DNA of 64,000 nt, taken from assembly GCA_949291515.1 (NCBI GenBank), contig CASEVY010000010.1, forward strand, positions 248,001 through 312,000, written 5' to 3'. Origin of the DNA: an uncultured bacterium (GTDB lineage: Bacteria > Elusimicrobiota > Elusimicrobia > Elusimicrobiales > Elusimicrobiaceae). The notes under the pieces are model-generated. The model was not told where the DNA came from. It searched no databases and saw only the letters and a list, made by a program, of their open reading frames with translations. Below, piece after piece: positions 1-64,000 of the stretch (positions within the stretch are counted from its first letter, which is position 1; every line of letters begins with the position of its first letter). The translations under genes and the position numbers were made by a program.

Positions 1-2
1 GC

Positions 3-797
3 ATAATGATAGGGATATTCGGGGCTTTGGTCGGTTTTATTTTGTATATGCTTATGGACTACAGCGTATACCGAATGAATGTCCCCGACATTATAGACTT
101 TTGGACCAAGTACCACAGCGTTTTTGCCGGGGTTCTTACTGTATTGGGCGGTTTCTTAAGCATAATACGCGCTACGGAGCTTGAAGGTCTGGCCAAAAAA
201 GGGCGCCATATCAAGATAGTGGATATGAGCGCTTTGATAGACGGGCGCATAGTGGATTTGTGCGAGACGGGCTTTTTGAGCGGTACGATAGTGATACCTC
301 AGTTTGTGCTGGAAAAGTTAAATGCGGTATCCTCTTCCAAAGATCCTTTGCAGAAAGCCAAGGGGCGCAGAGGCTTGGATATAATAACCCGCCTTAAAGA
401 ACTGAATACCGTCCCCGTAAAAGTTACCACTAAGACTGCGCAGGGCGCCAGCACGCCGGAGAAACTCGTCTTTTTGGCTAAATATTTCAGGGGCGAGATA
501 GTTACCATAGATTTTAACGTAAACAAAGAGGCGGTTATAGACAATATACCCGTACTTAACATTTGTGATTTGACCACCGCTTTAAAGCCGGTGGTATTGC
601 CCGGCGAGAATATGTCGCTTTTCGTAATGAAAGAAGGCAAAGAGAAGGAACAGGGCATAGCCTACTTGGACGACGGCACAATGGTTGTAGTGGAAGACGG
701 CCGCAAATGGATAGGCAAGCGAGCGGAAGTGGCGGTATATTCGATATTGCAGACGTCCGCGGGCAGAATGATATTTGCCAAGATAAAGCAGAACTGA
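3..797 (+). CDS. PIN and TRAM domain membrane protein (YacL-like), 5' truncated
   Basis: A predicted membrane-anchored RNase-like protein of the YacL family. The reading frame is open to the left window edge, so the true start is probably upstream; the first internal ATG is at 6 and gives 263 aa. From that ATG, two hydrophobic segments (about residues 1-20 and 38-56) precede a PIN domain (about 70-180) with the acidic pair in DMSALIDGRI and a later Asp in VTIDFN. A TRAM-like beta-barrel domain follows (about 197-260). Family members normally have about four membrane helices and roughly 350 residues, so some N-terminal helices are missing here. The stop lies one base before ispD, so the two are co-transcribed; YacL-like genes often sit beside ispD. 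The substrate is unknown. Confidence 0.85.
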   Translation: MMIGIFGALVGFILYMLMDYSVYRMNVPDIIDFWTKYHSVFAGVLTVLGGFLSIIRATELEGLAKKGRHIKIVDMSALIDGRIVDLCETGFLSGTIVIPQFVLEKLNAVSSSKDPLQKAKGRRGLDIITRLKELNTVPVKVTTKTAQGASTPEKLVFLAKYFRGEIVTIDFNVNKEAVIDNIPVLNICDLTTALKPVVLPGENMSLFVMKEGKEKEQGIAYLDDGTMVVVEDGRKWIGKRAEVAVYSILQTSAGRMIFAKIKQN

Positions 798-798
798 T

Positions 799-1455
799 AT
801 GAAGACTATTGCGGCGCTTATTTTAGCCGGCGGACAGGGCAGCCGAATGGGCAGGCCCAAACAGATGCTGAAGATAAGCGGCAAGGCGGTATTGGTGCGC
901 AGTATAGAGGCATTTAAAGCCTCTAAATCGGTAAACAAGATTATAGTGGTTACTACGCCGGAAAATTTTAAAGAGGTGTCGGCCTTATTGCCCGATATAT
1001 CTTATGCGCCGGCGGGATCAAGCAGAATAGAATCTTTGCAGAACGGCCTTGCGGCGTTGGGTGCGGCCGATTTGATAGCGGTGCACGACGGCGCCAGACC
1101 GCTGGTAAAGACGGAATATATAGATAACTGCCTTGCCGAGGCCGAAAAGTACGGCGCGGCCGTTTTATGCGTGCCGGTAAAGGACACCATAAAGCAGGTA
1201 AAAGACGGTTTTATAGAACGCACTTTGGACAGGAACGTCCTTTGGGCGGCGCAAACGCCGCAGTGCTATAAATGGGCACTGCTTAAAGAAGCGATGGAGA
1301 AATACGGCTCCTTGAAAGACGCCACCGACGAATCCCAACTGGTGGAAAAACTTGGGGTAAAAGTGCGGGCGGTAAAATCGGGCTATGAGAATTTAAAAAT
1401 AACTACACCCGAAGATTTGACAATGGCAGAGGCATTATTATGCAAACAAGAGTAA
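799..1455 (+). CDS. ispD: 2-C-methyl-D-erythritol 4-phosphate cytidylyltransferase
   Basis: Third enzyme of the MEP isoprenoid pathway: it joins CTP and MEP to give CDP-methylerythritol in the cytosol. The 218-aa product has the nucleotidyltransferase start LAGGQGSRMG with the CTP-loop residues, the HDGARPLV motif near residue 96, and AAQTPQ near residue 151, all typical of IspD. The length fits the family (about 220-235). It starts one base after the PIN-TRAM gene and its 3' end overlaps ispF by 16 bases, so translation is probably coupled. No anomalies seen. Confidence 0.95.
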   Translation: MKTIAALILAGGQGSRMGRPKQMLKISGKAVLVRSIEAFKASKSVNKIIVVTTPENFKEVSALLPDISYAPAGSSRIESLQNGLAALGAADLIAVHDGARPLVKTEYIDNCLAEAEKYGAAVLCVPVKDTIKQVKDGFIERTLDRNVLWAAQTPQCYKWALLKEAMEKYGSLKDATDESQLVEKLGVKVRAVKSGYENLKITTPEDLTMAEALLCKQE

Positions 1456-1928
1456 AAGTGGGATTTGGTTTTGACATACACAGATTGGTCGAAGGCCGCA
1501 AATTGATAATGGGCGGCATTGAAATCAAACATAGTAAAGGCCTTTTGGGGCACAGCGACGGCGATGTGGTGCTCCATGCGGTATGCGACGCGGCGTTGGG
1601 CGCGGTGGCCGCGGGCGAGATAGGAGTATTCTATCCGCCGACGGATATATCCATAGCGGGCATTTCAAGCGTGGTTATAGCGCAGAGAGTTATCGAAGTG
1701 CTTAAAGAGAAGAAAGCCGATATAACCCATATGGATATTACGGTAGTGGCCGAAGAGCCTAAAATGCGTGTCCATTACGACTCGATCAGGAAATCTCTTG
1801 ACGGGATTTTCGGCATCGGGCTGGATAATATCAGTTTTAAAGCCAAGAGCCACGAAGGCCTTGGAGAAATAGGCCGCGGCGAGGCTATCGCCTGCTACGC
1901 GGCGGTAACGGTAAACTTAAGGAGCTAA
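1440..1928 (+). CDS. ispF: 2-C-methyl-D-erythritol 2,4-cyclodiphosphate synthase
   Basis: Fifth MEP-pathway enzyme; it cyclises CDP-ME 2-phosphate to MEcPP with loss of CMP, normally as a trimer with a zinc site. The 162-aa protein shows the metal-binding DIHRL motif near residue 10, HSDGDV near residue 39, and a C-terminal region with KAKSHEGLGEIGRGEAI that forms part of the CMP pocket. The ATG lies inside the end of ispD behind a GAGG sequence. The pairing with ispD is common in bacteria. ispE, which acts between the two, is not in this window. Confidence 0.95.
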   Translation: MQTRVKVGFGFDIHRLVEGRKLIMGGIEIKHSKGLLGHSDGDVVLHAVCDAALGAVAAGEIGVFYPPTDISIAGISSVVIAQRVIEVLKEKKADITHMDITVVAEEPKMRVHYDSIRKSLDGIFGIGLDNISFKAKSHEGLGEIGRGEAIACYAAVTVNLRS

Positions 1929-1934
1929 GAAAAA

Positions 1935-2492
1935 ATGAGCAAGACAATACTTTCCATACTCTGCGCGACGGTGCTTTTGGGCGCGTGTACGAGTTATAAT
2001 CAAAAGAATTACAAAAAATATGACGGTATCAGCTATGCCGAATACGAAAGACAGCGCCAAGAGCGGGAAAAACAATACGAATATCTTGACGAAGCGATAA
2101 GCGAGGAAGATATCAACTCTCCTTACGACGTAGCGCCCGAAGTGGTGGAGGAAGATGTGGTGGAAAGCGTAAACAGCTCATACGGCGAGGCGGTTGTCGT
2201 AATGGCCTCAAAGAAAATATCCTTGGGCCGCGACGCCAATTACGGCGATATGGAAAAATTCCAAAGAGCTTTGGATTCCGCTTACGGGACGGTATTCTCC
2301 CATTACAGAGCGGACGGCTTTACTTATGCTATGTCGCCTGCGGGTACGGTAAATCCGCTTTCGGTTATAGACGTACAGTGCATATTGAGCGAAAGTTTCG
2401 CCACGGCAAAAGGCAAGGCGGTATGCGATTATTTCTTCACGCAGATCCCGCTTGAATACGCCAAGGAAAAGGAAAATGCTAAAAATTTATAA
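1935..2492 (+). CDS. Putative lipoprotein of unknown function
   Basis: A 185-aa predicted outer- or inner-membrane lipoprotein. The N-terminus is a type II signal peptide with a lipobox LLGAC (Cys at residue 18). A Tyr/Glu/Arg-rich charged stretch follows (about 20-75), then a more conserved-looking C-terminal part (about 85-165) with two cysteines. I recognise no family. The start has AAGGAG about ten bases upstream, and the 3' end overlaps cysS by 17 bases, so it belongs to the ispDF-cysS transcript. The C-terminal half may be a small periplasmic domain, but nothing in the sequence assigns a function. Confidence 0.75.
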   Translation: MSKTILSILCATVLLGACTSYNQKNYKKYDGISYAEYERQRQEREKQYEYLDEAISEEDINSPYDVAPEVVEEDVVESVNSSYGEAVVVMASKKISLGRDANYGDMEKFQRALDSAYGTVFSHYRADGFTYAMSPAGTVNPLSVIDVQCILSESFATAKGKAVCDYFFTQIPLEYAKEKENAKNL

Positions 2493-3867
2493 TACCCTCA
2501 GCAAGAGAAAGGACGAATTTTCGCCTTTAAACGGCGGATTCGCCACAATGTACTGCTGCGGGCCGACAGTATACAATTACGCTCATATCGGCAATTTGAG
2601 GACCTATATTTTTGAGGATTTGCTCGTGAGAACTTTATCTGCCGATATGCCCGTAAAACACGTGATGAACGTTACCGACGTCGGGCATTTGACTTCCGAC
2701 GCCGACAGCGGGGAAGACAAAATGGAGTTGGGCGCCGCGCGCGAAGGCAAAAGCGCGTGGGACATCGCCAAATTCTACGAGAAGAAATTTTTTGAGGATT
2801 TCGATTCCCTAAACTGCAAAAGGCCTACCGTAATAGCCCGCGCTACCGAGCATATCAAGGAAATGATAGCGCTGGTAAAAAAGCTGGAGGAAAAGGGGCT
2901 GACCTATAAAACTTCCGACGGCATTTATTACGACACTTCCAAGTTCCCGGATTATCACAATTTGGTCGGGCGCGCGCATATCGAGGGTTTAAAGACTGGC
3001 GCCAGAGTGGATTTTAACGACGAGAAACGCAATCCCAGCGATTTCGCTTTGTGGAAGTTCTCACCTAAAGACAAACAGCGCCAAATGCAGTGGGACAGCC
3101 CTTGGGGGGTAGGTTTTCCGGGCTGGCACATAGAATGTTCGGCTATGGCGATGAAATATTTGGGCGATACTTTGGATATACACTGCGGCGGAATAGACCA
3201 TGTGGCCATACATCACACCAACGAGATTGCCCAAGCGCAGGGCGCGACGGGCAAACAATATGTGCGCTATTGGATACACGGCGAGTTCCTTATAATGGCG
3301 AACGGGAAAATGTCCAAATCGGGCGGCGGATTCGTCACCTTGGACACTTTGAAAGAGAAAGGTTACAGCCCGCTGGATTACCGCTATTTATGCTTGGGCG
3401 CACATTATAGAACTCAGCTTGAGTTTTCTTACGAGGCGCTTACTTTCGCGCGCAATACTCGTCTTGGCCTTATGGACAGAATTGCTGCCCTTAAGGAATC
3501 AGCCGAAACGGGCGCCAAGGACGAAGCCGCCCTTAATGCCGCGAAGGCGGCTTTTAAGGACGCTATGGACGACGATTTAAACGCGTCCAAGGCTTTGGCC
3601 GTTTTGTGGGAGTATATTAAAGGCGGGGCCTGCGCGGGCGATAAACTTGAGTTTATAAAATATGCCGACGGGTTCTTGGGGCTTTCTTTGCTTGAGGGCG
3701 AGGCGCAAAAGCCTTTGCCGCAAGAGGCTCAGGAAATTCTTGAAGAGCGCAAAGCCGCGCGCGCCAGAAAGGATTTTAAGACGTCCGACGAACTTAGAGA
3801 TAAACTTTCCGCCATGGGCATAGCCGTTAAAGACACGCCCAAAGGGCAGGAATGGAGGTGGAAATAA
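2476..3867 (+). CDS. cysS: Cysteinyl-tRNA synthetase
   Basis: Charges tRNA-Cys with cysteine in the cytosol. The 463-aa product has the class I signatures: an HIGH-type motif (YAHIGNLR, about residue 37), zinc-ligand cysteines (CGPTVYN near 26; WHIECSAM and HCGGIDH near 218-245), and the KMSKS loop GKMSKSGGG near residue 281. The C-terminal helical bundle ends in a basic tail. A longer frame begins at 2452, but the ATG at 2476 matches the usual CysS N-terminus (MLKIYNTL) and has AAGGAAAAGGAA just upstream. It overlaps the lipoprotein gene by 17 bases and the adenosine deaminase start by one base. Confidence 0.96.
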   Translation: MLKIYNTLSKRKDEFSPLNGGFATMYCCGPTVYNYAHIGNLRTYIFEDLLVRTLSADMPVKHVMNVTDVGHLTSDADSGEDKMELGAAREGKSAWDIAKFYEKKFFEDFDSLNCKRPTVIARATEHIKEMIALVKKLEEKGLTYKTSDGIYYDTSKFPDYHNLVGRAHIEGLKTGARVDFNDEKRNPSDFALWKFSPKDKQRQMQWDSPWGVGFPGWHIECSAMAMKYLGDTLDIHCGGIDHVAIHHTNEIAQAQGATGKQYVRYWIHGEFLIMANGKMSKSGGGFVTLDTLKEKGYSPLDYRYLCLGAHYRTQLEFSYEALTFARNTRLGLMDRIAALKESAETGAKDEAALNAAKAAFKDAMDDDLNASKALAVLWEYIKGGACAGDKLEFIKYADGFLGLSLLEGEAQKPLPQEAQEILEERKAARARKDFKTSDELRDKLSAMGIAVKDTPKGQEWRWK

Positions 3868-5078
3868 TGACGGCTTTTCCCAAAGAGTTTCTGTTTAAAA
3901 TTCCGAAGTCCGATCTGCATTTGCATTTGGACGGATCTCTGCGTTTAAGCACGCTTATAGAGCTGGCCAAAAAAGAGAAAGTGGCCCTGCCCGCATATAC
4001 CGAAGAAGGCTTGAAGAAAACCGTATTTAAGGACAAATATAAAAATTTGGGCGAATATCTTAAAGGGTTTTCCTATACCGTAGCGGTTATGCAGAACGCC
4101 AAGAACATAGAGCGCATAGCCTATGAGCTGGCTCAAGACAATATCGCCGAAGGCGTAAGATACATAGAAGTACGCTTTGCCCCGCAGCAGCATTGTTCCA
4201 AAGATTTAAGGCCCGAAGACGCCGTAAGAGCGGCGGTAAAAGGTTTGGAGCGCGCGGCAAAGGAGCATAATGCTTCCAAGGCGGTGAAATCGGGCGAGGA
4301 CGTAGAATTCCACTTCGGCATAATAGTTTGCGCGATGAGGAGTTTCAATAAAGATATGTCGCCTTATTACGGCTATATGTTCCAAGTGCTTTCGCACGCG
4401 AAAGACGATGAGGTCTTCGCGATAGCCAGCCTTGAACTCGCCAGAATAGCCGTTCTGCTTAAAAAAGAGGGCTTGCCCATCGTTGGCTTTGACTTGGCGG
4501 GCCAAGAGGCGGGTTATCCCGCGGAACATCACTGGCAGGCTTATCAGCATGTACATGAGGCCTTTATCAGAAAGACGGTGCACGCGGGCGAGGCTTATGG
4601 GCCCGAGAGTATTTTCCAGGCCATTACCGAATGCCACGCCAACCGCATAGGCCACGGCACCTTAATGTTTGATTATAATGCCATACAGGATAAAAACGTA
4701 AAGAACAAAAAACAGTATGTAGAGGATTTAGCCTCCTATATCGCAAACGAGCGTATCGGCGTGGAAGTGTGCATTACAAGCAATTTGCAGACTTTGCCGT
4801 TCATAAAAAAAGTAGCCGACCACCCCGTAAAGCAGATGATAAAAAGCGGGCTTTCCGTAAGCATTTGCACGGATAACAGATTGGTTTCCAATACTTCCGT
4901 CACCAAGGAACTAGAACTGCTTTGCGATAATATCAATATAACAAAACGCGAACTGCGCAATATAGTTATAGCGGGTTTTAAGGGGAGTTTCTTCCACGGC
5001 CCGTTTAACGATAAACGCAAATTCGTAAGGGCGGTGATAGAAAAATATAACCGTCTGGAAAAGGAATACCTTAAATAA
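3867..5078 (+). CDS. Adenosine deaminase family protein
   Basis: Member of the metal-dependent adenosine/AMP deaminase superfamily, expected to deaminate adenosine or a related purine nucleoside. The 403-aa protein has the metal motif SDLHLHLDGSL near the N-terminus, a VGFDLAGQE segment, HAGEAYGPESI (metal His plus catalytic Glu region) and GHG in RIGHGTL. The C-terminal metal/catalytic Asp lies in ICTDNRLVSNT, where family members usually read TDDP, so substrate preference could differ from classic adenosine deaminase. An ATG at 3852 exists, but the ATG at 3867 overlaps the cysS stop (TAATG) and has GGAGGTGG at a good distance. A terminator follows. Confidence 0.88.
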   Translation: MTAFPKEFLFKIPKSDLHLHLDGSLRLSTLIELAKKEKVALPAYTEEGLKKTVFKDKYKNLGEYLKGFSYTVAVMQNAKNIERIAYELAQDNIAEGVRYIEVRFAPQQHCSKDLRPEDAVRAAVKGLERAAKEHNASKAVKSGEDVEFHFGIIVCAMRSFNKDMSPYYGYMFQVLSHAKDDEVFAIASLELARIAVLLKKEGLPIVGFDLAGQEAGYPAEHHWQAYQHVHEAFIRKTVHAGEAYGPESIFQAITECHANRIGHGTLMFDYNAIQDKNVKNKKQYVEDLASYIANERIGVEVCITSNLQTLPFIKKVADHPVKQMIKSGLSVSICTDNRLVSNTSVTKELELLCDNINITKRELRNIVIAGFKGSFFHGPFNDKRKFVRAVIEKYNRLEKEYLK

Positions 5079-5091
5079 TTTGGACGCCTTT

Positions 5092-5121
5092 AAAAACCCC
5101 CGCTTTATGCGGGGTTTTTTT
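5092..5121 (+). terminator. Rho-independent terminator of the ispDF-cysS-deaminase operon
   Basis: An A-run leads into CCCCGC, loop TTTATG, GCGGGG, and seven T residues. It sits 13 bases after the deaminase stop. The facing gene ends at 5207, so the same hairpin is not placed to serve the opposite strand. Confidence 0.9.
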
Positions 5122-5206
5122 ATTGTATGAAAATATCGGGAAGGGTAAATTTCCTCGTAGGCCGTATTGCTTGGCTGGGGGCTATACGCCGCTAAAAGCG
5201 ATAGGT

Positions 5207-6562
5207 TTATATTATGTTTAATTTGGAGTCGTCTTTGTTGGGGATAACTATTTTGTTTAGGCCGAGCAGCTTTTCCTTCTCTTGGCTGAGCAGAACGTCG
5301 TAGTAGAAAATTTTTAAATTCCTTGTCGGGCCGTCTACGGGTTCAAGATAGGGTATATAAGCCGTAGGCGGGTTTTGAGCGCGCAGCTTCTCTATATATT
5401 TGCCCCTGCTTTTTTCCTGTGAGTATATGTAAAAATACTGTATAGAGAAAAACGGCGTGATAAAAAGCGCGAAAATGAAAGCCGCCCACGCCAGTATCCG
5501 TATTAATGGCAGTTTATACGTGTCTTGAAAATACTTAATCAAAAACACAAAAGATATTATCCACATCGCGCTGGCGGAATAAAAGACTCTGCTGTGGCCG
5601 AAAATCGGCGCGCCCGCCAATATCGCGGCCAAGAACAAAGCGATAAGGAAGGTTATTCCCGAATAGAGAAAATCATTGTTTCTTAAGGCTTTGAGCCTTG
5701 TGGAAAAAAGTTCCAGCAGCGCCAGAAACGCCGTTATCAGCGGAATTAAGAACATACTTGCCGCCAAATCCTGTATTTTGGGGTAATGCCAAATAAGTTT
5801 TTCCAATATGGACGCATCCTGGAAAAACGATAACAGCGGGTGGGCCGCCCTCTTATAAGAGCCCGGCGCCGCGAAAAGCAAAACAAGCCCGATAAGAACG
5901 CCAAGGAAAAATATCGCAAGGGAAGGCCAAATTTTTATCCGTTTTTTAAGGCAATAAAGTATAAATGCCGAAATAAGCATAAAAGCGGCTATGCTGTTGT
6001 TCTCGTTGCTCATTCCCAATGCGATAGCGCCGATAAACAACAATGCCGTTTGCCATGTTTTGAATTTTGGCGTTTTGCCGCTTTCGTATATATGCCTTAA
6101 AAATATCAGGAACCATACGAAGAGCAGAAAGCTCCAACTGTAATTGCACGCGCCGCCTATCCAAAATAAAGTGTTGTCCGGCTGGGCGACCAAGAATACG
6201 CCCGCCGCCGCCAGCAACACAAAAAGGGGGAAATCCTTCAGGGAAGAAAAATCCGTCCGCTTGCCTTCTATCAGCCTCATAAGCGACAGCACCAAAAATA
6301 ATTGCATTAGCGGATTTAAAATAAGAAACAGCCATTTGCCGTTGGCTATTATTATGTTATTGGCCAGAAGCCCTATGCGGGGGTTATGGTGCGTATAAGA
6401 AAATAAATACATCTTTACCGCGCCGATTAAATCCGGACAGCGGGAGCGATAAAAATATTCGTCGGCGCCGTACGGGTACAGATAGGAAAAGACGAAGATA
6501 AACAGCGCAAAAAGCGTAAAGGCAAAAGCCCAACAAAGAGGGTTATAGTTAATTCTTTTCAT
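5207..6562 (-). CDS. Polytopic membrane protein, WIGGxxNYxW paralogue 1 (DUF6056/GtrII-like, putative GT-C glycosyltransferase)
   Basis: A 451-aa integral membrane protein with about ten to eleven predicted helices. It is one of three paralogues in the window. Shared landmarks are an acidic PYGADEY after the first helix, PRIGLLANNI, VAQPDNTLFWIGGACNYSW and GMSNENN. An acidic pair just outside the first helix is the usual position of the catalytic Asp/Glu in GT-C glycosyltransferases, and the W-x-G-x-x-N-Y-x-W motif resembles DUF6056 proteins. The family call is from memory and moderate. It is the last gene of the operon, one base after paralogue 2 and downstream of gtrA-gtrB, the slot occupied by the serotype-specific glucosyltransferase in phage gtr clusters. 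Inferred role: transfer of an undecaprenyl-linked sugar to a surface glycan. Confidence 0.75.
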   Translation of the reverse strand: MKRINYNPLCWAFAFTLFALFIFVFSYLYPYGADEYFYRSRCPDLIGAVKMYLFSYTHHNPRIGLLANNIIIANGKWLFLILNPLMQLFLVLSLMRLIEGKRTDFSSLKDFPLFVLLAAAGVFLVAQPDNTLFWIGGACNYSWSFLLFVWFLIFLRHIYESGKTPKFKTWQTALLFIGAIALGMSNENNSIAAFMLISAFILYCLKKRIKIWPSLAIFFLGVLIGLVLLFAAPGSYKRAAHPLLSFFQDASILEKLIWHYPKIQDLAASMFLIPLITAFLALLELFSTRLKALRNNDFLYSGITFLIALFLAAILAGAPIFGHSRVFYSASAMWIISFVFLIKYFQDTYKLPLIRILAWAAFIFALFITPFFSIQYFYIYSQEKSRGKYIEKLRAQNPPTAYIPYLEPVDGPTRNLKIFYYDVLLSQEKEKLLGLNKIVIPNKDDSKLNII

Positions 6563-6563
6563 A

Positions 6564-7949
6564 TTAAATCACGTCCGGGTTGGAAAATATATATAAAGAC
6601 AATGCTTCGTCCCGTTCGTCGGTTTGGACGCGCATGCCCAAATAATCGGAGTATCCGATGAAGCCGAATACCGGGTCGTAAAACATTATAGTAAGGTTTT
6701 CGTTCGGCCCTTTTAGATATTTATACGGTATTAAAAATACGCTTTTCGCTCCGCTTTCTTTGGCCTGCGCTATCGCGTTTGACCTGGCTTTATCTTGACG
6801 GTACAAGCTCAGATAGGGATAAGCGAATGCGGGCATAAAAGCTGCGGCCCACGCAAAAGCGAGCATCGCGCAATATTTTACAGCTTGGAACTTGTAAGCC
6901 TCCTGCAGATATGTCAAAGTAAACACAAAAGAAATTAAAGCCGACACGGAAGCCGTATAAAAACATCTGCCGGTTATGAACGGCACCGCAAACAGGACCG
7001 AAGCCAATATCCAAGAAGATATAAAAAATATTACGGCCAAAATATAATTTTCGTTTTTAAAGCGCGAGGGCTTGTCTTTATCCAAAGCGCAGACAAGCAG
7101 AGCAAGAAAAGTGATTATGGGTATAAGAAACATAGCTTTAATATAAAAATGTATATGCGAGATATGCCAAAGCAGTTTGTCCTGCAAAGAGGAATTGTTG
7201 AAATAGGCAAAAATATCAGTATCCAGTCTGTTCCACATCGCAGGCGCGCCGAAAAGCAAGGCTATCCCGATAGCCAAACCCAAAGCTATAAACCAAAAAT
7301 GTTTTTTAAGTTTAAGCCCCGCTATATAGAAAGCTGCCGCGAAGCATATTATAAACCCCATTGTAAGCGGGGCGCCGTTTTCGCTGCTCATACCCAAAGC
7401 TAGCGCAATAAAAAACAGGCCCGCGGCGGCTTTCTTGCTTAGATTAAGATTGCCTTTGTTCTTATATTCCAGACGGAGCCAAGTCAAAATCCAAAAGAAC
7501 GGCAGAGCGCTCCAGCTGTAATTGCACGCGCCGCCTATCCAAAACAAGGTATTGTCGGGCTGGGCGACGGCAAATACCGAAAGCAAAGCGATAAGCGCCG
7601 TCAACGGAAAATCCGATAGTTTTTTAAAGTCGGGCAAACGCAAGGAAACAAGCGCGAAAAACGATAATATCCATATAAGTTGGACAAGCGGGTTCAGTAT
7701 CAAAAAGCTCCACTTGCCTAAATACAATATTATATTGTTGGCCAATAATCCTATTCTTGCGTTTTCGCTCATATAGGATTGGAAATAACTGGCAATCGCG
7801 CCCCATAGAGTATCCCGTTTTAAAATATACTCATCCGCGCCATATGGGTAGAGATAGGAAAAAACGAAAATAAATATAATATAAATTAAGAAAAACAATC
7901 CCCATGCAACTAAGGGTTTTGTAGATATTTTTTTTATTGTTTCAGTCAT
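6564..7949 (-). CDS. Polytopic membrane protein, WIGGxxNYxW paralogue 2 (DUF6056/GtrII-like, putative GT-C glycosyltransferase)
   Basis: A 461-aa multi-helix membrane protein closely related to the downstream gene. It has PYGADEY after the first helix, ENARIGLLANNI, VAQPDNTLFWIGGACNYSW and GMSSENG, and ends in a soluble tail of about 90 residues after the last helix. Its start overlaps the end of gtrB by eight bases, so it is translated with the flippase/glycosyltransferase pair. Two paralogues side by side suggest two acceptor or sugar specificities fed by one GtrB product, which is inference. Alternative: a polymerase or ligase for surface polysaccharide, since those are also polytopic. Confidence 0.75.
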   Translation of the reverse strand: MTETIKKISTKPLVAWGLFFLIYIIFIFVFSYLYPYGADEYILKRDTLWGAIASYFQSYMSENARIGLLANNIILYLGKWSFLILNPLVQLIWILSFFALVSLRLPDFKKLSDFPLTALIALLSVFAVAQPDNTLFWIGGACNYSWSALPFFWILTWLRLEYKNKGNLNLSKKAAAGLFFIALALGMSSENGAPLTMGFIICFAAAFYIAGLKLKKHFWFIALGLAIGIALLFGAPAMWNRLDTDIFAYFNNSSLQDKLLWHISHIHFYIKAMFLIPIITFLALLVCALDKDKPSRFKNENYILAVIFFISSWILASVLFAVPFITGRCFYTASVSALISFVFTLTYLQEAYKFQAVKYCAMLAFAWAAAFMPAFAYPYLSLYRQDKARSNAIAQAKESGAKSVFLIPYKYLKGPNENLTIMFYDPVFGFIGYSDYLGMRVQTDERDEALSLYIFSNPDVI

Positions 7950-8871
7950 TTAATTTTTCCTCTTTGATTATATAGGTGGGGCGGTGTTTTACTTCCGAGA
8001 ATATTCTCCCCACGTATTCGCCCAAAATCCCTATCGACATAAGCTGCACTCCGCCGAAGAATAGTATCAGCACAGCCAAGGATGCGTAACCCGGTATGTC
8101 TTTGCCGAAGATTAGAACCTTAAGTATTATAAAAGCGGCGTATAAGAAGGAAAGCCCCGCTGTCAGCGCGCCGAAATAGGTCCACAGCCGTAAAGGGATG
8201 GTGCTTGCGTTGAATATTCCGTCTAGGGCGAAGTTCCATAATTTCCAATAGGACCACTTAGTTCCGCCCGCCGCTCTGTTGGGGCGCACATATCCCACCG
8301 AAGCCGTCTTAAAACCCGCCCAGTTAAAAAGACCCTTCATAAAAAGAGTACTTTCGTTTATCTGCTTTATGGCTTGGGCGACATTTTGATCTAAAAGACG
8401 GAAGTCGCCGGTATTTTCCGGTATCGGGCGCCGCGCGAAAAAATTATGCACTTTGTAAAACCAGGTAGATAAAAATTTCTTTGCTGGGCTGTCGCTGTCG
8501 CGGTTCTTCCTTACTCCGAGCACCATATTATAGCCTTCTTTCCATTTCTCCACGAAGGCGGGTATCAGATCGGGGGGATCTTGTAAATCAATGTCCATGG
8601 GGATTATGGCTTTGGTATCGGATTTTTTTATCCCGCAGAGAAGGGCGGCCTCTTTGCCGAAATTTCTGGAAAGGCTTATATAGTTTATGGCGGGGTTGTC
8701 CTTGGCGCGCGCTTTAAGTATTTTAAGCGTGCCGTCGGTGGAGCCGTCGTCAACAAAAAGATATTTATAGCTTAAATTCAGGCCTTCGAGTACGGGCCCG
8801 GTGGCGTTTAGAAACAGGTCTATGGACTCCTCCTCGTTAAACAGAGGCACCAAAATGGTTAAATCTTTCAT
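7942..8871 (-). CDS. Bactoprenol glycosyltransferase, GtrB/DPM1-like family 2
   Basis: Transfers a sugar from a nucleotide donor to undecaprenyl phosphate on the cytoplasmic face. The 309-aa protein has a GT-A family 2 domain (about 1-215) with TILVPLFNEEESI, VDDGSTDGT, the DxD-type DIDLQDPPDLI, the SRNFGKE segment, and the GDFRLLD motif near residue 180. Two C-terminal helices (about 229-255 and 262-285) anchor it. This is the GtrB/YkoT/dolichyl-phosphate mannosyltransferase-like architecture at typical length. It overlaps gtrA by four bases upstream and a GtrII-like gene by eight bases downstream. The sugar cannot be told from sequence. Confidence 0.9.
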   Translation of the reverse strand: MKDLTILVPLFNEEESIDLFLNATGPVLEGLNLSYKYLFVDDGSTDGTLKILKARAKDNPAINYISLSRNFGKEAALLCGIKKSDTKAIIPMDIDLQDPPDLIPAFVEKWKEGYNMVLGVRKNRDSDSPAKKFLSTWFYKVHNFFARRPIPENTGDFRLLDQNVAQAIKQINESTLFMKGLFNWAGFKTASVGYVRPNRAAGGTKWSYWKLWNFALDGIFNASTIPLRLWTYFGALTAGLSFLYAAFIILKVLIFGKDIPGYASLAVLILFFGGVQLMSIGILGEYVGRIFSEVKHRPTYIIKEEKLND

Positions 8872-9287
8872 TTATCCGCCCTCCCGAAGGAATAATATTT
8901 AAAAAGAAAATACGTCGCCGCGGTTACCAAAGCCAAACTTATCAATTGCGCCAAGTATACGTTCAGATTTAAACGCCCCGCCAAAAAATGCAGCAGCAAA
9001 GCGTTTATTAAGTAGCCCGCCAGCCATACGCTCATCGCCTTTAAGTATTCCTTTACGTATTCGCCCTGAGTTTCAAACACCAAGAACTTCTGCGCTAAAT
9101 ACGAATTGAATGAAGATAATATATACGCTATAAACAAGGCTGCTTGATATCGTCCTTTCCCCAACAAAAAAAGCGTGAGCGCAAAGATCAAATACGCCGC
9201 GGCCGTATTATATCCGCCCGTTATTATAAACCTTATCGGACGCGGCAAAGAAAACCATAATGCCGCAAGTTCATTTGTTTTTGTCAT
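8868..9287 (-). CDS. GtrA family membrane protein (putative lipid-linked sugar flippase)
   Basis: A 139-aa protein with four predicted helices and the GtrA signature start (RFIITGGYNTAAAYLIF) and the internal YLAQKFLVF segment followed by charged residues. GtrA proteins are thought to flip undecaprenyl-phosphate-linked sugar across the inner membrane. Its ATG lies 17 bases inside the end of the ClC gene, and its stop overlaps the start of gtrB by four bases. With gtrB and two GtrII-like proteins it completes the classic three-component glycan modification set. Confidence 0.9.
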   Translation of the reverse strand: MTKTNELAALWFSLPRPIRFIITGGYNTAAAYLIFALTLFLLGKGRYQAALFIAYILSSFNSYLAQKFLVFETQGEYVKEYLKAMSVWLAGYLINALLLHFLAGRLNLNVYLAQLISLALVTAATYFLFKYYSFGRADK

Positions 9288-10845
9288 CTTCGGGTTTGTC
9301 CGCGGTCTGTTCTTCCGGTTCGTCTTCGGGGAATAGCATTAAATGGCTTAAGAGCGAAAATTTCTTCTTAACCGAAATAAGCTCCTTCTCCTGTTCGGAA
9401 GCGAGTTGTTCCCGGTTTGATGTTACCTTTTCTTCTGCGGACTCTGATGTTTTCTTTTTGCCGCGGCCCTTCTTTTCGTCCTGCTTTAAAATGTCAAAAT
9501 TTTTGATGTCGGGTATAAGGTGGCGCACGCTGGATAGTATAAAATTCTTTTTCTTTAAAGTTTTTTCCAACTGTTTGACGCTTTGTTTTTCTTTGGGTTC
9601 TTCTTCGTCTTCAGCCATATTCTTATCGAAGGTGAAGTGCTGTTTAGAGAATATGCTGCGTCTGCCCGTTATCAAAAAACTTACTATGCACGATACCGCC
9701 GCGTAAGGCGCAACAGTCGCGCCGAATAGTTCTATGGCCATTACGCTCGCGGCCAAGGGAGTGTTGGCCACGCCCGCCAGTACGCTTACCATTCCCAGCG
9801 AGGCGAAAGTTACTGTATCAATCCCCAGAATATGCGCAAAGAAATAACCCGCATTGGCCCCTATGAAAAGTACGGGTGTTATTAAACCGCCTACTCCTCC
9901 GCCCGCGAAAGTGAGCGAAGTCGTTATGATTTTGTACATAAACCCGAACGTTAAAGCCTGATCTCCGGCGAGTATCGCTTCCACCCGCTCCATGCTGAGG
10001 CCCAGGTATGCCGGCGAAGTGAGCAGAGCTATCAATATAATCAGCGCCGCCGCTATGAAACATCGCCAAAAATTTGAGAACTTTACCGCTATAAAGCGAA
10101 ATAAAATCTGCGTTACTTTAAGCGCCTCGATAAATATCAGCCCCACCACTCCGAAGAACAGCCCCGCGAAAAACACTTGCAGCAGCGAACTGTCTATATT
10201 TAAAGTTTGCAAATTCATCGGGTGGTATATATATTCCACCCCGAACAGATGCGTAACCTGAAACGCCGTTATGCCGGAAATGAAGGCGGGGAACATAACC
10301 TCATAAAATACCGTGCCCACGCTTAATACTTCAAGCCCGAACAACGCCCCAGATATAGGTACGCCGAACACGCCCGCAAAACCCGCGCTTACGCCGCATA
10401 TCATAAGTTTGCGACGTTCCTGCTTGTTAAAGGAAAGCAAATCTGAACAAAAGGAAGCCACTCCCGCGCCGACGTCCGCGCAAGGCGATTCCTTGCCCGC
10501 AGAGCCGCCCGCGGATATTGTGATTATTGGTAGGAAAAACGCCTTCGCCGCCGATATTAAAGATATTGGGCGTTTTTCGTTTATCGCGGCGATTGCGTCA
10601 TTGGTGCTGTAGCCTTTATCTTTTGGATATACCTTTTTTGCCAAATGATTTACCAAAAGCAGGGCGATCGGCAACTCGAAGAAATAGTATTTAAAAGAGG
10701 TCGTATAATCCACTGCGGCGGATAGCAGTTTTAAGAACATCGCGTTGAATACTCCCACCACCGCGCCTATAAAAACCGAGGCCAGGAACCATTTTAAGAT
10801 ATTAAAGAAGGCAATCCTCCGCCTTAAAATAAATTCGGTCTTCAT
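9271..10845 (-). CDS. ClC family chloride channel or H+/Cl- antiporter with charged C-terminal tail
   Basis: A 524-aa inner-membrane anion transporter. About ten to twelve helices fill residues 15-390. Recognisable filter segments are GGSAGKESPCADVG (the GREGP-type motif with the gating Glu), SAGFAGVFGVPISGALFGLE and GGGVGGLITPVLFIGAN. The usual GSGIP loop is not obvious; KGYSTNDAIAAI occupies that place. Residues after about 410 form a long Lys/Glu-rich, probably coiled-coil cytoplasmic tail rather than CBS domains. The ATG overlaps the marC stop by one base and the 3' end overlaps gtrA. Whether it is a channel or an exchanger cannot be decided from sequence alone. Confidence 0.88.
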   Translation of the reverse strand: MKTEFILRRRIAFFNILKWFLASVFIGAVVGVFNAMFLKLLSAAVDYTTSFKYYFFELPIALLLVNHLAKKVYPKDKGYSTNDAIAAINEKRPISLISAAKAFFLPIITISAGGSAGKESPCADVGAGVASFCSDLLSFNKQERRKLMICGVSAGFAGVFGVPISGALFGLEVLSVGTVFYEVMFPAFISGITAFQVTHLFGVEYIYHPMNLQTLNIDSSLLQVFFAGLFFGVVGLIFIEALKVTQILFRFIAVKFSNFWRCFIAAALIILIALLTSPAYLGLSMERVEAILAGDQALTFGFMYKIITTSLTFAGGGVGGLITPVLFIGANAGYFFAHILGIDTVTFASLGMVSVLAGVANTPLAASVMAIELFGATVAPYAAVSCIVSFLITGRRSIFSKQHFTFDKNMAEDEEEPKEKQSVKQLEKTLKKKNFILSSVRHLIPDIKNFDILKQDEKKGRGKKKTSESAEEKVTSNREQLASEQEKELISVKKKFSLLSHLMLFPEDEPEEQTADKPEDDKNK

Positions 10846-11450
10846 TATAGATTATAGGATTTCATAAACTCCGCTATGCCGTTCATTACCATATTGACCG
10901 ACATCAGCACCAGCAACATACCCGTCAGCCTTTCCACCGCGATAAGCCCGCGCTTGCCAAGCATATTGCTTATCGGGAAGGAAAGCAGCAATATCGCGGA
11001 ATTTATCATCGATGCTATCAGCAGCGCGATAAGTATTTGCCATAAATTGCCGCCCGGCGTGGCCGAAAAGATGAGCAACATACTCAAAGTCGCAGGTCCG
11101 GCTATAAGCGGTATGGCCAAAGGCACGATGAAAGGTTCTTCGTCTTTGGGGTTGGTTTTTGTCGTTTCGTCCTCAAGCGAGTTGAAAACTAGTTTAAGCG
11201 ACATTATAAAAAGTATTATACCGCCCGATATGCCCATGGAATATTGCTTTATTCCCAGCAGATCCAGCGCCTTGCCGCCCGCAAAGAGGAAAGTTACCAT
11301 AATTATGGTGGCTATCGCCAACTCCCTTAGCAGAACGAAACGCCGTCTTTCGGGCGAAACTTTCTTAAGAGAAGTTATAAACAGCGGTATATTGCCGAAA
11401 GGATCCATAATCAGTATAAGAGTTACTACGGCAGAAAATATAAATTCCAT
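10845..11450 (-). CDS. MarC family integral membrane protein
   Basis: A 201-aa protein of the MarC/UPF0056 family with six predicted helices. The N-terminal signature IMDPFGNIPLFITSLKK and the mid-protein PLAIPLIAGPATLSMLL are typical, and the length is usual. The molecular role of the family is not established; the old link to multiple antibiotic resistance has not held up. It is the first gene of the minus-strand operon marC-clc-gtrA-gtrB-GtrII-like-GtrII-like. An imperfect stem-loop lies between it and the upstream pilin gene. Confidence 0.9.
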   Translation of the reverse strand: MEFIFSAVVTLILIMDPFGNIPLFITSLKKVSPERRRFVLLRELAIATIIMVTFLFAGGKALDLLGIKQYSMGISGGIILFIMSLKLVFNSLEDETTKTNPKDEEPFIVPLAIPLIAGPATLSMLLIFSATPGGNLWQILIALLIASMINSAILLLSFPISNMLGKRGLIAVERLTGMLLVLMSVNMVMNGIAEFMKSYNL

Positions 11451-11494
11451 AAAACACCTTCAATATTTCCAAAATTCAAAAGCTAGCGCATTGC

Positions 11495-11519
11495 CGCCCC
11501 CTATTAAATAGCGGGGGCG
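11495..11519 (-). terminator. GC-rich stem-loop downstream of the pilin gene, possible terminator
   Basis: CGCCCCC pairs with GGGGGCG around an 11-base AT-rich loop, starting ten bases after the pilin stop. It lacks a T-tract on either strand, so it may act as a weak terminator or an mRNA-stabilising stem between the abundant-type pilin message and marC. Confidence 0.45.
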
Positions 11520-11528
11520 TATCAATAT

Positions 11529-11987
11529 TTAGGAACCTGAAGAACACTCCTTTATGTTGATGATTTCGCATATATCGGCGTCGTCGCCCGTAGCTGTACA
11601 GCAGGTTTCTGTGGTGCCGTCCTCGCCCGAAGCGTAGGTGGTCGTCAAAGTAAAATTGCCTATGCTTCTGGTGGCGGTTATTTTTGTACTTTCCAGTTTA
11701 TACGTAAAATAATCGGTTTGGAAACTGGAGCCTGTAATATTTTCGGCGGAAGCGTCTTTGTTTGTCCTCAAGTCGAAATCTATATTGGAAAAATCCGTCG
11801 CGTATTCGTCATTTATCGCGTAATAGCGCACTTGCGCCTTTTCCACCGCCGAGAGTATACCCATAGCTTCCATAGCGCGCTGTCTTTCCAGTACGTTGAA
11901 GTATTGCGGCAAAGCTATCGCGCCGAGTATGCCTATCAAAAGCACTACCACCAACAATTCCAAAAGAGTAAAACCTTTCCTGTTCAT
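11529..11987 (-). CDS. Type IV pilin-like prepilin
   Basis: A 152-aa prepilin with a class III signal: short basic leader MNRKG, cleavage before FTLLE, Glu at mature position 5, and a hydrophobic helix to about residue 25. A globular domain follows, with four cysteines near the C-terminus (CC in TETCCTAT, then DICEI and KECSS) that could form a disulphide-bonded loop. It stands apart from the pilus assembly operon near 54-64 kb and has its own promoter (TTGACT, 17 bp, TAAACT) and an AGGGGAAA ribosome site. That arrangement suits a separately expressed major or minor pilin. Which it is cannot be told here. Confidence 0.9.
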   Translation of the reverse strand: MNRKGFTLLELLVVVLLIGILGAIALPQYFNVLERQRAMEAMGILSAVEKAQVRYYAINDEYATDFSNIDFDLRTNKDASAENITGSSFQTDYFTYKLESTKITATRSIGNFTLTTTYASGEDGTTETCCTATGDDADICEIINIKECSSGS

Positions 11988-12034
11988 ATTGCTTTCCCCT
12001 TACGGCTGATAATATTAATATATTTAACAGATAT

Positions 12035-12063
12035 AGTTTATCAGTATGAGAGAAAACAGTCAA
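12035..12063 (-). promoter_or_regulatory. Promoter of the lone pilin gene
   Basis: Read on the minus strand, TTGACT (12058-12063) is followed by a 17-bp spacer and TAAACT (12035-12040) with an extended -10 TGA immediately before it. The predicted transcription start is about 40 bases ahead of the pilin ATG. Confidence 0.7.
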
Positions 12064-12091
12064 ATTTTTACTGCTCTTTCTGCGTTTAAAG

Positions 12092-13426
12092 TCAAAATTG
12101 CTTTATATGGGACTGTCCTTGCGGCATTTTATCCGCCGGTTGGGTTATTATTCCATATTTGTTGCGGACGGATACGGGCTCGTCGTAGAAGTATATCGAC
12201 AAATTGTCATAAGGCCCTTTGGGGACGATAAAATAATTTAGGAACACTTCGGTTTGGTTCTTGCGGAGGGCGTTTTCAAGAATAGTTTTTCTTAGCGTTT
12301 CCTGTCTGTGCAAAGCGGCGAACGGCGCGGCGAAGAGCGGTGTTATGATTATAGCGAATATCAAGAAAAAGCAAGTCGCAAATCTTAGCGGTATTTTGGT
12401 TAAACTCAGGGCGTAGACGAATGCGATTATCGTAAGCAAAGTGGCTGGATAAAACGGCCTTAAGTTTTTAATCGGAGCCAGCGCCAAGGCGCTGGCCGAG
12501 GCTAAAGCCAAGATTAGCATTGCGGCGGGGAAAATCAGCGGCTTAAAATTTCTGTTTTTTAAGTAATGGCAGAGCAATATCGCCAGGGCAATCGGGAAGA
12601 GGAAGAAATTCGCCGCGCATACTTGCGCCGCTTTGGGGATATGATTGATAAACTTCGCGGCGGCCGATATTTCTCTGAAGGCATCGTACTGCTCCATATT
12701 TAAACGGAAATAAAGCCCCGGCGCGCTGAAGAATACTGCCAATCCCGCTGTTATACCCGCCGCAGTTATTTTGAGGAAAGCGGGTATGTGTTTGTAGCTT
12801 ATCTTTGAGTAAAGCGCGCTTGCCAATACGAGAATAAGTGAAATCGGCCCGATTGTTTCGCCCGCCATTCCGAGCATACAAGCAAGCGAAAATAGACATA
12901 AAGAGGAGTATTTAAACCGCGGGAAAATTTCTTTCCCTTTTAAGAAGTAAACTCTTATCATTATCACAAGCGGCAGAAATAACATAAATGGCCATACGTA
13001 ATTTGAGGCTCCTCCTATCCAAAAGACATTATTGTCGGGCTGAGCTACGGCAAATACGTTCAAAATAAGAAACAGCAGAAAAGCGGGGTAATCTTTTAAG
13101 TCGTTAAATGACGGCCATTTCAAAAATACCGCGTAAAAACAAAGTGCGGTAATGGATAATTGTATAAACGGGTTTATGATTGCGAATGTATATTCCGACA
13201 GGTATAGGGCTATTCTTGCAGGGATAATGCCTATTCTCGGGCTGTTTGTAAGATAAGAGAGCAAAAAGCCCTGCAAAATATCCGCGGGATAACGTGGATA
13301 ATAAGAATATTCGTCGGCGCCGAGCGGATAAAGCAGGCATAGCGCCGCGCAGAACCCCAAAAATGAAAGGATCGTAATTATCCAAATTAATTTTGCCGTT
13401 GCGCCGCCGATATTTTTATCTGCCAT
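12092..13426 (-). CDS. Polytopic membrane protein, WIGGxxNYxW paralogue 3 (DUF6056/GtrII-like, putative GT-C glycosyltransferase)
   Basis: A 444-aa membrane protein with about eleven predicted helices, the most diverged of the three paralogues. Shared landmarks are LYPLGADEYSYY after the first helix, SPRIGIIPARI, VAQPDNNVFWIGGASNYVW and GMAGETIGP. It is separated from the other two by the pilin gene and the gtr operon, so it may be an older duplicate with its own acceptor. It lies downstream of a 379-base stretch without a confident gene and about 100 bases before the pilin promoter. Function is inferred only from the other paralogues and their gtrAB neighbours. Confidence 0.72.
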   Translation of the reverse strand: MADKNIGGATAKLIWIITILSFLGFCAALCLLYPLGADEYSYYPRYPADILQGFLLSYLTNSPRIGIIPARIALYLSEYTFAIINPFIQLSITALCFYAVFLKWPSFNDLKDYPAFLLFLILNVFAVAQPDNNVFWIGGASNYVWPFMLFLPLVIMIRVYFLKGKEIFPRFKYSSLCLFSLACMLGMAGETIGPISLILVLASALYSKISYKHIPAFLKITAAGITAGLAVFFSAPGLYFRLNMEQYDAFREISAAAKFINHIPKAAQVCAANFFLFPIALAILLCHYLKNRNFKPLIFPAAMLILALASASALALAPIKNLRPFYPATLLTIIAFVYALSLTKIPLRFATCFFLIFAIIITPLFAAPFAALHRQETLRKTILENALRKNQTEVFLNYFIVPKGPYDNLSIYFYDEPVSVRNKYGIITQPADKMPQGQSHIKQF

Positions 13427-13805
13427 TAAGAGATTTTATTTTTTTGGGCGATACTTGGCAAACGCTTTTATTTTGGCGGCCGTTATTGATATAGTCCAAA
13501 ACTGGGATGCAAAGTCTTCCGTCGACAATGGAAAGCATTGAACTGAGGATAATTTCTCTTGGCTTTTGCCCATAGTTGTTGGAGGCGGCAATACTTTCCG
13601 GGCGGTGTATTTGGCGTATAATCTTCTTTCGGCGGGAGGGATTTCGGTATTATTTTATCGGCAGAGTGGTTTAAAATAATAAAAAGGCCGTTTTATGCGG
13701 CATTATGGGTATTGGCGCAAATCTTTCGCGCAAGTAATCAAAAGGGCTTTTAGAAGGGTATTTTTAAATTTACTGCATTTTTTACTACACTGTAGGCAAA
13801 AAAAG
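13427..13805. other. 379-base gap with possible gene remnant
   Basis: No confident gene. On the minus strand all three frames stay open for roughly 55-70 codons between about 13440 and 13660. The best candidate reads MGKSQEKLSS... to ...KYRPKK (45 aa, 13436-13573). A second frame from an ATG at 13538 ends at 13416 inside the next gene. Neither has a ribosome-binding site, so I treat this as a possible fossil or conserved non-coding stretch. A small hairpin (GCCG, TTTTATG, CGGC) lies near 13688. Confidence 0.4.
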
Positions 13806-13877
13806 CGCCCCCTAGGAGAATCGAACTCCTCTCACCAGATTGAAAATCTGGTGTCCTAACCGATAGACGAAGGGGGC
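13806..13877 (-). tRNA. tRNA-Glu(UUC)
   Basis: A 72-nt cloverleaf: acceptor GCCCCCT pairs with AGGGGGC, discriminator G. The anticodon stem CCAGA/TCTGG carries loop TTTTCAA with anticodon TTC, and the T-arm contains GTTCGATTC. No CCA is encoded. It lies 32 bases downstream of tRNA-Lys on the same strand. Confidence 0.96.
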
Positions 13878-13909
13878 GTAGTCATTCGCGTATTGCGAAT
13901 ATTACATTT

Positions 13910-13981
13910 TGCGCTCGGTGAGGCTCGAACTCACGACCCCCCGCTTAAAAGGCGGATGCTCTACCACTGAGCTACGAGCGC
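13910..13981 (-). tRNA. tRNA-Lys(UUU)
   Basis: A 72-nt cloverleaf: acceptor GCGCTCG/CGAGCGC, discriminator A. The D-arm reads GCTCAGTGGTAGAGC, the anticodon loop CTTTTAA has anticodon TTT, and the T-arm contains GTTCGAGCC. CCA is not encoded. It is first of the Lys-Glu pair. Confidence 0.96.
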
Positions 13982-14125
13982 TTAATAATGATTTAAAAAG
14001 AGCAAAAAATAATGGGGTTTAACCCCAACACATATATTTTAACAAAATTAAAACCGCTTGTCTACAAAAATTGAAAAGATCGCAAATTGGTTTAAATTGC
14101 TGCGGTTTGTAAACCTTATAGATAT

Positions 14126-14134
14126 ATTATATCA
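14126..14134 (-). promoter_or_regulatory. Probable extended -10 promoter for the tRNA-Lys/tRNA-Glu pair
   Basis: On the minus strand the sequence reads TTTGATATAAT, an extended -10 (TGA plus TATAAT). No good -35 is seen at 17 bp. It lies about 145 bases before tRNA-Lys. Between them is a palindrome, GGGGTTTAACCCC (14014-14026), whose role is unknown. Confidence 0.5.
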
Positions 14135-14269
14135 AAAAAATCGGTTCAATGAATCGTGGTTGTTTTTGCCGGGGCTAATTTTTTAGGGCAAGTGGGCGGA
14201 ATATTATATATAATAGGATTTTAGGGGACTTAAGAAATCCACACAGATTTGGAAGATAAGGAGATTTTT

Positions 14270-14650
14270 ATGGGAAAGAAGATAGTATCTGCCGATGCGG
14301 CGCCCAAAGCCATAGGGCCATATTCTCAGGCTGTGAGGAACGGCAGCTGGTCGTTTGTATCTGGATGTTTGCCTGTTGATCCGGTTACGGGCGAGCTGGC
14401 GGGCGGGGACGTCCGCGCGCAGACCGAGCGCGTATTGGAGAATTTGGGCGAGATACTAAAAGCGTGCAAAATGGATTTCAAGCATGTATTGAAGACTACG
14501 GTTTTTATGACGGATTTATCTTGTTTTGCGGATATGAACGAAGTTTACGCCAAATTTTTTAAGGAAAATCCGCCTGCGAGGAGCACCGTACAGGTTGCAG
14601 CCCTTCCGAAGGGCGCTTTGGTTGAGATAGAAGCGATAGCGAGAAAATAA
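14270..14650 (+). CDS. ridA: RidA family enamine/imine deaminase
   Basis: A 126-aa RidA/YjgF/UK114 protein, a trimeric cytosolic enzyme that hydrolyses reactive 2-aminoacrylate-type enamines made by PLP enzymes. Family landmarks are AIGPYSQAV near residue 15, the FVSGCLPVDP strand, and the C-terminal active-site block ARSTVQVAALPKGALVEIEAIA containing the catalytic Arg. The longer frame starts with TTG at 14249, but the ATG at 14270 has AAGGAG six bases upstream and gives the usual family N-terminus. A -10-like TATAAT lies at 14209-14214. The gene is closed by its own terminator before malQ. Confidence 0.95.
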   Translation: MGKKIVSADAAPKAIGPYSQAVRNGSWSFVSGCLPVDPVTGELAGGDVRAQTERVLENLGEILKACKMDFKHVLKTTVFMTDLSCFADMNEVYAKFFKENPPARSTVQVAALPKGALVEIEAIARK

Positions 14651-14662
14651 ACTGACTGATTT

Positions 14663-14691
14663 AAGGCGCGGTATAAAATCCGCGCCTTTTT
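14663..14691 (+). terminator. Rho-independent terminator after ridA
   Basis: AAGGCGCGG, loop TATAAAAT, CCGCGCC followed by five T residues, 12 bases after the ridA stop. It would separate ridA from malQ, which starts 24 bases later. Confidence 0.85.
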
Positions 14692-14714
14692 ACGATAAGA
14701 GAGGGAAGAGGGAA

Positions 14715-16292
14715 ATGTCTTTAGATTTAAAGGAAAGCGTATTTTTCAAACAGAAAAGGGCGGGCGTATTGCTGCCTTTATTTTCGATGCGCAGCGCGGG
14801 GGATTGGGGCTGCGGCGATATGGGGTCTTTGAAGGAGTGGATAGAATATTTAAGCGGCTACGGCGTAAGCATAATTCAGATTTTGCCGATACACGAAACC
14901 GAACCCGGCCAGAACTGTCCTTATTCTGCTTTGAGCGCATACGCGATAGATCCGATATATATAAGCATAAATGACGTATCGGACGTGCAGGCCTCTGGGG
15001 AAGCGCGGGATTTAATCAAGCAGTACGGCGAGGAGATAAAATTTTGGCGCAGCGAGAAGAAGGTCTATTACAGGTTTATCAAATCGGCCAAGTACAAGGT
15101 ATTATGGGCGGCTTACGAACATTTTTGGAAAAACGAGAAGGAAGCCAAGACTGCTCGCTACGAACAATTTTTGGAATTTCATCAGAGGCACGCTTCGTGG
15201 CTTGTGCCGTACTGTATATTTAGGAGCGCCAAGGACAATTTAGGCTGGACCAGCTGGAAGCATTGGGAGAAGCGTCTAAAGGAATTGGATTTGAACTATT
15301 TGCGGGAGTATTCTGTATCAAACTACAAGCAGATGATGTTCTTTAGTTATTTACAGTGGCAGCTTCAGCTTCAGCTTACGGAGGTCAGGCGGGTGGCGGC
15401 TTCGCGCGGGGTGCTGTTGTTTGGCGATATTCCTTTTGGCGTGAACTTTGACAGCGCCGACGTTTGGAGCAATCAGAGCAAGTATTTGGACGGCTATGAG
15501 ATCGGCGCGCCTAAGGATCAATTTTCGGAAGGCGGTCAAAAGTGGGGTTTGCCGGCGTACAACTGGCCTGCGATAGAGCAGAGCGATTTCAATTTGTGGC
15601 GCGGCAAGATAGCGCGCGCCTGCGAGATATACGATATGTTCCGTTTGGATCATTTTGTCGGGTTTTTCAGGACGTGGATATTCGGCCCAGGCGACGACAT
15701 AGGCAAATTTGACTTGGAGGGGGAGGACAAACAGAAGGCGCGCGGCGCTGCTTTTATGGAGGCTGTCTGCCAAGCGGCTGGCGGCAAGCTGCCCATAGGG
15801 GAAGATTTGGGCGTGATACCGGACTATGTGCGCGCTTATATGAAGGAAGTTTCTCTTCCCGGCTATAAGGTAATCAGGTGGGAGAAGGACAACGAGGTCT
15901 TCCGCGAGCCGCGGGACTATCCTTTGGCGTCTTTGGCGACTACGGCTACGCACGATACGGAAACTTTAAGAGAATGGTGGGACATTATGCCCGATTGGCA
16001 GCGCGCTAACGTATGGGAAATGATTTCTGCGCAAAAGACTGACGGCCAGGTTCCTTTTACGGCGGAGGTGCACCGCGCGATATTCAAGCGGGTAATGGGG
16101 GCCGGCTCCTGTTTTGTGATTTTTCCTTTACAGGACATAATCGGGGAGAAGGAACGTATAAACACACCCGGCACCGTCGGCGAGGATAACTGGAGTTACC
16201 GCGTCCCGTTTGAGACGGCGGAATTCAACTCCGCATATTTGGATAATATGCGCATGTTTAAGGAGGAGGCGCAGGCGTCCGGCCGCATATAG
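14715..16292 (+). CDS. malQ: 4-alpha-glucanotransferase (amylomaltase, GH77)
   Basis: Disproportionates alpha-1,4-glucans in maltodextrin and glycogen metabolism; cytosolic. The 525-aa length fits the compact GH77 amylomaltases. Visible motifs are GVLLPLFSM and GDWGCGDMGSL at the N-terminus, the nucleophile region FRLDHFVGFFRTW with Asp312, the acid/base region IGEDLGVIPDYV with Glu363, and the third carboxylate in THDTETLREWW (Asp414). It starts just after the ridA terminator with GAGGGAAGAGGG upstream, so transcription may come from partial readthrough or a promoter I cannot see. No other glycogen genes lie nearby. Confidence 0.95.
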   Translation: MSLDLKESVFFKQKRAGVLLPLFSMRSAGDWGCGDMGSLKEWIEYLSGYGVSIIQILPIHETEPGQNCPYSALSAYAIDPIYISINDVSDVQASGEARDLIKQYGEEIKFWRSEKKVYYRFIKSAKYKVLWAAYEHFWKNEKEAKTARYEQFLEFHQRHASWLVPYCIFRSAKDNLGWTSWKHWEKRLKELDLNYLREYSVSNYKQMMFFSYLQWQLQLQLTEVRRVAASRGVLLFGDIPFGVNFDSADVWSNQSKYLDGYEIGAPKDQFSEGGQKWGLPAYNWPAIEQSDFNLWRGKIARACEIYDMFRLDHFVGFFRTWIFGPGDDIGKFDLEGEDKQKARGAAFMEAVCQAAGGKLPIGEDLGVIPDYVRAYMKEVSLPGYKVIRWEKDNEVFREPRDYPLASLATTATHDTETLREWWDIMPDWQRANVWEMISAQKTDGQVPFTAEVHRAIFKRVMGAGSCFVIFPLQDIIGEKERINTPGTVGEDNWSYRVPFETAEFNSAYLDNMRMFKEEAQASGRI

Positions 16293-16391
16293 CTTTGGCG
16301 TCCGTAAAACGGGATAAAAAACAGTTGCAATATTATTAAAAAAAGATAATAATGTGTTTTAAGGAAGAACCTATCAGAGGAGGGCTGTAAG

Positions 16392-18101
16392 ATGCGTGTT
16401 TTTAAGAGTAACACAACCAGGATAGTTATAGCTTGCTTTATAATATTTATGGCTATTCCATTTATATTTGTTGAAAGTTCGGGCGACGGCAAGAGAAGCG
16501 ACGTGTCAATCCCGTTGGAGACGACGTCCAATCCTCTTGCCAAGATAATAGACAGAATAGGGTCTTTTTACGGATTTAAGAAGCGGCCTTCCCGCGCGTC
16601 GTTTAACAAGAGCGGTGTGCCGGCTCCTTCCGAAAACGGGGATATTTTGGCTTCTCTCAAGCGTCCGGCGCAAGACACTTCTGCTGCGGGTGTAGAGGGC
16701 GCGGGTTTGCCTGCCGCGAGTGGTGATATTTTGTCCTCCGATGGTTCTTCTTCAGGCGTAAGCGTAAGCGGCGGCAGGGCGGTCGCGGCGGGGCGTCTGC
16801 CGCAGGTTAAGGAATATATCCGTATGGACGGGGAGACTTATGAAGTCGTTACCGATCCGGCTGGCCGTAAATTTGTGGCTATGCCAGATGGCTTTGTTCC
16901 TTATGAAAAATTAATGTCCGATACCGTTTCTCAAGAGGAGTTTGACGCCGCGCGCGCTCAAGCGCCGGACCTTGAAGATTGGGAAATTTTTGAGGCTTTA
17001 AGGAGCCCCGGCGGCCTTCCGGCGTATTTGGCCAGCGGCGGCAAAAATGTTTTCTACAGGGACGATACCCCCGGCTATTACGATAGGGACGGCAAGGAAG
17101 GCAGCAGGCTGTTTGGCCTGCGTGCGGGCGGCCGCGGCGGCGAAGGCGATGATATTTATGATGAACGCAAACTTATAAAAAGTATTGTTGAAAGCAAAGA
17201 CAAAGTCTCTTCCCAAAAAGGCGGAATGAGTGGCGGCATGCGCGTGAAATATGTGGAGGGCAAAAAAGCTCAAGACGCCGATAATGCCGATGACCCAGCT
17301 ATACAAACCCTCGCTTCTCTTATAGAAAACGGCGTCATTATCGGCGACGAAAAAGTGGGGTTAAAGGCGGCTTCAAATTCGCAGAGGTCTTTTAGGGAAC
17401 GCAGTAAAGTACCCGAAGTAAATAAAACCATAAAGCTAAAAGACGAAAGCGTAAATATCTATATGGCAAAAGCTATGGGCGTAGCCAATTTCTCTAAGGA
17501 AGACGAAAACGGCGAAGAACTAAAAAACCCTTGGGTATATCCGGAAGTATTGGGGGCAAAGGATGCTCCTGGTAAAAAGTTCTTTGACAGCAATGCAAAT
17601 GTTTTTGAGGGCAAGGAATATATCAAAGACAATTTTAAGCAAAGCGATACGCTGTATCAGTCCGCGATAAAGGACTTAAAGGATTTAAAGAATAAGAATA
17701 ATCTTAATATTAAGCTTGCCGTAGTTGACGGCCTTGAGGAAGACGGCAAAATAAAAGCCGTCTCCAAGGATACCTTCCACTATAAAATAATATCAAGTCT
17801 GATAGAAGGGGAGGATAAATTCGGCCCGTATGTAGACATAAAACCCGCCGATAAAGCCGATACTTTATTGGTCGTATCCGACCCCGATACGCTTAATAAT
17901 TTAAAAAAGGCGGGCTATAATGCCGTTCTGTTTAACAATTATGCGATAACCCCCTCCGATATGAGCAATTTCTATACAAGCACCTTAAAGGAAGTTGCGA
18001 ATATGGCTCGTTTAAAACAGGATGGTATTGCGAACCGTCAGGAAGTCCTTGCCAAAACCAAGGATATCGCGGACGCTAAAGTGGGTATTATGGGAATATA
18101 G
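16392..18101 (+). CDS. Unknown N-terminally anchored extracytoplasmic protein
   Basis: A 569-aa protein that I do not recognise. A hydrophobic segment (about residues 11-29) near the basic N-terminus is a signal anchor or uncleaved signal peptide. A low-complexity Ser/Gly/Ala-rich linker follows (about 85-140), then a region with YIRMDGETYEVVTDPAGRKF (about 141-160) and a Lys/Asp-rich C-terminal half (about 300-569) without cysteines. AGAGGAGGG precedes the ATG. Its TAG stop is the first three bases of the conserved 41-base element that precedes both ankyrin genes. It could be a lineage-specific envelope or secreted protein; nothing supports a specific role. Confidence 0.75.
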   Translation: MRVFKSNTTRIVIACFIIFMAIPFIFVESSGDGKRSDVSIPLETTSNPLAKIIDRIGSFYGFKKRPSRASFNKSGVPAPSENGDILASLKRPAQDTSAAGVEGAGLPAASGDILSSDGSSSGVSVSGGRAVAAGRLPQVKEYIRMDGETYEVVTDPAGRKFVAMPDGFVPYEKLMSDTVSQEEFDAARAQAPDLEDWEIFEALRSPGGLPAYLASGGKNVFYRDDTPGYYDRDGKEGSRLFGLRAGGRGGEGDDIYDERKLIKSIVESKDKVSSQKGGMSGGMRVKYVEGKKAQDADNADDPAIQTLASLIENGVIIGDEKVGLKAASNSQRSFRERSKVPEVNKTIKLKDESVNIYMAKAMGVANFSKEDENGEELKNPWVYPEVLGAKDAPGKKFFDSNANVFEGKEYIKDNFKQSDTLYQSAIKDLKDLKNKNNLNIKLAVVDGLEEDGKIKAVSKDTFHYKIISSLIEGEDKFGPYVDIKPADKADTLLVVSDPDTLNNLKKAGYNAVLFNNYAITPSDMSNFYTSTLKEVANMARLKQDGIANRQEVLAKTKDIADAKVGIMGI

Positions 18102-18139
18102 GACCAAAAGCCCTTAAAAAATAGGTCCAAATTCCCTTG
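18099..18139 (+). promoter_or_regulatory. Conserved 41-bp upstream element, copy 1
   Basis: It begins TAGGACCAAAAGCCC and ends TAGGTCCAAATTCCCTTG; TAGGACC and TAGGTCC lie 23 bp apart and GGACC/GGTCC are inverted repeats. It ends 15 bp before a -10-like TATAAT (18155-18160) of ankyrin gene 1. It matches copy 2 at 40 of 41 positions. Likely an activator site or promoter-proximal element, though it could also fold as an RNA hairpin. Confidence 0.6.
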
Positions 18140-18200
18140 AAAACAAGGTATATTTATAATAGCATTAAGTTATAGAAATATTTTTAAAGGAGCAGTAAAT

Positions 18201-18872
18201 ATGAGGTTTAAAATAATAACGGCGGCTTTATTGTTGGGCATAATGGCGGGCTTTTCAGCCGATGTAATGGCGCAGGTTGGGGTACCGCACAGCAAAAGGG
18301 GGACTGGCAGCCTTTGCGCTTATGATAGTAGGACACACTATTATAGCTGGGACAGCGTTTTTTGCAGTCCTTACGGCGGCGATATGGAGTTTATACAGTT
18401 CTGCTATGAGGATTCAATCTCCCGCGGTTATGTGATAGATAAAGACTATACGGATGCAGGTGGATACGTAACAGCCTCTGCGGCACTGTGCGGGCGGCTT
18501 GAAGGGCTTAAGTTTTTTCTGAACAAGGGTTTTTACCTTGACGAAGTAAACAGAGATTCAATGAAGACTCCTTTGCAAGCTGCGGCGGAACAAGGCCGTT
18601 ATGAGGTTTGCAAGTACCTTTTGGATAAAGGAGCAAGCCCCGTAAAGAAATCTTACGCGATACACGAAGACGCATACTATTATGCCAAGGAATCTGGAGT
18701 AGAGAGCGTAATCAGATTGGTAGGCGACGCATGGCGGAAATGGAAAGGCTTGGCGGAAGCGAGGCATGAGGAGTATAAGAAAGAGATACAGAACCTTAAT
18801 CTTAACGATTATGAGAAGTTTAAACTGAAACATAATCTTGGCAATTTTAAAGCGGAAATATTCTTTTCTTAA
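18201..18872 (+). CDS. Secreted ankyrin-repeat protein, tandem copy 1
   Basis: A 223-aa protein with a signal peptide (about 1-24, ending ADVMAQ) and about three ankyrin-type helix pairs across residues 60-175; PLQAAAEQGRYEVCKYLLDKGA is a near-consensus repeat. A charged helical tail follows (about 180-215). Ankyrin repeats bind proteins, and the signal peptide places this one in the periplasm or outside the cell. Partner unknown. AAAGGAG precedes the ATG. The gene, its 41-bp upstream element and its terminator are duplicated just downstream. The C-terminal 13 residues differ from copy 2, where the two frames end differently. Confidence 0.85.
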   Translation: MRFKIITAALLLGIMAGFSADVMAQVGVPHSKRGTGSLCAYDSRTHYYSWDSVFCSPYGGDMEFIQFCYEDSISRGYVIDKDYTDAGGYVTASAALCGRLEGLKFFLNKGFYLDEVNRDSMKTPLQAAAEQGRYEVCKYLLDKGASPVKKSYAIHEDAYYYAKESGVESVIRLVGDAWRKWKGLAEARHEEYKKEIQNLNLNDYEKFKLKHNLGNFKAEIFFS

Positions 18873-18898
18873 TAATTTGTAAAATGCCAAAATTTATA

Positions 18899-18925
18899 AG
18901 CCCGCCTAAAAGGCGGGCTTTTTTT
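18899..18925 (+). terminator. Rho-independent terminator of ankyrin gene 1
   Basis: AAGCCCGCC, loop TAAAA, GGCGGGCTT and a T-run. It is nearly identical to the terminator after copy 2, showing that the whole transcription unit was duplicated. Confidence 0.92.
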
Positions 18926-18926
18926 A

Positions 18927-18967
18927 TAGGACCAAAAGTCCTTAAAAAATAGGTCCAAATTCCCTTG
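18927..18967 (+). promoter_or_regulatory. Conserved 41-bp upstream element, copy 2
   Basis: It differs from copy 1 by one base (AAAAGTCC instead of AAAAGCCC). It directly follows the first terminator and precedes an AT-rich -10 region (TAATAA near 18982). The flanking sequence beyond the 41 bases is not conserved, which suggests selection on the element. Confidence 0.6.
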
Positions 18968-19027
18968 TATAACGTAAGTAATAATAATATTATTGTATTA
19001 GTAAATATAATATAAGGAGCAGTAAAT

Positions 19028-19684
19028 ATGAGGTTTAAGATAATAACGGCGGCTTTATTGTTGGGTATAATGGCAGGCTTTTCAGCCGATGCAATGGCGC
19101 AGGTGGGGGTACCGCACAGCAAAAGGGGTACTGGCAGCCTTTGCGATTATGATAGCAGGACAAGATATTATTATTGGGGAGCTGTTTTTTGCAGTCCTTA
19201 CGGCGGCGATATGGAGTTTATAAAATTCTGCTATGAAGATGCTATCTCCCGCGGTTATGTAATAGATAAAGACTATACGGACGCAACTGGATATGTTACG
19301 GCGGCAGCGGCGAGGTGCGGGCGGCTTGAAGGGCTTAAGTTTTTTCTTGACAAGGGCTTTTACCTTGACGAAGTAAATAGCGATTCAATGCAGACTCCTT
19401 TGCAAGCGGCGGCGGAAAAAGGCCGTTATGAGGTTTGCAAGTACCTTTTGGAGAAAGGAGCAAGCCCCGTAAAGAAATCTTACGCGATACACGAAGACGC
19501 ATACTATTATGCCAAAGAATCCGGTGTGCCGAGCGTAATCAAATTGGTGGGCGACGCATGGCGGAAATGGAAAGGCTTGGCGGAAGCGAGGCATGAGGAG
19601 TATAAGAAAGAGATACAGAACCTTAATCTTAACGATTATGAGAAGTTTAAACTGAAACATAATCTTGATGTTTCCAGAGGATAA
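19028..19684 (+). CDS. Secreted ankyrin-repeat protein, tandem copy 2
   Basis: A 218-aa paralogue of the preceding gene with the same signal peptide (ending ADAMAQ), ankyrin repeats and charged tail. Most differences are substitutions clustered at residues 39-55 and in the repeat loops (for example RYYYWGAVF against HYYSWDSVF), while the C-terminal half is almost unchanged. Copy 2 ends ...HNLDVSRG. TAAGGAG precedes the ATG. The two proteins probably share a location but may bind different partners, since the variable positions fall on exposed parts. Function unknown. Confidence 0.85.
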   Translation: MRFKIITAALLLGIMAGFSADAMAQVGVPHSKRGTGSLCDYDSRTRYYYWGAVFCSPYGGDMEFIKFCYEDAISRGYVIDKDYTDATGYVTAAAARCGRLEGLKFFLDKGFYLDEVNSDSMQTPLQAAAEKGRYEVCKYLLEKGASPVKKSYAIHEDAYYYAKESGVPSVIKLVGDAWRKWKGLAEARHEEYKKEIQNLNLNDYEKFKLKHNLDVSRG

Positions 19685-19712
19685 ACTTTGTTAGACTTAT
19701 GATTTTATCTGG

Positions 19713-19740
19713 AAAGCCCGCCTAAAAGGCGGGCTTTTTT
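19713..19740. terminator. Bidirectional terminator between ankyrin gene 2 and thiN
   Basis: AAAGCCCGCC, loop TAAAA, GGCGGGCTTTTTT. An A-rich left arm gives a short T-run on the minus strand, so it may also end the convergent thiN operon, whose stop is at 19756. Confidence 0.85.
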
Positions 19741-19755
19741 ATGGATAGATAATAG

Positions 19756-20385
19756 TTACAAATTATAAATCATTACCAGCAATTTGCCTTTTTCAAATTC
19801 TACGGAAAATTCTTTGCTTTTGGCTATATTGCTTACCGCGCTTTGCCCTACTCTTAATTGAGCGTTATTCAGTCCGTATTTAAGGCCTTTAAGAGTTAAG
19901 GCTTCTATGTCGCCAAAAGGTATAAGGCTGACTACTGCGCCTTTTTGAGCGTTAAAGCGGCGGGAAGATTCTATGGGATATATCCGCCATTGGGGGGATT
20001 TGACTTCTATATCAAAATTTTCAACCGCTCCGAATAGCGAAGAAAAATTGCTTAAAGTAAAATCCAATCGCCCGCCCGTCATACAAGTTACCGTAATGCG
20101 CTTTGGTTTGACGACTTTGCAGAAAGAGAGGCCTTTTTCCAGGTCGGTATTATCTTGGCGCGATATTTTAAATAATTTTTTGGGGCCGAGTTCTTTTTTT
20201 GCTTCTTGCGATATCGAATCCAAATCGCCCAGCGCCATATCGGGCATTATGCCCGCTTTTAGGGCGGTATCCGCTCCGCCGTCCAAAGCCAAAACGAAAT
20301 CGTGGCGTTGGGCTTCTTTCCTCAAGAAAGCCTTGCCAGCGGATTTTGCGCCCGCTATTATTAAAATGGAATTAATCTCGCGCAT
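19756..20385 (-). CDS. thiN: Thiamine pyrophosphokinase
   Basis: Converts thiamine and ATP to thiamine diphosphate in the cytosol. The 209-aa protein shows the family motifs LALDGGADTALKAG, MALGDLDSIS, the catalytic DNTDLEKG and TGGRLDFTLSN, followed by the beta-rich thiamine-binding domain (about 130-209). It overlaps the end of the upstream symporter gene by 14 bases, implying translational coupling. No thiamine biosynthesis gene and no TPP riboswitch is visible, so this cell may salvage thiamine. That reading fits the coupled symporter but is inference. Confidence 0.93.
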   Translation of the reverse strand: MREINSILIIAGAKSAGKAFLRKEAQRHDFVLALDGGADTALKAGIMPDMALGDLDSISQEAKKELGPKKLFKISRQDNTDLEKGLSFCKVVKPKRITVTCMTGGRLDFTLSNFSSLFGAVENFDIEVKSPQWRIYPIESSRRFNAQKGAVVSLIPFGDIEALTLKGLKYGLNNAQLRVGQSAVSNIAKSKEFSVEFEKGKLLVMIYNL

Positions 20386-21775
20386 ATTTTACCTTAACTA
20401 TATTAAAACCTATTATAACTAAATTTAAGATAAGCCCGATATAAAATCCGTCCAGCTGCGCCGCAAAACCGCTTTTGGGCAAAAGATCCCATACGGTTAT
20501 CGCGAGCGCGGAAAATAAGGCCGAAAAAGTAAATACTTTATCTTTTATGGCGCCGGGCCAAATGTAGCCCGCCAACATTGGTATCAGCAGGCAGGCCGAC
20601 ATATAAGACCCCATGGTAAACCATATCTTCCTGAAGTTCCCCTCAAAAAATACCGCAAGCGCTATCGCCAATGCCGCTATGACGAAAAAAGAAAGCTGAT
20701 TGGCCATAAGTTTATTCTTGAATTTGTTTTTGAATAAATCGTAAACTACCGTATTTGACGCTATGAACAAGAAAGAATCCAAAGTGGATAGTATCACCGC
20801 CAGTATCCCCGCGATAAAAAAGCCCCTCAAGCCCGAAGGCAAAAGCTGTACTGCATACAAAAAATAAGCCTGCGAGGGCTGAGCCTCCGGCAGCAGCGCC
20901 CGCGCGTACAGCGCGCCCGCCGTGGTGCAAATATCGAAACAAAACCAAATTAGGGTGCATATCAGTATGCCGCTGCGCGCGGTTTTAACGTCCTTGGCCG
21001 CAAAACACCGCTGATAAAATGAGGGATCCACCAAAGTAGCCAAAGCTATCGCGCCCCAAATAAGAGTGTTTAGCCAGCCGTTTCCGCCGGTAAGGGAGAA
21101 ATGGGCGGCAGGCAGGTTGGCCGTCAAAAAATCCAATCCTCCGAATGTGCATAAAGAGTATATCAATACTATCAATACCGCCAGGCACATTGCCGTCAAC
21201 TGCACCGCGTCGGAAAATACCACCGCCCTAAATCCGCCCCAAGCGCAGTAGAGCGAAACGAAAACCGTCCCTATTACCATACCCCATATTACCGGTACGG
21301 AGAAAATCAAATTCAAAAATATCCCTAAGCTGAGCACGTAGCTTATCGGCAATATATTAAAAAACGTAAATACCGCCGCCGTCTTGGCCGACTTTGGCCC
21401 GAACATCCTGCCCACCAAATCGGGTATCGTTACGCTTTGATATTGCTTTACCTTCTTTACCAGAAACAAAGCAAATATTATATAAGCGGCGTACCAAAAC
21501 AAACCCTGTGTGACAAAATTGTATATCCCGTAATTGAAAGTTATCTCGTTTACGCCGAATATCCCGCCGTACCAGCTTGCGGCCAAAGTCGCCACGAAAA
21601 GCGGCAAAGTAAGGCGCCTGCCCATAAGCAAATAGTCGAGCATAACACTGCCGCCTTTTTTGCGAAGGCTCTGCCCGTAAAGCACCGCGGCCACCGTCAA
21701 AAGCAGGACTAGTACGAATACCGTTATATCCGCCGCTGTTATAATTTCCAGGATATTTATTTGGGGTTTGAACAT
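20372..21775 (-). CDS. Sodium:solute symporter family protein, candidate thiamine or vitamin transporter
   Basis: A 467-aa SSS-family transporter with about 12-13 helices. Recognisable parts are the first-helix region, DYLLMGRRLTLPLFVATLAASW with GIFGV (typical SSS unwound helix region), the SVTIPDLVGRMFG loop, and AILSTLDSFLFIASN, the S/T-rich Na+-binding segment. Substrate is not readable from sequence. Its 3' end overlaps thiN by 14 bases, which points to thiamine or a precursor as cargo (inference from context). No good ribosome site precedes the ATG; a small AAAAGC/GCTTTT hairpin lies there instead, between this gene and the upstream carrier. Confidence 0.88.
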   Translation of the reverse strand: MFKPQINILEIITAADITVFVLVLLLTVAAVLYGQSLRKKGGSVMLDYLLMGRRLTLPLFVATLAASWYGGIFGVNEITFNYGIYNFVTQGLFWYAAYIIFALFLVKKVKQYQSVTIPDLVGRMFGPKSAKTAAVFTFFNILPISYVLSLGIFLNLIFSVPVIWGMVIGTVFVSLYCAWGGFRAVVFSDAVQLTAMCLAVLIVLIYSLCTFGGLDFLTANLPAAHFSLTGGNGWLNTLIWGAIALATLVDPSFYQRCFAAKDVKTARSGILICTLIWFCFDICTTAGALYARALLPEAQPSQAYFLYAVQLLPSGLRGFFIAGILAVILSTLDSFLFIASNTVVYDLFKNKFKNKLMANQLSFFVIAALAIALAVFFEGNFRKIWFTMGSYMSACLLIPMLAGYIWPGAIKDKVFTFSALFSALAITVWDLLPKSGFAAQLDGFYIGLILNLVIIGFNIVKVKYARD

Positions 21776-21809
21776 ATAAAAAGCGGGGGCTTTTAAGCCA
21801 CCGCATAAA

Positions 21810-23204
21810 TTATTGCCATTTTATATAATTTGCTATCGCCAAAAATACAAAGGACATCGCAAACCATACTCCCACCAAAGGTATGACAAACCTAAACCAT
21901 TTTTGGAAGGATAACTTCGCCATGCCGATTACGCCTATTACCACCGCGCTGGTGGGGATACATACATTCGTCCAGCCGTCGCCGAACTGATAGGCCAATA
22001 TCATAGTCTGGCGGGATATGCCGATAAGGTCCGAAAGCGGCGCCAAAATCGGCATGGTCAATACGGCTTTGCTCGAGCCCGAAGGTATAAAGAAGTTTAT
22101 TGCCGCCTGCATTATGAATGCCGCCCAAGAGGCTATCGTCGAATTTAAATGCGATATTATGCCCGCCATAAAATGCAGTATAGTATCCAAGATATGGCCG
22201 TTTTCCGCTATTATGATGATGGCCGTGGCCAAAGCCAGCAGGAAAACTATCTCAGCCATACTCTTTACGCCTTCGTAAAAAGCGGAGGTAGCCTCGCTCA
22301 CTTTAAGGCCGCCCAAAAACGCCGCCACTACCGCCAAGCCTAAAAACAGCGCGCCGATTTCCACTATGTACCATTCGTATTTGAGTACGCCCACCACCAG
22401 CAATACCATTGTGGCGGCAAAAGCGAAAAGCACCCAAAAATGGCGCTTGGTAAAAGGTTCTATGCTTTGCTTGTCCAAATCAAGCTCTTTGATTTTTTCC
22501 TGGTCAAAATCATATGTCAGGCTGGCTTTCGGATCTTTCTCTATCTTCCTGGCGTAGAGCATTACGAATACTATGGCGGTAATTGTCGCGCAGAACCATA
22601 TTATCGTCCTAAGCCCGATGCCGGAATATAAAGGCAGCTGCGCTATGCCCTGCGCTATGCCCAAAGTAAACGGGTTCATAAAAGCGCCGGCAAACCCGGC
22701 AGAAGCGCCCAAAAACGGCACCGATATTCCTACCAAAGAATCATATTTTAGCGATATGGAGAGCGGTATAAATATCGGGATAAAAATTAACACCTCTTCC
22801 GACATTCCGAACGTCGCCCCGCCCAAAGAGAACAGCGTCATAGTTACGGGGATATATAAAGCCCTTAAACTCGGATAGCGCATAAAAACGGTGCTGGCGC
22901 GTTTTATCGCGGCGGTTATGGCGCCCGTCTTTTCTATAATCATAAACGCGCCGCCTATTATCAAAAGAAAGGCCATAATCTCTGCCGTTGTTGAACGAGC
23001 GAAAGATTCTATCGGCGCTTTTAACACTTCGAACAAAGACTGAGGCGATTTGTCTATATAGTGGAATGATCCTTCTACCAGTACTTCTCTTCCGTCGACG
23101 AGCTGCTTTTCGTAGCTGCCGGCGGGTATAAACCATGTACATAAGGCCGTCAGTACTATTATTACGGCCAATATTACAGTGGTGTTAATCTTTATTTTAA
23201 ACAT
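21810..23204 (-). CDS. YfcC family membrane carrier (DcuC/ArsB superfamily)
   Basis: A 464-aa transporter with about 11-12 helices. The N-terminal signature TWFIPAGSYEK followed by a hydrophilic loop, the segment GGATFGMSEE and NFFIPSGSSKAVLTMPILAPLSD near residue 385 are typical of YfcC/C4-dicarboxylate-anaerobic-carrier-like proteins. Members are annotated variously as short-chain fatty acid, amino acid or dicarboxylate carriers, so substrate is open. It heads the minus-strand unit with the symporter and thiN, 34 bases before the former. Upstream DNA shared with rsmI is AT-rich and shows no riboswitch. Confidence 0.85.
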   Translation of the reverse strand: MFKIKINTTVILAVIIVLTALCTWFIPAGSYEKQLVDGREVLVEGSFHYIDKSPQSLFEVLKAPIESFARSTTAEIMAFLLIIGGAFMIIEKTGAITAAIKRASTVFMRYPSLRALYIPVTMTLFSLGGATFGMSEEVLIFIPIFIPLSISLKYDSLVGISVPFLGASAGFAGAFMNPFTLGIAQGIAQLPLYSGIGLRTIIWFCATITAIVFVMLYARKIEKDPKASLTYDFDQEKIKELDLDKQSIEPFTKRHFWVLFAFAATMVLLVVGVLKYEWYIVEIGALFLGLAVVAAFLGGLKVSEATSAFYEGVKSMAEIVFLLALATAIIIIAENGHILDTILHFMAGIISHLNSTIASWAAFIMQAAINFFIPSGSSKAVLTMPILAPLSDLIGISRQTMILAYQFGDGWTNVCIPTSAVVIGVIGMAKLSFQKWFRFVIPLVGVWFAMSFVFLAIANYIKWQ

Positions 23205-23279
23205 TTAATTAACTTCTTCCTCCGTTGAAAGAAAAAATATTGCTTTATTAGTATATTTTATAAAATTGGTCCGTCTATT

Positions 23280-23288
23280 TGATACAAT
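23280..23288 (+). promoter_or_regulatory. Extended -10 promoter of rsmI, leaderless
   Basis: TTTGATACAAT gives an extended -10 with TACAAT at 23283-23288. The predicted transcription start, about seven bases on, coincides with the rsmI ATG at 23294, and no Shine-Dalgarno sequence is present. Confidence 0.6.
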
Positions 23289-23293
23289 AAATT

Positions 23294-23983
23294 ATGCTCT
23301 ACATCGTACCTACGCCGATAGGCAATTTGCAGGATATAACCCTGCGCGCTTTGGATACCCTTAAAAAGGCGGATTACATTCTTTGTGAAGATACCCGCCA
23401 AACGGGCAAACTGCTCAGTTCCTACGGGATAAACGTAAGGACTTTAAGATATAACGAAAATGACGAAAATTCCATAAAGGGGCTGCTTGCTCTTCTTAAA
23501 GAGGGGAAAGACTGCGCGCTCGTTTCCGACGCGGGCACGCCTTGCGTGTCTGATCCGGGGTGGAAGCTCGTCAAAGCCGCGCGCGCGGCGGGCGTAAAAG
23601 TAACCGCTTTGCCAGGGCCCAGCGCCGCGGCCTGCGCATTGAGCGGGGCCGGTATTGGCGGCGGCGGGTTTACCTTTCTTGGCTTTATGCCGAGAAAGCC
23701 GGGCAAAATAATAAAAACCGTCAAAGCGGCTTTGGCTTTGGAAAAGCCCGTCATAATATACGAATCGCCTTACAGAATAGTCAAACTATTGGAAATAATA
23801 AAAAACGAAATCGACCCCAATATTCAAGCCGTAGCCGCCAGAGAACTCAGCAAAACTTTTGAGGAATATATAAGCGGCAGCGTAAGCGAGGTGTGGGGGG
23901 ACTTGTCTTCCCGCAAAAAAATATTGGGCGAGTTCGTTTTGATACTTTCCGGCGGGGCGGAGTTGACTGAAGAAGATGACTGA
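23294..23983 (+). CDS. rsmI: 16S rRNA (cytidine-1402-2'-O)-methyltransferase
   Basis: Methylates the ribose of C1402 in the 30S decoding centre using SAM. The 229-aa protein has the tetrapyrrole-methylase fold signatures IVPTPIGNLQDITLRAL, CEDTRQTGKLL, SDAGTPCVSDPGWKLV and LPGPSAAACALSGAG. It lacks the longer C-terminal tail of some homologues. The ATG has no Shine-Dalgarno sequence and sits five bases after a -10 box, so the mRNA is probably leaderless. The end overlaps the tsaC-like gene by eight bases. Confidence 0.95.
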   Translation: MLYIVPTPIGNLQDITLRALDTLKKADYILCEDTRQTGKLLSSYGINVRTLRYNENDENSIKGLLALLKEGKDCALVSDAGTPCVSDPGWKLVKAARAAGVKVTALPGPSAAACALSGAGIGGGGFTFLGFMPRKPGKIIKTVKAALALEKPVIIYESPYRIVKLLEIIKNEIDPNIQAVAARELSKTFEEYISGSVSEVWGDLSSRKKILGEFVLILSGGAELTEEDD

Positions 23984-24596
23984 AACTAAAATATTCGATT
24001 TAAAAACTTTCTCAAAAACCGATATGGCCTTTTTGGCCGAGGCTTTGTTATCGGGCAAAACGGCTGTTATACCTACGGATACGGTATACGGGGTGGTAGT
24101 ATGCGCCAGGCGGGAGTATCTCGTAAAATTAAACGAAGTTAAGGGCAATCCGCCAGAAAAACCCGCCCAAATACTTTGCAGCAAGGAGCAGGCGCCGTCT
24201 TTGGCTTTGCCATGCGCCGCGCTTGATGCCGCAATGGCAATATGGCCCAAACCTTTGACGGCGATATTGCCTGCGTCTCGAGAGGGCAAAATTTTAAGCG
24301 GGTTAAATACCGTCGGCCTGCGCGTGCCGGCAGGCGCGTTTATGGCGGAACTTTTTGACAATATCGCTATGCCCTTATATGCCAGCAGCGCGAATATGCA
24401 CAGCCTCCCCACGCTGGAGCGGGAAGAGGACATACTTGACATTTTCGTCGGAAAGGCCGATATAATAATAAAGGGCGGATTTTTAAAAGCCGCCTCTTCC
24501 TGCGTAGCGGATTTGAGCGTTAGCCCGCCTAGAATAATAAGGGAAGGCGGCCTTGGGGATAAAGAAAAGCAAATAATATTCTCCAAAATAAAATAA
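23976..24596 (+). CDS. L-threonylcarbamoyladenylate synthase family protein (TsaC/Sua5/YrdC)
   Basis: Makes threonylcarbamoyl-AMP for the t6A37 modification of ANN-decoding tRNAs. The 206-aa YrdC-fold protein has GKTAVIPTDTVYGVV near residue 30, KGNPPEKPAQIL near 54 (the KxR-type KGRP... motif is modified to KGNP), VGLRVPAGA near 109 and YASSANMHS near 130. The short form lacks the Sua5 C-terminal domain. It overlaps rsmI by eight bases. Because some YrdC paralogues (YciO) are not the t6A enzyme, and the KxR lysine-arginine motif is altered here, the exact role is a little uncertain. Confidence 0.85.
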   Translation: MTETKIFDLKTFSKTDMAFLAEALLSGKTAVIPTDTVYGVVVCARREYLVKLNEVKGNPPEKPAQILCSKEQAPSLALPCAALDAAMAIWPKPLTAILPASREGKILSGLNTVGLRVPAGAFMAELFDNIAMPLYASSANMHSLPTLEREEDILDIFVGKADIIIKGGFLKAASSCVADLSVSPPRIIREGGLGDKEKQIIFSKIK

Positions 24597-24599
24597 TTT

Positions 24600-24608
24600 T
24601 GTTAATAT
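24600..24608 (+). promoter_or_regulatory. Possible extended -10 promoter of the histidine kinase gene
   Basis: TGTTAATAT lies at 24600-24608, six bases before the ATG at 24615. A start site at the ATG itself would again give a leaderless mRNA; no Shine-Dalgarno sequence is seen. It lies right after the tsaC-like stop, so cotranscription is also possible. Confidence 0.4.
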
Positions 24609-24614
24609 AGAGTT

Positions 24615-25499
24615 ATGGATAAATACACCGCAATCACATTGATATTGGCATTGTTTTTCTTTTTCCTCGCCTGCTTTCTGACTTATCTGTTGATAAGGAA
24701 GCAGCTTGCTTTGCATGCGGAAAGAGTAAATATCGGCGATCTTAACAAAAGGATAAAAGCTCTGACCCGCAATTTAATGGATATGGTGCAGCAGAAAGAG
24801 GATTTGGAGCGGATAAACGATATGCGTTCTAAATTCGTATCTGTAGTGGCGCACGATTTGAAGCAGCCTCTTACGCTTTTAAACGGATATTCATCGCTCC
24901 TTAGGGAAAATATCAAAGAAGAAGATCAAAAAATACTGGACAATATCGACAAAGCCGCCTGCAATATCGAGAAGCTGACAAACGACTTGGCGGACGTATC
25001 GGCGGTGGAATACGGGCGGATAAAACTTAATTTTTCGCAATTCTCTTTTAATGACTTGATTAGCGAAATATTCAATCAGTACCGCGGCGTAGCCATGCGT
25101 AAAGATATCGATATGCATCTGATAGATTATCCCGAGGAGATAATAATAGAAGCTGACAGGTTCCGCCTGGGCCAAGTGTTTAACAATTTGCTTAGCAATG
25201 CCCTAAAGTTTACTGCGGCAGGCGGGAATGTGGAGATAAAGTATTCCCTGGAAGACAATATGGTAAAGACTTTGATAAGGGACGACGGATTAGGCATCAC
25301 GCATACCGATCGGACAAAAATATTTGACAAATTCCAGCAGTCCGATTTTATCGAGGACGATTTTAAAAAGCAAGGCTGGGGTTTGGGCTTGGCGATAGCC
25401 GATGAAATAGTAACCATTCACGGCGGCGTTATCGGGGCCGACAGCGCGGGGCGCGGAGCCGGCTCGACGTTTTGGGTAATTTTACCAGTCAAACATTAG
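24615..25499 (+). CDS. Orphan membrane sensor histidine kinase
   Basis: A 294-aa kinase with one N-terminal helix (about 4-26), a coiled-coil (about 35-70), a HisKA domain with phospho-acceptor His in VVAHDLKQPLTLLNGYSS (about 73-90) and an HATPase_c domain: N box NNLLSNALKF near 190, G1 box RDDGLGI near 222, and G2 box GWGLGLAIADEIV near 253. There is no extracytoplasmic sensor loop, so it either senses through the membrane or interacts with other sensors. No response regulator lies beside it. A terminator follows. Confidence 0.93.
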   Translation: MDKYTAITLILALFFFFLACFLTYLLIRKQLALHAERVNIGDLNKRIKALTRNLMDMVQQKEDLERINDMRSKFVSVVAHDLKQPLTLLNGYSSLLRENIKEEDQKILDNIDKAACNIEKLTNDLADVSAVEYGRIKLNFSQFSFNDLISEIFNQYRGVAMRKDIDMHLIDYPEEIIIEADRFRLGQVFNNLLSNALKFTAAGGNVEIKYSLEDNMVKTLIRDDGLGITHTDRTKIFDKFQQSDFIEDDFKKQGWGLGLAIADEIVTIHGGVIGADSAGRGAGSTFWVILPVKH

Positions 25500-25517
25500 A
25501 GGATTTATATCGTTTGC

Positions 25518-25550
25518 CGCGCGGGCCGCTTTATGGTCCGCGCGTTTTTT
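25518..25550 (+). terminator. Rho-independent terminator after the histidine kinase
   Basis: CGCGCGGGCC, loop GCTTTAT, GGTCCGCGCG (one G-U pair) and six T residues, 18 bases after the stop codon. Confidence 0.92.
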
Positions 25551-25604
25551 GTCCGAATATGCGGCGATAGTGTAAAACGTCAGACGGGTTTTATGTTTAG
25601 CTTG

Positions 25605-26126
25605 TCAGGAAAACACCAATTCTAAAGTGTCGGATAGTTTTCTTACGGTACTTTCCTTTTTCTCGCTCATGAGTTCGCTATAAAGCAAAGATACGCTTTT
25701 GCCCGACAGCGGGTCTATAAAATCGGGCGCTATTTGTTTTAGCGGCAGGAGTACGAATTCCCTTTTCCTAAAAGACTGATGGGGAATATAGAGCTGCGGG
25801 AAGGTTACTATCTCATTGCCGTAGAAGATAATATCCAAATCTATTTCGCGCGGAGCGTCGCGGAAACTTTTTTGGCGGCCCAGACGCGTTTCCAATTCTT
25901 TTAGCGAGGCCAGAAGCTGTATGGGTGACAAATCGGTCTTGGCCTCCAGTACGCCGTTGATAAAATCTTCCTGCTCCAAAAAGCCTTCAGGTTTGCTTAA
26001 ATAAAGCGGCGAAATTTGGCATACCTGGCAAAAGGCGGAAAGGCCCTGCAGCGCTTTGAGGATATTTCCTTTAGCGTCGCCTTTATTGGCTCCGAAAGCT
26101 ATATAAACCGTTTTATGATTCTTCAT
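25605..26126 (-). CDS. folK: 2-amino-4-hydroxy-6-hydroxymethyldihydropteridine diphosphokinase
   Basis: Pyrophosphorylates 6-hydroxymethyl-7,8-dihydropterin in folate synthesis. The 173-aa protein has the HPPK motifs YIAFGANKGD, SPLYLSKPEG, the FINGVLE strand, LETRLGRQK, and the metal-binding PREIDLDIIFYG. A short C-terminal extension follows residue 150. Its ATG lies 14 bases inside the end of the PTPS-III gene. It is the last gene of the pterin operon, directly after the enzyme proposed to supply its substrate. Confidence 0.95.
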   Translation of the reverse strand: MKNHKTVYIAFGANKGDAKGNILKALQGLSAFCQVCQISPLYLSKPEGFLEQEDFINGVLEAKTDLSPIQLLASLKELETRLGRQKSFRDAPREIDLDIIFYGNEIVTFPQLYIPHQSFRKREFVLLPLKQIAPDFIDPLSGKSVSLLYSELMSEKKESTVRKLSDTLELVFS

Positions 26127-26463
26127 AAGTGGCCGAATAATTTTCCTTTTCCCTAAGGGTTATTTTTACGGCCGAAGGGAAAACCTTTTTTACTTCCCTA
26201 AATATATGATAGGCCAAATTTTCCGTTGTGGGAAGGGGTAAGATTTCATTTAGGTTTCGGCCTTCAAGTTTGGAGTTTATTTCCTTAAGAAGGTTTTCCA
26301 CTTTGCGGAAGTCTTCTATATACCCCTCCTCGTTAAGGGGGGCGCGGAGTGTGATTTCGTATTTAAAATCGTGGCGGTGGATAGCCTCGTTAAGGGTTTT
26401 GTCGTGGGAATGTTCCGCCGAGAAAGCGGAACTTACCGTTATGGAAAATATTTTATTTTGCAT
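26113..26463 (-). CDS. 6-pyruvoyltetrahydropterin synthase-like protein, PTPS-III type (FolB replacement)
   Basis: A 116-aa T-fold enzyme. Zinc ligands are His in SAFSAEHSH and the HxH of EAIHRHDF. Three residues before HxH there is Glu, and the Cys found four residues before HGH in QueD is absent. That ExxHxH pattern is the one described for PTPS-III, which cleaves dihydroneopterin triphosphate side chain to 6-hydroxymethyldihydropterin and replaces FolB. Its place between folP and folK, and the absence of folB in the operon, support this. The ATG at 26463 has GGAGG six bases upstream and is preferred over the longer frame (26484). It overlaps folP by 11 bases. Confidence 0.85.
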   Translation of the reverse strand: MQNKIFSITVSSAFSAEHSHDKTLNEAIHRHDFKYEITLRAPLNEEGYIEDFRKVENLLKEINSKLEGRNLNEILPLPTTENLAYHIFREVKKVFPSAVKITLREKENYSATYEES

Positions 26464-27226
26464 AAATCGCCTCCAGAGCGGCAAGCGTTTCTTTAACGTC
26501 GTGAACTCTTAAGTAGGCGGCGCCTTGCCTCGCGGCCGTTTGGGCGCATTTAAGAGATGTTTCGAGCGATTTATCCGTAAAGGATTTGCGCGAAGCGCCT
26601 ATAAGCAAAGGAAAGCCCGACTTCGTAAAGTGTGAAATATTTTCCAAAAGCAGCCAATTTTGTTCTCTTGTTTTGGCAAAGCCCAAGCCTATATCGAGTA
26701 TTATATTTTCTCTGCTTACGCCGCGCTGAAGGGCAAGGGCGGTTTTTTGCTCGAAGAAATCGGAAATATCTTTAAAAATATCTTTATAGTCGCAAAAACT
26801 TTGCATTGTATCGGGCATACCTTTAATATGCATTATTACCAGTTTTGCTTTATATTTCGCGGCCAAATCGGCAAGGCGCAAGTCTTTAAGGCCGCTGATG
26901 TCGTTTATTATTGAGGCGCCCTCGTCCAAAGCGGCGAGCGCCGTTTCATAATGGTAGGTATCTACGGAAATAACCGCGTCGCGGCGGCGCTTTTTGATTT
27001 CCTTTATTACCGGTATTATCCGTTTTGTTTCTTCGGCGCTTTCTACCGTTAGGGCGCCGGGGCGGGTTGATTCCCCGCCGATATCCAATATATCCGCGCC
27101 TTCTGCCAGCATTTGTTCGGCCCGCGCAATGGCGGCGGGCAAATTTGTATATTTGCCGCCGTCGAAAAAGGAATCGGGCGTAACATTAAGTATGCCCATA
27201 ATCAAGGGCTTTTTTAACTCAGACAT
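26453..27226 (-). CDS. folP: Dihydropteroate synthase
   Basis: Condenses hydroxymethyldihydropterin diphosphate with p-aminobenzoate; the sulfonamide target. The 257-aa TIM barrel has both family signatures: IMGILNVTPDSFFDGGKY near the N-terminus and GADILDIGGESTRPGA near residue 47. Also present are SVDTYHYETA, INDISGL, and the C-terminal LLIGASRKSF and RVHDV. The ATG at 27226 is taken; a TTG at 27235 adds three residues. It overlaps the end of folE by eight bases and the PTPS-III start by 11. Confidence 0.96.
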   Translation of the reverse strand: MSELKKPLIMGILNVTPDSFFDGGKYTNLPAAIARAEQMLAEGADILDIGGESTRPGALTVESAEETKRIIPVIKEIKKRRRDAVISVDTYHYETALAALDEGASIINDISGLKDLRLADLAAKYKAKLVIMHIKGMPDTMQSFCDYKDIFKDISDFFEQKTALALQRGVSRENIILDIGLGFAKTREQNWLLLENISHFTKSGFPLLIGASRKSFTDKSLETSLKCAQTAARQGAAYLRVHDVKETLAALEAIYAK

Positions 27227-27845
27227 TTTGTACAAACTGCAAAAATTCCTGACGGACCTCAGGCTTGTTGAAAGCGCCTCTGAGCGCGCTGGTAATCATT
27301 TCGGCCTGATTTTTTTCCACTCCTCTTGCACAGATGCACATATGTTTGGCTTTGCATACCACCATAACGCCCAAAGGGTGGAGGTGTTCCATAAGGCTGT
27401 CGGCGATTTGCGCGACGAGTTTTTCCTGAATTTGCAGCCTTCTGGAATAGATTTCTACCAGCCGCGCCAATTTGGAAATGCCCAAAACTCTTTTATTTGG
27501 CAGGTATCCTATGCTGATAGTGCCGAAGAAAGGCAGGAAATGGTGTTCGCAGGTGCTGTAAAACTCTATATTTTTGAGTATTACCATTTCGTCGCAGGAT
27601 CCTTCCGTAAAGGTTTTCAATACGCTTTCCGGTTTTTGATTGTATCCGCTAAATAGTTTGCCCCAGCTTTTTATAATGCGTTTGGGTGTTTCTTTAAGGC
27701 CTTCGCGTTCGGGGTCGTCGCCGATATAGGCGAGCATATTTTTGATGCTTTGGCTTATTTCCTCTTCACTTATTTTACGTCTATCAGTTTGTGAAGCTGC
27801 ACGCTTAACCTTATTTGCGGATTTTGTTTTATTAGTTCTAGGCAT
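27219..27845 (-). CDS. folE: GTP cyclohydrolase I with basic N-terminal extension
   Basis: Converts GTP to 7,8-dihydroneopterin triphosphate, the shared precursor of folate and queuosine. The 208-aa protein has DPEREGLKETPKRI near residue 44, zinc ligands in STCEHHFLPFFG, GISKLARLVEIYSRRLQIQE and, near the C-terminus, KAKHMCICARGVEK. The ATG at 27845 has AAGGAG 13 bases upstream but lies 76 bases inside queE, an unusually long overlap, and adds about 25 Lys/Arg/Ser-rich residues. A non-ATG start nearer the queE stop would remove them. The frame is open further upstream without a credible start. Confidence 0.93.
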   Translation of the reverse strand: MPRTNKTKSANKVKRAASQTDRRKISEEEISQSIKNMLAYIGDDPEREGLKETPKRIIKSWGKLFSGYNQKPESVLKTFTEGSCDEMVILKNIEFYSTCEHHFLPFFGTISIGYLPNKRVLGISKLARLVEIYSRRLQIQEKLVAQIADSLMEHLHPLGVMVVCKAKHMCICARGVEKNQAEMITSALRGAFNKPEVRQEFLQFVQNV

Positions 27846-28366
27846 TTTACAAGATTCTCCTTTTTGTTTCCTTCGGGCTGAATAAAAAGCGTTGCGCCGT
27901 TTTTCAGATATTTCTGATAAGCAAGCGCTTGTTCTACGCTTTGCGGCTCGGCGTCTATTACGCATTTTATGGCGTCGGCTTTTTTCAGCATTTCGGGGTG
28001 CGGGTTTCTTTTTGGCGAAACGGTAAGACATTTTACTTTCTTGGTATCTATATTTATCGAGCCGTTCGTTTCGATATGTATTTCAAATCCGTTTGAATGG
28101 AGCAAATCCAAAAGCGGCGTTATTTGCTGTTCGCACGGTTCTCCGCCCGTTATGACTATTCTGGGGCAGTTGTACTTTTTGATTTCGTCCAAAATCGACT
28201 GCGGGGCAAGGCGCATATTTGTTTGGGAGGCGTATTTCGTATCGCACCAGCTGCAGCCCATGGTGCAGCCCGCTAGACGCACAAAAACGGCGGCGCAGCC
28301 GGTATATAAGCCTTCGCCTTGTATGGAGTAGAAAATTTCGTTTATGTTAAGGCACTCTGACGACAC
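27770..28366 (-). CDS. queE: 7-carboxy-7-deazaguanine synthase (QueE-like radical SAM)
   Basis: A 198-aa radical SAM enzyme that contracts the pterin ring in queuosine/preQ0 synthesis. It shows the QueE motif IFYSIQGEG near residue 14, the SAM cluster CTMGCSWCDT (CxxxCxxC) near residue 33, ITGGEP near residue 72 and IETNGSI. The GTG at 28366 is chosen: it has GAGG nine bases upstream and overlaps queD by 20 bases, the same coupling seen for the genes around it. The frame continues to an ATG at 28426 deep inside queD, which is less likely. queC is not in this window. Confidence 0.93.
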   Translation of the reverse strand: MSSECLNINEIFYSIQGEGLYTGCAAVFVRLAGCTMGCSWCDTKYASQTNMRLAPQSILDEIKKYNCPRIVITGGEPCEQQITPLLDLLHSNGFEIHIETNGSINIDTKKVKCLTVSPKRNPHPEMLKKADAIKCVIDAEPQSVEQALAYQKYLKNGATLFIQPEGNKKENLVKCLELIKQNPQIRLSVQLHKLIDVK

Positions 28367-28694
28367 TTGCGCAATCCTCGTTTTCCCATATTTCCAGAGT
28401 TTTAAGTTTAAGTCCTTTCCCTTCAAGCATTTTTGCGGTTTTGTCGAAAATGGTTTGGCAAAGATTTTCGGCCGTGGGATTTGGGAAAAAATCGTTCAGG
28501 AATTTATGGTCGGGCAATACAGAATCGAGCATAGGCTTAAGCAGTTTGAAATCGTATACCATACCGTCTTCACGTATTGGGCCTTCGATTTCAAATACCG
28601 CTTTCCAGGTGTGGCCGTGCAGATTGGCGCAATCGCCTTGATAATTGGGAAGGCGATGCGCCGAACTGAATTTTCTAATTATTCTCAGAATCAT
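28347..28694 (-). CDS. queD: 6-carboxy-5,6,7,8-tetrahydropterin synthase
   Basis: A 115-aa T-fold enzyme of queuosine synthesis that turns dihydroneopterin triphosphate into carboxytetrahydropterin. It has the zinc His in SSAHRLPN and the canonical CxxxHxH motif in GDCANLHGH with the catalytic Cys, then DFKLLKPML with the acidic dyad and PTAENLC. It is thus distinct from the PTPS-III paralogue 2 kb away in the same operon. The ATG overlaps the DUF1189 gene by 20 bases. Confidence 0.94.
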   Translation of the reverse strand: MILRIIRKFSSAHRLPNYQGDCANLHGHTWKAVFEIEGPIREDGMVYDFKLLKPMLDSVLPDHKFLNDFFPNPTAENLCQTIFDKTAKMLEGKGLKLKTLEIWENEDCASVVRVP

Positions 28695-29535
28695 TTTTTT
28701 CTTCGTCCGAAGGATTTTTCTCGTCGTTGTTTTCGGGTTGCGAGGCTAAAGTTTCCGCAGGTTCTTCGGGCAGGTCCTGCAGTCTTTTGGCGTTAAAAAT
28801 TATTTGGCCGTAAATTATGAATAACGCCAAGTATGCAAAGCCGACCAAAAATGCGGGTACGGGCGTAAAATAGCTTATCAAATAGATAAGCAGCGCGGGC
28901 GCCTGGATATAGCAGGCGATTTTGAAGTTGTCTCCGCTTTTTGTGGGAACGCGCATTGTCTTGCCCAGCACCAGCACTATGACGAAAGCCAGCAACAGCA
29001 TAAATGGCATTCTGAAGATTTGCGCCAACAGCATAAAGGCCAGTATTACGCCCATAGCCATATTGGCGACGGGTTCTTTGGAGGCGTTTAAAGTTTCGCG
29101 GTCTATATTGGCGTTTAGGTCCGTCGGTATTGGCGATTCCTGGAATCTGTCTTCGAAAGAGAAATAGACCTTATCCGCCCCTACCAAAAGCAATGTCCTG
29201 GCGGTTCTCATTTCTGTAGGGTATACCGGTTCTGTTCTGCCGGTATCAAAAACTATATTATAGCCTTCGAGCCTTTCGGGGCTTATTACAAGAGGTTGAT
29301 TGTCATTAACCTCGACTATACCGTTCGTTATTTTCATTTCCGGCAAATAGTCTATCATTGTATCGACGGTTTGCGAAATGGTCGGCCCCATAAAGATTAT
29401 AGAGAATAAAGAGGTCAAAACGATCGTTATTATGAATATGTAAACTACGAAGAAAAACGCCCTCCAAGCGGATTTCCCCAGATTTTCCAAATAAAATTTC
29501 ATATTGTACAGCGCTTTTATCGGACCGAGCAACAT
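28675..29535 (-). CDS. DUF1189 family membrane protein
   Basis: A 286-aa membrane protein resembling DUF1189. One helix near residues 28-50 is followed by an extracytoplasmic domain (about 55-158) that contains the conserved-type segments YNIVFDTG and TRTARTLLLVGADKVYF-like strand, then four or five helices (about 162-250) and an acidic Asp/Glu/Asn tail (about 257-286). The biochemical role of the family is unknown. It is the first gene of the pterin operon but need not be functionally related. An overlapping divergent promoter region separates it from the alpha-2-macroglobulin gene. Confidence 0.75.
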   Translation of the reverse strand: MLLGPIKALYNMKFYLENLGKSAWRAFFFVVYIFIITIVLTSLFSIIFMGPTISQTVDTMIDYLPEMKITNGIVEVNDNQPLVISPERLEGYNIVFDTGRTEPVYPTEMRTARTLLLVGADKVYFSFEDRFQESPIPTDLNANIDRETLNASKEPVANMAMGVILAFMLLAQIFRMPFMLLLAFVIVLVLGKTMRVPTKSGDNFKIACYIQAPALLIYLISYFTPVPAFLVGFAYLALFIIYGQIIFNAKRLQDLPEEPAETLASQPENNDEKNPSDEEKNDSENN

Positions 29536-29599
29536 AAATCCTCCCTAAAATGATATATTACCTATATAATAAGTATAGCAAACTTAGCGGAGGTTATTT

Positions 29600-32500
29600 A
29601 TGAAAAGGCCGTTTATTTTTTTGTTATTGGGATTTGTTTTATTCGCCGCCAATGTGTACGGGGCGGGTTTAAACGTAATATCAAAACGTCCCATGGGGCA
29701 ACTTAACGAACAGCTTACCGATGGGGTAATATCGGTAACTTTTGACCGCCCCGCCGCTTCTTTAAGCGGGGATAATCTGCAGGAGGGCACTAATTGCCCC
29801 CTAAAAATCAGTCCGTCCGTCGAGGGTTCCTGCCGATGGGTAGGCACTCAGACTTTGACTTTTACCCCGTCCAAACCGCTGGCCACCGCTACGAAATACA
29901 CCGTAACGCTGCCTGCCGGTTTTAAGAGCGGGGTGGACGGAAGCAAACTTTCCAAGGCGTACAGCTGGTCGTTCGAAACGGCCCGTCCGGCGGTGCGCGC
30001 GAGTCGTCCTTACGACGGCGAGAGATGGCTTTCATTGCGGCCCAAGATAATCGTAGTGTTTAATATGGAACTGGATTTAAGACGCATTTATTCCTATGCA
30101 AAACTTATGCAGGGCAATATATCCGTCCCGTTAAAGATAAGCGAAATAGACGACGAACTTTTCAATAAGGAATTTGAGTATTCGGGTTTTAACAAAGAAA
30201 GCGTATACGTTTTTGAACCTTCCGTAAATCTTGAGGAAGGCAAAGAATATAATTTGATTTTAAAGAAAGGCCTTTTGGCCAAAGTCGGCACCTTGGGAAT
30301 GTCGGCCGACAAGACCATAAGATTTTATACTTACGGGCCTTTGGCTTTGTCGTCCGAACCGCAGGCGCAATGTCTGCCTTTTTCGCCCTCTTTGGATTTT
30401 ACCAATCCAGTAACGGCCGGGGAAATAGCGAAGAACATAACTTTCGATCCGCCTTTAAGCTACAGCCCTTGCGATCCTAACAGCAGCGGCTGGTCGAGAA
30501 CGGTCCAAAACGAAAACGGCGCCAATACTCAGGTTTACAGGGTGGAGCTTTGCGGGCTGGAATTTAAGGCGGGGCAAAGCTATAAGGTAACTTTAGGCAA
30601 AAATTTGCGGGACATATTCGGCAATACTTTGGGCAAGGACGTAACTTTCACCTGGTCCAACGACGGCTATTGCCCTAAAATAGATTTTAAAGGCGGCTTT
30701 GGCGTATTGGAAAGCTATCTGCCCGTACGCTATCCTATAAAGGCGATAAACGCCGGCGGGATAGAAGTGGAAAAGCAAAATATTCCCTATGAGGATTTTA
30801 TCGAATTCTATAAGGACGAAGCGCCCTGGTGCCGCAAGAAGGAGCTTAAGGGCGACTTCCTGTCCAATATAATCACGCCGAATTTGGAAAAGAATCTTTC
30901 CGTAAGCACGTTTATTAATTTGGAGCCCGCATTGAACGGGAAGAAATACGGTTTTGTCTTCACACAGGTATTAAACAGGCATTACTACTCCGAGGAATGC
31001 TGGCAAAGCGCTTTTGACAATGTTACTGACATCGGCGTAAACCTCAAGAGTTCGCCCGCGAATATATTGATATGGGCGGCGGACCTAAAGGAGGGCAAAG
31101 AGTTAAAAAACGCGGAAGTGGAAATCCGCGATTTAAGCAACAAGGTGTTGTGGAGCGGCGTTACGGATAAGCGCGGTATAGCGATAGCGCCCGGCTGGAC
31201 GGAACTCAAGCCGGTCAACGAGGATTCCTGGCGCACGCCAAGACTGTGGGTTTTTGTAAAGAAAGGCGATGACGTCGCGGTGGTTTCCAACGAGTTTAAT
31301 GAGGGGATACAGCCTTGGCGTTTCAATTTGAATTATGATTGGAATCCTCCGCAGAGCCCGCTCAAGGCTTTTGTGTTTACCGACAGAGGCATATACCGCC
31401 AAGGGGAGAAGGTCTACATAAAAGCGATACTTCGCTCTCTTAAGGACGGTGTATTTGATTATGCTGGGATAAAACAAGTCCGCCTTAGAATAAGCGACGC
31501 CAGAGGCAAGGAAGTTCTTAACAAGCAGGTTTCTTTGAACGAGAAGGATTCCGCTTTGTATTACGAATATGAATTGCCGGCCTCTTCGCCCAGCGGATAT
31601 TGGAACGTAAATTTGGAAAGCGGGGACTGGACGGAAGGAGCGTCGTTCAGGGTCGAAGCAGTAAAGCCCGCTGAGTTTGAAGTCAATTTGACGCCGCTGT
31701 CCAAGCGTTATTATTCCGGCGAAAGGGCCGTATTTTCAATAGGGGCGAGGTATATGTTCGGCGGCGCATTGGGCGGCGCGCCGGTGGATTTGTCATTCAA
31801 TCTTATACCCGCGGCCTATATACCTAAAGGTTGGGAGAACTATACTTTTTATCAAGAGATTACACAAAAGGGAAAGGACTTGCTTTCCTCCAAGATAGAA
31901 CTTGACGAGAAAGGTTCCAAAACTTTTGATTTCACTATGCCTTCCATCGATTACTCCGCGTTTCTTTACGTGCAGGCGGGTGTAATGAGTCCGCAAAATC
32001 AGCAGCTGTTTGCGCGCAAAGGAGTAAGCGTATTGCCGGCGGATATCTTCATCGGGGTAAAGAGCGAAGAGAATATGACGGAAGCGGGCAAGCCTTTCAC
32101 CGCCGACATAGTGGCGGTAAACTCCGAAGGCGAGCTGCGCGCCGGTGCGCTTTTGCAGGGTAATTTGAGAAGACGGGAATATGTCAGCGTGCGCAAGACC
32201 GGAGTTGCGGGCCGCCTGGAATGGATAAGCGAGGAAAAATCGGAAGACATATCTTCCTTTGTCTTGAACGCTTCGGACGGCAAAGCGCAGTGGACTTTTA
32301 CGCCCGAAAAAGCCGGCAGTTATATCCTTACCTTGAAAGGACAAGACGAGCAGGGCCGCGTAAACTATACCGATTTTTACTTCTACGTAACCGAGGGCGA
32401 CGCCTATTGGAAGCAAACCGACGACGATTTGCTTTCGGTGTCTTTCGATAAGGAGGAATATCAAATAGGCTCCAAGGCGAAACTTCTTATCAAATCGCCT

Positions 32501-35146
32501 TACAAGAAGGCCAAAGCCCTTATAACGGTAGAACGGGAAGGGGTGCTGGAGCATTATGTAAAGACGATAAAGGGCGGCGCGGCGAAGGTGAGCATACCGG
32601 TTAGGGAAAATTACGCGCCCAACGCATTTGTCAGCGTGGTGCTGGTGCAGGGCCGGGCGGAAGAACAGAAATACTCCAAAGACGGCGAGGATTTATCCAA
32701 GCCGCAGGCCAAATTCGGCTATGCCGTTTTAAACGTGCCTCCGAAGGAATTTGAACTCAAGACCTATATCACGCCGGAACGCTCGGAATATCGCCCCGGC
32801 CAAACGGTTAATTTGACCGTCAGAACGGAAAATTACAAAGGCAAAGGCACGCCTGCTTCCGTAACGGTGTTTGCTGTAGACGAGGCTATGCTAGCCCTAA
32901 GCGGGTACGATACGCCCGATCCGTTCGATTACTTCTATTCCAAACGGCCTTTGGCGGTGGAAACTTCCGACAACAGGCTGTTTATAATCGGGCAGAGGAG
33001 TTTTGGACAGAAAGGCGAAAACAGAGGCGGCGGCGGTTCGGACAGTAAACTGGGCGGCGTGGATTTGAGGAGCAATTTCGTCTTTACGCCTTTGTTTGCG
33101 GCTTCTTTGCAGACCAATGAGGCGGGCAACGGCGAAGTAAGTTTCAAGGCGCCGGACAATTTAACCAAGTTCAGGCTTATGGCCGTATCTGCGACTAAAG
33201 AGCAATTCGGCAAAGCGCAAAGCTCGATAGAGGTGTCAAAACCTTTGATGATAAAGCCTTTCCTGCCGCGTTTTGCAAGGCAGGGCGATAAATTCGACTG
33301 CGGCTTTATAGTATATAATTATACGGATAAAGACGCTTTAAAGGTGGAAACGGAAATGAAAGTTTCCGGCGCGGTCAGTTTGCTGGCCGACGCGCCAAAA
33401 ACCGTTGAAATCAGCGCGGGCGGCAGCGTTAAGGTGCAAGGGCAGTGTCTTGCGGGCGCGGGCGAAAAGGCCGTATTCGGGTTTAAGGCGGCTTCCTCCA
33501 AGGACAGCGACGGGCTTGAAGTTTCGCTGCCGGTAAAACAGATCTCACGTATGGAAAGCGCTTATACTTCCGATATGACGCAGAGCGAGCAAACCCAGAA
33601 GCTGCAGCTGCCTTCAAATACGCTGGTAGATTCGCAGAATTTTGTAAGAGCCGTATTCTCCTCAAGCGTACTGTTGAACGCGCAGGGTGCTGCCAGATAT
33701 CTTAAAGATTATCCTTACGACTGCCTTGAACAGCGTCTGTCTAAATTGCTTTTGTATACTTCCGGCAAAGATATTTTGACCTTGTTCAAAATATCGTCCG
33801 CCGAAGAGATAAACCAAAAAGTTACGGATATTATGGACGCTTTGGTTTCTTATCAGACGGCTTCGGGCGGATTCTCTTATTGGCCTTATGCTGTCGCGGC
33901 GGATCCTTTTGTTACGGCTTACGCGGTGGACGTGTTGGTTTCGGCCAAAGACAACGGCTTTAAGGTTGATGATGATTTGATCAACAAGGCTGCGGCGTGG
34001 CTTAATCAATATTTGTCGGGCAGCCAAAAAGCTGGATATGCTTACGGCGCCATAGAGAGCGGTACGCTGCGCGCGTATGCCGTATACGCTTTGGCTTTAA
34101 GCGGCGCGAATGCGGGCGGGCACTTCAGCAATTTATACGCCCAGAATCAGGGCCTTGGCTTGGAAGCCAAAATATATCTGTTTAAAGCGGCGTATATATT
34201 AAAGCAGGAAAGCGCCTATAAAGCGCTTTACGCCGATATTATGAACTTCGGCAGAGTATCGGAAAGGGGCATATACTTCCAGGCGCCGACCTCTTATTCT
34301 TGGCTCTATACTTCAGACGTAAGGGCGACTGCTTTGGCTTTGGAGGCTTTACTATCGACAAACGCGCCTTTCCCGCAGGCTTACAAGGCGGTTTCTTATC
34401 TCAATTCCTCTTTGGATAAGGACGGCAGTTTCGGCAATACTTTAAACAATGCCGCCGCGATAAGGGCCTATAATGCCTATTACCGCAAGAACGAAAGTCA
34501 GGACCCCGATTTTAAAGCCTTCTTGAAACGGGACGGGAAAAATATTTTCGACGTTTCGTTTAAGGGCCGCAAGCAGGAATCGGGCGTATTCGAGAAGAGT
34601 TTTAAAGAATTCTTCAAAGAAAATCGGGAACTGTCTTTAAACGTCGGCAAAGAAGGGGAGGGCAATCTCTATTACAGTTTGGGAATGTCTTATTATCCGC
34701 AGACGCTTAATAGCGCGGTATCGGCGGGCTTCAGGGTTTCCAAAGAGATAAAACCCTTAGGCGGCAAAAAAGACCTTAAAGCCGGCGAACGCGCGGAGAT
34801 AATCATAACCGTATCTACCGATCAGGACAGAACCTTTGTGGCTTTGCAGGATTATCTGCCAGCGGGTTTTGAAATCGTGGACGAAACTTTGGCGACGGAA
34901 GGCATTATCCCTCAGCCTAGAGGCGAAGAAGAAGAACAAAGCGCCGATCCGTTTATCAGACGCGAAATCTACGACGACAGTATTGTCGCTTTCGCAGATT
35001 TTATGCCGCAAGGCGTATACAAGTTTAAGTATACGGTTACGGCGTCGACTTCGGGTTCGTTTAAGGTGCCGCCCGCTTGGGTCAATGCTATGTATTGGCC
35101 GGAAGTATACGGCCGCACAGCCCAAAGCGAGTATACGATAAAATAG
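29600..35146 (+). CDS. Bacterial alpha-2-macroglobulin with thioester motif
   Basis: An 1848-aa periplasmic protease trap. A signal peptide (about 1-20) lacks a lipobox Cys, so it appears soluble rather than lipid-anchored as in E. coli. Residues 40-600 hold Ig-like and MG domains, residues 600-1050 further MG domains, and the thioester domain carries CLEQ with Cys1375 in DYPYDCLEQRLS. The helical TED toroid and a C-terminal receptor-type domain follow. In this family a protease cut in the bait region exposes the thioester, which traps the attacker. GGAGG precedes the ATG. The stop abuts the PBP1C start with no gap, the conserved A2M-pbpC pairing, thought to guard and repair a breached cell wall. 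Confidence 0.93.
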   Translation: MKRPFIFLLLGFVLFAANVYGAGLNVISKRPMGQLNEQLTDGVISVTFDRPAASLSGDNLQEGTNCPLKISPSVEGSCRWVGTQTLTFTPSKPLATATKYTVTLPAGFKSGVDGSKLSKAYSWSFETARPAVRASRPYDGERWLSLRPKIIVVFNMELDLRRIYSYAKLMQGNISVPLKISEIDDELFNKEFEYSGFNKESVYVFEPSVNLEEGKEYNLILKKGLLAKVGTLGMSADKTIRFYTYGPLALSSEPQAQCLPFSPSLDFTNPVTAGEIAKNITFDPPLSYSPCDPNSSGWSRTVQNENGANTQVYRVELCGLEFKAGQSYKVTLGKNLRDIFGNTLGKDVTFTWSNDGYCPKIDFKGGFGVLESYLPVRYPIKAINAGGIEVEKQNIPYEDFIEFYKDEAPWCRKKELKGDFLSNIITPNLEKNLSVSTFINLEPALNGKKYGFVFTQVLNRHYYSEECWQSAFDNVTDIGVNLKSSPANILIWAADLKEGKELKNAEVEIRDLSNKVLWSGVTDKRGIAIAPGWTELKPVNEDSWRTPRLWVFVKKGDDVAVVSNEFNEGIQPWRFNLNYDWNPPQSPLKAFVFTDRGIYRQGEKVYIKAILRSLKDGVFDYAGIKQVRLRISDARGKEVLNKQVSLNEKDSALYYEYELPASSPSGYWNVNLESGDWTEGASFRVEAVKPAEFEVNLTPLSKRYYSGERAVFSIGARYMFGGALGGAPVDLSFNLIPAAYIPKGWENYTFYQEITQKGKDLLSSKIELDEKGSKTFDFTMPSIDYSAFLYVQAGVMSPQNQQLFARKGVSVLPADIFIGVKSEENMTEAGKPFTADIVAVNSEGELRAGALLQGNLRRREYVSVRKTGVAGRLEWISEEKSEDISSFVLNASDGKAQWTFTPEKAGSYILTLKGQDEQGRVNYTDFYFYVTEGDAYWKQTDDDLLSVSFDKEEYQIGSKAKLLIKSPYKKAKALITVEREGVLEHYVKTIKGGAAKVSIPVRENYAPNAFVSVVLVQGRAEEQKYSKDGEDLSKPQAKFGYAVLNVPPKEFELKTYITPERSEYRPGQTVNLTVRTENYKGKGTPASVTVFAVDEAMLALSGYDTPDPFDYFYSKRPLAVETSDNRLFIIGQRSFGQKGENRGGGGSDSKLGGVDLRSNFVFTPLFAASLQTNEAGNGEVSFKAPDNLTKFRLMAVSATKEQFGKAQSSIEVSKPLMIKPFLPRFARQGDKFDCGFIVYNYTDKDALKVETEMKVSGAVSLLADAPKTVEISAGGSVKVQGQCLAGAGEKAVFGFKAASSKDSDGLEVSLPVKQISRMESAYTSDMTQSEQTQKLQLPSNTLVDSQNFVRAVFSSSVLLNAQGAARYLKDYPYDCLEQRLSKLLLYTSGKDILTLFKISSAEEINQKVTDIMDALVSYQTASGGFSYWPYAVAADPFVTAYAVDVLVSAKDNGFKVDDDLINKAAAWLNQYLSGSQKAGYAYGAIESGTLRAYAVYALALSGANAGGHFSNLYAQNQGLGLEAKIYLFKAAYILKQESAYKALYADIMNFGRVSERGIYFQAPTSYSWLYTSDVRATALALEALLSTNAPFPQAYKAVSYLNSSLDKDGSFGNTLNNAAAIRAYNAYYRKNESQDPDFKAFLKRDGKNIFDVSFKGRKQESGVFEKSFKEFFKENRELSLNVGKEGEGNLYYSLGMSYYPQTLNSAVSAGFRVSKEIKPLGGKKDLKAGERAEIIITVSTDQDRTFVALQDYLPAGFEIVDETLATEGIIPQPRGEEEEQSADPFIRREIYDDSIVAFADFMPQGVYKFKYTVTASTSGSFKVPPAWVNAMYWPEVYGRTAQSEYTIK

Positions 35147-37306
35147 ATGTTTTTTAAGAGAGCGGTTTTAACTCTGCTTTTATTGTCTTGCGCCGCGCCT
35201 TGCGTGTTTACGCAGGCGCGGCCGACTTTTGCGGCGGATAATTCCGTTACGGTTACGGACAGGAATTTCCTCCCGCTGAGAAATATCCTTTCAGGCAAAG
35301 ACGGCATTATGATACCCGTCAATTTGCAAGAGGTAAATCCTTGGCTTGTTCTTTCCGTATTGGCGGCTGAGGATAAACGCTTCTTTGAACACGGCGGCGT
35401 GGATCTTAAGGCTTCCGCCCGCGCCTTGTGGCAGAACATAAACGCGGGCAGAGTTGTGTCGGGCGCTTCCACCATAACCCAACAGCTGGCAAACGCCATA
35501 TCTCCTAAAGAACGCAATTTAAAGGGAAAAATCAAAGAGGCATATTCCGCGGCGATGCTTGAGCGGGAAATGAGCAAAGAAGAAATATTGCAGGCCTATT
35601 TAAATACGGTAAATTTAGGCGGCAATATATACGGCGTCGGCGCTGCCGCGCTGATATACTTCGATACGAATGCGGCCAGTTTGTCTTTATCGCAGTCGGC
35701 CTTCTTGGCGGGGCTTATAAAATCGCCAACGCGCTATAACCCGTTTAAAAATCTGCCGTCTGCCGTCAAACGCCGCGACGAAGTGTTAAAGCGTATGCTG
35801 GAAAACGGGTTTATCAACGAGGAGCTTTACGGACTTGCTCTTGAGGAAAATATCAAAATATCTAAACAGGAGAAGAAGTTTACCGCGCCGCATTACGGGC
35901 TTTTTGTCGCCGATAAAGCGCGCGGCGATTCAGCTTTCATACAAAGCACCATAGACGGTAAAATACAGGCTTATATAGAAGGTATTTTGCCTGGTTATAT
36001 AAAGGCTTTAAGCGCGAACAATGTTACAAACGCGGCCGCGGTGGTGCTTGACAATAAAACGGGCGAAGTCTTGGCTTTGGCGGGTTCGGCCGATTATTTT
36101 GACGAGAAAAATTCCGGCCAGGTAAACGGGGCCCTGTCTTTGCGCCAGCCCGGCTCGGCTTTGAAGCCATTTGTCTACGGGGCGGCTTTTGAGGAGGGAT
36201 TTTTGCCGTCGGATAAAGTGGAAGACGAAGATAAATTCTTCCAAGGTTCTTTCCGGCCGAAAAACTATGACGAAGACTATCACGGTACGCCAACAATGCG
36301 CGAAGCGCTCGCCTGCTCTTACAATATACCCGCAGTGCAAGTGGCCGGTGAAGTGGGCGCTTTTAAAGTGTTGGAAACTTTAAAGAGGGCGGGTTTTTCG
36401 GACTTGAACAAAAGCGCGGATTTTTACGGGCTTGGTATAGCTTTGGGCAACGGCGAGGTTAATTTGCTTGAGCTTGCCAACGCTTACCGCGCTTTGGCAA
36501 ATAACGGAGTATGGCGCCCGATGTCTTACGCTTTAAATCCGCCGATTAGACAGGAAGGCCGCGCGCTTAGGCTCTTTAGCGAGGAAACAGCCTTTATGAT
36601 TACCGATATTTTATCCGACAATAATGCCAGAGCTGCGGCATTCGGGCTTAATTCTCCGCTTAATTTGCCTTTTGATTTTGCCGCCAAAACGGGGACTTCC
36701 AAAGACTATAAAGACAACTGGGCCGCCGGTTACGGACGCCGTTTTACGGTGGCGGTGTGGGTAGGGAATTTTGACGCTTCGCCAATGCGGCGCATTTCCG
36801 GCATAACGGGCGCCGCGCCGATACTTAGGGATATAGCTCTGTTTTTGGAGGAGAATTATCCCTCCGGTAAAGTTAAAACCGATACCTCTTTTGATATGCC
36901 CGCCTCTTTGGCGCGCGTCGATATTTGCCCGGTGAGCGGATACCTTGTTTCCAAAGAATGCCCCAACTCGGTGAGGGAAGTTTTCCCGATAAGCAAACTG
37001 CCGAAAGAACATTGCGATCTTTCGCGGAGCGGGCATAACTCGGAAAAAATTACGGCTTTGGGTTCGCGGGAGGGGATATTGTTCCCGGCGCAAGGCGATG
37101 TGTTTATGCAAAGCCCGTCTTTGGATTTGGCGGCGCAGCAGATAAAATTCCGCTCTTCTCAAGAAGGCGTTTGGTATCTTAACGGAGAGAAGCTGCCGTG
37201 CCCGCGCGGCAAAGAATGTTTCTGGCCGATTAGAAGCGGCAAGTATAAATTGCGTTTGGATACCGATAAAAAAAGATACGAAGTCAATTTCGAAGTGCTT
37301 AAATAA
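35147..37306 (+). CDS. pbpC: Penicillin-binding protein 1C
   Basis: A 719-aa bifunctional class A PBP. An N-terminal signal-anchor (about 1-22) precedes the GT51 glycosyltransferase domain (about 55-220) with AAEDKRFFEHGGVD and GASTITQQLANAI. The transpeptidase domain (about 250-570) has SxxK in QPGSALKPF (Ser337), SxN in SYNIP and KTG in AAKTGTSKDY. A C-terminal PBP1C-type domain with paired cysteines (CPVSGYL, KECP, CPRGKEC) follows. The ATG directly follows the A2M stop codon with no intergenic base, implying translational coupling. It ends three bases from the convergent VanY-type gene, with no clear terminator between. Confidence 0.95.
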   Translation: MFFKRAVLTLLLLSCAAPCVFTQARPTFAADNSVTVTDRNFLPLRNILSGKDGIMIPVNLQEVNPWLVLSVLAAEDKRFFEHGGVDLKASARALWQNINAGRVVSGASTITQQLANAISPKERNLKGKIKEAYSAAMLEREMSKEEILQAYLNTVNLGGNIYGVGAAALIYFDTNAASLSLSQSAFLAGLIKSPTRYNPFKNLPSAVKRRDEVLKRMLENGFINEELYGLALEENIKISKQEKKFTAPHYGLFVADKARGDSAFIQSTIDGKIQAYIEGILPGYIKALSANNVTNAAAVVLDNKTGEVLALAGSADYFDEKNSGQVNGALSLRQPGSALKPFVYGAAFEEGFLPSDKVEDEDKFFQGSFRPKNYDEDYHGTPTMREALACSYNIPAVQVAGEVGAFKVLETLKRAGFSDLNKSADFYGLGIALGNGEVNLLELANAYRALANNGVWRPMSYALNPPIRQEGRALRLFSEETAFMITDILSDNNARAAAFGLNSPLNLPFDFAAKTGTSKDYKDNWAAGYGRRFTVAVWVGNFDASPMRRISGITGAAPILRDIALFLEENYPSGKVKTDTSFDMPASLARVDICPVSGYLVSKECPNSVREVFPISKLPKEHCDLSRSGHNSEKITALGSREGILFPAQGDVFMQSPSLDLAAQQIKFRSSQEGVWYLNGEKLPCPRGKECFWPIRSGKYKLRLDTDKKRYEVNFEVLK

Positions 37307-37309
37307 ATC

Positions 37310-38065
37310 CTAAAATATGCATTTGTTTAGGAACTCAAGCAGGCGCTGTTGGCTTCCTTGAAAAAATTTATTCTGCGCTTTTACCGCTTCTTTGCCTATA
37401 TATCTGTAGTGCCAAGGTTCATAACCGTATCCGGTAATATTTTCTTGGCCTTTGGGGAAGGATAAGCTGAAACCGAATTTGCTCGCGTTTTTGCTGAGCC
37501 AGGCAAATTGCTTCGTCTTTTCGAAAGATTCTTCCGTAGAGTTTAAATCAACCGCAGTACCAAGCTGGTGTTGGGAAGCGCCGGCTTTCGCTATGTATTT
37601 TTCCGCATGGGCAAGGCCCGCCTGTTTCGCGCGCCTATTGAAAAGGGATTGCTGATATTTGTAAGAGCGGTATGTCGAAACGGGATACAAATTTATGCCG
37701 TCTTTACGGGCGGCTGCGATCATCTCCTTCAATGCTTTTGCCGTCTCTGACGTGAGGTAAAACCCCTGCGAAAAGGTTACCAAATTTTTTGGTTTGTATT
37801 GCCCGATATTGTGCTTTTTGTCCACCAGAACAAGAAGCTCGTTCTTGCCTTTTAGCGGCATTACTGTTTGATAAAAAGAGATAAGATCTTCCCTTTCGAT
37901 ATTTATTCCCGCGCAGTCTTTTAAAATAAGAGCTTCTATAGAATGGGCATAGGGATTGTCATCGTCCGATGGTATGGAAACGGCGGAGAAGTCCATAGAA
38001 GGCAAAGCCGCGGCGTATACGGATATAAAAAGAACGGATAAAACAGAAGTTAAGAATGTTTTCAT
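37310..38065 (-). CDS. D-alanyl-D-alanine carboxypeptidase, M15B/VanY family
   Basis: A 251-aa secreted zinc peptidase that trims D-Ala from muropeptides. After a signal peptide (about 1-20), the catalytic domain (about 95-245) has STYRSYKYQQSLF, the zinc motif SQHQLGTAVDLN and the second site EPWHYRYIG. The ATG at 38065 has AGGGGGAT upstream and starts directly with a signal peptide; the longer frame (to 38113) lacks support. It converges on pbpC, so two cell-wall enzymes meet tail to tail. Confidence 0.92.
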   Translation of the reverse strand: MKTFLTSVLSVLFISVYAAALPSMDFSAVSIPSDDDNPYAHSIEALILKDCAGINIEREDLISFYQTVMPLKGKNELLVLVDKKHNIGQYKPKNLVTFSQGFYLTSETAKALKEMIAAARKDGINLYPVSTYRSYKYQQSLFNRRAKQAGLAHAEKYIAKAGASQHQLGTAVDLNSTEESFEKTKQFAWLSKNASKFGFSLSFPKGQENITGYGYEPWHYRYIGKEAVKAQNKFFQGSQQRLLEFLNKCIF

Positions 38066-38133
38066 ATTGTTATTATCCCCCTTAATCTTATGGTATAAAA
38101 TATTCTTTAACAATACAATTTGTCATAGCGGAA

Positions 38134-38167
38134 TAAAAAAGCCCCGGCCTTAATAAGCCGGGGCTTT
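38134..38167 (-). terminator. Rho-independent terminator of ackA
   Basis: On the minus strand AAAGCCCCGGC, loop TTATTAAG, GCCGGGGC and a T-run. It lies 14 bases after the ackA stop and isolates ackA from the VanY-type gene, whose coding start is at 38065. Confidence 0.93.
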
Positions 38168-38180
38168 AAATTGCTTGGAG

Positions 38181-39533
38181 TTACGCTTCCAGTATTTCTT
38201 TGGGAGTGTTTATTATGCACTTCCTTAAGAAAGGTTTTTTGATTAGTTCTTTCTTTAAAGATTCGTCCCTTAAGCTGTTCCTGTAGGAAGGGTCCTCAAA
38301 GGAATATTTGAAGTTGGTATGTATGTCGTATCTGCCTTCGCAGATTGCGGCGACGTCTTCGGCATACACGATTTCCTCGTCGGTCGGGATTACGAATACC
38401 TTTACCGGACTGTCGGGGGTGGAAATTAAACTTTCGGCGTTTTTGGTAAGCGCGGCGAAATCGCGCTCATGATCGTGGTGTACTCCCATATATTCCAAGC
38501 CCGTCAAAGCCTTTTCCCTGTATATCGGCGCCCGTTCGCCTACTCCCGCGGTGAATACTATCGCGTCCACTCTGCCCAAAGCCGCGGCGTATGCGCCGAT
38601 GTATTTCTTTATGCGGTAGGTTTCCATATCGATGGCCAATTTGCAGCGCTCGTCGCCTTTTTCCGCCGCGATTTCTATGTCGCGCCTGTCCTGATATTTT
38701 TCCGTAATGCCCAGTACGCCCGATTTCTTGTTTATTATCGTGTACATATCCTTGGGCGAAATATTCTCCCGCTCCATCATCTGGAACGCTATCGACGCGT
38801 CAAAATCTCCGCTTCTGGTGCCCATTATAAGGCCCTCGAGCGGGGTCAAGCCCATACTGGTGTCAAACGATACGCCGTTCTTTACGGCGTTCATACTCGC
38901 GCCGTTGCCGATATGGCATATTATCAAATTGCAGTCAAATGGATTCTTGCCCAGCAAAACGGCCGCCCTCTTTGCGTTATAAAGGAAAGACGTGCCATGC
39001 GCGCCGTATCTTCTTATTTTATATTTCTCGTACCATTTGTACGGCAGCGCGTACATATAGGAGCTGGCGGGCATTGTCATATGCCAGGCGGTATCGGCTA
39101 CCACTACGTGTTTGATGTCCGGCATTACCGCGATGGCGGCTTCCATACCAAGGACGTTGGCGGGGTTGTGCAGCGGCGCCAAATCGGAAATGCTCTTTAA
39201 AAGATTGATGATTTCCGGCGTGATAAGCATGGATTTTTCCAAAGGTCCGCCGTGTACCACTCTGTGCCCGACGGCGCTGATTTGCTTCATATCCTTAATT
39301 ACGCCGTGTTCGCTGTCAGTTAAAGTGTTGAGTACTTTTTCTATGGCCGTTTTAAAATCGGGGCAGTTGAAAGTAAGTTCAAATTTTTCTTTTCCTGGGG
39401 CTTCCTGCGTAATGGCGGCGTTTTCGTAGCCGACGCGTTCTATAAGCCCTACGGCTATGTTTCTTTTGTTCGTGTAATCGAAAAGACTGTATTTTACGGA
39501 AGAGCTTCCGCAGTTTAAACACAATATAATCAT
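38181..39533 (-). CDS. ackA: Acetate kinase with C-terminal extension
   Basis: Interconverts acetyl phosphate and acetate with ATP synthesis; a fermentation enzyme. The 450-aa protein has LNCGSSSVKYSLF at the N-terminus, GHRVVHGG near residue 88, the catalytic loop VADTAWHMTMP, RRYGAHGTS, ICHIGNGASM, GLTPLEGLIMGTRSGDFD and FTAGVGERAP. Most acetate kinases are about 400 aa and end soon after the PTDEE-type motif (VIPTDEEIVYAEDV here); this one has some 50 further residues. No pta gene is adjacent. A promoter and a terminator show it is a single-gene unit. Confidence 0.95.
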   Translation of the reverse strand: MIILCLNCGSSSVKYSLFDYTNKRNIAVGLIERVGYENAAITQEAPGKEKFELTFNCPDFKTAIEKVLNTLTDSEHGVIKDMKQISAVGHRVVHGGPLEKSMLITPEIINLLKSISDLAPLHNPANVLGMEAAIAVMPDIKHVVVADTAWHMTMPASSYMYALPYKWYEKYKIRRYGAHGTSFLYNAKRAAVLLGKNPFDCNLIICHIGNGASMNAVKNGVSFDTSMGLTPLEGLIMGTRSGDFDASIAFQMMERENISPKDMYTIINKKSGVLGITEKYQDRRDIEIAAEKGDERCKLAIDMETYRIKKYIGAYAAALGRVDAIVFTAGVGERAPIYREKALTGLEYMGVHHDHERDFAALTKNAESLISTPDSPVKVFVIPTDEEIVYAEDVAAICEGRYDIHTNFKYSFEDPSYRNSLRDESLKKELIKKPFLRKCIINTPKEILEA

Positions 39534-39564
39534 AATGATATTATCTCCAATGGGAAGTATTATG

Positions 39565-39593
39565 ATTATATTTTACAATTATAAGCGGGACAA
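39565..39593 (-). promoter_or_regulatory. Promoter of ackA
   Basis: On the minus strand TTGTCC (39588-39593), a 17-bp spacer and a perfect TATAAT (39565-39570). Predicted transcription start lies about 25 bases upstream of the ATG. Confidence 0.7.
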
Positions 39594-39620
39594 GGCAAAG
39601 GCGCGGCAAGATGCGGGAAA

Positions 39621-40265
39621 TCAAGGCTTCCTGTAGAAAGCCAAAAGCTGAGCGACCGCTTCCACCTCGGCCCGCGGCCTTCGTTCAATATTCTTGTGCC
39701 CGTCTTCAAGCGTCGCTTTCGAAGCGGAAAAATATACCTTCTTAACGCTTAGTCCTTTCTCCGTTTTTACAAGCGCGAGTTTGCCGTTGGTAATTTGCGC
39801 CGAAGGACAGAAAATTAAATATTCTCCTTTGTTCGCCCACGGGCATGCCGCCGTGTCGGCTACTTTCAAAGCAAACGGTGTTTGGCCTTTTGCCTCCAGC
39901 ATTACGGGTAAATATTCTTCCGGCTGAGAATAGTAGGAAATATTGAAAAACTCTTCCTTTATCTCGTTTAACACCCCTATCGGGCGGCTGGAAGGCATAT
40001 TGGAAAGGAGTTCATAAATTTTTTTATCGTAAGGTTCCTCGCTCTTTTCCGCTACGGAATAGGATATGGCGTCATCGGTAAAGTAGGAAACGGGCTTGTC
40101 AAACACGTGGGAGAGTTTTATCATATTGTCGCGGTCGGGTTTAAAGCGATTCTTTACCCAATGCGACACTACGCTGGAATCTTTTAACCCCAATTTTTTG
40201 GAAAGTTCCACCTTGGTCATAGCCGTCATTTTAAGCAGCTGTTCTATTTTTTGCCCCAAATTCAT
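39621..40265 (-). CDS. XRE-type HTH regulator with degenerate S24 peptidase-like domain
   Basis: A 214-aa DNA-binding repressor-type protein. Residues 1-65 form an XRE helix-turn-helix (MTKVELSKKLGLKDSSVVSHW). Residues about 115-214 look like the LexA/CI S24 fold (FALKVADTAACPWANKGEYLIF, then GLSVKKVY). Where active S24 proteins have GDSM, this has ADTA: the catalytic Ser is Thr, although the Lys of VKK is retained, so self-cleavage is doubtful. The ATG at 40265 follows AAAAGGAG. It is divergent from the structured-RNA/102-aa unit and faces two palindromes that are its likely operators. Release of repression may need a ligand or partner rather than RecA (inference). Confidence 0.88.
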   Translation of the reverse strand: MNLGQKIEQLLKMTAMTKVELSKKLGLKDSSVVSHWVKNRFKPDRDNMIKLSHVFDKPVSYFTDDAISYSVAEKSEEPYDKKIYELLSNMPSSRPIGVLNEIKEEFFNISYYSQPEEYLPVMLEAKGQTPFALKVADTAACPWANKGEYLIFCPSAQITNGKLALVKTEKGLSVKKVYFSASKATLEDGHKNIERRPRAEVEAVAQLLAFYRKP

Positions 40266-40335
40266 TTTTTGACTCCTTTTATAAAATTGTAGCAAATATT
40301 TTAAAAAAGTCAACGCCTATTTACCGTCTGAAAAA

Positions 40336-40364
40336 TTGACAAAGTTAAAAATATTTGATACGAT
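40336..40364 (+). promoter_or_regulatory. Strong promoter of the structured RNA/102-aa unit
   Basis: TTGACA (40336-40341), 17-bp spacer, TACGAT (40359-40364) with an extended -10 TGA just before. The -10 box lies within operator 1, so a bound repressor would block RNA polymerase. Predicted start is about 40371, giving a leader of about 170 nt. Confidence 0.8.
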
Positions 40365-40371
40365 TGTATCA
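40356..40371. promoter_or_regulatory. Operator palindrome 1
   Basis: A perfect inverted repeat TGATAC-GATT-GTATCA. It covers the -10 box and predicted start of the rightward promoter and lies in the divergent region opposite the HTH gene. Same half-site core (TGATAC) as operator 2. Confidence 0.75.
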
Positions 40372-40373
40372 GA

Positions 40374-40399
40374 TTTGATACGGTAAAAACCGCATCAAA
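40374..40399. promoter_or_regulatory. Operator palindrome 2
   Basis: TTTGATACGGT-AAAA-ACCGCATCAAA, 11-bp arms with one mismatch, two bases from operator 1. Two adjacent sites suggest cooperative repressor binding and possible autoregulation of the HTH gene. Confidence 0.72.
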
Positions 40400-40404
40400 C
40401 TACA

Positions 40405-40528
40405 AAGCCATAGGCTTGCGCCCGCGGATAAAAGCAGCGGGGTTTTCTGACCCCGAGGCGAGACGGCTCTCCCACAAATCCCAAAAAAGGATTGCCGCAA
40501 AAAAAGCGGCACTCCGCGGGCGTTTTTT
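40405..40528 (+). ncRNA. Multibranched structured leader RNA with terminator-like end
   Basis: A 5-bp hairpin AAGCC-ATA-GGCTT (40405-40417) is followed by a perfect 10-bp closing stem: CGCCCGCGGA (40419-40428) pairs with TCCGCGGGCG (40513-40522), then six T residues. Inside are four hairpins in a row: CGGGG/CCCCG (40438-40455), GAGA/TCTC (40460-40471), AATCC/GGATT (40477-40493) and the perfect GCCGC-A7-GCGGC (40494-40510). A ribosome site GGCGGAGG follows at once, then the 102-aa gene. It could be an independent small RNA ending at the T-tract, with readthrough to the gene, or a riboswitch/attenuator. It matches no RNA family I know. Confidence 0.7.
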
Positions 40529-40542
40529 AAGGCGGAGGTTGT

Positions 40543-40851
40543 ATGAAAGACATTCTGGACATTGGACGCGATGAGGCTAACCTTTCCGGCAGCGGAGCGG
40601 GGCTGTATAAAGTGATGTTGGAGCTTTTGCAGCGTTGGGAAACTTTGGCCCCTATGGCAAAGGAGTTCGCCGTTTTGGATAAAGCCCTCAAAAAATATTT
40701 CTACGGAGTTCCGGATTTCCGTATAGGCAAATATCAGGTAAAAGGCTTTTACTGTGATAGCTCAAAACTGAGAATACCGGAAAAAGTAAAAAATAAATAT
40801 CTAAGAAAGGAACGGGAATGGATCGTAAGCATAAATAAGATAAACAAATAA
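40543..40851 (+). CDS. 102-aa protein of unknown family, controlled by the structured leader
   Basis: A small soluble protein with no signal peptide or membrane helix. The N-terminal half is acidic and helical (about 1-55, with GAGLYKVMLELLQRWETLAP). A central aromatic segment (YFYGVPDFRIGKYQVKGFY) is followed by a basic C-terminus (IPEKVKNKYLRKEREW, then KINK) that could bind nucleic acid. GGCGGAGG lies four bases before the ATG. I recognise no family. It sits between two structured RNAs under one promoter repressed, presumably, by the divergent HTH protein, a layout like RNA-linked toxin-antitoxin or phage-derived regulatory units, but no such function is shown. Confidence 0.75.
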   Translation: MKDILDIGRDEANLSGSGAGLYKVMLELLQRWETLAPMAKEFAVLDKALKKYFYGVPDFRIGKYQVKGFYCDSSKLRIPEKVKNKYLRKEREWIVSINKINK

Positions 40852-40874
40852 GCGTAGAGACAGTAAAAATTTTG

Positions 40875-40951
40875 GCCGGTGCGCTTCCGCCACTCCTCAC
40901 ACAACCGCATAGAATATACTCCTAAAACTTCATAATATCCTCCTCACCGGC
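40875..40951 (+). ncRNA. Stem-enclosed 3' RNA with three CUCCU motifs
   Basis: GCCGGTG (40875-40881) pairs with CACCGGC (40945-40951), enclosing 63 bases that look mostly unpaired and contain CTCCT at 40893-40897, CTCCT at 40919-40923 and CCTCCT at 40939-40944. These match the anti-Shine-Dalgarno core and could pair with AGGAG ribosome sites. It follows the 102-aa stop by about 20 bases and is directly followed by a strong terminator. It could be a 3'-UTR-derived small RNA; the shape suits exposed seed regions. Inference only. Confidence 0.55.
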
Positions 40952-40977
40952 AGGCCGCTTTTTAAGCGGCCTTTTTT
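40952..40977 (+). terminator. Rho-independent terminator of the structured-RNA unit
   Basis: AGGCCGCTT, loop TTT, AAGCGGCCT and a T-run. A 9-bp stem with perfect pairing, immediately after the CUCCU-bearing RNA. The next 200 bases have no gene. Confidence 0.94.
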
Positions 40978-41052
40978 ATTTTATGGATACAGAATCCAGA
41001 TGGTGAACGGTAAAGTCGTACGTCGAGGCGTAACCGTAAAATCAAAAAACGC

Positions 41053-41079
41053 TTGACTGTTTTTTTTTTTTGATAAATT
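41053..41079 (+). promoter_or_regulatory. Promoter with a 12-T tract in its spacer
   Basis: TTGACT (41053-41058), a spacer containing 12 consecutive T residues (41060-41071), then TGA and TAAATT (41074-41079) as an extended -10. The spacer is 15 bp, short of the optimum 17, so slippage in the T-tract would change promoter strength. The predicted leader to the Cys-rich gene is about 95 nt and contains a small hairpin (CAAACT/AGTTTG). Confidence 0.5.
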
Positions 41080-41179
41080 TCTTTTGTCTTTATCGTCGCT
41101 ATGTTTTAATGCCAGTTTTTCGGCGATAATGCGCCAAACTCGACAGTTTGACGAATAATGTTGGAAAAGAGGAGTTTTT

Positions 41180-41953
41180 ATGAAAAAAAAGAAATTTACT
41201 CAATATCTAATAATTGCTATTTTGTTTTTCTTGCCTTTTTCGTTTGCAAGTTTAGCTTTTTCCTCCTGTTCTTACGGCGGCAAAACTTTAAGCGACGGAA
41301 ACGCAATATATTCGCCCGACGGCTGTGATACCTGCGTTAAATATTGCTGCCCCAACGGAGAAATGAGCGACGAAGATTGCGCCGAAGGATCCGATATAGC
41401 CTCTTATTCGGAAGCCTGCGCGGATAAAATGAGCAAATGCAAAAGCGGCTATACCGAAGGCAGCGACGGAAGTTGTTGCTTGAATACTAGCAAGCCGAGA
41501 AAAACTACGGCTTATCTTAACTATTCCTCTTATGGATGGTATACGACAAGCGGCAAAATAAATCATTTCGCTACTTTAAAAGTTTCCGCCCCGTATTGTA
41601 AAAATTCATCTTGGTATGTTAAGGTAAACAGCTATTCTTGCACTTCGCCGTTAAGCAAAACTTCAGACGGCTGCAAAATGTGGCCTTACTGGACTTGCCA
41701 ACGTCATAACGTCGCTACGGAACACGATGGCTTGCCAATGTGTTCCGGTACGGCCTCTTCGGTAGGGGCTTTACTTGATTCATACACAAGTGCTTCTGCC
41801 GTATACGGAGCGGGAAGCACGGGGGATTGTTCTTACGAATGTCTGTACAGAGATTCAAAAAGACTGTACCAGCTTTGTGAATGTGATATGTCTTTGGAAG
41901 ATTTTGAAACAGACGTTAAATCCGAATACAGAGCAAGCGAACTTAAGTTTTAA
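41180..41953 (+). CDS. Secreted cysteine-rich protein of unknown function
   Basis: A 257-aa protein with a long signal peptide (about 1-28) and some twenty cysteines in the mature part, including SSCSYGG, DGCDTCVKYCCPNG, GSCCLN, WTCQRH, DCSYECLYR and LCECD. Such density implies disulphides, so an extracytoplasmic place. No family recognised. GAGGAG precedes the ATG. It is followed by a terminator and stands alone, behind a promoter whose spacer contains a 12-T tract. Similar Cys-rich secreted architecture is seen in the gene at 46962-48206, so the two may belong to one lineage-specific group, perhaps pseudopilin-exported or surface-exposed. Confidence 0.75.
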   Translation: MKKKKFTQYLIIAILFFLPFSFASLAFSSCSYGGKTLSDGNAIYSPDGCDTCVKYCCPNGEMSDEDCAEGSDIASYSEACADKMSKCKSGYTEGSDGSCCLNTSKPRKTTAYLNYSSYGWYTTSGKINHFATLKVSAPYCKNSSWYVKVNSYSCTSPLSKTSDGCKMWPYWTCQRHNVATEHDGLPMCSGTASSVGALLDSYTSASAVYGAGSTGDCSYECLYRDSKRLYQLCECDMSLEDFETDVKSEYRASELKF

Positions 41954-41979
41954 AGAGGTTCGCCTCTCTAAACTAACCG

Positions 41980-42007
41980 CCCCGCCGTGAAAACGGCGGG
42001 GTTTTTT
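41980..42007 (+). terminator. Rho-independent terminator after the Cys-rich gene
   Basis: CCCCGCCGT, loop GAAA, ACGGCGGGG and six T residues. A second small hairpin AGAGG-TTCG-CCTCT lies just before it. Confidence 0.94.
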
Positions 42008-42139
42008 CGTTAAAATGTAATTTTAAGCGCTTTTGGGACCTTTTGCCCGCACTAATGTTATACATTGCTTGCATAATGTCTAAGTTTTTAATATCGTATC
42101 ATTAAGGCGTTGAGTAAAACGCCGCACGGAGGCATCGTT

Positions 42140-45100
42140 ATGGCTAAAGCAGATAAAGAAAACAATTTCATTAAAACAGTAAAAAGCATCATCGCGGGTA
42201 CGGAGAAAAAAGAGAAAACCGCTCTCGCGGCGGATACGGTATTGAAAGAAGCCGTAAAAATATTTTCCAAACTAAATCAACCTTATGCCGTCATAACCAA
42301 GGCCAATAAACTGGTATACGCGAATAATGCCTTTATCGAATTGCTGGGGACAGCGGTACTCCCTGAAAATATAGAGGATATAATAGCCAAGAACGAATAT
42401 AAAATTTTTGAACGCAAATCAGACGATACTTTCTGTTTTGAGGACAGCGCCGTTTTCGCCTCCGCGCTGTCTTTCAACGGGAAGAATTTTAACGCCAAAA
42501 TCGACATATCCTATTTGGGTGCGGGCAAGAAAGAGAAATATGCTTCTTTGAACATAAGCGAAGTTGACGATAAGGCCTACAATTTGAGAAATGTCGAGAC
42601 GGAAATTTTACGTTCCAGAAATTATCTCGAGAGTTTGTTCTCGGCATTGCCTTTCGCCTCTTTCGTCCGGGACGATAAAGGCGTCCTGATTACCGCCAAT
42701 AATTACGCCAAGGCGCTTTTGGGCGCGAATTGCGGCTTTGAAGAAACCCCTAATCAAATGCCCAAGCAGGTTTTTAAAGACGACTGCGCTTTGGATAAGG
42801 ACGTTTTTAAAACGGACCGCGCTTTGGAAGGCGCGGAAATTTCCTTCAAGGACAAAAGCGGGAAAGTTAAATTCTATTCGGTAAGCAAAATACCTCTTTG
42901 TGCGGAATCTGGCGAACGAAAACTTGTCTTGAGCGTTATTGAAGATATTACATCAAAGAAACAGCATGAGGAAAAGACCGTTCTGGCCAAAAATCTTCTT
43001 AGTATGATATTGGATTATGCTCCTTTGGCTTTTTATACCAGGGACGAGAAGGGCAATATCTCGTTTTGGAACAAAAAGACGGCGGAGATTTTCGCCGACA
43101 ACTTTACGGTGGAAGGCGAACGCGGCGTATTACACGAAAGCAAGGAACATACAAAAAGCTGCTTGGCTATGGAAAAAGAAATCGTCAAAGAAGGTAAAGT
43201 GGTATTTTGCCCTGCGCAGGAATATAACTCCAAAAGCGGCGGCAAAGTGTTTTTGGATTTGATAAAAGTACCCATACCGGAAAGTTCTTCTTCGCCCGCC
43301 TGCGTTCTTACCATCGCTCAGGACATAACGGAAAAGTATATACAGGAGCGTGAAGGAAGCAAGACTAACAATATTCTCCAGGCGATATTCAATGAGGCGC
43401 CGGTAGCCATATATGCGCGCGACGCCAGCGGTGATATAATATTCCGCAACAAAAAGACTATGGAGATATACGGCGCGGGCGGCGAACCTTCGGAAGATGC
43501 TACGGAGGAGCAAAAAGATTTCTATAAGAAGAGAGACCTCAGCGTTCTAAAGAACGGGAAAGTGCTCTATCTGCCGGAAGAAGAATATGTCGGCATAGAC
43601 GGCGGCAAACGCGTTATTCGCGCGGTAAAATCGCCGATATCGGATAATGGCGGAAAGCCTTTCCTCGTGGTTACCATAGGGGAGGATATAACCGCCGCTT
43701 ACGAACGGGAACGCGAAGTTCTGCACTATAAGAACTTCTTGCAGGATATAATAAACAATCTGCCCGTCGCGCTTTACGCAAAGAAATATACCGGCGAATA
43801 TATACTTTGGAATAAAAAATGCGGGGAGGTGTTCGGAAAGAAAGCCGAAGAAGTCATCGGGAAAACGACTCATAACGACAAGATAAACCCCGAACAGGAA
43901 GAATTTATACGTATGCAGGACCAGAAAGTTTTTGACTCCAAGCGGGAACTTGATATCCCGCAGGAACTTATATCCACGCAGGACGGCGAAATAAAGATAA
44001 TGCATACGGTAAAGACGCCGCTTTTCTTCGCGGACGGTACGCCGAATTGTCTTTTGGGCGTATCGGAAGACATAACGGCCAAGAGCAAAATGGAGCGGCA
44101 GGTTTACGAATCGCGCAGCAAATATTCGCTGTTGGTTGAAAGCTGCAAAGAAGGCATATTGATAATAGAACAGGGCAAAATATCTTTTGCCAACAAGACT
44201 TTGCTTAACTCGCTCGGATACGAAGAAGACGATGTAAAAGGAAAGAGCTTTTGCGACTTGGCTTCGGCTGGCAGCGAGGACGTCGCACGCGAATTTTACG
44301 ATAAGGTCTTTGCCGGCACCGCGGCAAGCGATTATGCTTTTATAAAGATGGACAACAAAAACAAAGACGAAGTGTTTGAGTTCGAGGTTTCCGCGGCGAT
44401 ATCAAAATATTTGGGCAAGAAAATAGTGATAATGTTCTTAAGGAATATAACCAAGGAGCGCAGTATGGAGAATAAGGCCAAAGCGAAGGACGACAGATTC
44501 CGCAGCGTTTTTGAAGGGACGAGCATTCCCCTTATCATATTACAGCACAACGGCTACATTTATGATATGAACCGTGCCGCGCGGGATATTCTCGGGTTTA
44601 CGAAAGAAGATAAGCCGTTATACGGCAGCATATTTATAAAGCCGGGCCTTCCGTTGAAAGCTCGTCGCGCGATGGCGGCCATGGAGCCTTGCGTATTTGA
44701 CGGCAAGATAAATTTCGACAGATTGAAAAAGACGCTCAGCGGCTTGAACAAAAACGGAGTTATGCCTTTGAAAGTCAGTATGACGCCCGTGAACGAGCGG
44801 ACCTTAAGCGGCGGCAAGACTGTATGCGATTATATCTTGCAGCTGACGGCAGACAAGAGTACAAAAGAGATGGTTCCAGAAGAAGGCTCCGTACTTGCGG
44901 AGGATATGCTGAGTTATCAGGAGGCGGTATTGCTTTGCTCCAGGGAAGGGCTTATACTTAAATGCAACAAGAGGGCGGAGCAGCTCTTTGGTATAAGTTT
45001 TGTCAATTTATATTCCAAGCCGTTGGCGTCGCTGTTTACGCCTCGCGACAAAGCCGCGATAGAATTGGATATGGCGGAACTGTATAATCACGGCAGCGTA

Positions 45101-46885
45101 AAAAGCAGGGATTACAAGATAAAGAAAGGCGAAAGTGCTGGCGTCGAAGTTGAAGCCAACGCTGTTCTGGCGAAAAACAATAATTTTATAATCTCGTTTA
45201 GGAATATAAGCGCCAAGAAGCAGCTTTTGGACGTCTTGGACGAAAGGAGCCAATATGCCCAAGCACTTATGCAGATTGTTGACGGTGCATTGCTTGAATG
45301 CGATATAGAAGATAAGAAACTTTCCGCATTTACGAAGGTAAACGACGCGGCTTGTTCTTTTACCGGGTATTCCATGGACGAGCTTATGAAGCTGAGTTTG
45401 TTTGACCTGCTCGTGGACAAGGAGAAGAAGGAAAGCAAAAAGGTTGACGCGTATTTGGCTTCAAAGGCGGAGTTGTTAAGAAAAGACAAACTTGTATCTT
45501 TTGAGGCGATGCTTAATATAAAGGATAGACAGAAAGCGGCTGTGGTAAGGATAAGTTCGTTTAGAAGCGGCGACAGCGAAAAGGCCGTAATAGTGATACG
45601 CGACGCCAGCAAAGAGCGTCAGCTTGCTTCGGAACTGGATTATAAGCTCAAAGAGCTAAAAGGCGTAAAGAATATTTTGCCCGGGTTGTATATCAAATTG
45701 GATTCCAAGGGTATAATACAGGAATATCAAACTGCGGAAGCGGGATACGATATAGCAGTGTTTCCGTCGGATTATTTGGGCCACCCGATGCAGGAATTTT
45801 TAAGCAGGGAAGAAGGCGATTTGCTTTTGGAGAATATAAAACAGGCGTATAAGACTGGTGTGCCCGTGCAGACGAGTTTTTCCATGCAGAGCGGCGGGGA
45901 ACCGAAGTTTTACGAGGCTTCCATATCGCGTTTGGAGGGCGAAGATAGCGTGGTAATGCTGGTTGAGAACGTCGACAGAAGAAAAGGCTTGGAGAACAAA
46001 ATCCATCATCTTTACGATTTTTCCTCTCGCAAGCAGCGCAGCTTTGTTGAGAATATGAAAGACGTTTTGGAATACGGCAAGCAGATATTCGGGGCGGAAG
46101 TGGGTTTGATAATGCACTTCAGCGGACGCAACCGCGATAAGATACTGATAAACTATGCCACGGATAATCCTTACGACATAAAGAAGGGGATAGAGACCGC
46201 GGTGGAGGAATGTTTGCGCGACGTTCAAGACGGCAAGGTGTACGCCTGCCGCGATACTTCCATTTTAAAGTGCGTGAGATGTCTGCACGTAAAGAGAGGG
46301 ATAAATTCCATTATAGCCGCGCCGTTGTACATAGCCGGCAAGGTGGAAGGCGCGATAGCGTTTGTAAGCGTAAAGAAGAACACGATGCCGCTTACCGACG
46401 AGGATAAGAGCTTTATAAGTTTTGTCGGCGGGCTTATGAGTATGGCCCTGGAAATCCGCCAAAACCAGAAAGCGGTGGACAACAGCTTGGGCGCTTTGAG
46501 GAGATTGGCTTCCAGTTTGGACGTACCCGCTGCGATAATAGACGAGAATTTCAAAATAAAAAATCTGAACAGCGTTATGCGCAATATTTGCGGGATATAC
46601 GATATTGTGGAGGCTGAAGATCAAAATATCTTTGTCAAGTTCGCTTATGACAGTTTAAAAGCTGAGGGCGACTTCAAGAGTGCGTATAAGACGTCCAAAG
46701 GCGGGGCTTTCGATTTCTTATTCGACATCAATATAGCAGACGGAAGCAAAGTAAATCTTGTGTGGCACGTGGTGGAAATCAAGGACGGCAAAGGGGCTGT
46801 CAAAGGGTTTTTGCTGGCCAGCGAAAGCGTGAACAATGTCCCGTCTTTAAAGCCTTTTTTACAGGGATATTTGTTTCATTCTTAA
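42140..46885 (+). CDS. Giant PAS-array protein with GAF domain and no recognisable output domain
   Basis: A 1581-aa soluble protein built of about eleven PAS domains in tandem. Typical starts are ILDYAPLAFYTRDEKGNISFWN, IFNEAPVAIYARDASGDI and IINNLPVALYAKKYTG (about residues 290, 415 and 540), and several end in ITxK-type linkers (SEDITAK, AQDITEK). A GAF domain (about 1310-1455) holds four cysteines in a C-x11-C-x7-C-x2-C pattern (EECLRD, YACRD, KCVRC). A last PAS (about 1470-1570) ends the protein. No HisKA, HATPase, GGDEF, EAL or PP2C motif is visible. CGGAGG seven bases upstream sets the ATG at 42140. It may signal by protein contact with a separate kinase; the orphan kinase at 24615 is one candidate (inference). 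Confidence 0.88.
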   Translation: MAKADKENNFIKTVKSIIAGTEKKEKTALAADTVLKEAVKIFSKLNQPYAVITKANKLVYANNAFIELLGTAVLPENIEDIIAKNEYKIFERKSDDTFCFEDSAVFASALSFNGKNFNAKIDISYLGAGKKEKYASLNISEVDDKAYNLRNVETEILRSRNYLESLFSALPFASFVRDDKGVLITANNYAKALLGANCGFEETPNQMPKQVFKDDCALDKDVFKTDRALEGAEISFKDKSGKVKFYSVSKIPLCAESGERKLVLSVIEDITSKKQHEEKTVLAKNLLSMILDYAPLAFYTRDEKGNISFWNKKTAEIFADNFTVEGERGVLHESKEHTKSCLAMEKEIVKEGKVVFCPAQEYNSKSGGKVFLDLIKVPIPESSSSPACVLTIAQDITEKYIQEREGSKTNNILQAIFNEAPVAIYARDASGDIIFRNKKTMEIYGAGGEPSEDATEEQKDFYKKRDLSVLKNGKVLYLPEEEYVGIDGGKRVIRAVKSPISDNGGKPFLVVTIGEDITAAYEREREVLHYKNFLQDIINNLPVALYAKKYTGEYILWNKKCGEVFGKKAEEVIGKTTHNDKINPEQEEFIRMQDQKVFDSKRELDIPQELISTQDGEIKIMHTVKTPLFFADGTPNCLLGVSEDITAKSKMERQVYESRSKYSLLVESCKEGILIIEQGKISFANKTLLNSLGYEEDDVKGKSFCDLASAGSEDVAREFYDKVFAGTAASDYAFIKMDNKNKDEVFEFEVSAAISKYLGKKIVIMFLRNITKERSMENKAKAKDDRFRSVFEGTSIPLIILQHNGYIYDMNRAARDILGFTKEDKPLYGSIFIKPGLPLKARRAMAAMEPCVFDGKINFDRLKKTLSGLNKNGVMPLKVSMTPVNERTLSGGKTVCDYILQLTADKSTKEMVPEEGSVLAEDMLSYQEAVLLCSREGLILKCNKRAEQLFGISFVNLYSKPLASLFTPRDKAAIELDMAELYNHGSVKSRDYKIKKGESAGVEVEANAVLAKNNNFIISFRNISAKKQLLDVLDERSQYAQALMQIVDGALLECDIEDKKLSAFTKVNDAACSFTGYSMDELMKLSLFDLLVDKEKKESKKVDAYLASKAELLRKDKLVSFEAMLNIKDRQKAAVVRISSFRSGDSEKAVIVIRDASKERQLASELDYKLKELKGVKNILPGLYIKLDSKGIIQEYQTAEAGYDIAVFPSDYLGHPMQEFLSREEGDLLLENIKQAYKTGVPVQTSFSMQSGGEPKFYEASISRLEGEDSVVMLVENVDRRKGLENKIHHLYDFSSRKQRSFVENMKDVLEYGKQIFGAEVGLIMHFSGRNRDKILINYATDNPYDIKKGIETAVEECLRDVQDGKVYACRDTSILKCVRCLHVKRGINSIIAAPLYIAGKVEGAIAFVSVKKNTMPLTDEDKSFISFVGGLMSMALEIRQNQKAVDNSLGALRRLASSLDVPAAIIDENFKIKNLNSVMRNICGIYDIVEAEDQNIFVKFAYDSLKAEGDFKSAYKTSKGGAFDFLFDINIADGSKVNLVWHVVEIKDGKGAVKGFLLASESVNNVPSLKPFLQGYLFHS

Positions 46886-46886
46886 C

Positions 46887-46915
46887 TTGACAGTAAAGTC
46901 CGAGGCATGTATTAT
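46887..46915 (+). promoter_or_regulatory. Promoter of the secreted 414-aa protein gene
   Basis: Perfect TTGACA (46887-46892), 17-bp spacer, TATTAT (46910-46915). It begins one base after the PAS-array stop codon and gives a leader of about 40 nt. Confidence 0.8.
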
Positions 46916-46961
46916 ATCTAAAAGGGAAATAATACGTATATTATTTTAAGAGGGATTGAAT

Positions 46962-48206
46962 ATGAAGAAATTTCTTCTTATATCGCTGTGTGTTTTCTTG
47001 TGCGCGGGCGCGAAAGCTGCGGAGTATGAAATAACTACCGCATTGTCCAGCCCGTATGGAATGTTCAGTACATTTTCGGTGTTTGGGGACGCTACCGTAT
47101 GGGATTTGATTATTGGGGCCAACAGCAAGGATAACGTAACGCCTACCGGGCACACTTTGCCCATATACCGCCCAATACAGGAAACGTATTTGAATGCAAA
47201 CGACATAGTATTCGGCGGGGACTTGAATATAAACAGAGACTTGTTTTTAAGTGCGCCGAACCAGTCATACGGGAATGTTCTGGTAACCACTTACAGCAGC
47301 GATACCGTTCAGGTGCCGACGTTTTTTGATATGAATTTTTCCAATATAACGATACCTACTCTATATGCCAATATGCTTCTTACCGGCCCGCTTACGATAA
47401 CGGGAGCGCTGCAGGTAATTACGCTTAGGACCGCGATGCTTAAAATAACCAATTCTTCTACTGGCAGATCTTTCACTTTCCCGTCGGTAAGAGGAACGTC
47501 TTTTGGGGATAGGGTTTTTGCTTCCACGCCGTCCTCCCATTGCGGGAGCGACAATAAAGGGCATTATTACGGGCCTTGGGTTACTTGTTCCAGCGGGTCA
47601 TGCCCGTCAGTGAGCAACAACTGCGATAATGACGATGCCGCGCAATATACGTGCCCGGATAACTTAACGGCCAGCAAGAACTGTATTGATATGAGGCGTG
47701 TAACTTACGGGATAACTTCCGTCGATACCAGGCCATATATTTCGGACGTGAAATCTTTTTATCGCAAGTGCGTATACGCCACCGACGAAGAAAGCGGCGC
47801 GCCTAACTGCGTTTTGGAGGACTATGTCGCCGGTGAAGAGGCCTACGATTCCATAGTTGATTGTTCCGAGAGCGATTTGACAAGCTGTATATCTTTGTGT
47901 TCGCGGCAGGGCGGCTGCTCCGGGACGGCGCGTTCGTGTAAGTATAAGGAAGATCCTCCGACGCAATTCGGCTCGGATTGCGCTTTGAGCGGATGGGAGA
48001 TGGGTTCCGGATTGGAATGTAAAGACTCATATTCCAGGGTAATGTATACGGTATATACGTGTCCGGCGGGTTCGGATTATACTTCAAGGCCGGCGAGTTC
48101 CACTTTCTCGCAGTATAGGGAGGTGGCTTGTATGGGCGACAATGTGGAGAACGATAATACCTCCGACACATATTGCGACAAGGAATTTTTGGTTATAGAT
48201 TTTTAA
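46962..48206 (+). CDS. Secreted cysteine-rich protein of unknown function
   Basis: A 414-aa protein with a signal peptide (about 1-18, ending GAKAAEY). The first half (about 20-180) is Thr/Ser/Asn-rich, beta-like and almost free of Cys, with repeated short strands (NINRDLFLS, GPLTITGALQVITL) that resemble a beta-helix or tail-fibre-like region. The second half (about 180-414) has roughly twenty cysteines. GAGGGATTGA precedes the ATG at 46962. It has its own promoter and terminator. Such proteins are plausible surface or secreted products in this lineage, but I can name no family or role. Confidence 0.75.
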   Translation: MKKFLLISLCVFLCAGAKAAEYEITTALSSPYGMFSTFSVFGDATVWDLIIGANSKDNVTPTGHTLPIYRPIQETYLNANDIVFGGDLNINRDLFLSAPNQSYGNVLVTTYSSDTVQVPTFFDMNFSNITIPTLYANMLLTGPLTITGALQVITLRTAMLKITNSSTGRSFTFPSVRGTSFGDRVFASTPSSHCGSDNKGHYYGPWVTCSSGSCPSVSNNCDNDDAAQYTCPDNLTASKNCIDMRRVTYGITSVDTRPYISDVKSFYRKCVYATDEESGAPNCVLEDYVAGEEAYDSIVDCSESDLTSCISLCSRQGGCSGTARSCKYKEDPPTQFGSDCALSGWEMGSGLECKDSYSRVMYTVYTCPAGSDYTSRPASSTFSQYREVACMGDNVENDNTSDTYCDKEFLVIDF

Positions 48207-48220
48207 CGATATCTTGAAAG

Positions 48221-48246
48221 AGCCCCCCGCAAGGGGGGCTTTTTTT
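48221..48246 (+). terminator. Rho-independent terminator after the Cys-rich protein gene
   Basis: AGCCCCCC, loop GCAA, GGGGGGCT and a T-run, 14 bases after the stop. Confidence 0.93.
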
Positions 48247-48339
48247 GTTTGATGAGTGGCGTTTTTGGATTTTTTCTCGGTTATGAATATGTATTTAGAT
48301 TTTGGCGGGGTAAAATAAAAATATCTATTAAATGCGGAG

Positions 48340-48368
48340 TTGCAAATATAGTAGAATAAACTTATATT
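48340..48368 (+). promoter_or_regulatory. Promoter of the slyD-like gene
   Basis: TTGCAA (48340-48345), 17-bp spacer, TATATT (48363-48368). Predicted leader of about 25 nt includes AGAGGAG before the ATG at 48400. Confidence 0.65.
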
Positions 48369-48399
48369 TTCGGTGGGCAGGCGCCCGAGAGGAGAAACT

Positions 48400-48816
48400 A
48401 TGATAAAGAACGGATCTTCGGTATCCATTCACTATACTTTGACTGTAGACGGAAAAGTGGCGGACACTTCAATAGGCAGAGAACCTTTGGAATATACTCA
48501 AGGAGCCGGCCATATAATAATAGGCTTGGAGAAGGCTTTGGCAGGTTTAAAGGCCGGCGACAAGAAATCCGTAGATATAGCGGCGAAGGAAGCATACGGG
48601 GAAATAAATCCCGACGCGAGGCGGAAAGTTCCGCGCGACGCGATACAAGGTATAGACAATCTTAAAGTCGGCGATATGGTAGGGGCGAGCAACGGCGAGC
48701 ACAGTTTTAGAGCGGTGGTATGCTCAGTAACCGATAAGGAAGTGGAATTGGATTTCAATCATCCTTTGGCCGGTAAAGATTTGCATTTTGATGTGGAGAT
48801 AGTTTCGGTAAAATAA
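48400..48816 (+). CDS. FKBP-type peptidyl-prolyl isomerase, SlyD-like
   Basis: A 138-aa cytosolic isomerase and chaperone. The FKBP half-domains flank an IF-chaperone insert: VSIHYTLTVDGKVADTS and EYTQGAGHIIIGLEKALAGLKAGDKKSV, then the insert (about 70-115: AYGEINPDARRKVPRDAI), then the return strand DFNHPLAGKDLHFDVEIV. This is the SlyD layout. The His-rich metal-binding tail of E. coli SlyD is absent. The ATG at 48400 has AGAGGAG upstream; the frame is open nine codons further without support. Alternative name: FkpB-like. It stands alone under its own promoter. Confidence 0.93.
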   Translation: MIKNGSSVSIHYTLTVDGKVADTSIGREPLEYTQGAGHIIIGLEKALAGLKAGDKKSVDIAAKEAYGEINPDARRKVPRDAIQGIDNLKVGDMVGASNGEHSFRAVVCSVTDKEVELDFNHPLAGKDLHFDVEIVSVK

Positions 48817-48928
48817 ACAGCCGCCTGCGCAAAGGGGTTGTAAAGGGGGCTTTTCGTCGGGGATAAGCCTTTGCGCCTTATGTGCGGGAGCAAAAAACGC
48901 AAATAAACTGGAAATAATATTTCAAAAT

Positions 48929-48937
48929 TGATAAAAT
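48929..48937 (+). promoter_or_regulatory. Extended -10 promoter of tRNA-Thr
   Basis: TTGATAAAAT: TGA followed by TAAAAT (48932-48937). The predicted start is within about five bases of the mature tRNA 5' end. A weak -35 (TGGAAA, 48909-48914) lies 17 bp upstream. Confidence 0.55.
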
Positions 48938-48947
48938 CTAATATATC

Positions 48948-49020
48948 GCCGAGATAGCTCAGCTGGTAGAGCAACCGCTTCGTAAGCGGTAGGTCGTGGG
49001 TTCGATCCCCATTCTCGGCT
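48948..49020 (+). tRNA. tRNA-Thr(CGU)
   Basis: A 73-nt cloverleaf: acceptor GCCGAGA/TCTCGGC, discriminator T. The D-arm reads GCTCAGCTGGTAGAGC, the anticodon loop TTCGTAA has anticodon CGT, and the T-arm contains GTTCGATCC. CCA is not encoded. A T-run follows at once. Confidence 0.96.
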
Positions 49021-49038
49021 TATTTTTTTGTCTTGATT

Positions 49039-51234
49039 ATGGCCAAGAAGAAACCGCTTTTAAAAGCAGAAGCCAAAAAAGAAAGCGTTTATCCGGATAT
49101 TATAACGCGTTGGCTGGGCTTGGCCGGCATCTTTATAGCGGTGTCCTTATTTTTGTTCACGCAGGACAGCGCTCAAATCAAAATAACGCTTTTCTATATT
49201 GCGGCGATAGTTGCGCTGTGCGTTTGGGCGGGCTCATTGATAAAGGAGCGCGTCAATATATTTACGGCGCGAAACTTCGCTCTTTTGTTTCCGTTTCTGT
49301 TGTATTTCGGATACGTATTTATATCGTTTTTCTTCCACCCGTATATGACGGCAAGGACGCCGGCGCTGCTTAGATTTGCGGCGTGCGGTTTTTTGTTTTT
49401 GACTGCGGCTTTTAATTTTAATTTCAAACGGGCGGAAGATTTTTTCGGATACGTTTTAATTGCCGCGTGGTGTGTTTCCGTTTACGGGGCGGTGCAGATA
49501 TTGAATATATATCTTCTGCCCGGGATAGACGTGCTTAAGTGGACGGAGTTTTTTGGGAACAGGATTTTTTCCACGATAGCGAACCCCAACTTTTTGGCGG
49601 ACTTTTGCTTATTTTGTTTTTTTATAGCGCTTGGCCGTTTCCTTTACGAGCCTAAGAAGCGCCTTGCCGTTCTTATGGGGTTGCTTGCCGCCAATATAAT
49701 GTTTACATTAAGCAAAGGGGCGTGGCTTGCTTTTGCGGCGGGCGTATTTTTATTCGGGGCGATTTATTTCAATTTCTTTTCCGAGAAATACAAAAGCCAT
49801 AGGCTGAAGTATAATCTTCTTATTTCGGCGGTATTATTGGCGGCGGTATTGGCGGCGGGCATATTTACGGCAAAGAGAATGCAGTCGGTAAATTTCAGGC
49901 TTTCCACTTGGCGTTCGGCTTTGGAGATGACGGAAGAGAAGCCCGTTTTCGGTATGGGGAAAGGTTCTTTCCAGTTTATTTACACCGCGTATAAACGGCC
50001 GGAAATATTCTATATGGAAGGTATCCACAATGGCGAAACTCAGCACGCGGAAAATTATCCTTTGGAACAGAGTACGGAGCTTGGCCTTGTCGGATTGGGG
50101 CTTTTTCTGCTGGTGCTTTTATGGCAGATTGATGGTTCTTGGCGGAAACTTAAAGAGCTTGCCAATTCCCCCAAAACCCGCAGGGAGGGGCTGATATTGC
50201 TTTCGTGTTTTGGCGCGGCGGGGGTAATATACATACACAATATGGTGGACGTCAGCATATATTTTGTATCTACGGCGTATTTTTTGGCTTTGTTTGGCGG
50301 GATATTGTTCGCTTTGAACTTCGGGCCTTTGGAAGCAAAGCGGGTTTTGTCCGAGGATACGGCATCTGGCGGCGGCAAATTTTTTAAATTGTGTTATATT
50401 GTTTTGTCATTGCTGGTGTTGTTTATTCTATACTTGCTGTTTTGTGATTTTTATGAGGTTAGCGCGCCGGCATTGCAAGGCAAATTCAGATATTTTGTCA
50501 TTTACTGGATATGTTTTATTGCGGGGTCTTTTTATACGGCGTGGCTGTTTTTGAAGACTGCCTTTGAAAGCAAACGCGTCGGCGTATTGGCGATATATGC
50601 CGCTGCGTTAGGTTTGATATATGTAAGTTTCTTTCCGTTCAGGGCTGATTTTTATACGGCGGCGGGTGCGGGTCTTGCAGCCCGCAAGGACATATCGGCG
50701 CCGATGTATTACAACAAAGCGATAAAGCTAAATCCGTTTGCTGTGGGTTTAAATCAATTCAGCGGGATAGTATTTCAGAATTTGGGCGGCAGAGAGAAGA
50801 AAAACCTTGCTTATGCCGGCGATCCCGAAGATGGATTGTACAATGATTACGAAAGGGCTTTGCGGGCGTATAAGCGTTCACTTTCGCTGATTCCCAACGA
50901 TACGATGATACACTACAATTTGGGGGCATTGTATCACGATATGGCCAAGTACGAGGTGCAAAAGGGGAACAAGGAAAAGGCGGAGCATTATTATAAACTT
51001 TCGGAAGAATCTTTAAAGAGGTCTTTGTTGCTTGATCCCACTTACGATAATGCCTATTATCAGCTTGCCAATATAGCTTTGGAACATAACGATTATCGGC
51101 GTGCGGCGAACTGGGTAAGTCTTTATATTGAGGGGCCGGAGGAAGTATCAAATCCTCTTTATATCGCCAAGCACCGCAACGACGCCGTGGCGCAAAATCA
51201 TCTTAGGGGTATAAGAGCGGCAGGTGGAATATGA
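49039..51234 (+). CDS. O-antigen ligase/PglL-like membrane protein with TPR tail, tandem copy 1
   Basis: A 731-aa protein with about 12-14 helices (about 30-560) and a soluble TPR domain at the C-terminus (about 575-720, with AYKRSLSLIPNDTMIHYNLGALYHD-like and SLKRSLLLDPTYDNAYYQLANIAL-like repeats). Wzy_C/O-antigen-ligase signatures are STIANPNFL, LSKGAWLAFAAG and a long periplasmic loop ending QHAENYPLEQSTELGLVG. Such enzymes transfer lipid-linked glycans to LPS core or to proteins. The ATG at 49039 has a weak ribosome site, only 18 bases after tRNA-Thr. Its stop overlaps copy 2 by four bases (ATGA). Closeness to the pilus operon suggests pilin O-glycosylation (inference). Confidence 0.82.
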   Translation: MAKKKPLLKAEAKKESVYPDIITRWLGLAGIFIAVSLFLFTQDSAQIKITLFYIAAIVALCVWAGSLIKERVNIFTARNFALLFPFLLYFGYVFISFFFHPYMTARTPALLRFAACGFLFLTAAFNFNFKRAEDFFGYVLIAAWCVSVYGAVQILNIYLLPGIDVLKWTEFFGNRIFSTIANPNFLADFCLFCFFIALGRFLYEPKKRLAVLMGLLAANIMFTLSKGAWLAFAAGVFLFGAIYFNFFSEKYKSHRLKYNLLISAVLLAAVLAAGIFTAKRMQSVNFRLSTWRSALEMTEEKPVFGMGKGSFQFIYTAYKRPEIFYMEGIHNGETQHAENYPLEQSTELGLVGLGLFLLVLLWQIDGSWRKLKELANSPKTRREGLILLSCFGAAGVIYIHNMVDVSIYFVSTAYFLALFGGILFALNFGPLEAKRVLSEDTASGGGKFFKLCYIVLSLLVLFILYLLFCDFYEVSAPALQGKFRYFVIYWICFIAGSFYTAWLFLKTAFESKRVGVLAIYAAALGLIYVSFFPFRADFYTAAGAGLAARKDISAPMYYNKAIKLNPFAVGLNQFSGIVFQNLGGREKKNLAYAGDPEDGLYNDYERALRAYKRSLSLIPNDTMIHYNLGALYHDMAKYEVQKGNKEKAEHYYKLSEESLKRSLLLDPTYDNAYYQLANIALEHNDYRRAANWVSLYIEGPEEVSNPLYIAKHRNDAVAQNHLRGIRAAGGI

Positions 51235-53783
51235 AAGAGAAAGCATTAAATTTATTGACGCAGGCGCGCAAACTTTTTTTGGCGGGGATGGTTTTTATGG
51301 CTCCGCTTGTCTTTTTTACCGATTTGACGAAAAATCCGTATATAGCGCAGGATTTGCTTTTGGCCTTACTGATGAGCGGCTTTTTGGTTTGTTGGGCTGG
51401 CGAAGCGTTTATCAAGCGTGAGATTAGACTTTTTTACGGTTTGGCGGATTTGTTTATGCTATTGTTTGCGGCGGTGAGTTTGGCGTCTTTGTTTTACAAC
51501 TTGGCTGTAGGCGGGAAATTTCTGGCTTTGATAGGGGACTTTTCGCAGAAGGGCGACGTATTCGTCTTTTCTTTTGTGGGCGGCTGGTTTTTGGCCAAAT
51601 ATGCCGGTTCTTGGAAATGGGAGAAATTCCGCGGAGAATTTTACTTTAATTTGGTTTTATGGTGTTTTGCGTGGTTTTTGTTCAATTTGTTTTCGGGTAT
51701 ATTTTTTTGGATATACGCGGCTTTTATGTGGAGTTGGGCGGGGTATGTCTGTCTGAAACGTTTGGATAAAGTTACGCCTTTTGCCCTGCTTGACGTTTTT
51801 ATTGCGGTTTGCGCGATATGCGGTTTTTACGGGATACTTCAAAATGCGGGGCTTGAGATGATATGGCGGATAAATATCAATTACGAATTCGGCTCGCGCG
51901 CGGTGTCGACGTTTGGTAATCCGAACTTTTTGTCCTCTTATCTGATAATATTTTTGCCTTTCGTTTTTTTAAGATATGTGAAAGCCAAAAGCGGAGGGGA
52001 GAAATTTACATTCTTTGTAATGCTTATGGTATTCTGCGCGTATTTGGCGATAAGTATGACGCGTTCTTCCTGGCTGGGTATAGCGGGTGCGGGCGTCTTG
52101 CTTTTGTTATTTAAAGATTTTAGGGGGCTATTGTTAAAGAACAAGACGCGTTGCGCGGTTATAATAGCAGTTTGCTTTGCGGTATTCTTTTTATGGCCTT
52201 CTGGGCAGGAGGGTGATTATTCTCCCGCGGCGGCGCAAAGGATAGCGGAACTTGACGATTTGAGCGAGGCTTCGTCATTGGGGCTTGGTGCGTCGGCCGA
52301 AAAACTTAATGCGGCCTACCACCAAAGATTAATGATGTGGGCGTGCGGGCTTGAGATGTTTAAAGAGTCGCCTTTGCTTGGCAAAGGTTTGACTTCATTC
52401 CAGATGAATTACGGTCTTTGCCAAGGCGGATTAATGTTTAAAAATCCGGCGCTTGGACAGCTAAAGACTCAAGCCAACGAGGCGCACAACCAGTTTGTTC
52501 AAGTGCTTGCGGAAAGCGGATTATTGGGAATTATCTCGTTTATTTGTCTTTTGGCGTTTGCTTTTTGGGGTATTTTGAAAGCCGTGTGTGCGGAAAAGAG
52601 TGAGGATTTGCGTCTTACGTATTTATGTCTTTTTGCGGGTTTGGCGGCGTTTATTTTGGATAATACCCTTAACATAACTTTCAGGGCGGTAATAACGGCG
52701 TTTGCGTTTTGGTTTGCGCTTGGTATGTTAAACAATCTTTGCTGCGTGGAAAGGACGCGGAAAGTAGGAATATTGCCGGCTTGGTTAATACTTGTTTTGA
52801 GCATAATATTGGCGATATTGCTTGCGGCGTGGCAGGCATTGTATTTTAAAGCAGAGATAACGGCCCTAAAAGGATACAAGGCTTTTGCGAAGGGTGAATA
52901 TTCTGAGGCGGAGGTATTTTTGAAAGAGGCCGACGCCAATGCCGCGATAAGGGCGGACGCGGCGTTCAGCGTGGTAAACGCTTTGATAGAAGAGCGGAAG
53001 TATCAGGAGGCTTTGGAATACGCTTTAAGAGGAATAAAGAAATATCCCGGATATTATGAATTTTATCTTAGGGCGGCGGGCGTAAAGAGCGGATTGGGCG
53101 ACAATATCGGCGCGGCGGAATATTTAAAAGAGGCTTTGGAATTGTATCCCAACAATTTGGCGGCGGCGCAGGCGTGGTCGAAGTTTATAGCGGCGCTGCC
53201 GGATTTGCGTACGTCTGATAATGCGGGGAAGGCGGAAGGCCTTTTAAGAATATTCCCTTACGATACCGATATCAGGCTTGCCTATTTGCTGTCGTCTTTT
53301 GACAGCGGGGAATATGAAAGAGCGTGCGTTAAGAGCGCCGAATTTTTGGCGGAAGATATTTTTAATCCCGACTATTATGAAATTGTAAAGGAATGCGCGG
53401 ATAAAGGTTTTGGCAATAAAGAACTTACGGAAAAAGCCGATTTGTTCAAAAAGGCAAGGGGCAGAATAAAAGCGGAAAAATACGGCACGTCTTTGGAAAA
53501 GGAAACGGAGAAGTTTTACTCTCGATATCCGCAGGACGCCAATGCGGGTTTATTATTGGCGGAAGTCAAATACAACAGGGGGAAGTATAGGGAAGCCGTA
53601 AACATTTTGAGGCCTCATTACGAGGCGCACAGATATCAGAAACCGATAGCCTTTGCGCTTGCGTCTGCGTATTTAAAGGCAGGCGAGAAAGATAAAGCCA
53701 AGGACGTATTGGAAGGCATTTTGACCTATGACTCCCACGATGAACAAGCCTTGCTCAGATTGAAAAGTATGGGCGGCAAATAA
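51231..53783 (+). CDS. O-antigen ligase/PglL-like membrane protein with TPR tail, tandem copy 2
   Basis: An 850-aa protein with about 12-13 helices (about 20-540) and a longer C-terminal TPR array (about 550-845) ending in repeats such as YLKAGEKDKAKDVLEGIL. Shared ligase landmarks are STFGNPNFLSSYL, MTRSSWLGIAGAGVLLL and EAHNQFVQVLAESGLLG, the last being the canonical H-N-x-x-L-Q-type segment. It follows copy 1 with a four-base overlap and AGGTGGA in the end of copy 1 as ribosome site. Two adjacent ligases suggest a polymerase/ligase division of labour or two acceptors. No Wzx or sugar synthesis genes are nearby. A pilus-operon promoter follows its stop. Confidence 0.82.
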   Translation: MKEKALNLLTQARKLFLAGMVFMAPLVFFTDLTKNPYIAQDLLLALLMSGFLVCWAGEAFIKREIRLFYGLADLFMLLFAAVSLASLFYNLAVGGKFLALIGDFSQKGDVFVFSFVGGWFLAKYAGSWKWEKFRGEFYFNLVLWCFAWFLFNLFSGIFFWIYAAFMWSWAGYVCLKRLDKVTPFALLDVFIAVCAICGFYGILQNAGLEMIWRININYEFGSRAVSTFGNPNFLSSYLIIFLPFVFLRYVKAKSGGEKFTFFVMLMVFCAYLAISMTRSSWLGIAGAGVLLLLFKDFRGLLLKNKTRCAVIIAVCFAVFFLWPSGQEGDYSPAAAQRIAELDDLSEASSLGLGASAEKLNAAYHQRLMMWACGLEMFKESPLLGKGLTSFQMNYGLCQGGLMFKNPALGQLKTQANEAHNQFVQVLAESGLLGIISFICLLAFAFWGILKAVCAEKSEDLRLTYLCLFAGLAAFILDNTLNITFRAVITAFAFWFALGMLNNLCCVERTRKVGILPAWLILVLSIILAILLAAWQALYFKAEITALKGYKAFAKGEYSEAEVFLKEADANAAIRADAAFSVVNALIEERKYQEALEYALRGIKKYPGYYEFYLRAAGVKSGLGDNIGAAEYLKEALELYPNNLAAAQAWSKFIAALPDLRTSDNAGKAEGLLRIFPYDTDIRLAYLLSSFDSGEYERACVKSAEFLAEDIFNPDYYEIVKECADKGFGNKELTEKADLFKKARGRIKAEKYGTSLEKETEKFYSRYPQDANAGLLLAEVKYNRGKYREAVNILRPHYEAHRYQKPIAFALASAYLKAGEKDKAKDVLEGILTYDSHDEQALLRLKSMGGK

Positions 53784-53791
53784 AAAAAGAC

Positions 53792-53819
53792 TTTACAAAC
53801 ACCTCTAAATTGATATAAT
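53792..53819 (+). promoter_or_regulatory. Promoter of the pilus assembly operon
   Basis: TTTACA (53792-53797), 16-bp spacer, perfect TATAAT (53814-53819) with extended -10 TGA. The leader is about 35 nt with AAAGGGGT before the ATG at 53861. It starts nine bases after the ligase stop. Confidence 0.8.
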
Positions 53820-53860
53820 CATAATGTGAAGTTATTTATATACCTTTAAAGGGGTACACT

Positions 53861-55747
53861 ATGTCGAATATCAAAAGCAGATTAACAAAATATGCATTGA
53901 TGGCTTTTTCGTTATGCTTTGTTTTTACAGCCGTTTACGCCGCTCAAATGACAGCGGAAGATAAACTCAATAAAGGTAAAATGCTGTATGAGGAAGGCAA
54001 ATATGATGATGCCATGGATAATTTTATTGACGTATTCGTCCAGGGCAATCCTGAACAGATTTCCGAAGCGAACGAATATGTCAATATGATTCACTTTAAA
54101 CGCGGCGGCGTGGAGGCACCCAAGAAGGTTCCTTATGACGCCGAATTGGAAAAGAGCCGCGAAACGGGCCATGAAGGGAAGGTTTTATATGACTCGAGAG
54201 CCGGCAAACAGACCGACGAATACGGAGAACCTGTAAAAGAGGCCAAACAGCCAGTCGGCGCAGCCGAACGGGAAGAGGCTTCGGCCCCGGCGGTAGAAGA
54301 GCCTACCATATATAAACCCGAAGGCTATGAGGAAGAAAAGCCGGCCGAAAAGATAGTTGCTCAAAGCAGTATGCCGGCGGGCGATGACGTGGAAGTAAAA
54401 GCTATGAGGAAGGACAGCGTCAACGCGCAGATAGAAGAGATGACCAACTCCGTATTGGCCAAATTAAACTCCTATAAAGGCATAAATGTATATATGCGCG
54501 GCGGAATGGTGGACGCTATAGATATGGAATCTTCGGTAATATTCGAAGACGACGGTATAACTTTTAAGAAATCCGCCAAAGAGATACTCGACCAGGTATA
54601 TTCTTTAATGATACTGAGCGGCACGCCTTCTTTTGTGTTGCTTCCGCCCGGTTCATACAGCGATAACGTATCGATACAAGGCGTAAGGCAGACTGTTGCA
54701 TTAAACTCCTATTTGATAAATATGGGCGTATCCAGCGCGAAGCTGAACTTCAATATGGGTTTAACTACGGAAGAGCCGCCGGCCAAATTCAGCGATTTGG
54801 AAGGGATTTCGATAGTGTTTGATTATACAGCGAAACCGAATTTGAAATTAAAATCTCCGGAGCGGAATCTGCCGCCTGTTTTGAGTTTGGGTTTATATCC
54901 GTTCAGAACGATAGTACCCGATGAAGACGAAGGTATGGTTGTAGACTTCTCGGTCATACAGACGTCGGACAAGGTTTCGGATTGGACATTGCAGATAATT
55001 CAGCACGGCAAAGACGGCAAATACTATGTCGTAAGGCAGGTTGCCGGCAAAGGGCCGATATACAGACAGATATTCTGGAACGGTAAGAAACAATATTTTG
55101 GACAGATATTGCCGCTTGGCAGCTATACTATAATATTGAGGGCGACGGATACGGAAGGCCGCGAGAAAGTGGTAAGACGCAAAGTGGAATTATTGGAAAG
55201 CGCCGCTCAAAAAGAGAAAGCGGCAAAAGCTGCTAAGCAGCCGGTATCCGATCCCGGTTTGGATTACACCAAGAAACGTTTATGGACCAAACCTGAGGCG
55301 ATAAGGAAATCCGGCGCCGATAAATTGGACGCCGCGCCATCAGCTGCGGCGGCAAGCGGCGACGATTTTATGATGGAACAGCCGGCCGGTATGCCGATGG
55401 ATGATTTCGGATTAAGCACGTATTCAACCGGCGACTATGCCAATCCCGCCTCGACCGATACGGGAATGGGATATGATGCGGGTTACAATGCCGGATATAA
55501 TACGGTAAATATGCCCGGTGCGGCGTATGATACCGGTGCGGCGGCGGCCGCGTCTGCAGACGGTACGGGTTATAATGCCAATGCCGCCGGGGACGGCACC
55601 TCTTTGGGAGCCGGTGCGGCGGATGGAGCGTTAGGCGCCGGTGCGGCGAGCGGATATGACGCTATGACCGGGGGGTATGACAGCAATGCCGCAGCATATG
55701 ACAATGCGGCAGCCGTACCTGACGATGCGGCAAATTACGAGTATTAA
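53861..55747 (+). CDS. Secreted TPR-containing protein with Gly/Ala/Tyr-rich tail, first gene of the pilus operon
   Basis: A 628-aa exported protein. Signal peptide about 1-27 (ending VYAAQ). One TPR-like unit follows (about 34-62: LNKGKMLYEEGKYDDAMDNF). A charged Glu/Pro linker (about 80-185) precedes a folded region (about 190-340, with GINVYMRGGMVDAIDMESSVIF and a VRQTVALNSYLINMGV segment that recalls OmpA-like peptidoglycan-binding folds) and an Ig-like strand region (about 350-450). The final 120 residues are low-complexity Gly/Ala/Tyr/Asp with motifs such as GYDAGYNAGYN. No family name. Position before pilM suggests a periplasmic structural or alignment partner of the pilus (inference). 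Confidence 0.78.
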   Translation: MSNIKSRLTKYALMAFSLCFVFTAVYAAQMTAEDKLNKGKMLYEEGKYDDAMDNFIDVFVQGNPEQISEANEYVNMIHFKRGGVEAPKKVPYDAELEKSRETGHEGKVLYDSRAGKQTDEYGEPVKEAKQPVGAAEREEASAPAVEEPTIYKPEGYEEEKPAEKIVAQSSMPAGDDVEVKAMRKDSVNAQIEEMTNSVLAKLNSYKGINVYMRGGMVDAIDMESSVIFEDDGITFKKSAKEILDQVYSLMILSGTPSFVLLPPGSYSDNVSIQGVRQTVALNSYLINMGVSSAKLNFNMGLTTEEPPAKFSDLEGISIVFDYTAKPNLKLKSPERNLPPVLSLGLYPFRTIVPDEDEGMVVDFSVIQTSDKVSDWTLQIIQHGKDGKYYVVRQVAGKGPIYRQIFWNGKKQYFGQILPLGSYTIILRATDTEGREKVVRRKVELLESAAQKEKAAKAAKQPVSDPGLDYTKKRLWTKPEAIRKSGADKLDAAPSAAAASGDDFMMEQPAGMPMDDFGLSTYSTGDYANPASTDTGMGYDAGYNAGYNTVNMPGAAYDTGAAAAASADGTGYNANAAGDGTSLGAGAADGALGAGAASGYDAMTGGYDSNAAAYDNAAAVPDDAANYEY

Positions 55748-55764
55748 TTATAAGAGAGGGTAAA

Positions 55765-57366
55765 ATGTCTTTTTCTTCAACGATAGACAGTTCCCTTGGC
55801 ATCAAGAGGACTAACTATAAGGAATGTATAGGCATATACATATCGTTGACGGATGTATATGTGGCGCAGGTGCGGGAGAAATCCGGCGGTTTGGAGATAG
55901 ATTCTCTGATAAAATTGCCGGTGGGGGAAATTCCGCCCGGCGTATTGAAACCCGCAGATTTAAACGAGGGTTTTTTCTCGACGCCCAAACATTGGCTTGA
56001 TCCGATAAAGAAGATAATAGCCAGCAAACAATGGGCGACGAAGAACGTCGTAGTTACGTTGGCTTCCAACTTTAGCATACACCGCCACTTTGTGATGCAG
56101 GATACTCCTCGCCGCTACTGGAAGAACACGATACCTTTGCAGGCGCGCAAATATATACATTATCCGTTTGAAAGGGGAGTATCGGATTATTACGTATATC
56201 CGTTTTATGCGGGTTTGAGCAAAGCAAAGCATCTAGGCGTAGTTTTTTCTATGACTTCCTCCCGTATAGTTCAAGTGCTGGAAGCCGGAATGAAGAGCAT
56301 CGGTCTTAATTTGGTTGCGGTGGAAACTTCGCCGATATCGATATACAGGCTTTTCAATCAGACCGACAAAGAGAACGTATCGGGCAAAGGCTGTATATAC
56401 GCCAACTTTACGGCGCATACCGGACAGTTCTTATACGCTTTGAACAACGCTCCGGTTTTAATGCGTGAAGTGGAAGTCCAAAAAGCTATAGGAAACAGGA
56501 ACCGCCTGGAAGTGAACAACTGTATGGATTTTATATCCAAACAGATAGAAAAGAATCCGTTTGAAGACGTGGTGGTAATTTCCGACGAAGCGGATTTTTG
56601 GGCGCCGATATTGGAAAGCGAAGTCAAGCGGCACGTAAGGACGTGGAAAATTTCCGACATTTTCGGTTTTAAGGTAGAAGGTTTTGCGGAAATGGCGGCG
56701 ATAGGCGCGTGCTTGAAATTCGTCAATAAGAACGTACCGGATATAGATTTATATCGCAAGAATAGGTCTTCGGACGAGGAAATCCGCAGCACGATAACAG
56801 TATGGAAGCTGGCCTTGATGTTGGTTGCCTTATTGATAATATGGTGCGGTTTCGTACAAATAAGAGCGATATTGGAATTGAAGTCATTATCCGCACAGAC
56901 ATTTACCAGTACGAAGGATATACCGGATTTTGAAGGGCTGTACGCCTCTCAAATCAAAGATAAGGTAAACGCAATGAGCAGGAAGGCGAAATCATTGTCG
57001 AACTATTTGGAACCGGTAAATTATACGGAGAAGCTGTCTGTACTGCCGGACATTTTGCCGCCGGAGATGTGGCTTACGGAGCTTGACATAAGGTATCCTT
57101 ACGATACCGGAGCGTCAAGACTGAAGGAGAAAAGCTACATAAGAATGGAAGGCGTGGCCAGCGTAATTTCTGGCAGGGAGAAGGAATTGGCGTTAGGCAA
57201 CAGATTCAGAACGGTGGTAGACTCGACGCCCGAAATGGCGGATCTGTGTAAAGGCAGGGCGACGATATCGTACGATTTTTCTACAGCTCCTTTGAAACAG
57301 CAGCAGAAAGATTTTGTACTTGGCACTAAATTCTCCTTGAAATGCGAGAAGGAGGACAAGAAATGA
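55765..57366 (+). CDS. PilM-PilN fusion (GspL-like) pilus assembly protein
   Basis: A 533-aa protein combining a cytoplasmic actin-like PilM domain (about 15-340; GIYISLTDVYVAQV, the SIHRHFVMQDTPRRYW segment, YANFTAHTGQFL) with one helix (about 350-370) and a periplasmic coiled-coil plus ferredoxin-like PilN domain (about 375-533; LEPVNYTEKLSVLPDILPPEMWLTELDI-type strand). In type IV pili these are usually separate proteins; GspL of type II secretion has both on one chain, so this is GspL-like. It anchors the assembly ATPase platform in the inner membrane. AGAGAGGG precedes the ATG; the 3' end overlaps PilO by four bases (ATGA). Confidence 0.87.
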   Translation: MSFSSTIDSSLGIKRTNYKECIGIYISLTDVYVAQVREKSGGLEIDSLIKLPVGEIPPGVLKPADLNEGFFSTPKHWLDPIKKIIASKQWATKNVVVTLASNFSIHRHFVMQDTPRRYWKNTIPLQARKYIHYPFERGVSDYYVYPFYAGLSKAKHLGVVFSMTSSRIVQVLEAGMKSIGLNLVAVETSPISIYRLFNQTDKENVSGKGCIYANFTAHTGQFLYALNNAPVLMREVEVQKAIGNRNRLEVNNCMDFISKQIEKNPFEDVVVISDEADFWAPILESEVKRHVRTWKISDIFGFKVEGFAEMAAIGACLKFVNKNVPDIDLYRKNRSSDEEIRSTITVWKLALMLVALLIIWCGFVQIRAILELKSLSAQTFTSTKDIPDFEGLYASQIKDKVNAMSRKAKSLSNYLEPVNYTEKLSVLPDILPPEMWLTELDIRYPYDTGASRLKEKSYIRMEGVASVISGREKELALGNRFRTVVDSTPEMADLCKGRATISYDFSTAPLKQQQKDFVLGTKFSLKCEKEDKK

Positions 57367-57944
57367 AATTTTTCACTGATATAAAGGAAGGATTATCAGA
57401 CGTACAGAATATGATATTCGAGAAGAATTGGAATCCGTTTATCAGGCCTTTGGTATTGCTTCTTATAGTGTTTATAGGCGTTTGGTACATAAACGGCGTA
57501 GCCAATTCCAAGGTATTGGAATCTCAGAGGAAGGTGGAGGCGAAGAAAGCGGAAGCGGAAAGCGCCAAGGAATATGAAGATTCCAAGGCTCTTTATGAAG
57601 AATTGGTAAAGCAGCTTCCCGACTACAGCAAAAAAGACGAGTGGCTTCTGAGCCAGATGTTGTCGTTTTTCAACAAAGTGGGAGTGGAGCCGTCACGTAC
57701 GGGCAAGCACGTTCTTGACGAGGACGGAGATTTTACGCATTCTTCGGTTACGTTTGATTTCGAGCTTACTTACGAGCAATTGGGCAAGCTGATAGAGATG
57801 GTTGAAAACAATGAACAGTTTATGAGACTGTCTAATTTGACCGTAGCGCGTGCGGAGGGCTCATTGGGCCGGCTGCAAGCCGGTTTTAGAGTTCACACAT
57901 TATTTTTGAAGAGCAAAGATAATGCTGGCAAACCGGCGAAATAG
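57363..57944 (+). CDS. PilO/GspM-like pilus assembly protein
   Basis: A 193-aa inner-membrane protein: cytoplasmic N-terminus, one helix (about 28-46), a coiled coil (about 50-85) and a ferredoxin-like periplasmic domain (about 95-185; EQLGKLIEMVENNEQFMRLSNLTVARA). This is the PilO/GspM architecture; it would dimerise with the PilN part of the preceding fusion. The ATG at 57363 overlaps the previous stop and gives a GGAGG ribosome site (57350s) a normal spacing; the longer frame from 57342 is unlikely. The family assignment rests on layout and context more than on sequence motifs. Confidence 0.85.
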   Translation: MKFFTDIKEGLSDVQNMIFEKNWNPFIRPLVLLLIVFIGVWYINGVANSKVLESQRKVEAKKAEAESAKEYEDSKALYEELVKQLPDYSKKDEWLLSQMLSFFNKVGVEPSRTGKHVLDEDGDFTHSSVTFDFELTYEQLGKLIEMVENNEQFMRLSNLTVARAEGSLGRLQAGFRVHTLFLKSKDNAGKPAK

Positions 57945-57956
57945 GCGGTGATGAAT

Positions 57957-58565
57957 ATGAGAATAGAATTAAAGAGCATTTTTTGTGCAATAACTGTAAT
58001 GGCTGCGGCAATAGTACCGTTAAGCGGGCAGGTTCCCGGCGATGTGGTGGTAGACGCCAATCGTAAAACGGATATAATCGAGCCTGTGGTAACGCCGCAG
58101 GTTCCTGTGAAAGCCGCCAAAGCGGTTGGCAATCAGGCCAGCAGTGCCACCGCGGCTGCCAAGAAGGCTAATAAGGAAGCTGCTCCGAGAGTCGTTTTTG
58201 CTCCCACCAACAGCAGAGATCCTTTTTTGTCTAGGGAAGAAGTGGACTCCATAGAGAAGGCCAGATTGGCGGAACAGAAGAGAATCGCCGACGAACGCAA
58301 AAGAATGGAAGAGCTGGAGCGTCAGCGCAGAGCGGAGTTGGAGCGTCAGCGCCAGTTGGAGGAGGAGCTGAAGCGAAATCCCGCCCGTGCTATTATCGAT
58401 AAGATAACTATAGACGGCATTTTAGGCACCGAGGCTATAGTAAACGGCGAGATAGTTGGCGTAAACGGGACTGTACTTGGCGCTAAGGTGGTAAAAGTGT
58501 CGGACGATTCCGTAACATTTGTCTATAAAGGGCAAAGATTTGTAAAGAAGTTACCATTGATGTAG
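57957..58565 (+). CDS. PilP/GspC-like pilus assembly protein with coiled coil
   Basis: A 202-aa protein with a signal-anchor or signal peptide (about 5-25), an Ala/Lys-rich linker, the conserved-type RDPFLSR segment near residue 88, a long charged coiled coil (about 95-140, rich in Glu/Arg/Gln), and a small beta domain (about 145-202; IDGILGTEAIVNGEIVGVNG) that resembles the homology region of PilP/GspC, which touches the secretin. Start codons at 57948 (GTG), 57951 and 57957 compete; AGGCGG lies eight bases before 57957, so that one is chosen. Confidence 0.8.
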   Translation: MRIELKSIFCAITVMAAAIVPLSGQVPGDVVVDANRKTDIIEPVVTPQVPVKAAKAVGNQASSATAAAKKANKEAAPRVVFAPTNSRDPFLSREEVDSIEKARLAEQKRIADERKRMEELERQRRAELERQRQLEEELKRNPARAIIDKITIDGILGTEAIVNGEIVGVNGTVLGAKVVKVSDDSVTFVYKGQRFVKKLPLM

Positions 58566-58595
58566 TTTGATTGGTTTAAATTAAGGAGGAAGTTA

Positions 58596-60194
58596 ATGAA
58601 GAAAAGACTGGCTCTGTTCCTGGCGGTAGTGTTTGCGGGTTCACAGGTGGCGGTACCTGTGGAGGCGTCTGCACAAAGCTCCAGGCCTGAAGCAAAAGTT
58701 GCGGTAGTGGAAGATTTAACCTATGGCGACGATACTGGTACTCGCGCAGCTGCCGGAGGGGAATCTTCTATATACAAGCAGGCGGAGGATAATACTCCTC
58801 TCGACAGAAAAGTAACTATCAGGGTGAACAATGTGCCCATAGGTACTTTTTTAAACAGTATATCGGCGCAAGCGAAGATTAACTTTATCATGGGCGAAGA
58901 ATTCGCCGGGAAGAAAGTATCTGCTTCGTTGGCGAACGTAACTGTAAGAGAAGCGTTGGACACCCTGTTAAGAGTGCAGGGCCTTACTTATCAACGTATA
59001 GGTAAGAGCGACAGCTACGTAATCACGAAGAGATCTGATGAAGCTCCTGACGCTGTAACGAAAGTATACACTTTAAACTACGTATCATTGCAACCGCAGA
59101 GTTCAATAGCGCAGGACATAAACAAGATTATGCCTGCCGATACGACATCGAGCAGTTTTTCGACGACTTCCTCCAACGTGAACGTGTTTGACACGACCAG
59201 CGTTGGCGGCGGTGCCGGGGTAGGAATGGGGACCGGCAGCGGAATGAGCGGCAGCGGCGACGGCGCCAGCGCGATACTCTCCGTAATCAAGAGCGTATTG
59301 ACCAAGCAGGGCAAGATAGCCGTAGACGCCAGAACGAACAAACTGATCATTACCGATGTGCCCGAGGTATTCCCTCAGGTGGAAAACATCTTGGCCGAAC
59401 TTGATATTAAAGCGCCGCAGATCTTAATAGAAGCGCAGGTTATCGAAGTCGGCAAGGGCAGCGGATTGAACCTCGGTTTCAACTGGACCAATGAAGACGG
59501 TACTTGGGCGTCGGCCAGCTTGGGCGGCGTATCGGCCGTACCTTGGGACTGGTTGGGCGGCAGCAGCAACTTCTGGAAATGGTTCGGCGCTGACGGCGAC
59601 GGCAACGGCGAGCCTACTTACGGAAGCACCATTAACGAAGCCAATTCCGAAGGCGGCATTTCCGCTGATTTCGGCGGTTTCGCAGTGGCGTTCCAAGCGA
59701 TGCTGAGCAAAAACGAAGCCAGATCACTCGGTAAACCGAAAGTAATCACGATGAACAACAATCCCGCGATTATCACTTCTTCCAGGGACGCTTCAATCGG
59801 TACGATTACCAAGGAAACGAGCGGCGCTTCAACGAGCTCTACTTCCGGCAATGAAAGAAGAAGAGTCGGTTTGACCTTGACGGTAACTCCGCAGGTAAAC
59901 AAAGAAGGTTACGTAACCTTGACGGTAGCGCCTTCTTACTCAGACTTGATTCCTTCCGAAACTGGTGATTCGTACGATACAGTAACCAGGGCCGTATCCA
60001 CGCAGGTCAGAGTAAAGAGCGGTCAGACGGTGGTGTTGGGCGGCTTGCTGCAATCTGTAGAGAAGGAAACGGTAAGGAAAGTTCCTTTGCTCGGACAGAT
60101 CCCTGTAATCGGCTGGTTGTTCACGAACAAACAGAACACCAAGAGCACGACTGACTTGGTAATCTTCTTGACGCCTACGGTACTTTCCGAATAG
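58596..60194 (+). CDS. Type II/IV secretin (GspD/PilQ-like)
   Basis: Outer-membrane channel of the pilus or secretion system; 532 aa. Signal peptide about 1-27; STN/N0-type domain (about 70-135: VPIGTFLNSISAQAKINFIM, TVREALDTLL); one N1/KH-like repeat (about 145-260, interrupted by a Gly/Ser/Thr-rich insert), with KIAVDARTNKLIITDVPEV; then the secretin core (about 270-532) with GKPKVITMNNNPAII, RRVGLTLTVTPQVN, GQTVVLGGLL and the C-terminal KVPLLGQIPVIGWLF. AAGGAGGAAG precedes the ATG. It has fewer N-domains than GspD, closer to PilQ. Confidence 0.95.
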   Translation: MKKRLALFLAVVFAGSQVAVPVEASAQSSRPEAKVAVVEDLTYGDDTGTRAAAGGESSIYKQAEDNTPLDRKVTIRVNNVPIGTFLNSISAQAKINFIMGEEFAGKKVSASLANVTVREALDTLLRVQGLTYQRIGKSDSYVITKRSDEAPDAVTKVYTLNYVSLQPQSSIAQDINKIMPADTTSSSFSTTSSNVNVFDTTSVGGGAGVGMGTGSGMSGSGDGASAILSVIKSVLTKQGKIAVDARTNKLIITDVPEVFPQVENILAELDIKAPQILIEAQVIEVGKGSGLNLGFNWTNEDGTWASASLGGVSAVPWDWLGGSSNFWKWFGADGDGNGEPTYGSTINEANSEGGISADFGGFAVAFQAMLSKNEARSLGKPKVITMNNNPAIITSSRDASIGTITKETSGASTSSTSGNERRRVGLTLTVTPQVNKEGYVTLTVAPSYSDLIPSETGDSYDTVTRAVSTQVRVKSGQTVVLGGLLQSVEKETVRKVPLLGQIPVIGWLFTNKQNTKSTTDLVIFLTPTVLSE

Positions 60195-60233
60195 GCTGAG
60201 AGGGACATTAATATTTAATTGAAGGATCGTTTT

Positions 60234-61985
60234 ATGGCTAAGAAGCTGACAGATATATTAAAAGAGCAAGGCAAACTGGACGAAGAAGGTTTAGCTAAAG
60301 CGACTTTACATTCGAATCAGACGGGCATATCCGTTCAGGACTCGTTGGTAACATTAGGCATAGTTAAGGAAGAGGATATAACGATAGCTATATCCAAACA
60401 ACTTGCCGTACCTTACGCGAGTAAAGAGAACGGGGTGTTGGTGCCCGAGAAAGATCAAAATCTTGCGTCTATAATATCTGAGAAGTTCGCCAGAGAGAAT
60501 TTGATACTTCCGCTTTTTGCCGAAGACGGTTCTCTTGCGGTGGCCATGAACGATCCTTCAAACGTATTCTTGCTGGACAACTTAAAGATGATGACTGGTA
60601 TGTCGATACAGCCTTTCATCGCCAGCAAGAGCCAATTGTTTTTGGCGTTGGATAACTTCTATACCAAGAAGAACATATTGGAAGAGGTTATTTCCGAGAA
60701 AGAAGACGACAGCGCGGCTGTGCCTTTGGACAGTCAGGGCAATTTGGACGACCTGACAAACGCCGACGGCAAGATAGACTTGGATAAGGAAAGCGCGACG
60801 GGGCCGGGTTCTCATTACGTAAAGATGGTAAACGTAATTTTGAGGCAGGCCATGAGCGAGCGCGTATCCGATATCCACTTGGAAGTATTCGACGAGCGTG
60901 TAAGTTTAAGGTTCCGCATAGACGGTTCTTTGTACGAGAGGACATCTCCTCCGAAAGAGGCGGTAAACGCCATTATATCGCGTATAAAGATTTTATCTAA
61001 GTTGGACATAGCCGAGAAGAGGCTGCCGCAAGACGGCAGTTTCGCGGTAAAATATCATAACAGGACGGTAGAGTTCCGTGTGTCAGTATGTCCGACGGTA
61101 TTTGGCGAGAAGCTGGTTATTCGTATTTTGGATAAAGGTACGAGCGATTTAAATGTCGACAAATTGGGTTTTGAACCTCGCCAAAAGAAAGACTTTTTGG
61201 AAGCTGCGGCTATGCCGCACGGCTTGATATTTTTGACCGGTCCTACAGGCTCCGGAAAAACCACTACGCTAAACGCGGTATTATCGACCATAAAGACGCC
61301 GGAATTAAACTTTATGACTTTGGAAGACCCGGTCGAATACAAACTTGACGGTATAAGTCAGGTTCAAGTAAAATCTCAGATAGGTTTGACTTTTGCTGCG
61401 GGATTGAGATCGTTTTTGCGTCAAGACCCGGACGTAATTCTAGTCGGTGAGGTCCGCGACTCGGAAACTGCGGAAGCGTGTTTAAAAGCCGCTATGACAG
61501 GTCACTTGGTGCTGTCGACCTTGCACACTAACGAAGCTATCGGCGCGATACCTCGTCTTACGGATATGGGAATAGAACCGTTTTTGCTGGCAAGTTCTTT
61601 AGCTTTGGTGGCTGCGCAGCGTCTTATAAGGGTGTTATGCCCGTATTGCAAAGTTCCGTATTTGCCTACTCCTGACGTATTGGATCAGATAGCTAAAGAG
61701 TCTATGCTGCCTGAAAAGGAAAGATCCACTTGGACATTTTTTAAGGCTGCCGGCTGTCCGAAATGTGCAGGAACCGGATATAAAGGCAGAAGAGCTATAT
61801 ACGAAGTATTTAAGATAAACGAAGTAATGCGCAACACCATCTACAAGACTAAAGATTTGATAGAGTTGCGCAACGCGGCTATGGCGACGGGCGCTTGGAA
61901 CTTAAGGGCCAGCGGCTGGCGTAAAGCGGTAAGGGGCATAACCTCGGTTGAGGAAGTGCTTTCCGTGACGACGGCGGACGAATAA
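60234..61985 (+). CDS. Pilus assembly/type II secretion ATPase (PilB/GspE-like)
   Basis: A 583-aa hexameric ATPase that powers pilin extraction and polymerisation. An N-terminal MshEN/T2SSE_N domain (about 1-140) precedes the N2 and ATPase domains. Motifs: Walker A GPTGSGKTTTL (about 337), Asp box LEDPVEYK, Walker B PDVILVGEVRD (about 400), His box LSTLHTNEA. A zinc-type CPYC...CPKC tetracysteine (about 468-510) is typical of PilB/GspE. The ATG at 60234 has AAGGA eight bases upstream; the TTG frame start at 60219 is not favoured. Confidence 0.96.
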   Translation: MAKKLTDILKEQGKLDEEGLAKATLHSNQTGISVQDSLVTLGIVKEEDITIAISKQLAVPYASKENGVLVPEKDQNLASIISEKFARENLILPLFAEDGSLAVAMNDPSNVFLLDNLKMMTGMSIQPFIASKSQLFLALDNFYTKKNILEEVISEKEDDSAAVPLDSQGNLDDLTNADGKIDLDKESATGPGSHYVKMVNVILRQAMSERVSDIHLEVFDERVSLRFRIDGSLYERTSPPKEAVNAIISRIKILSKLDIAEKRLPQDGSFAVKYHNRTVEFRVSVCPTVFGEKLVIRILDKGTSDLNVDKLGFEPRQKKDFLEAAAMPHGLIFLTGPTGSGKTTTLNAVLSTIKTPELNFMTLEDPVEYKLDGISQVQVKSQIGLTFAAGLRSFLRQDPDVILVGEVRDSETAEACLKAAMTGHLVLSTLHTNEAIGAIPRLTDMGIEPFLLASSLALVAAQRLIRVLCPYCKVPYLPTPDVLDQIAKESMLPEKERSTWTFFKAAGCPKCAGTGYKGRRAIYEVFKINEVMRNTIYKTKDLIELRNAAMATGAWNLRASGWRKAVRGITSVEEVLSVTTADE

Positions 61986-62005
61986 AAAGGGAAGGGGTTT
62001 AGAAT

Positions 62006-63238
62006 ATGGCGAGATTTAATTATGTAGCCCAAGATAACAGCGGCAGGAATTATAAGAGTTACGTTGACGCCGCCAACAAAGAGAAGGCTTTGGAGATTTT
62101 GCAGTCAAAGGGCATATTTGTTATAGAGCTTACGCCTGTAATAAAGAAGAGCATTTTTGCGTCGTTTGGCCAATCTTCGTTAAATGCGTCTTCGGCGAAG
62201 GTGCCGGGCCACGTTAAGGCGTTTTTCGCGGAGCAGCTGGCGACGCTTATCGCAGGCGGCGTGCCATTGGTAAGGGCCATTTCACTGCTGGGCGAATATT
62301 CCACCGATAAACAATTGGGGCCGATACTTTTAAGCGTGGCGCGCGATGTGGCGGGCGGTAACAGCTTGCACGGCGCTTTGGAAAAATTTCCGAAGGTATT
62401 CGATCATACCTGGCTGGCTATGGTGCAGGCGGGCGAGGTCGGCGGACATTTGTCGGAGGCTTTGCTCCAAGTCGCGAAATACGTCAAATCCACCGAGGCT
62501 TTGAAAAGTAAAATTATAACAGCCATAACATATCCTGCGATATTGTTTTTGATGTCGGTAGGCGTATTGATATACTTCGTGGTGGGCATAGTGCCTACAT
62601 TTGCTACCATATTCAAAGATTTCGATATGGAATTGCCTGCCATAACTCAATTGGTATTGGCTATTTCAAACGTGGTAAGGAATCACATTGTTCTGCTGGT
62701 TTTGGCGATGTTGGCCGTGGTGGGCGGTTTTTATATGTTGGTGCACAATCCCGTCGGCAGAAGAGTATGGCATAAGTTTCATATATCCATGCCGATATTC
62801 GGCGGTTTTATAAGCAATATATATTTTGAAAGGATTCTTTCCACAATGGCTACGCTTCTTAACAGCGGCGTCAGCATTATAAACGTGTTGAACGTTATGG
62901 AAGAGGCTTTTGAGAGCAATGTCATAATAAGGAACGCCATTGTTGAAGCGAAGAGAGACGTTACTTCCGGCAAGAGCATATCGGAATCATTTAGAAAGAC
63001 GCACGTATTCCCCGGTTTGATGACGGAAATGATGCTGATGGGTGAGGAATCCGGAAGATTGCCTCACATTATGGAAACATTGTCGAAATTCTACACGGAG
63101 CAAATCAACCAATTTATAGCGCGTTTTTCGGCGTTGATTGACCCGATATTGATAGTCGGTATCGGTGCGATAATCGCCGTTGTAGTACTTTCAATCTTCA
63201 TGCCTATATTCAAGATGTCGCAGATCGGTATGGGTTAA
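62006..63238 (+). CDS. Pilus assembly inner-membrane platform protein (PilC/GspF-like)
   Basis: A 410-aa polytopic protein with two GspF repeats: cytoplasmic helical bundles (about 70-165 and 275-370) separated by two helices (about 170-195 and 222-245) with a third near the C-terminus (about 375-400). The start ARFNYVAQDNSGRNYKSYVDA and motifs FAEQLATLIAGGVPLVRAISLL, QAGEVGGHLSEAL and MGEESGRLPHIMETL are diagnostic. It rotates with the ATPase to lift pilins. AAGGGAAGGGG precedes the ATG. It ends exactly at the start of the frame containing the first pilin. Confidence 0.96.
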   Translation: MARFNYVAQDNSGRNYKSYVDAANKEKALEILQSKGIFVIELTPVIKKSIFASFGQSSLNASSAKVPGHVKAFFAEQLATLIAGGVPLVRAISLLGEYSTDKQLGPILLSVARDVAGGNSLHGALEKFPKVFDHTWLAMVQAGEVGGHLSEALLQVAKYVKSTEALKSKIITAITYPAILFLMSVGVLIYFVVGIVPTFATIFKDFDMELPAITQLVLAISNVVRNHIVLLVLAMLAVVGGFYMLVHNPVGRRVWHKFHISMPIFGGFISNIYFERILSTMATLLNSGVSIINVLNVMEEAFESNVIIRNAIVEAKRDVTSGKSISESFRKTHVFPGLMTEMMLMGEESGRLPHIMETLSKFYTEQINQFIARFSALIDPILIVGIGAIIAVVVLSIFMPIFKMSQIGMG

Positions 63239-63252
63239 TGCAAGGGGAAAAT

Positions 63253-63780
63253 ATGTTAAAGAGGAAAAACGGCTTTACATTCGTAGAGGTATTGGTAATA
63301 GTGGTATTGATAGCTATAATATCATTAGTGGCGGTACCTTCATACAAGAAAGGGTTGGAGACGTCAAAGAACAATCAGGCCCGGGCGAAACTGGTTGAGA
63401 TAGCCAATGCGGCCAGAATGTATAACGAAGACGCGCGCGGTTCCGGGCAGATAGCGGGCTCTTTCGGGTCGCCCGTAGCAGGTTATAGCGATCCTGAGAT
63501 ATTGTTTTTTACTACCACCGACGATAACAGGAATGACGCGGAGAGCAAGAAATATGCTTATTTAAGGGACGCGGAATCCTTTAGCGGCAAGGGATTTAGA
63601 GGATATAACTTCTATATTTGTACGCCTGATGTGGCGGACGCCGCGTGCGGGGGCGACATAAATGTGGTTGCAATAATGACGCCGAGCGATACCATTACTG
63701 ATGAGCGTTATGTAGGCAAAGTATGGAAGGTTTCCAACGATAATCCCGGCAAAGTAGTTATGACGTCTTCCGCGGGTTAA
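63253..63780 (+). CDS. Type IV pilin/pseudopilin-like prepilin
   Basis: A 175-aa prepilin: leader MLKRKNG, cleavage before FTFVE with Glu at mature position 5, hydrophobic helix to about residue 30, then an alpha/beta globular domain with two cysteines (YICTPD and AACGGD) likely to be disulphide-bonded. The helix segment SYKKGLETSKNNQARAKLVEIANAARMYNEDARG resembles GspG-type pseudopilins, but no calcium-site motif is clear. The ATG at 63253 has AAGGGG upstream; an earlier in-frame ATG (63238) overlaps the GspF stop. Confidence 0.92.
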   Translation: MLKRKNGFTFVEVLVIVVLIAIISLVAVPSYKKGLETSKNNQARAKLVEIANAARMYNEDARGSGQIAGSFGSPVAGYSDPEILFFTTTDDNRNDAESKKYAYLRDAESFSGKGFRGYNFYICTPDVADAACGGDINVVAIMTPSDTITDERYVGKVWKVSNDNPGKVVMTSSAG

Positions 63781-63818
63781 CGCAAATTTGGGAACATTAT
63801 AAATAAACGGGTAGAGAT

Positions 63819-64000
63819 ATGACAGGGAACAGGAAGGGTTTTACATTGGTTGAAGTATTGGTGGCCATAATCATAGTAATGATATTGGCTACGTATTCCG
63901 TTTTGAAGTATACGGAAACGATATATGAAGGGGAGAACAGGAAGGCGAAAGCCCAGATGGAAGTTATAGGCGGGGCGTACAAGACGTATTTGATGGAATA
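63819..64000 (+). CDS. Type IV pilin-like prepilin, 3' truncated by window end
   Basis: The first 60 codons of a second prepilin: leader MTGNRKG, cleavage before FTLVE with Glu at mature position 5, a hydrophobic helix (VLVAIIIVMILATYSVL), then the start of an amphipathic helix (ETIYEGENRKAKAQMEVIGGAYKTY). Runs off the window. It lies 38 bases after the previous pilin; GTAGAG is a poor ribosome site. It probably continues the pseudopilin series of the operon. Confidence 0.9.
   Translation, partial: MTGNRKGFTLVEVLVAIIIVMILATYSVLKYTETIYEGENRKAKAQMEVIGGAYKTYLME

What the first reader, a model, noticed from the sequence alone, without database searches (positions are those of the whole stretch)
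40265..40977. Unrecognised regulatory locus: degenerate-S24 repressor, two operators, multibranched RNA, 102-aa protein, anti-SD RNA
Seen: a divergent HTH gene, a near-consensus promoter whose -10 lies inside a perfect palindrome, a 110-nt RNA with a 10-bp closing stem and four inner hairpins ending in T6, a ribosome site and small ORF straight after it, then a second stem-enclosed RNA and a strong terminator. Known layouts that look similar are type III toxin-antitoxin loci (RNA, terminator, toxin) and phage-like repressor units, but neither the RNA (no tandem repeats) nor the protein matches them. Inference: a compact RNA-protein element with repressor control, perhaps mobile or defence-related.
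Basis: partly seen in the sequence, partly recalled or inferred. Interest (0 to 1): 0.75.

Follow-up and report, generated by a model that had tools for sequence, protein, structure and literature searches.

The report
Phage-derived switch with a new RNA
A small genetic switch, apparently left behind by a virus and kept by a family of bacteria, makes an intricately folded RNA of an uncatalogued kind together with a small protein related to one part of a viral DNA-cutting enzyme.

Summary
A CI-like repressor with a degenerate S24 domain diverges from a strong promoter whose -10 lies in overlapping palindromes. The promoter leads into a folded RNA and a 102-aa ORF. The unit occurs in 16 genomes (this one included) of one family of Elusimicrobiota, and RNA and protein always occur together. 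The RNA has a closing stem, four inner hairpins and a 12-nt stretch (AGACGGCUCUCC) invariant in all 16. Compensatory change is strong (19 of 33 pairs, against 11.4 in shuffles) and no Rfam family matches. The 102-aa protein is not YutD but a stand-alone relative of the C-terminal domain of phage Cas4-like exonucleases. In one relative (G019) the same repressor type, an operator and a structured leader precede phage early genes, so the unit derives from a prophage switch. Covariation, low dN/dS and divergence in step with ackA show a maintained resident, not debris. In the window's lineage a G-poor, stem-enclosed RNA with anti-Shine-Dalgarno motifs stands where other lineages have a second small protein. 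Function is inferred: most likely a repressor-held unit in phage conflict with the RNA as main conserved product. A put-like cis-acting leader is the main rival.

The parts
39621..40265 (-). CI-like repressor, 214 aa: HTH_3 plus degenerate S24 domain (nucleophile Ser lost, Lys region kept)
40286..40313 (-). likely promoter of the repressor gene (TTGACT-16-TACAAT)
   Evidence: sequence inspection
40336..40364 (+). sigma70-type promoter TTGACA-17-TACGAT, kept in relatives with small changes in the -10
40357..40381 (.). two overlapping operator palindromes, GATAC-N4-GTATC and GTATCA-N4-TGATAC; exact site unique in the genome (next best has 2 mismatches; number at 3 mismatches near control)
40374..40399 (+). 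5' hairpin P0 of the transcript; its 5' arm is the operator half-site, its 3' arm changes in relatives to keep pairing
   Evidence: folds
40405..40417 (+). small hairpin directly before the RNA core (AAGCC-AUA-GGCUU); GGUCUUUUAGACC or GGCCAAAAGGCC in relatives
40418..40523 (+). RNA core: P1 40418-40428/40513-40523, P2 40434-40459, P3 40460-40471 (GAGA-CGGC-UCUC), P4 40477-40493, P5 40494-40510 (GCCGC-A7-GCGGC)
40460..40473 (+). core GAGACGGCUCUCCC; AGACGGCUCUCC is identical in all 16 copies, including the divergent one of G020
40543..40851 (+). 102-aa protein, relative of the C-terminal domain of phage Cas4-like exonucleases
40875..40951 (+). second RNA: GCCGGUG/CACCGGC stem closing a G-poor loop with CUCCU, AACUUCAU and CCUCC motifs; stands where other lineages have a second ORF
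40953..40977 (+). intrinsic terminator GGCCGCTTTTTAAGCGGCC-T6

Best explanation
Shown here: this is a maintained chromosomal remnant of a phage lysogeny switch. It holds a repressor gene, one promoter-operator that is the only evident operator in the genome, a new conserved folded RNA, and a small protein related to one domain of a phage recombination exonuclease. A second small protein (other lineages) or an anti-SD RNA (this lineage) follows. Inferred: the repressor keeps the promoter off. It has lost the S24 serine, so it is unlikely to respond to DNA damage by self-cleavage and more likely yields to an antirepressor, a ligand or an incoming phage's regulator. Once the promoter opens, the RNA is the main conserved product and acts through its invariant P3 hairpin on a conserved partner, while the fast-evolving exonuclease-domain protein binds or poisons the matching part of a phage recombination machine. 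Overall role: conflict with related phages. That role is about 0.35 likely and each molecular step less; the stated confidence is for the origin and anatomy together with 'the RNA itself is functional'.
For: RNA: 15 model hits at E<1e-12, all in genomes that also hold the protein, none elsewhere in 150 relatives or about 295 genomes of the phylum. The 16th protein genome (G020) has a divergent RNA with the core kept. Covariation: 19 of 33 pairs with two-sided changes, 0/500 shuffles, and 17 of 34 on an alignment not fitted to the structure. Protein: the profile hits the C-terminus of a 327-aa Cas4-like nuclease in another family (E 1.3e-6) and of its homologue in an IMG/VR phage contig (42 bits). 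Phage early-operon version in G019: repressor with full PF00717 match, operator, leader with z -5.8, second-ORF homologue, Cas4-domain exonuclease and replication initiation protein. Repressor matches phage repressors. Selection: dN/dS about 0.04-0.22 for the small protein and 0.04-0.14 for the repressor. Identity falls in step with ackA.
Against: No expression data. No phage carrying the RNA was found. The G019 leader is not detected by the RNA model, so its kinship rests on position, architecture and a resemblance (CAGACAGCUCCCAG). The AlphaFold model of the protein is unusable (pLDDT 44). No defence family matches the small proteins. No conserved target of the invariant stretch was found. 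Low dN/dS fits any constrained function, not phage conflict in particular.
Confidence: 0.6

Rival explanations
1. The RNA is a cis-acting leader that acts on RNA polymerase, as HK022 putRNA does: made at the very start of the early operon, it suppresses pausing and termination downstream.
For: Position just downstream of a repressor-controlled early promoter both in the resident unit and in the phage-like G019 operon. putL is about 70 nt, has two stem-loops and lies just downstream of PL (PMC9378689). An invariant core suits a conserved target such as RNA polymerase.
Against: The resident operon is only 0.3-0.7 kb, so there is little to antiterminate. Fold and length differ from put (five helices, 100-126 nt for the core). 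No sequence link to put was tested or shown.
Confidence: 0.25
2. Prophage-type trans RNA made by partial termination: a short RNA ends at the T6 run (40528) and readthrough gives the mRNA, as for IsrK of Gifsy-1 or (from memory) the CI RNA of satellite phage P4.
For: In the window the closing stem followed by T6 looks like a terminator. IsrK exists as a terminated short RNA and a readthrough mRNA (PMC4825925).
Against: The T-run is not conserved; several relatives have AATTATT, CCCC or AAGTTAAA there. No conserved complementary target was found within the loci, and complementary sites in the genome are at control level.
Confidence: 0.15
3. Type III toxin-antitoxin locus: an RNA antitoxin followed by a toxin gene.
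For: An RNA precedes a small ORF.
Against: The folds show a single branched unit without tandem repeats. The protein matches no toxin family and is a relative of a phage exonuclease domain. A dedicated divergent repressor is not part of type III loci (general knowledge).
Confidence: 0.05
4. A riboswitch or metabolite-controlled leader for the downstream gene.
For: Multibranched fold with an invariant core at the 5' end of an mRNA.
Against: No Rfam match; always paired with one phage-derived gene and a dedicated repressor; found nowhere else in the phylum. The distance from stem P1 to the ribosome site varies from under 10 to about 45 nt.
Confidence: 0.05
5. Neutral prophage debris, or a chance arrangement.
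For: Phage origin, and absence from some congeners such as G014.
Against: Compensatory changes, dN/dS far below 1, intact ORFs and operators in 16 genomes.
Confidence: 0.02

Closest known systems
Phage CI/Cro-type lysogeny switches (S24 repressor diverging from the early operon)
   Same: HTH plus S24-like repressor, divergent operator-promoter; early genes with Cas4-type exonuclease and replication initiator in the G019 version
   Different: S24 serine lost in the resident copies; no integrase, structural or replication genes beside it; kept as a stand-alone unit; a new conserved RNA in the leader
HK022 putRNA
   Same: Structured RNA directly downstream of an early phage promoter
   Different: Larger, five-helix multibranched fold; no RNA polymerase link tested
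IsrK of Gifsy-1 and other prophage leader sRNAs
   Same: Prophage-derived RNA in the leader of a small-protein operon
   Different: No conserved terminator after the RNA; no antirepressor or antiterminator gene recognised
Type III toxin-antitoxin loci
   Same: RNA before a small ORF
   Different: No repeats, no toxin homology, dedicated repressor present
PF06265 YutD-like
   Same: 17-bit match to the 102-aa protein, below its cut-off
   Different: Only 2 of 15 family members match; the better-supported relationship is to phage exonuclease C-termini

Membership tests
Phage-type S24 repressor (CI-like) | N-terminal HTH domain | tested here: met
   HTH_3 25.8 bits against a cut-off of 23; phrog_4 E 9e-14
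Phage-type S24 repressor (CI-like) | S24 domain with catalytic Ser/Lys | tested here: not met
   PF00717 below cut-off in the window copy; Ser position reads ADTAACP. The G019 homologue has a full PF00717 match (75 bits) but reads GSCM
Phage-type S24 repressor (CI-like) | Binds the palindromic operator in its own intergenic region | not testable with these tools
   Operator conserved beside the repressor in all 16 loci and exact site unique in the genome; binding not shown
Type III toxin-antitoxin | Tandem-repeat RNA antitoxin | tested here: not met
   Single branched fold, no repeats in the aligned copies
Type III toxin-antitoxin | ToxN-like endoribonuclease | tested here: not met
   No credible Pfam, NCBIfam or PADLOC match
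Phage Cas4-like exonuclease | Homology to the C-terminal region | tested here: met
   E 1.3e-6; 41.9 bits to the phage contig protein
Phage Cas4-like exonuclease | Catalytic PD-(D/E)XK domain | tested here: not met
   The 102-aa protein covers only the C-terminal part
Known Rfam family | Score at or above gathering threshold | tested here: not met
HK022 put-type antiterminator RNA | Binds RNA polymerase and suppresses termination | not testable with these tools
   Only position and presence of structure are alike

The most novel reading that the evidence does not exclude
The RNA is a new class of phage-born regulatory RNA that cells have domesticated. Under a dedicated non-cleavable repressor it acts in trans, with the exonuclease-domain protein as partner, to block related phages: an RNA-protein defence unit unlike known types.
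Probability: 0.2. Interest if true: 0.85.

Novelty: new variant of a known kind. Interest (0 to 1): 0.55.

Why it matters
It adds a covariation-supported RNA family with no Rfam counterpart. It also shows a phage lysogeny switch stripped to repressor, leader RNA and one or two small proteins, yet kept under selection across genera. The RNA core is more conserved than the protein it precedes, so what such an early phage leader RNA does becomes testable in a unit of about 1.4 kb.

Tried and rejected
YutD homology: rejected, 2 of 15 members and below cut-off. Viral scan with the 14-mer GAGACGGCTCTCCC: 73 hits, none a convincing RNA by the model (best E 0.06). Viral scans with the repressor alignment and with the second ORF: no relatives; phage tblastn with both small proteins: none. 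Antisense target of the invariant stretch: 38 genome sites with up to 2 mismatches against 42 for the control, no consistent gene in the loci. Coding potential of the RNA: rejected because core length varies by non-multiples of three (100 to 126 nt) while stems are kept. Regulon beyond this locus: none clearly above control. T6 attenuator: not conserved. Targets of the second RNA: GGAG-N(3-9)-ATGAAGTT occurs at only two other sites in the genome; the 102-aa ORF's own start region ranks second of 52 window start regions by duplex energy, suggestive only. Weak RNA model hits outside the family (best E 0.019) lack the core motif. AlphaFold of the 102-aa protein on four sequences was too poor for a fold search; the deeper homologues come from tools not listed in that service's rule, so they were not sent.

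Full report
What is there. The repressor gene 39621-40265 (-) and the + strand transcript, whose start is inferred near 40371, share a 277-nt region up to the 102-aa ORF. The promoter is TTGACA-17-TACGAT and its -10 lies in GATAC-N4-GTATC; a second palindrome, GTATCA-N4-TGATAC, overlaps it at 40366-40381. The exact operator occurs once in the 1.5-Mb genome; sites with three mismatches are near control numbers, so this locus is probably the repressor's only target. The RNA core 40418-40523 folds with z = -5.6. The second RNA is less striking by energy (z = -1.5), but its layout is kept in seven relatives.

Distribution. The 102-aa protein is found in 16 genomes (this one and 15 others) among 60, all in the same family. 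A covariance model of the RNA finds the same genomes except G020, whose divergent RNA keeps AGACGGCUCUCCC. Nothing else scores below E 0.01 in 150 relatives or about 295 genomes of the phylum. RNA and protein are therefore a unit. Flanking genes, judged by eye from the translations, show about five chromosomal places: next to ackA; between a sugar epimerase and ksgA; and near thrS-, uvrA- and thiH-like genes. G014 (99% complete) lacks the unit and has ackA next to an aminotransferase-like gene. Repressor and protein identities fall in step with ackA identity, only faster, so descent is mainly vertical, with relocations and losses. Two named relatives are Elusimicrobiales MAGs. G018 has the size that I recall for Elusimicrobium minutum; that is memory, not a test.

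The RNA is real. On an alignment fitted to the model, 19 of 33 pairs show two-sided changes (shuffled mean 11.4, 0 of 500 as high), and 93.5% of cells pair (slid controls at most 49%). On a plain MAFFT alignment 17 of 34 do (shuffled 9.4, 0 of 500). P1, P2 and P4 vary and compensate. P3 (GAGA-CGGC-UCUC) never varies in the 14 model sequences, and P5 (GCCGC...GCGGC) hardly varies; these two helices therefore carry no covariation evidence of their own. A 5' hairpin re-uses the operator half-site as its 5' arm, with the 3' arm changing to match. No Rfam family matches at gathering threshold, and hits up to E 5 are far below their thresholds. Length changes are not multiples of three, so the RNA is not coding.

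The protein. Pfam's only match, YutD, fails on most members. The family profile finds the C-terminus of a Cas4-like nuclease beside a replication-type gene in another family of the phylum (L192) and of its 48%-identical homologue in an IMG/VR contig (L193, 41.9 bits). The 102-aa protein is thus a stand-alone relative of that domain. dN/dS is 0.04-0.22.

Phage origin. In G019 an outlying repressor with a full S24 match diverges from an operator-promoter, a highly structured leader (z = -5.8) containing CAGACAGCTCCCAG, a homologue of the second ORF, a Cas4-domain exonuclease (phrog_1990) and a replication initiation protein (phrog_9474). This is the layout of a phage early operon, although the rest of that contig looks chromosomal, so it is probably a prophage remnant. 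The window unit keeps the switch, the leader and a recombination-derived small gene. In eight loci (L026, L028, L030, L031, L033-L036) a second ORF (MDYLTARWF...) follows; in the window's lineage and in L027, L029 and L032 a stem-enclosed anti-SD loop with a terminator takes its place.

Mechanism. Shown: architecture, conservation, covariation, selection, phage kinship. Inferred: repression, induction route, and the role of the RNA. The invariance of the 12-nt core beside a fast-changing protein suggests that the RNA meets a conserved partner. A cis-acting put-like role (PMC9378689) and a terminated trans RNA of IsrK type (PMC4825925) are the main rivals; the second is weakened because the T-run is not conserved. 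Literature searches found no report of such an RNA from this group; subscription journals are largely missing from that library.

Verdict.

Noticed in passing
L089:2367-3041, L090:2114-2935, L092:2385-3107: Other S24-type repressors in these genomes read GNCM or GDCM where LexA/CI has GDSM, i.e. Cys in place of the catalytic Ser.
   Followed up: no
L088:4400-7100: Prophage-like early region in G019: repressor, operator, structured leader, second-ORF homologue, Cas4-type exonuclease, replication initiator; a second operator-like TTGTATCAAATTTGAG lies just before the second-ORF homologue.
   Followed up: partly
L026, L028, L030, L031, L033-L036, downstream of the 102-aa homologue: A second small protein (MDYLTARWF..., about 110-160 aa) with no credible match in Pfam, PHROGs, NCBIfam or PADLOC; the second RNA stands in its place in the window lineage.
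   Followed up: partly
window 41180-41953 and 46956-48206: Two Cys-rich proteins with signal-like N-termini and no Pfam match at E 1.
   Followed up: no
window 29600-37306: A very large secreted protein resembling bacterial alpha-2-macroglobulin next to a penicillin-binding protein of the PbpC type (judged by eye).
   Followed up: no
L194 and L195 (G000 C4:66159, C7:129247): The only other sites in the genome matching GGAG-N(3-9)-ATGAAGTT, the complement of the second RNA's loop; possible targets.
   Followed up: no

What the first reader, a model, noticed from the sequence alone, without database searches (positions are those of the whole stretch)
42140..46885. Eleven-PAS array with no output domain and a four-Cys GAF domain
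The protein has sensory modules only. The GAF domain carries C-x11-C-x7-C-x2-C, unusual for GAF and suited to a metal or iron-sulphur site, so redox or oxygen could be sensed. Output must come from a partner; the window has an orphan histidine kinase with almost no sensor part (24615-25499).
Basis: partly seen in the sequence, partly recalled or inferred. Interest (0 to 1): 0.55.

Follow-up and report, generated by a model that had tools for sequence, protein, structure and literature searches.

The report
Output-less eleven-PAS sensor with kinase elsewhere
Gut Elusimicrobia carry one giant protein made only of sensing domains, and a kinase elsewhere in their genome is missing exactly such a sensing part, which suggests that sensor and kinase work as two separate proteins.

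Summary
In detail: window 42140-46885 (+) encodes a 1,581-aa soluble protein of eleven PAS modules and one GAF domain, and neither it nor 26 orthologues carries a recognisable output domain. It is single-copy and near-universal in one Elusimicrobiota family (shown in 78 of 90 genomes; absent from G019 and G021; 10 not shown).

The four-Cys claim fails as written: the second Cys is in 6 of 74 GAF domains. What is conserved is C-x19-C-x2/3-C-x-H, in 69 of 74: a three-Cys/one-His candidate metal or Fe-S site.

The window's orphan kinase (24615-25499) is a possible partner. It lies 114 bp upstream of the array in one relative, but is absent from 5 of 49 near-complete array genomes. A better candidate lies outside the window: a soluble, sensorless 252-aa kinase (HK-S). 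It is short in 75 array genomes; in both array-less family genomes and eight outgroup genomes read, its orthologue is a 520-539-aa kinase with an N-terminal GAF-PAS sensor. Where HK-S is cleanly gone (G020), the array's GAF has lost its Cys/His site. I read the array as a trans-acting sensory hub for sensorless kinases. Interaction and metal binding are inferred, not shown.

The parts
42140..46885 (+). PAS-array gene, 1581 aa: 10 PAS, GAF, PAS; no output domain
42260..42391 (+). PAS1 (residues 41-84 matched)
   Evidence: PAS_8 E 2.9e-4
42626..42961 (+). PAS2 (163-274)
   Evidence: PAS_9 E 1.1e-6
43019..43336 (+). PAS3 (294-399), weakest
   Evidence: PAS_4 E 0.009, PAS E 0.0057
43388..43702 (+). 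PAS4 (417-521)
   Evidence: PAS_4 E 1.2e-5
43736..44074 (+). PAS5 (533-645): most conserved module of the protein
   Evidence: best stretch; 51-61% identity to other genera for residues 520-660 against 28-31% for the whole protein
44150..44455 (+). PAS6 (671-772)
   Evidence: PAS_9 E 4.9e-8
44495..44791 (+). PAS7 (786-884)
   Evidence: PAS_8 E 7.6e-5
44921..45211 (+). PAS8 (928-1024)
   Evidence: PAS_9 E 1.6e-5
45329..45604 (+). PAS9 (1064-1155)
   Evidence: PAS_9 E 6.7e-6
45701..45955 (+). PAS10 (1188-1272)
   Evidence: PAS_4 E 2e-5
46052..46453 (+). GAF domain (1305-1438)
   Evidence: GAF_2 E 1.4e-4, GAF E 0.0026; profile A4
46211..46288 (+). C1358-x19-C1378-x2-C1381-x-H1383, candidate metal or Fe-S site (C1370 inside it is not conserved)
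46496..46816 (+). PAS11 (1453-1559), after the GAF, at the C-terminus
   Evidence: PAS E 3.4e-4
24615..25499 (+). Sensorless orphan histidine kinase P0002 (one TM, HisKA, HATPase_c): secondary partner candidate
   Evidence: next to the array in G017

Best explanation
The protein is a soluble, output-less sensory hub. It reads one or more cytoplasmic signals through its PAS and GAF modules and acts in trans on sensorless histidine kinases. The likeliest kinase is HK-S (252 aa, G000:C10:72767-73522, outside the window), whose ancestor carried its own GAF-PAS sensor. The window's membrane-anchored kinase at 24615-25499 may be a second client. The conserved three-Cys/one-His site of the GAF probably holds a metal or Fe-S centre that reports redox or oxygen state, and PAS5 is probably the principal signal- or partner-binding module. 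Shown: the architecture, conservation, lack of a recognisable output domain, the conserved site, and the kinase's lack of the sensor that its orthologues have. Inferred: physical interaction, cofactor, signal, and the response regulators downstream.
For: No output domain in 27 of 27 members scanned, and full-length orthologues end just after the last PAS. Long conservation as one gene: shown in 78 of 90 family genomes (tally). HK-S is short (open frame 241-288 aa) in 75 of 78 array genomes; the other three are two absences and one contig-edge piece. It is 538-539 aa in the two array-less family genomes, G019 and G021. The long form has an N-terminal sensor: for L209, GAF E 1.6e-22, PAS_9 E 0.0017, HisKA and HATPase_c; for L215, GAF, HisKA and HATPase_c, with no PAS match listed at E up to 0.01. 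Orthology of long and short forms rests on the shared upstream gene (profile comparison E 3.8e-32) and a kinase tree in which short and long are the two sides of one branch, 100/99. In G020 HK-S is cleanly missing between its usual neighbours, and in the same genome the array is short (1,196 aa) and its GAF has lost all four site residues. No array genome lacks both sensorless kinases. A small output-less GAF protein acting on a kinase in trans is known: NreA on NreB (PMC8139620, passages read).
Against: The gain of the array and the loss of the kinase's sensor map to one branch, so they count as one event, not many. The array's GAF is not closest in sequence to the long kinases' GAF: with the GAF profile, seven control GAF sequences outscore every one of the ten long kinases (the controls come from the best matches), so the array did not visibly take over that very domain. 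The array and HK-S are not neighbours in the own genome. G020 keeps a shortened array without HK-S. There is no interaction or structural evidence; both structure predictions failed (pLDDT 33.8 and 34.9).
Confidence: 0.42

Rival explanations
1. The partner is the window's own orphan kinase P0002 (24615-25499); HK-S has lost its sensor for unrelated reasons.
For: Sensorless; no response regulator beside it; in G017 it lies directly upstream of the array, same strand, 114 bp apart; in G000, G001 and G011 it lies about 15-17 kb away in the same orientation; like the array it is missing at E 1e-45 from G019 and G021; present in G020, which keeps a shortened array without HK-S.
Against: Absent from 11 of 78 array genomes, 5 of them at least 90% complete (G002, G010, G014, G099, G163), though the array's GAF site is intact in all five. 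In genus g6 the array, not the kinase, sits by the folate genes, so the G017 adjacency looks derived. Its stable neighbours in the family are RsmI and Sua5 genes.
Confidence: 0.2
2. The array does not act on a kinase: it is a scaffold or binds other effectors directly (an orphan CheY-like regulator, a transcription factor, an enzyme).
For: Three orphan CheY-like regulators exist in the genome; no single kinase co-occurs without exception; the PAS5 core is conserved even in G020, where HK-S is gone.
Against: The switch of HK-S from sensor-bearing to bare coincides with the array, and array degeneration coincides with HK-S loss in G020. The one CheY-like regulator tested is also found in array-less relatives such as G019 and outgroup genomes.
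Confidence: 0.25
3. The GAF Cys/His residues form a structural zinc site or a redox disulphide, not an Fe-S or sensing iron site. (This concerns the cofactor only and can hold together with the best explanation.)
For: C-x2-C-x-H pairs are common in zinc sites (recalled); the three g2 GAFs keep Cys residues at changed spacing; no solved GAF with this motif was found (best chain 4g3v, E 1.5e-4, aligned only outside the motif).
Against: None decisive; a purely structural site would not be expected to be lost together with the kinase in G020.
Confidence: 0.35
4. The gene is a decaying sensor kinase that has lost its kinase half.
For: No output domain.
Against: Long frames without stops in nearly all orthologues and strong family-wide conservation of PAS5.
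Confidence: 0.03

Closest known systems
NreA/NreB (staphylococcal nitrate/oxygen system; PMC8139620, passages read)
   Same: An output-less sensory protein (GAF) that acts on a separate histidine kinase.
   Different: NreA is described as a nitrate-binding GAF protein and NreB keeps its own [4Fe-4S] PAS sensor. Here the sensor has 12 modules and the candidate kinases have none.
AirS [2Fe-2S] sensor kinase (PMC4601167, passages read)
   Same: Candidate Fe-S site made of Cys residues in the sensory part, redox/oxygen reading proposed.
   Different: The review gives four Cys spaced Cys-X7-Cys-X-Cys-X17-Cys in a protein that is itself a kinase. Here three Cys and one His are conserved and there is no kinase in the chain.
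GAF-PAS histidine kinases of the outgroup (e.g. L209, 520 aa)
   Same: Same module types; the array's C-terminus has the same GAF-PAS order, and profiles align over 183 columns.
   Different: There the modules are in the kinase chain. The array has ten further PAS modules and stops after the last PAS.
Three-Cys/one-His [2Fe-2S] proteins (NEET family; titles and abstract starts seen in the listing)
   Same: Ligand set of three Cys and one His.
   Different: Different fold and spacing (recalled); no sequence relation was tested.

Membership tests
PAS (S-box) multi-domain sensor proteins | Several PAS domains by profile | tested here: met
Sensor histidine kinase | HisKA and HATPase_c in the same chain | tested here: not met
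   None in the window protein nor in 27 of 27 members scanned
AirS-type [2Fe-2S] sensor kinase | Four conserved Cys, Cys-X7-Cys-X-Cys-X17-Cys (from the review) | tested here: not met
   Three Cys and one His, C-x19-C-x2/3-C-x-H, in 69 of 74
AirS-type [2Fe-2S] sensor kinase | Bound [2Fe-2S] cluster | not testable with these tools
   Needs purified protein
NreA-like trans-acting sensory protein | Sensory domains without output in the chain | tested here: met
NreA-like trans-acting sensory protein | Single small GAF domain (recalled) | tested here: not met
   Eleven PAS and one GAF
NreA-like trans-acting sensory protein | Encoded next to its kinase | tested here: inconclusive
   Only in G017, with P0002; not seen beside HK-S in the loci read
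NreA-like trans-acting sensory protein | Direct binding to the kinase | not testable with these tools
   Structure models of the halves failed
Three-Cys/one-His metal or Fe-S sensor | Conserved ligand set | tested here: met
   69 of 74 GAFs; outside the family the six best-matching loci lack the motif
Three-Cys/one-His metal or Fe-S sensor | Bound metal or cluster | not testable with these tools
   Needs purified protein

The most novel reading that the evidence does not exclude
A whole bacterial family replaced the built-in GAF-PAS sensor of a histidine kinase by a single giant shared hub: eleven PAS modules and an Fe-S (three-Cys/one-His) GAF in one soluble protein that sets the activity of two sensorless kinases (HK-S in the cytosol, P0002 at the membrane). 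One integrated reading would then be sent to two outputs.
Probability: 0.22. Interest if true: 0.72.

Novelty: new variant of a known kind. Interest (0 to 1): 0.5.

Why it matters
If true, signal reception and kinase output have been split into separate proteins across a family of small-genome gut bacteria, and many inputs would be pooled in one protein for a handful of kinases. This gives named partners to test, and a new GAF site (three Cys, one His) to look for as an oxygen or redox sensor in gut anaerobes. It would also warn annotators that a 'sensorless' kinase and an 'effector-less' PAS protein in one genome may be two halves of one system.

Tried and rejected
AlphaFold2 of residues 781-1581 and 1-792 with three-row alignments (window plus L032, L033) gave mean pLDDT 33.8 and 34.9; no fold search was made on such models, so the fold of the GAF and a hidden effector fold are untested.

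I tested whether the array's C-terminal GAF-PAS is the very module lost by HK-S. Profiles align colinearly over 183 columns (prob. 84.7, E 6.7e-6), but other GAF proteins of the phylum match the array better (the control rows come from the best matches, so they are a biased set). Direct transfer of the domain is therefore not supported; functional replacement remains.

Conserved gene neighbours as partners: downstream of the array a secreted Cys-rich protein (46956-48206) recurs in 8 of the 33 stretches compared; in genus g6 a different gene and the folate cluster often adjoin it. No neighbour is shared by all. A decaying gene was rejected.

A resemblance of C1358/C1378 to the two chromophore-binding Cys of some cyanobacteriochrome GAFs was noticed from memory only and not pursued. 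Not tested: whether such arrays exist outside Elusimicrobiota. The single genome-contig scan used patterns from this protein and found only two close relatives.

Literature: searches. None of the papers listed was about this protein, as far as titles and abstract starts show; subscription papers, including the E. minutum genome paper, are not held.

Full report
WHAT IS THERE. The ORF at 42140-46885 (+) encodes 1,581 aa. Pfam and NCBIfam find PAS domains (nine direct stretches) and a weak GAF at 1305-1438, and nothing else that is credible. Scanned one by one, the ten segments other than PAS5 all give a PAS-clan hit; with PAS5 the order is PAS1-PAS10, GAF, PAS11. The protein has no transmembrane stretch by hydropathy. 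The nearest named relatives are 'uncultured Elusimicrobiales' MAGs. G018, a single contig of 1,643,562 bp, has the size I recall for Elusimicrobium minutum Pei191; this label is from memory.

DISTRIBUTION. In the own genome it is the only such protein (one further weak antisense match). Of the 36 family-f1 genomes covered (G000 to G035), 34 give array matches, some only as contig-edge pieces (G008, G012, G016). G019 (genus g3) and G021 (g5) give only generic PAS hits (E 2.3e-9 and 6.0e-10). With the GAF profile A4, 73 family genomes match among 294 genomes drawn from the phylum. Putting together, the array is shown in 78 of the 90 family genomes held, absent in 2, and not shown in 10, of which two (G242, G244) were searched without a GAF match and eight were never searched for the array.

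OUTPUT. Of 27 members scanned against Pfam, none carries a kinase, cyclase, phosphodiesterase, DNA-binding or ATPase domain at E up to 0.01 apart from isolated weak names (ATP-grasp_4, SpoVT_C; 1 of 27 each). Full-length orthologues end just after the last PAS. Five partial orthologues (G003, G008, G009, G012, G015) and the frame-broken one of G034 were left out.

CONSERVATION WITHIN THE PROTEIN. PAS5 (residues 520-660) keeps 51-61% identity to other genera, whereas the whole protein has 28-31%. Array length varies from 1,196 aa (G020) to 1,836 aa (G031) among full-length copies.

THE CYSTEINES. C1358, C1378, C1381 and H1383 (C-x19-C-x2/3-C-x-H) occur together in 26 of 30 and 43 of 44, that is 69 of 74. 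Exceptions: three genus-g2 GAFs (G018, G023, G025), in which C1381 is replaced and the His position is Cys; G157; and G020, in which all are gone. GAFs from six loci outside the family lack the motif. The best solved relative, 4g3v (E 1.5e-4), aligns only outside the motif.

KINASES OF THE GENOME. Eight HATPase_c and six receiver domains were found. Reading the loci, two kinases have no sensor: P0002 in the window (one TM helix, HisKA, HATPase) and HK-S (252 aa, soluble, HisKA and HATPase) at G000:C10:72767-73522. Three receiver proteins are stand-alone CheY-like.

HK-S. Among 90 family genomes, HK-S is found in 87. The open frame is 241-288 aa in all except the two contig-edge pieces (G003, G300) and G019 and G021, where it is 539 and 538 aa. 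In outgroup family f2 the matches have open frames of 521 aa or more; eight of those loci were read into proteins of 520-521 aa. The long form carries an N-terminal GAF and PAS region before HisKA (the PAS match is weak in L209, E 0.0017, and not listed in L215). Long and short forms share the gene upstream, an exported protein whose profiles match at E 3.8e-32. On a kinase-core tree, 31 short and 10 long sequences are the two sides of one branch with 100/99 support (one short sequence, L196, was dropped because its motif was not found; the tree warns of long branches). So the kinase most simply lost its sensor once, on the branch where the array is first seen.

A SECOND COINCIDENCE. In G020 (92% complete) HK-S is not found (best E 4.4e-16, to other kinases). 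The locus is intact on both sides: the upstream gene and the downstream coiled-coil gene are now adjacent. The same genome has the shortest full-length array and a GAF without the Cys/His site. The other array genome without HK-S, G025, is only 66% complete.

P0002. It is present at E up to 1e-45 in 73 of 90 family genomes; among the 78 array genomes it is absent from 11, of which five are at least 90% complete (G002, G010, G014, G099, G163; 49 array genomes are that complete). In G017 it is directly upstream of the array on the same strand, 114 bp apart, while its other neighbours stay RsmI and Sua5. In the window the same order is interrupted by about 16.6 kb with the folate genes. In genus g6 the array often adjoins the folate genes without the kinase, so the G017 adjacency is probably derived. 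No array genome lacks both HK-S and P0002.

MECHANISM. I infer that the array reads signals and sets the activity of HK-S in trans, and perhaps also of P0002. NreA acting on NreB is a documented precedent for an output-less sensory protein inhibiting a kinase (PMC8139620, passages read). The signal may be redox or oxygen through the Cys/His site; this is not shown. The link to HK-S rests on two evolutionary coincidences, of which the first is a single event. The array's GAF is not especially close to the GAF lost by HK-S. These limit confidence to about 0.42.

COMPARISON. It works like a trans-acting sensory subunit, but is not a member of the AirS type (four Cys and kinase not met) or of the NreA type (single GAF not met). 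I rate it a new variant of a known kind.

Noticed in passing
window 18201-18872 and 19028-19684: Two tandem, nearly identical small secreted-looking proteins, apparently a recent duplication.
   Followed up: no
window 41180-41953 and 46956-48206: Two exported-looking Cys-rich proteins of no Pfam family flank the array gene; the downstream one recurs beside the array in genus g1.
   Followed up: partly
window 49033-53783: Two adjacent O-antigen-ligase-like (Wzy_C) proteins with C-terminal TPR repeats, overlapping by 4 bases.
   Followed up: no
L255 7523-8023 (own genome, just after HK-S): A 166-aa coiled-coil-like protein follows HK-S, with an AI-2E-type permease next, and both stay in place in G020 after HK-S is lost; the small protein may be part of the HK-S system.
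   Followed up: partly
L046, L047, L052, L055 and other genus-g6 loci: Genus g6 arrays are longer (up to 1,836 aa) and give several overlapping matches to residues 134-579, suggesting added PAS3/PAS4-like repeats.
   Followed up: no
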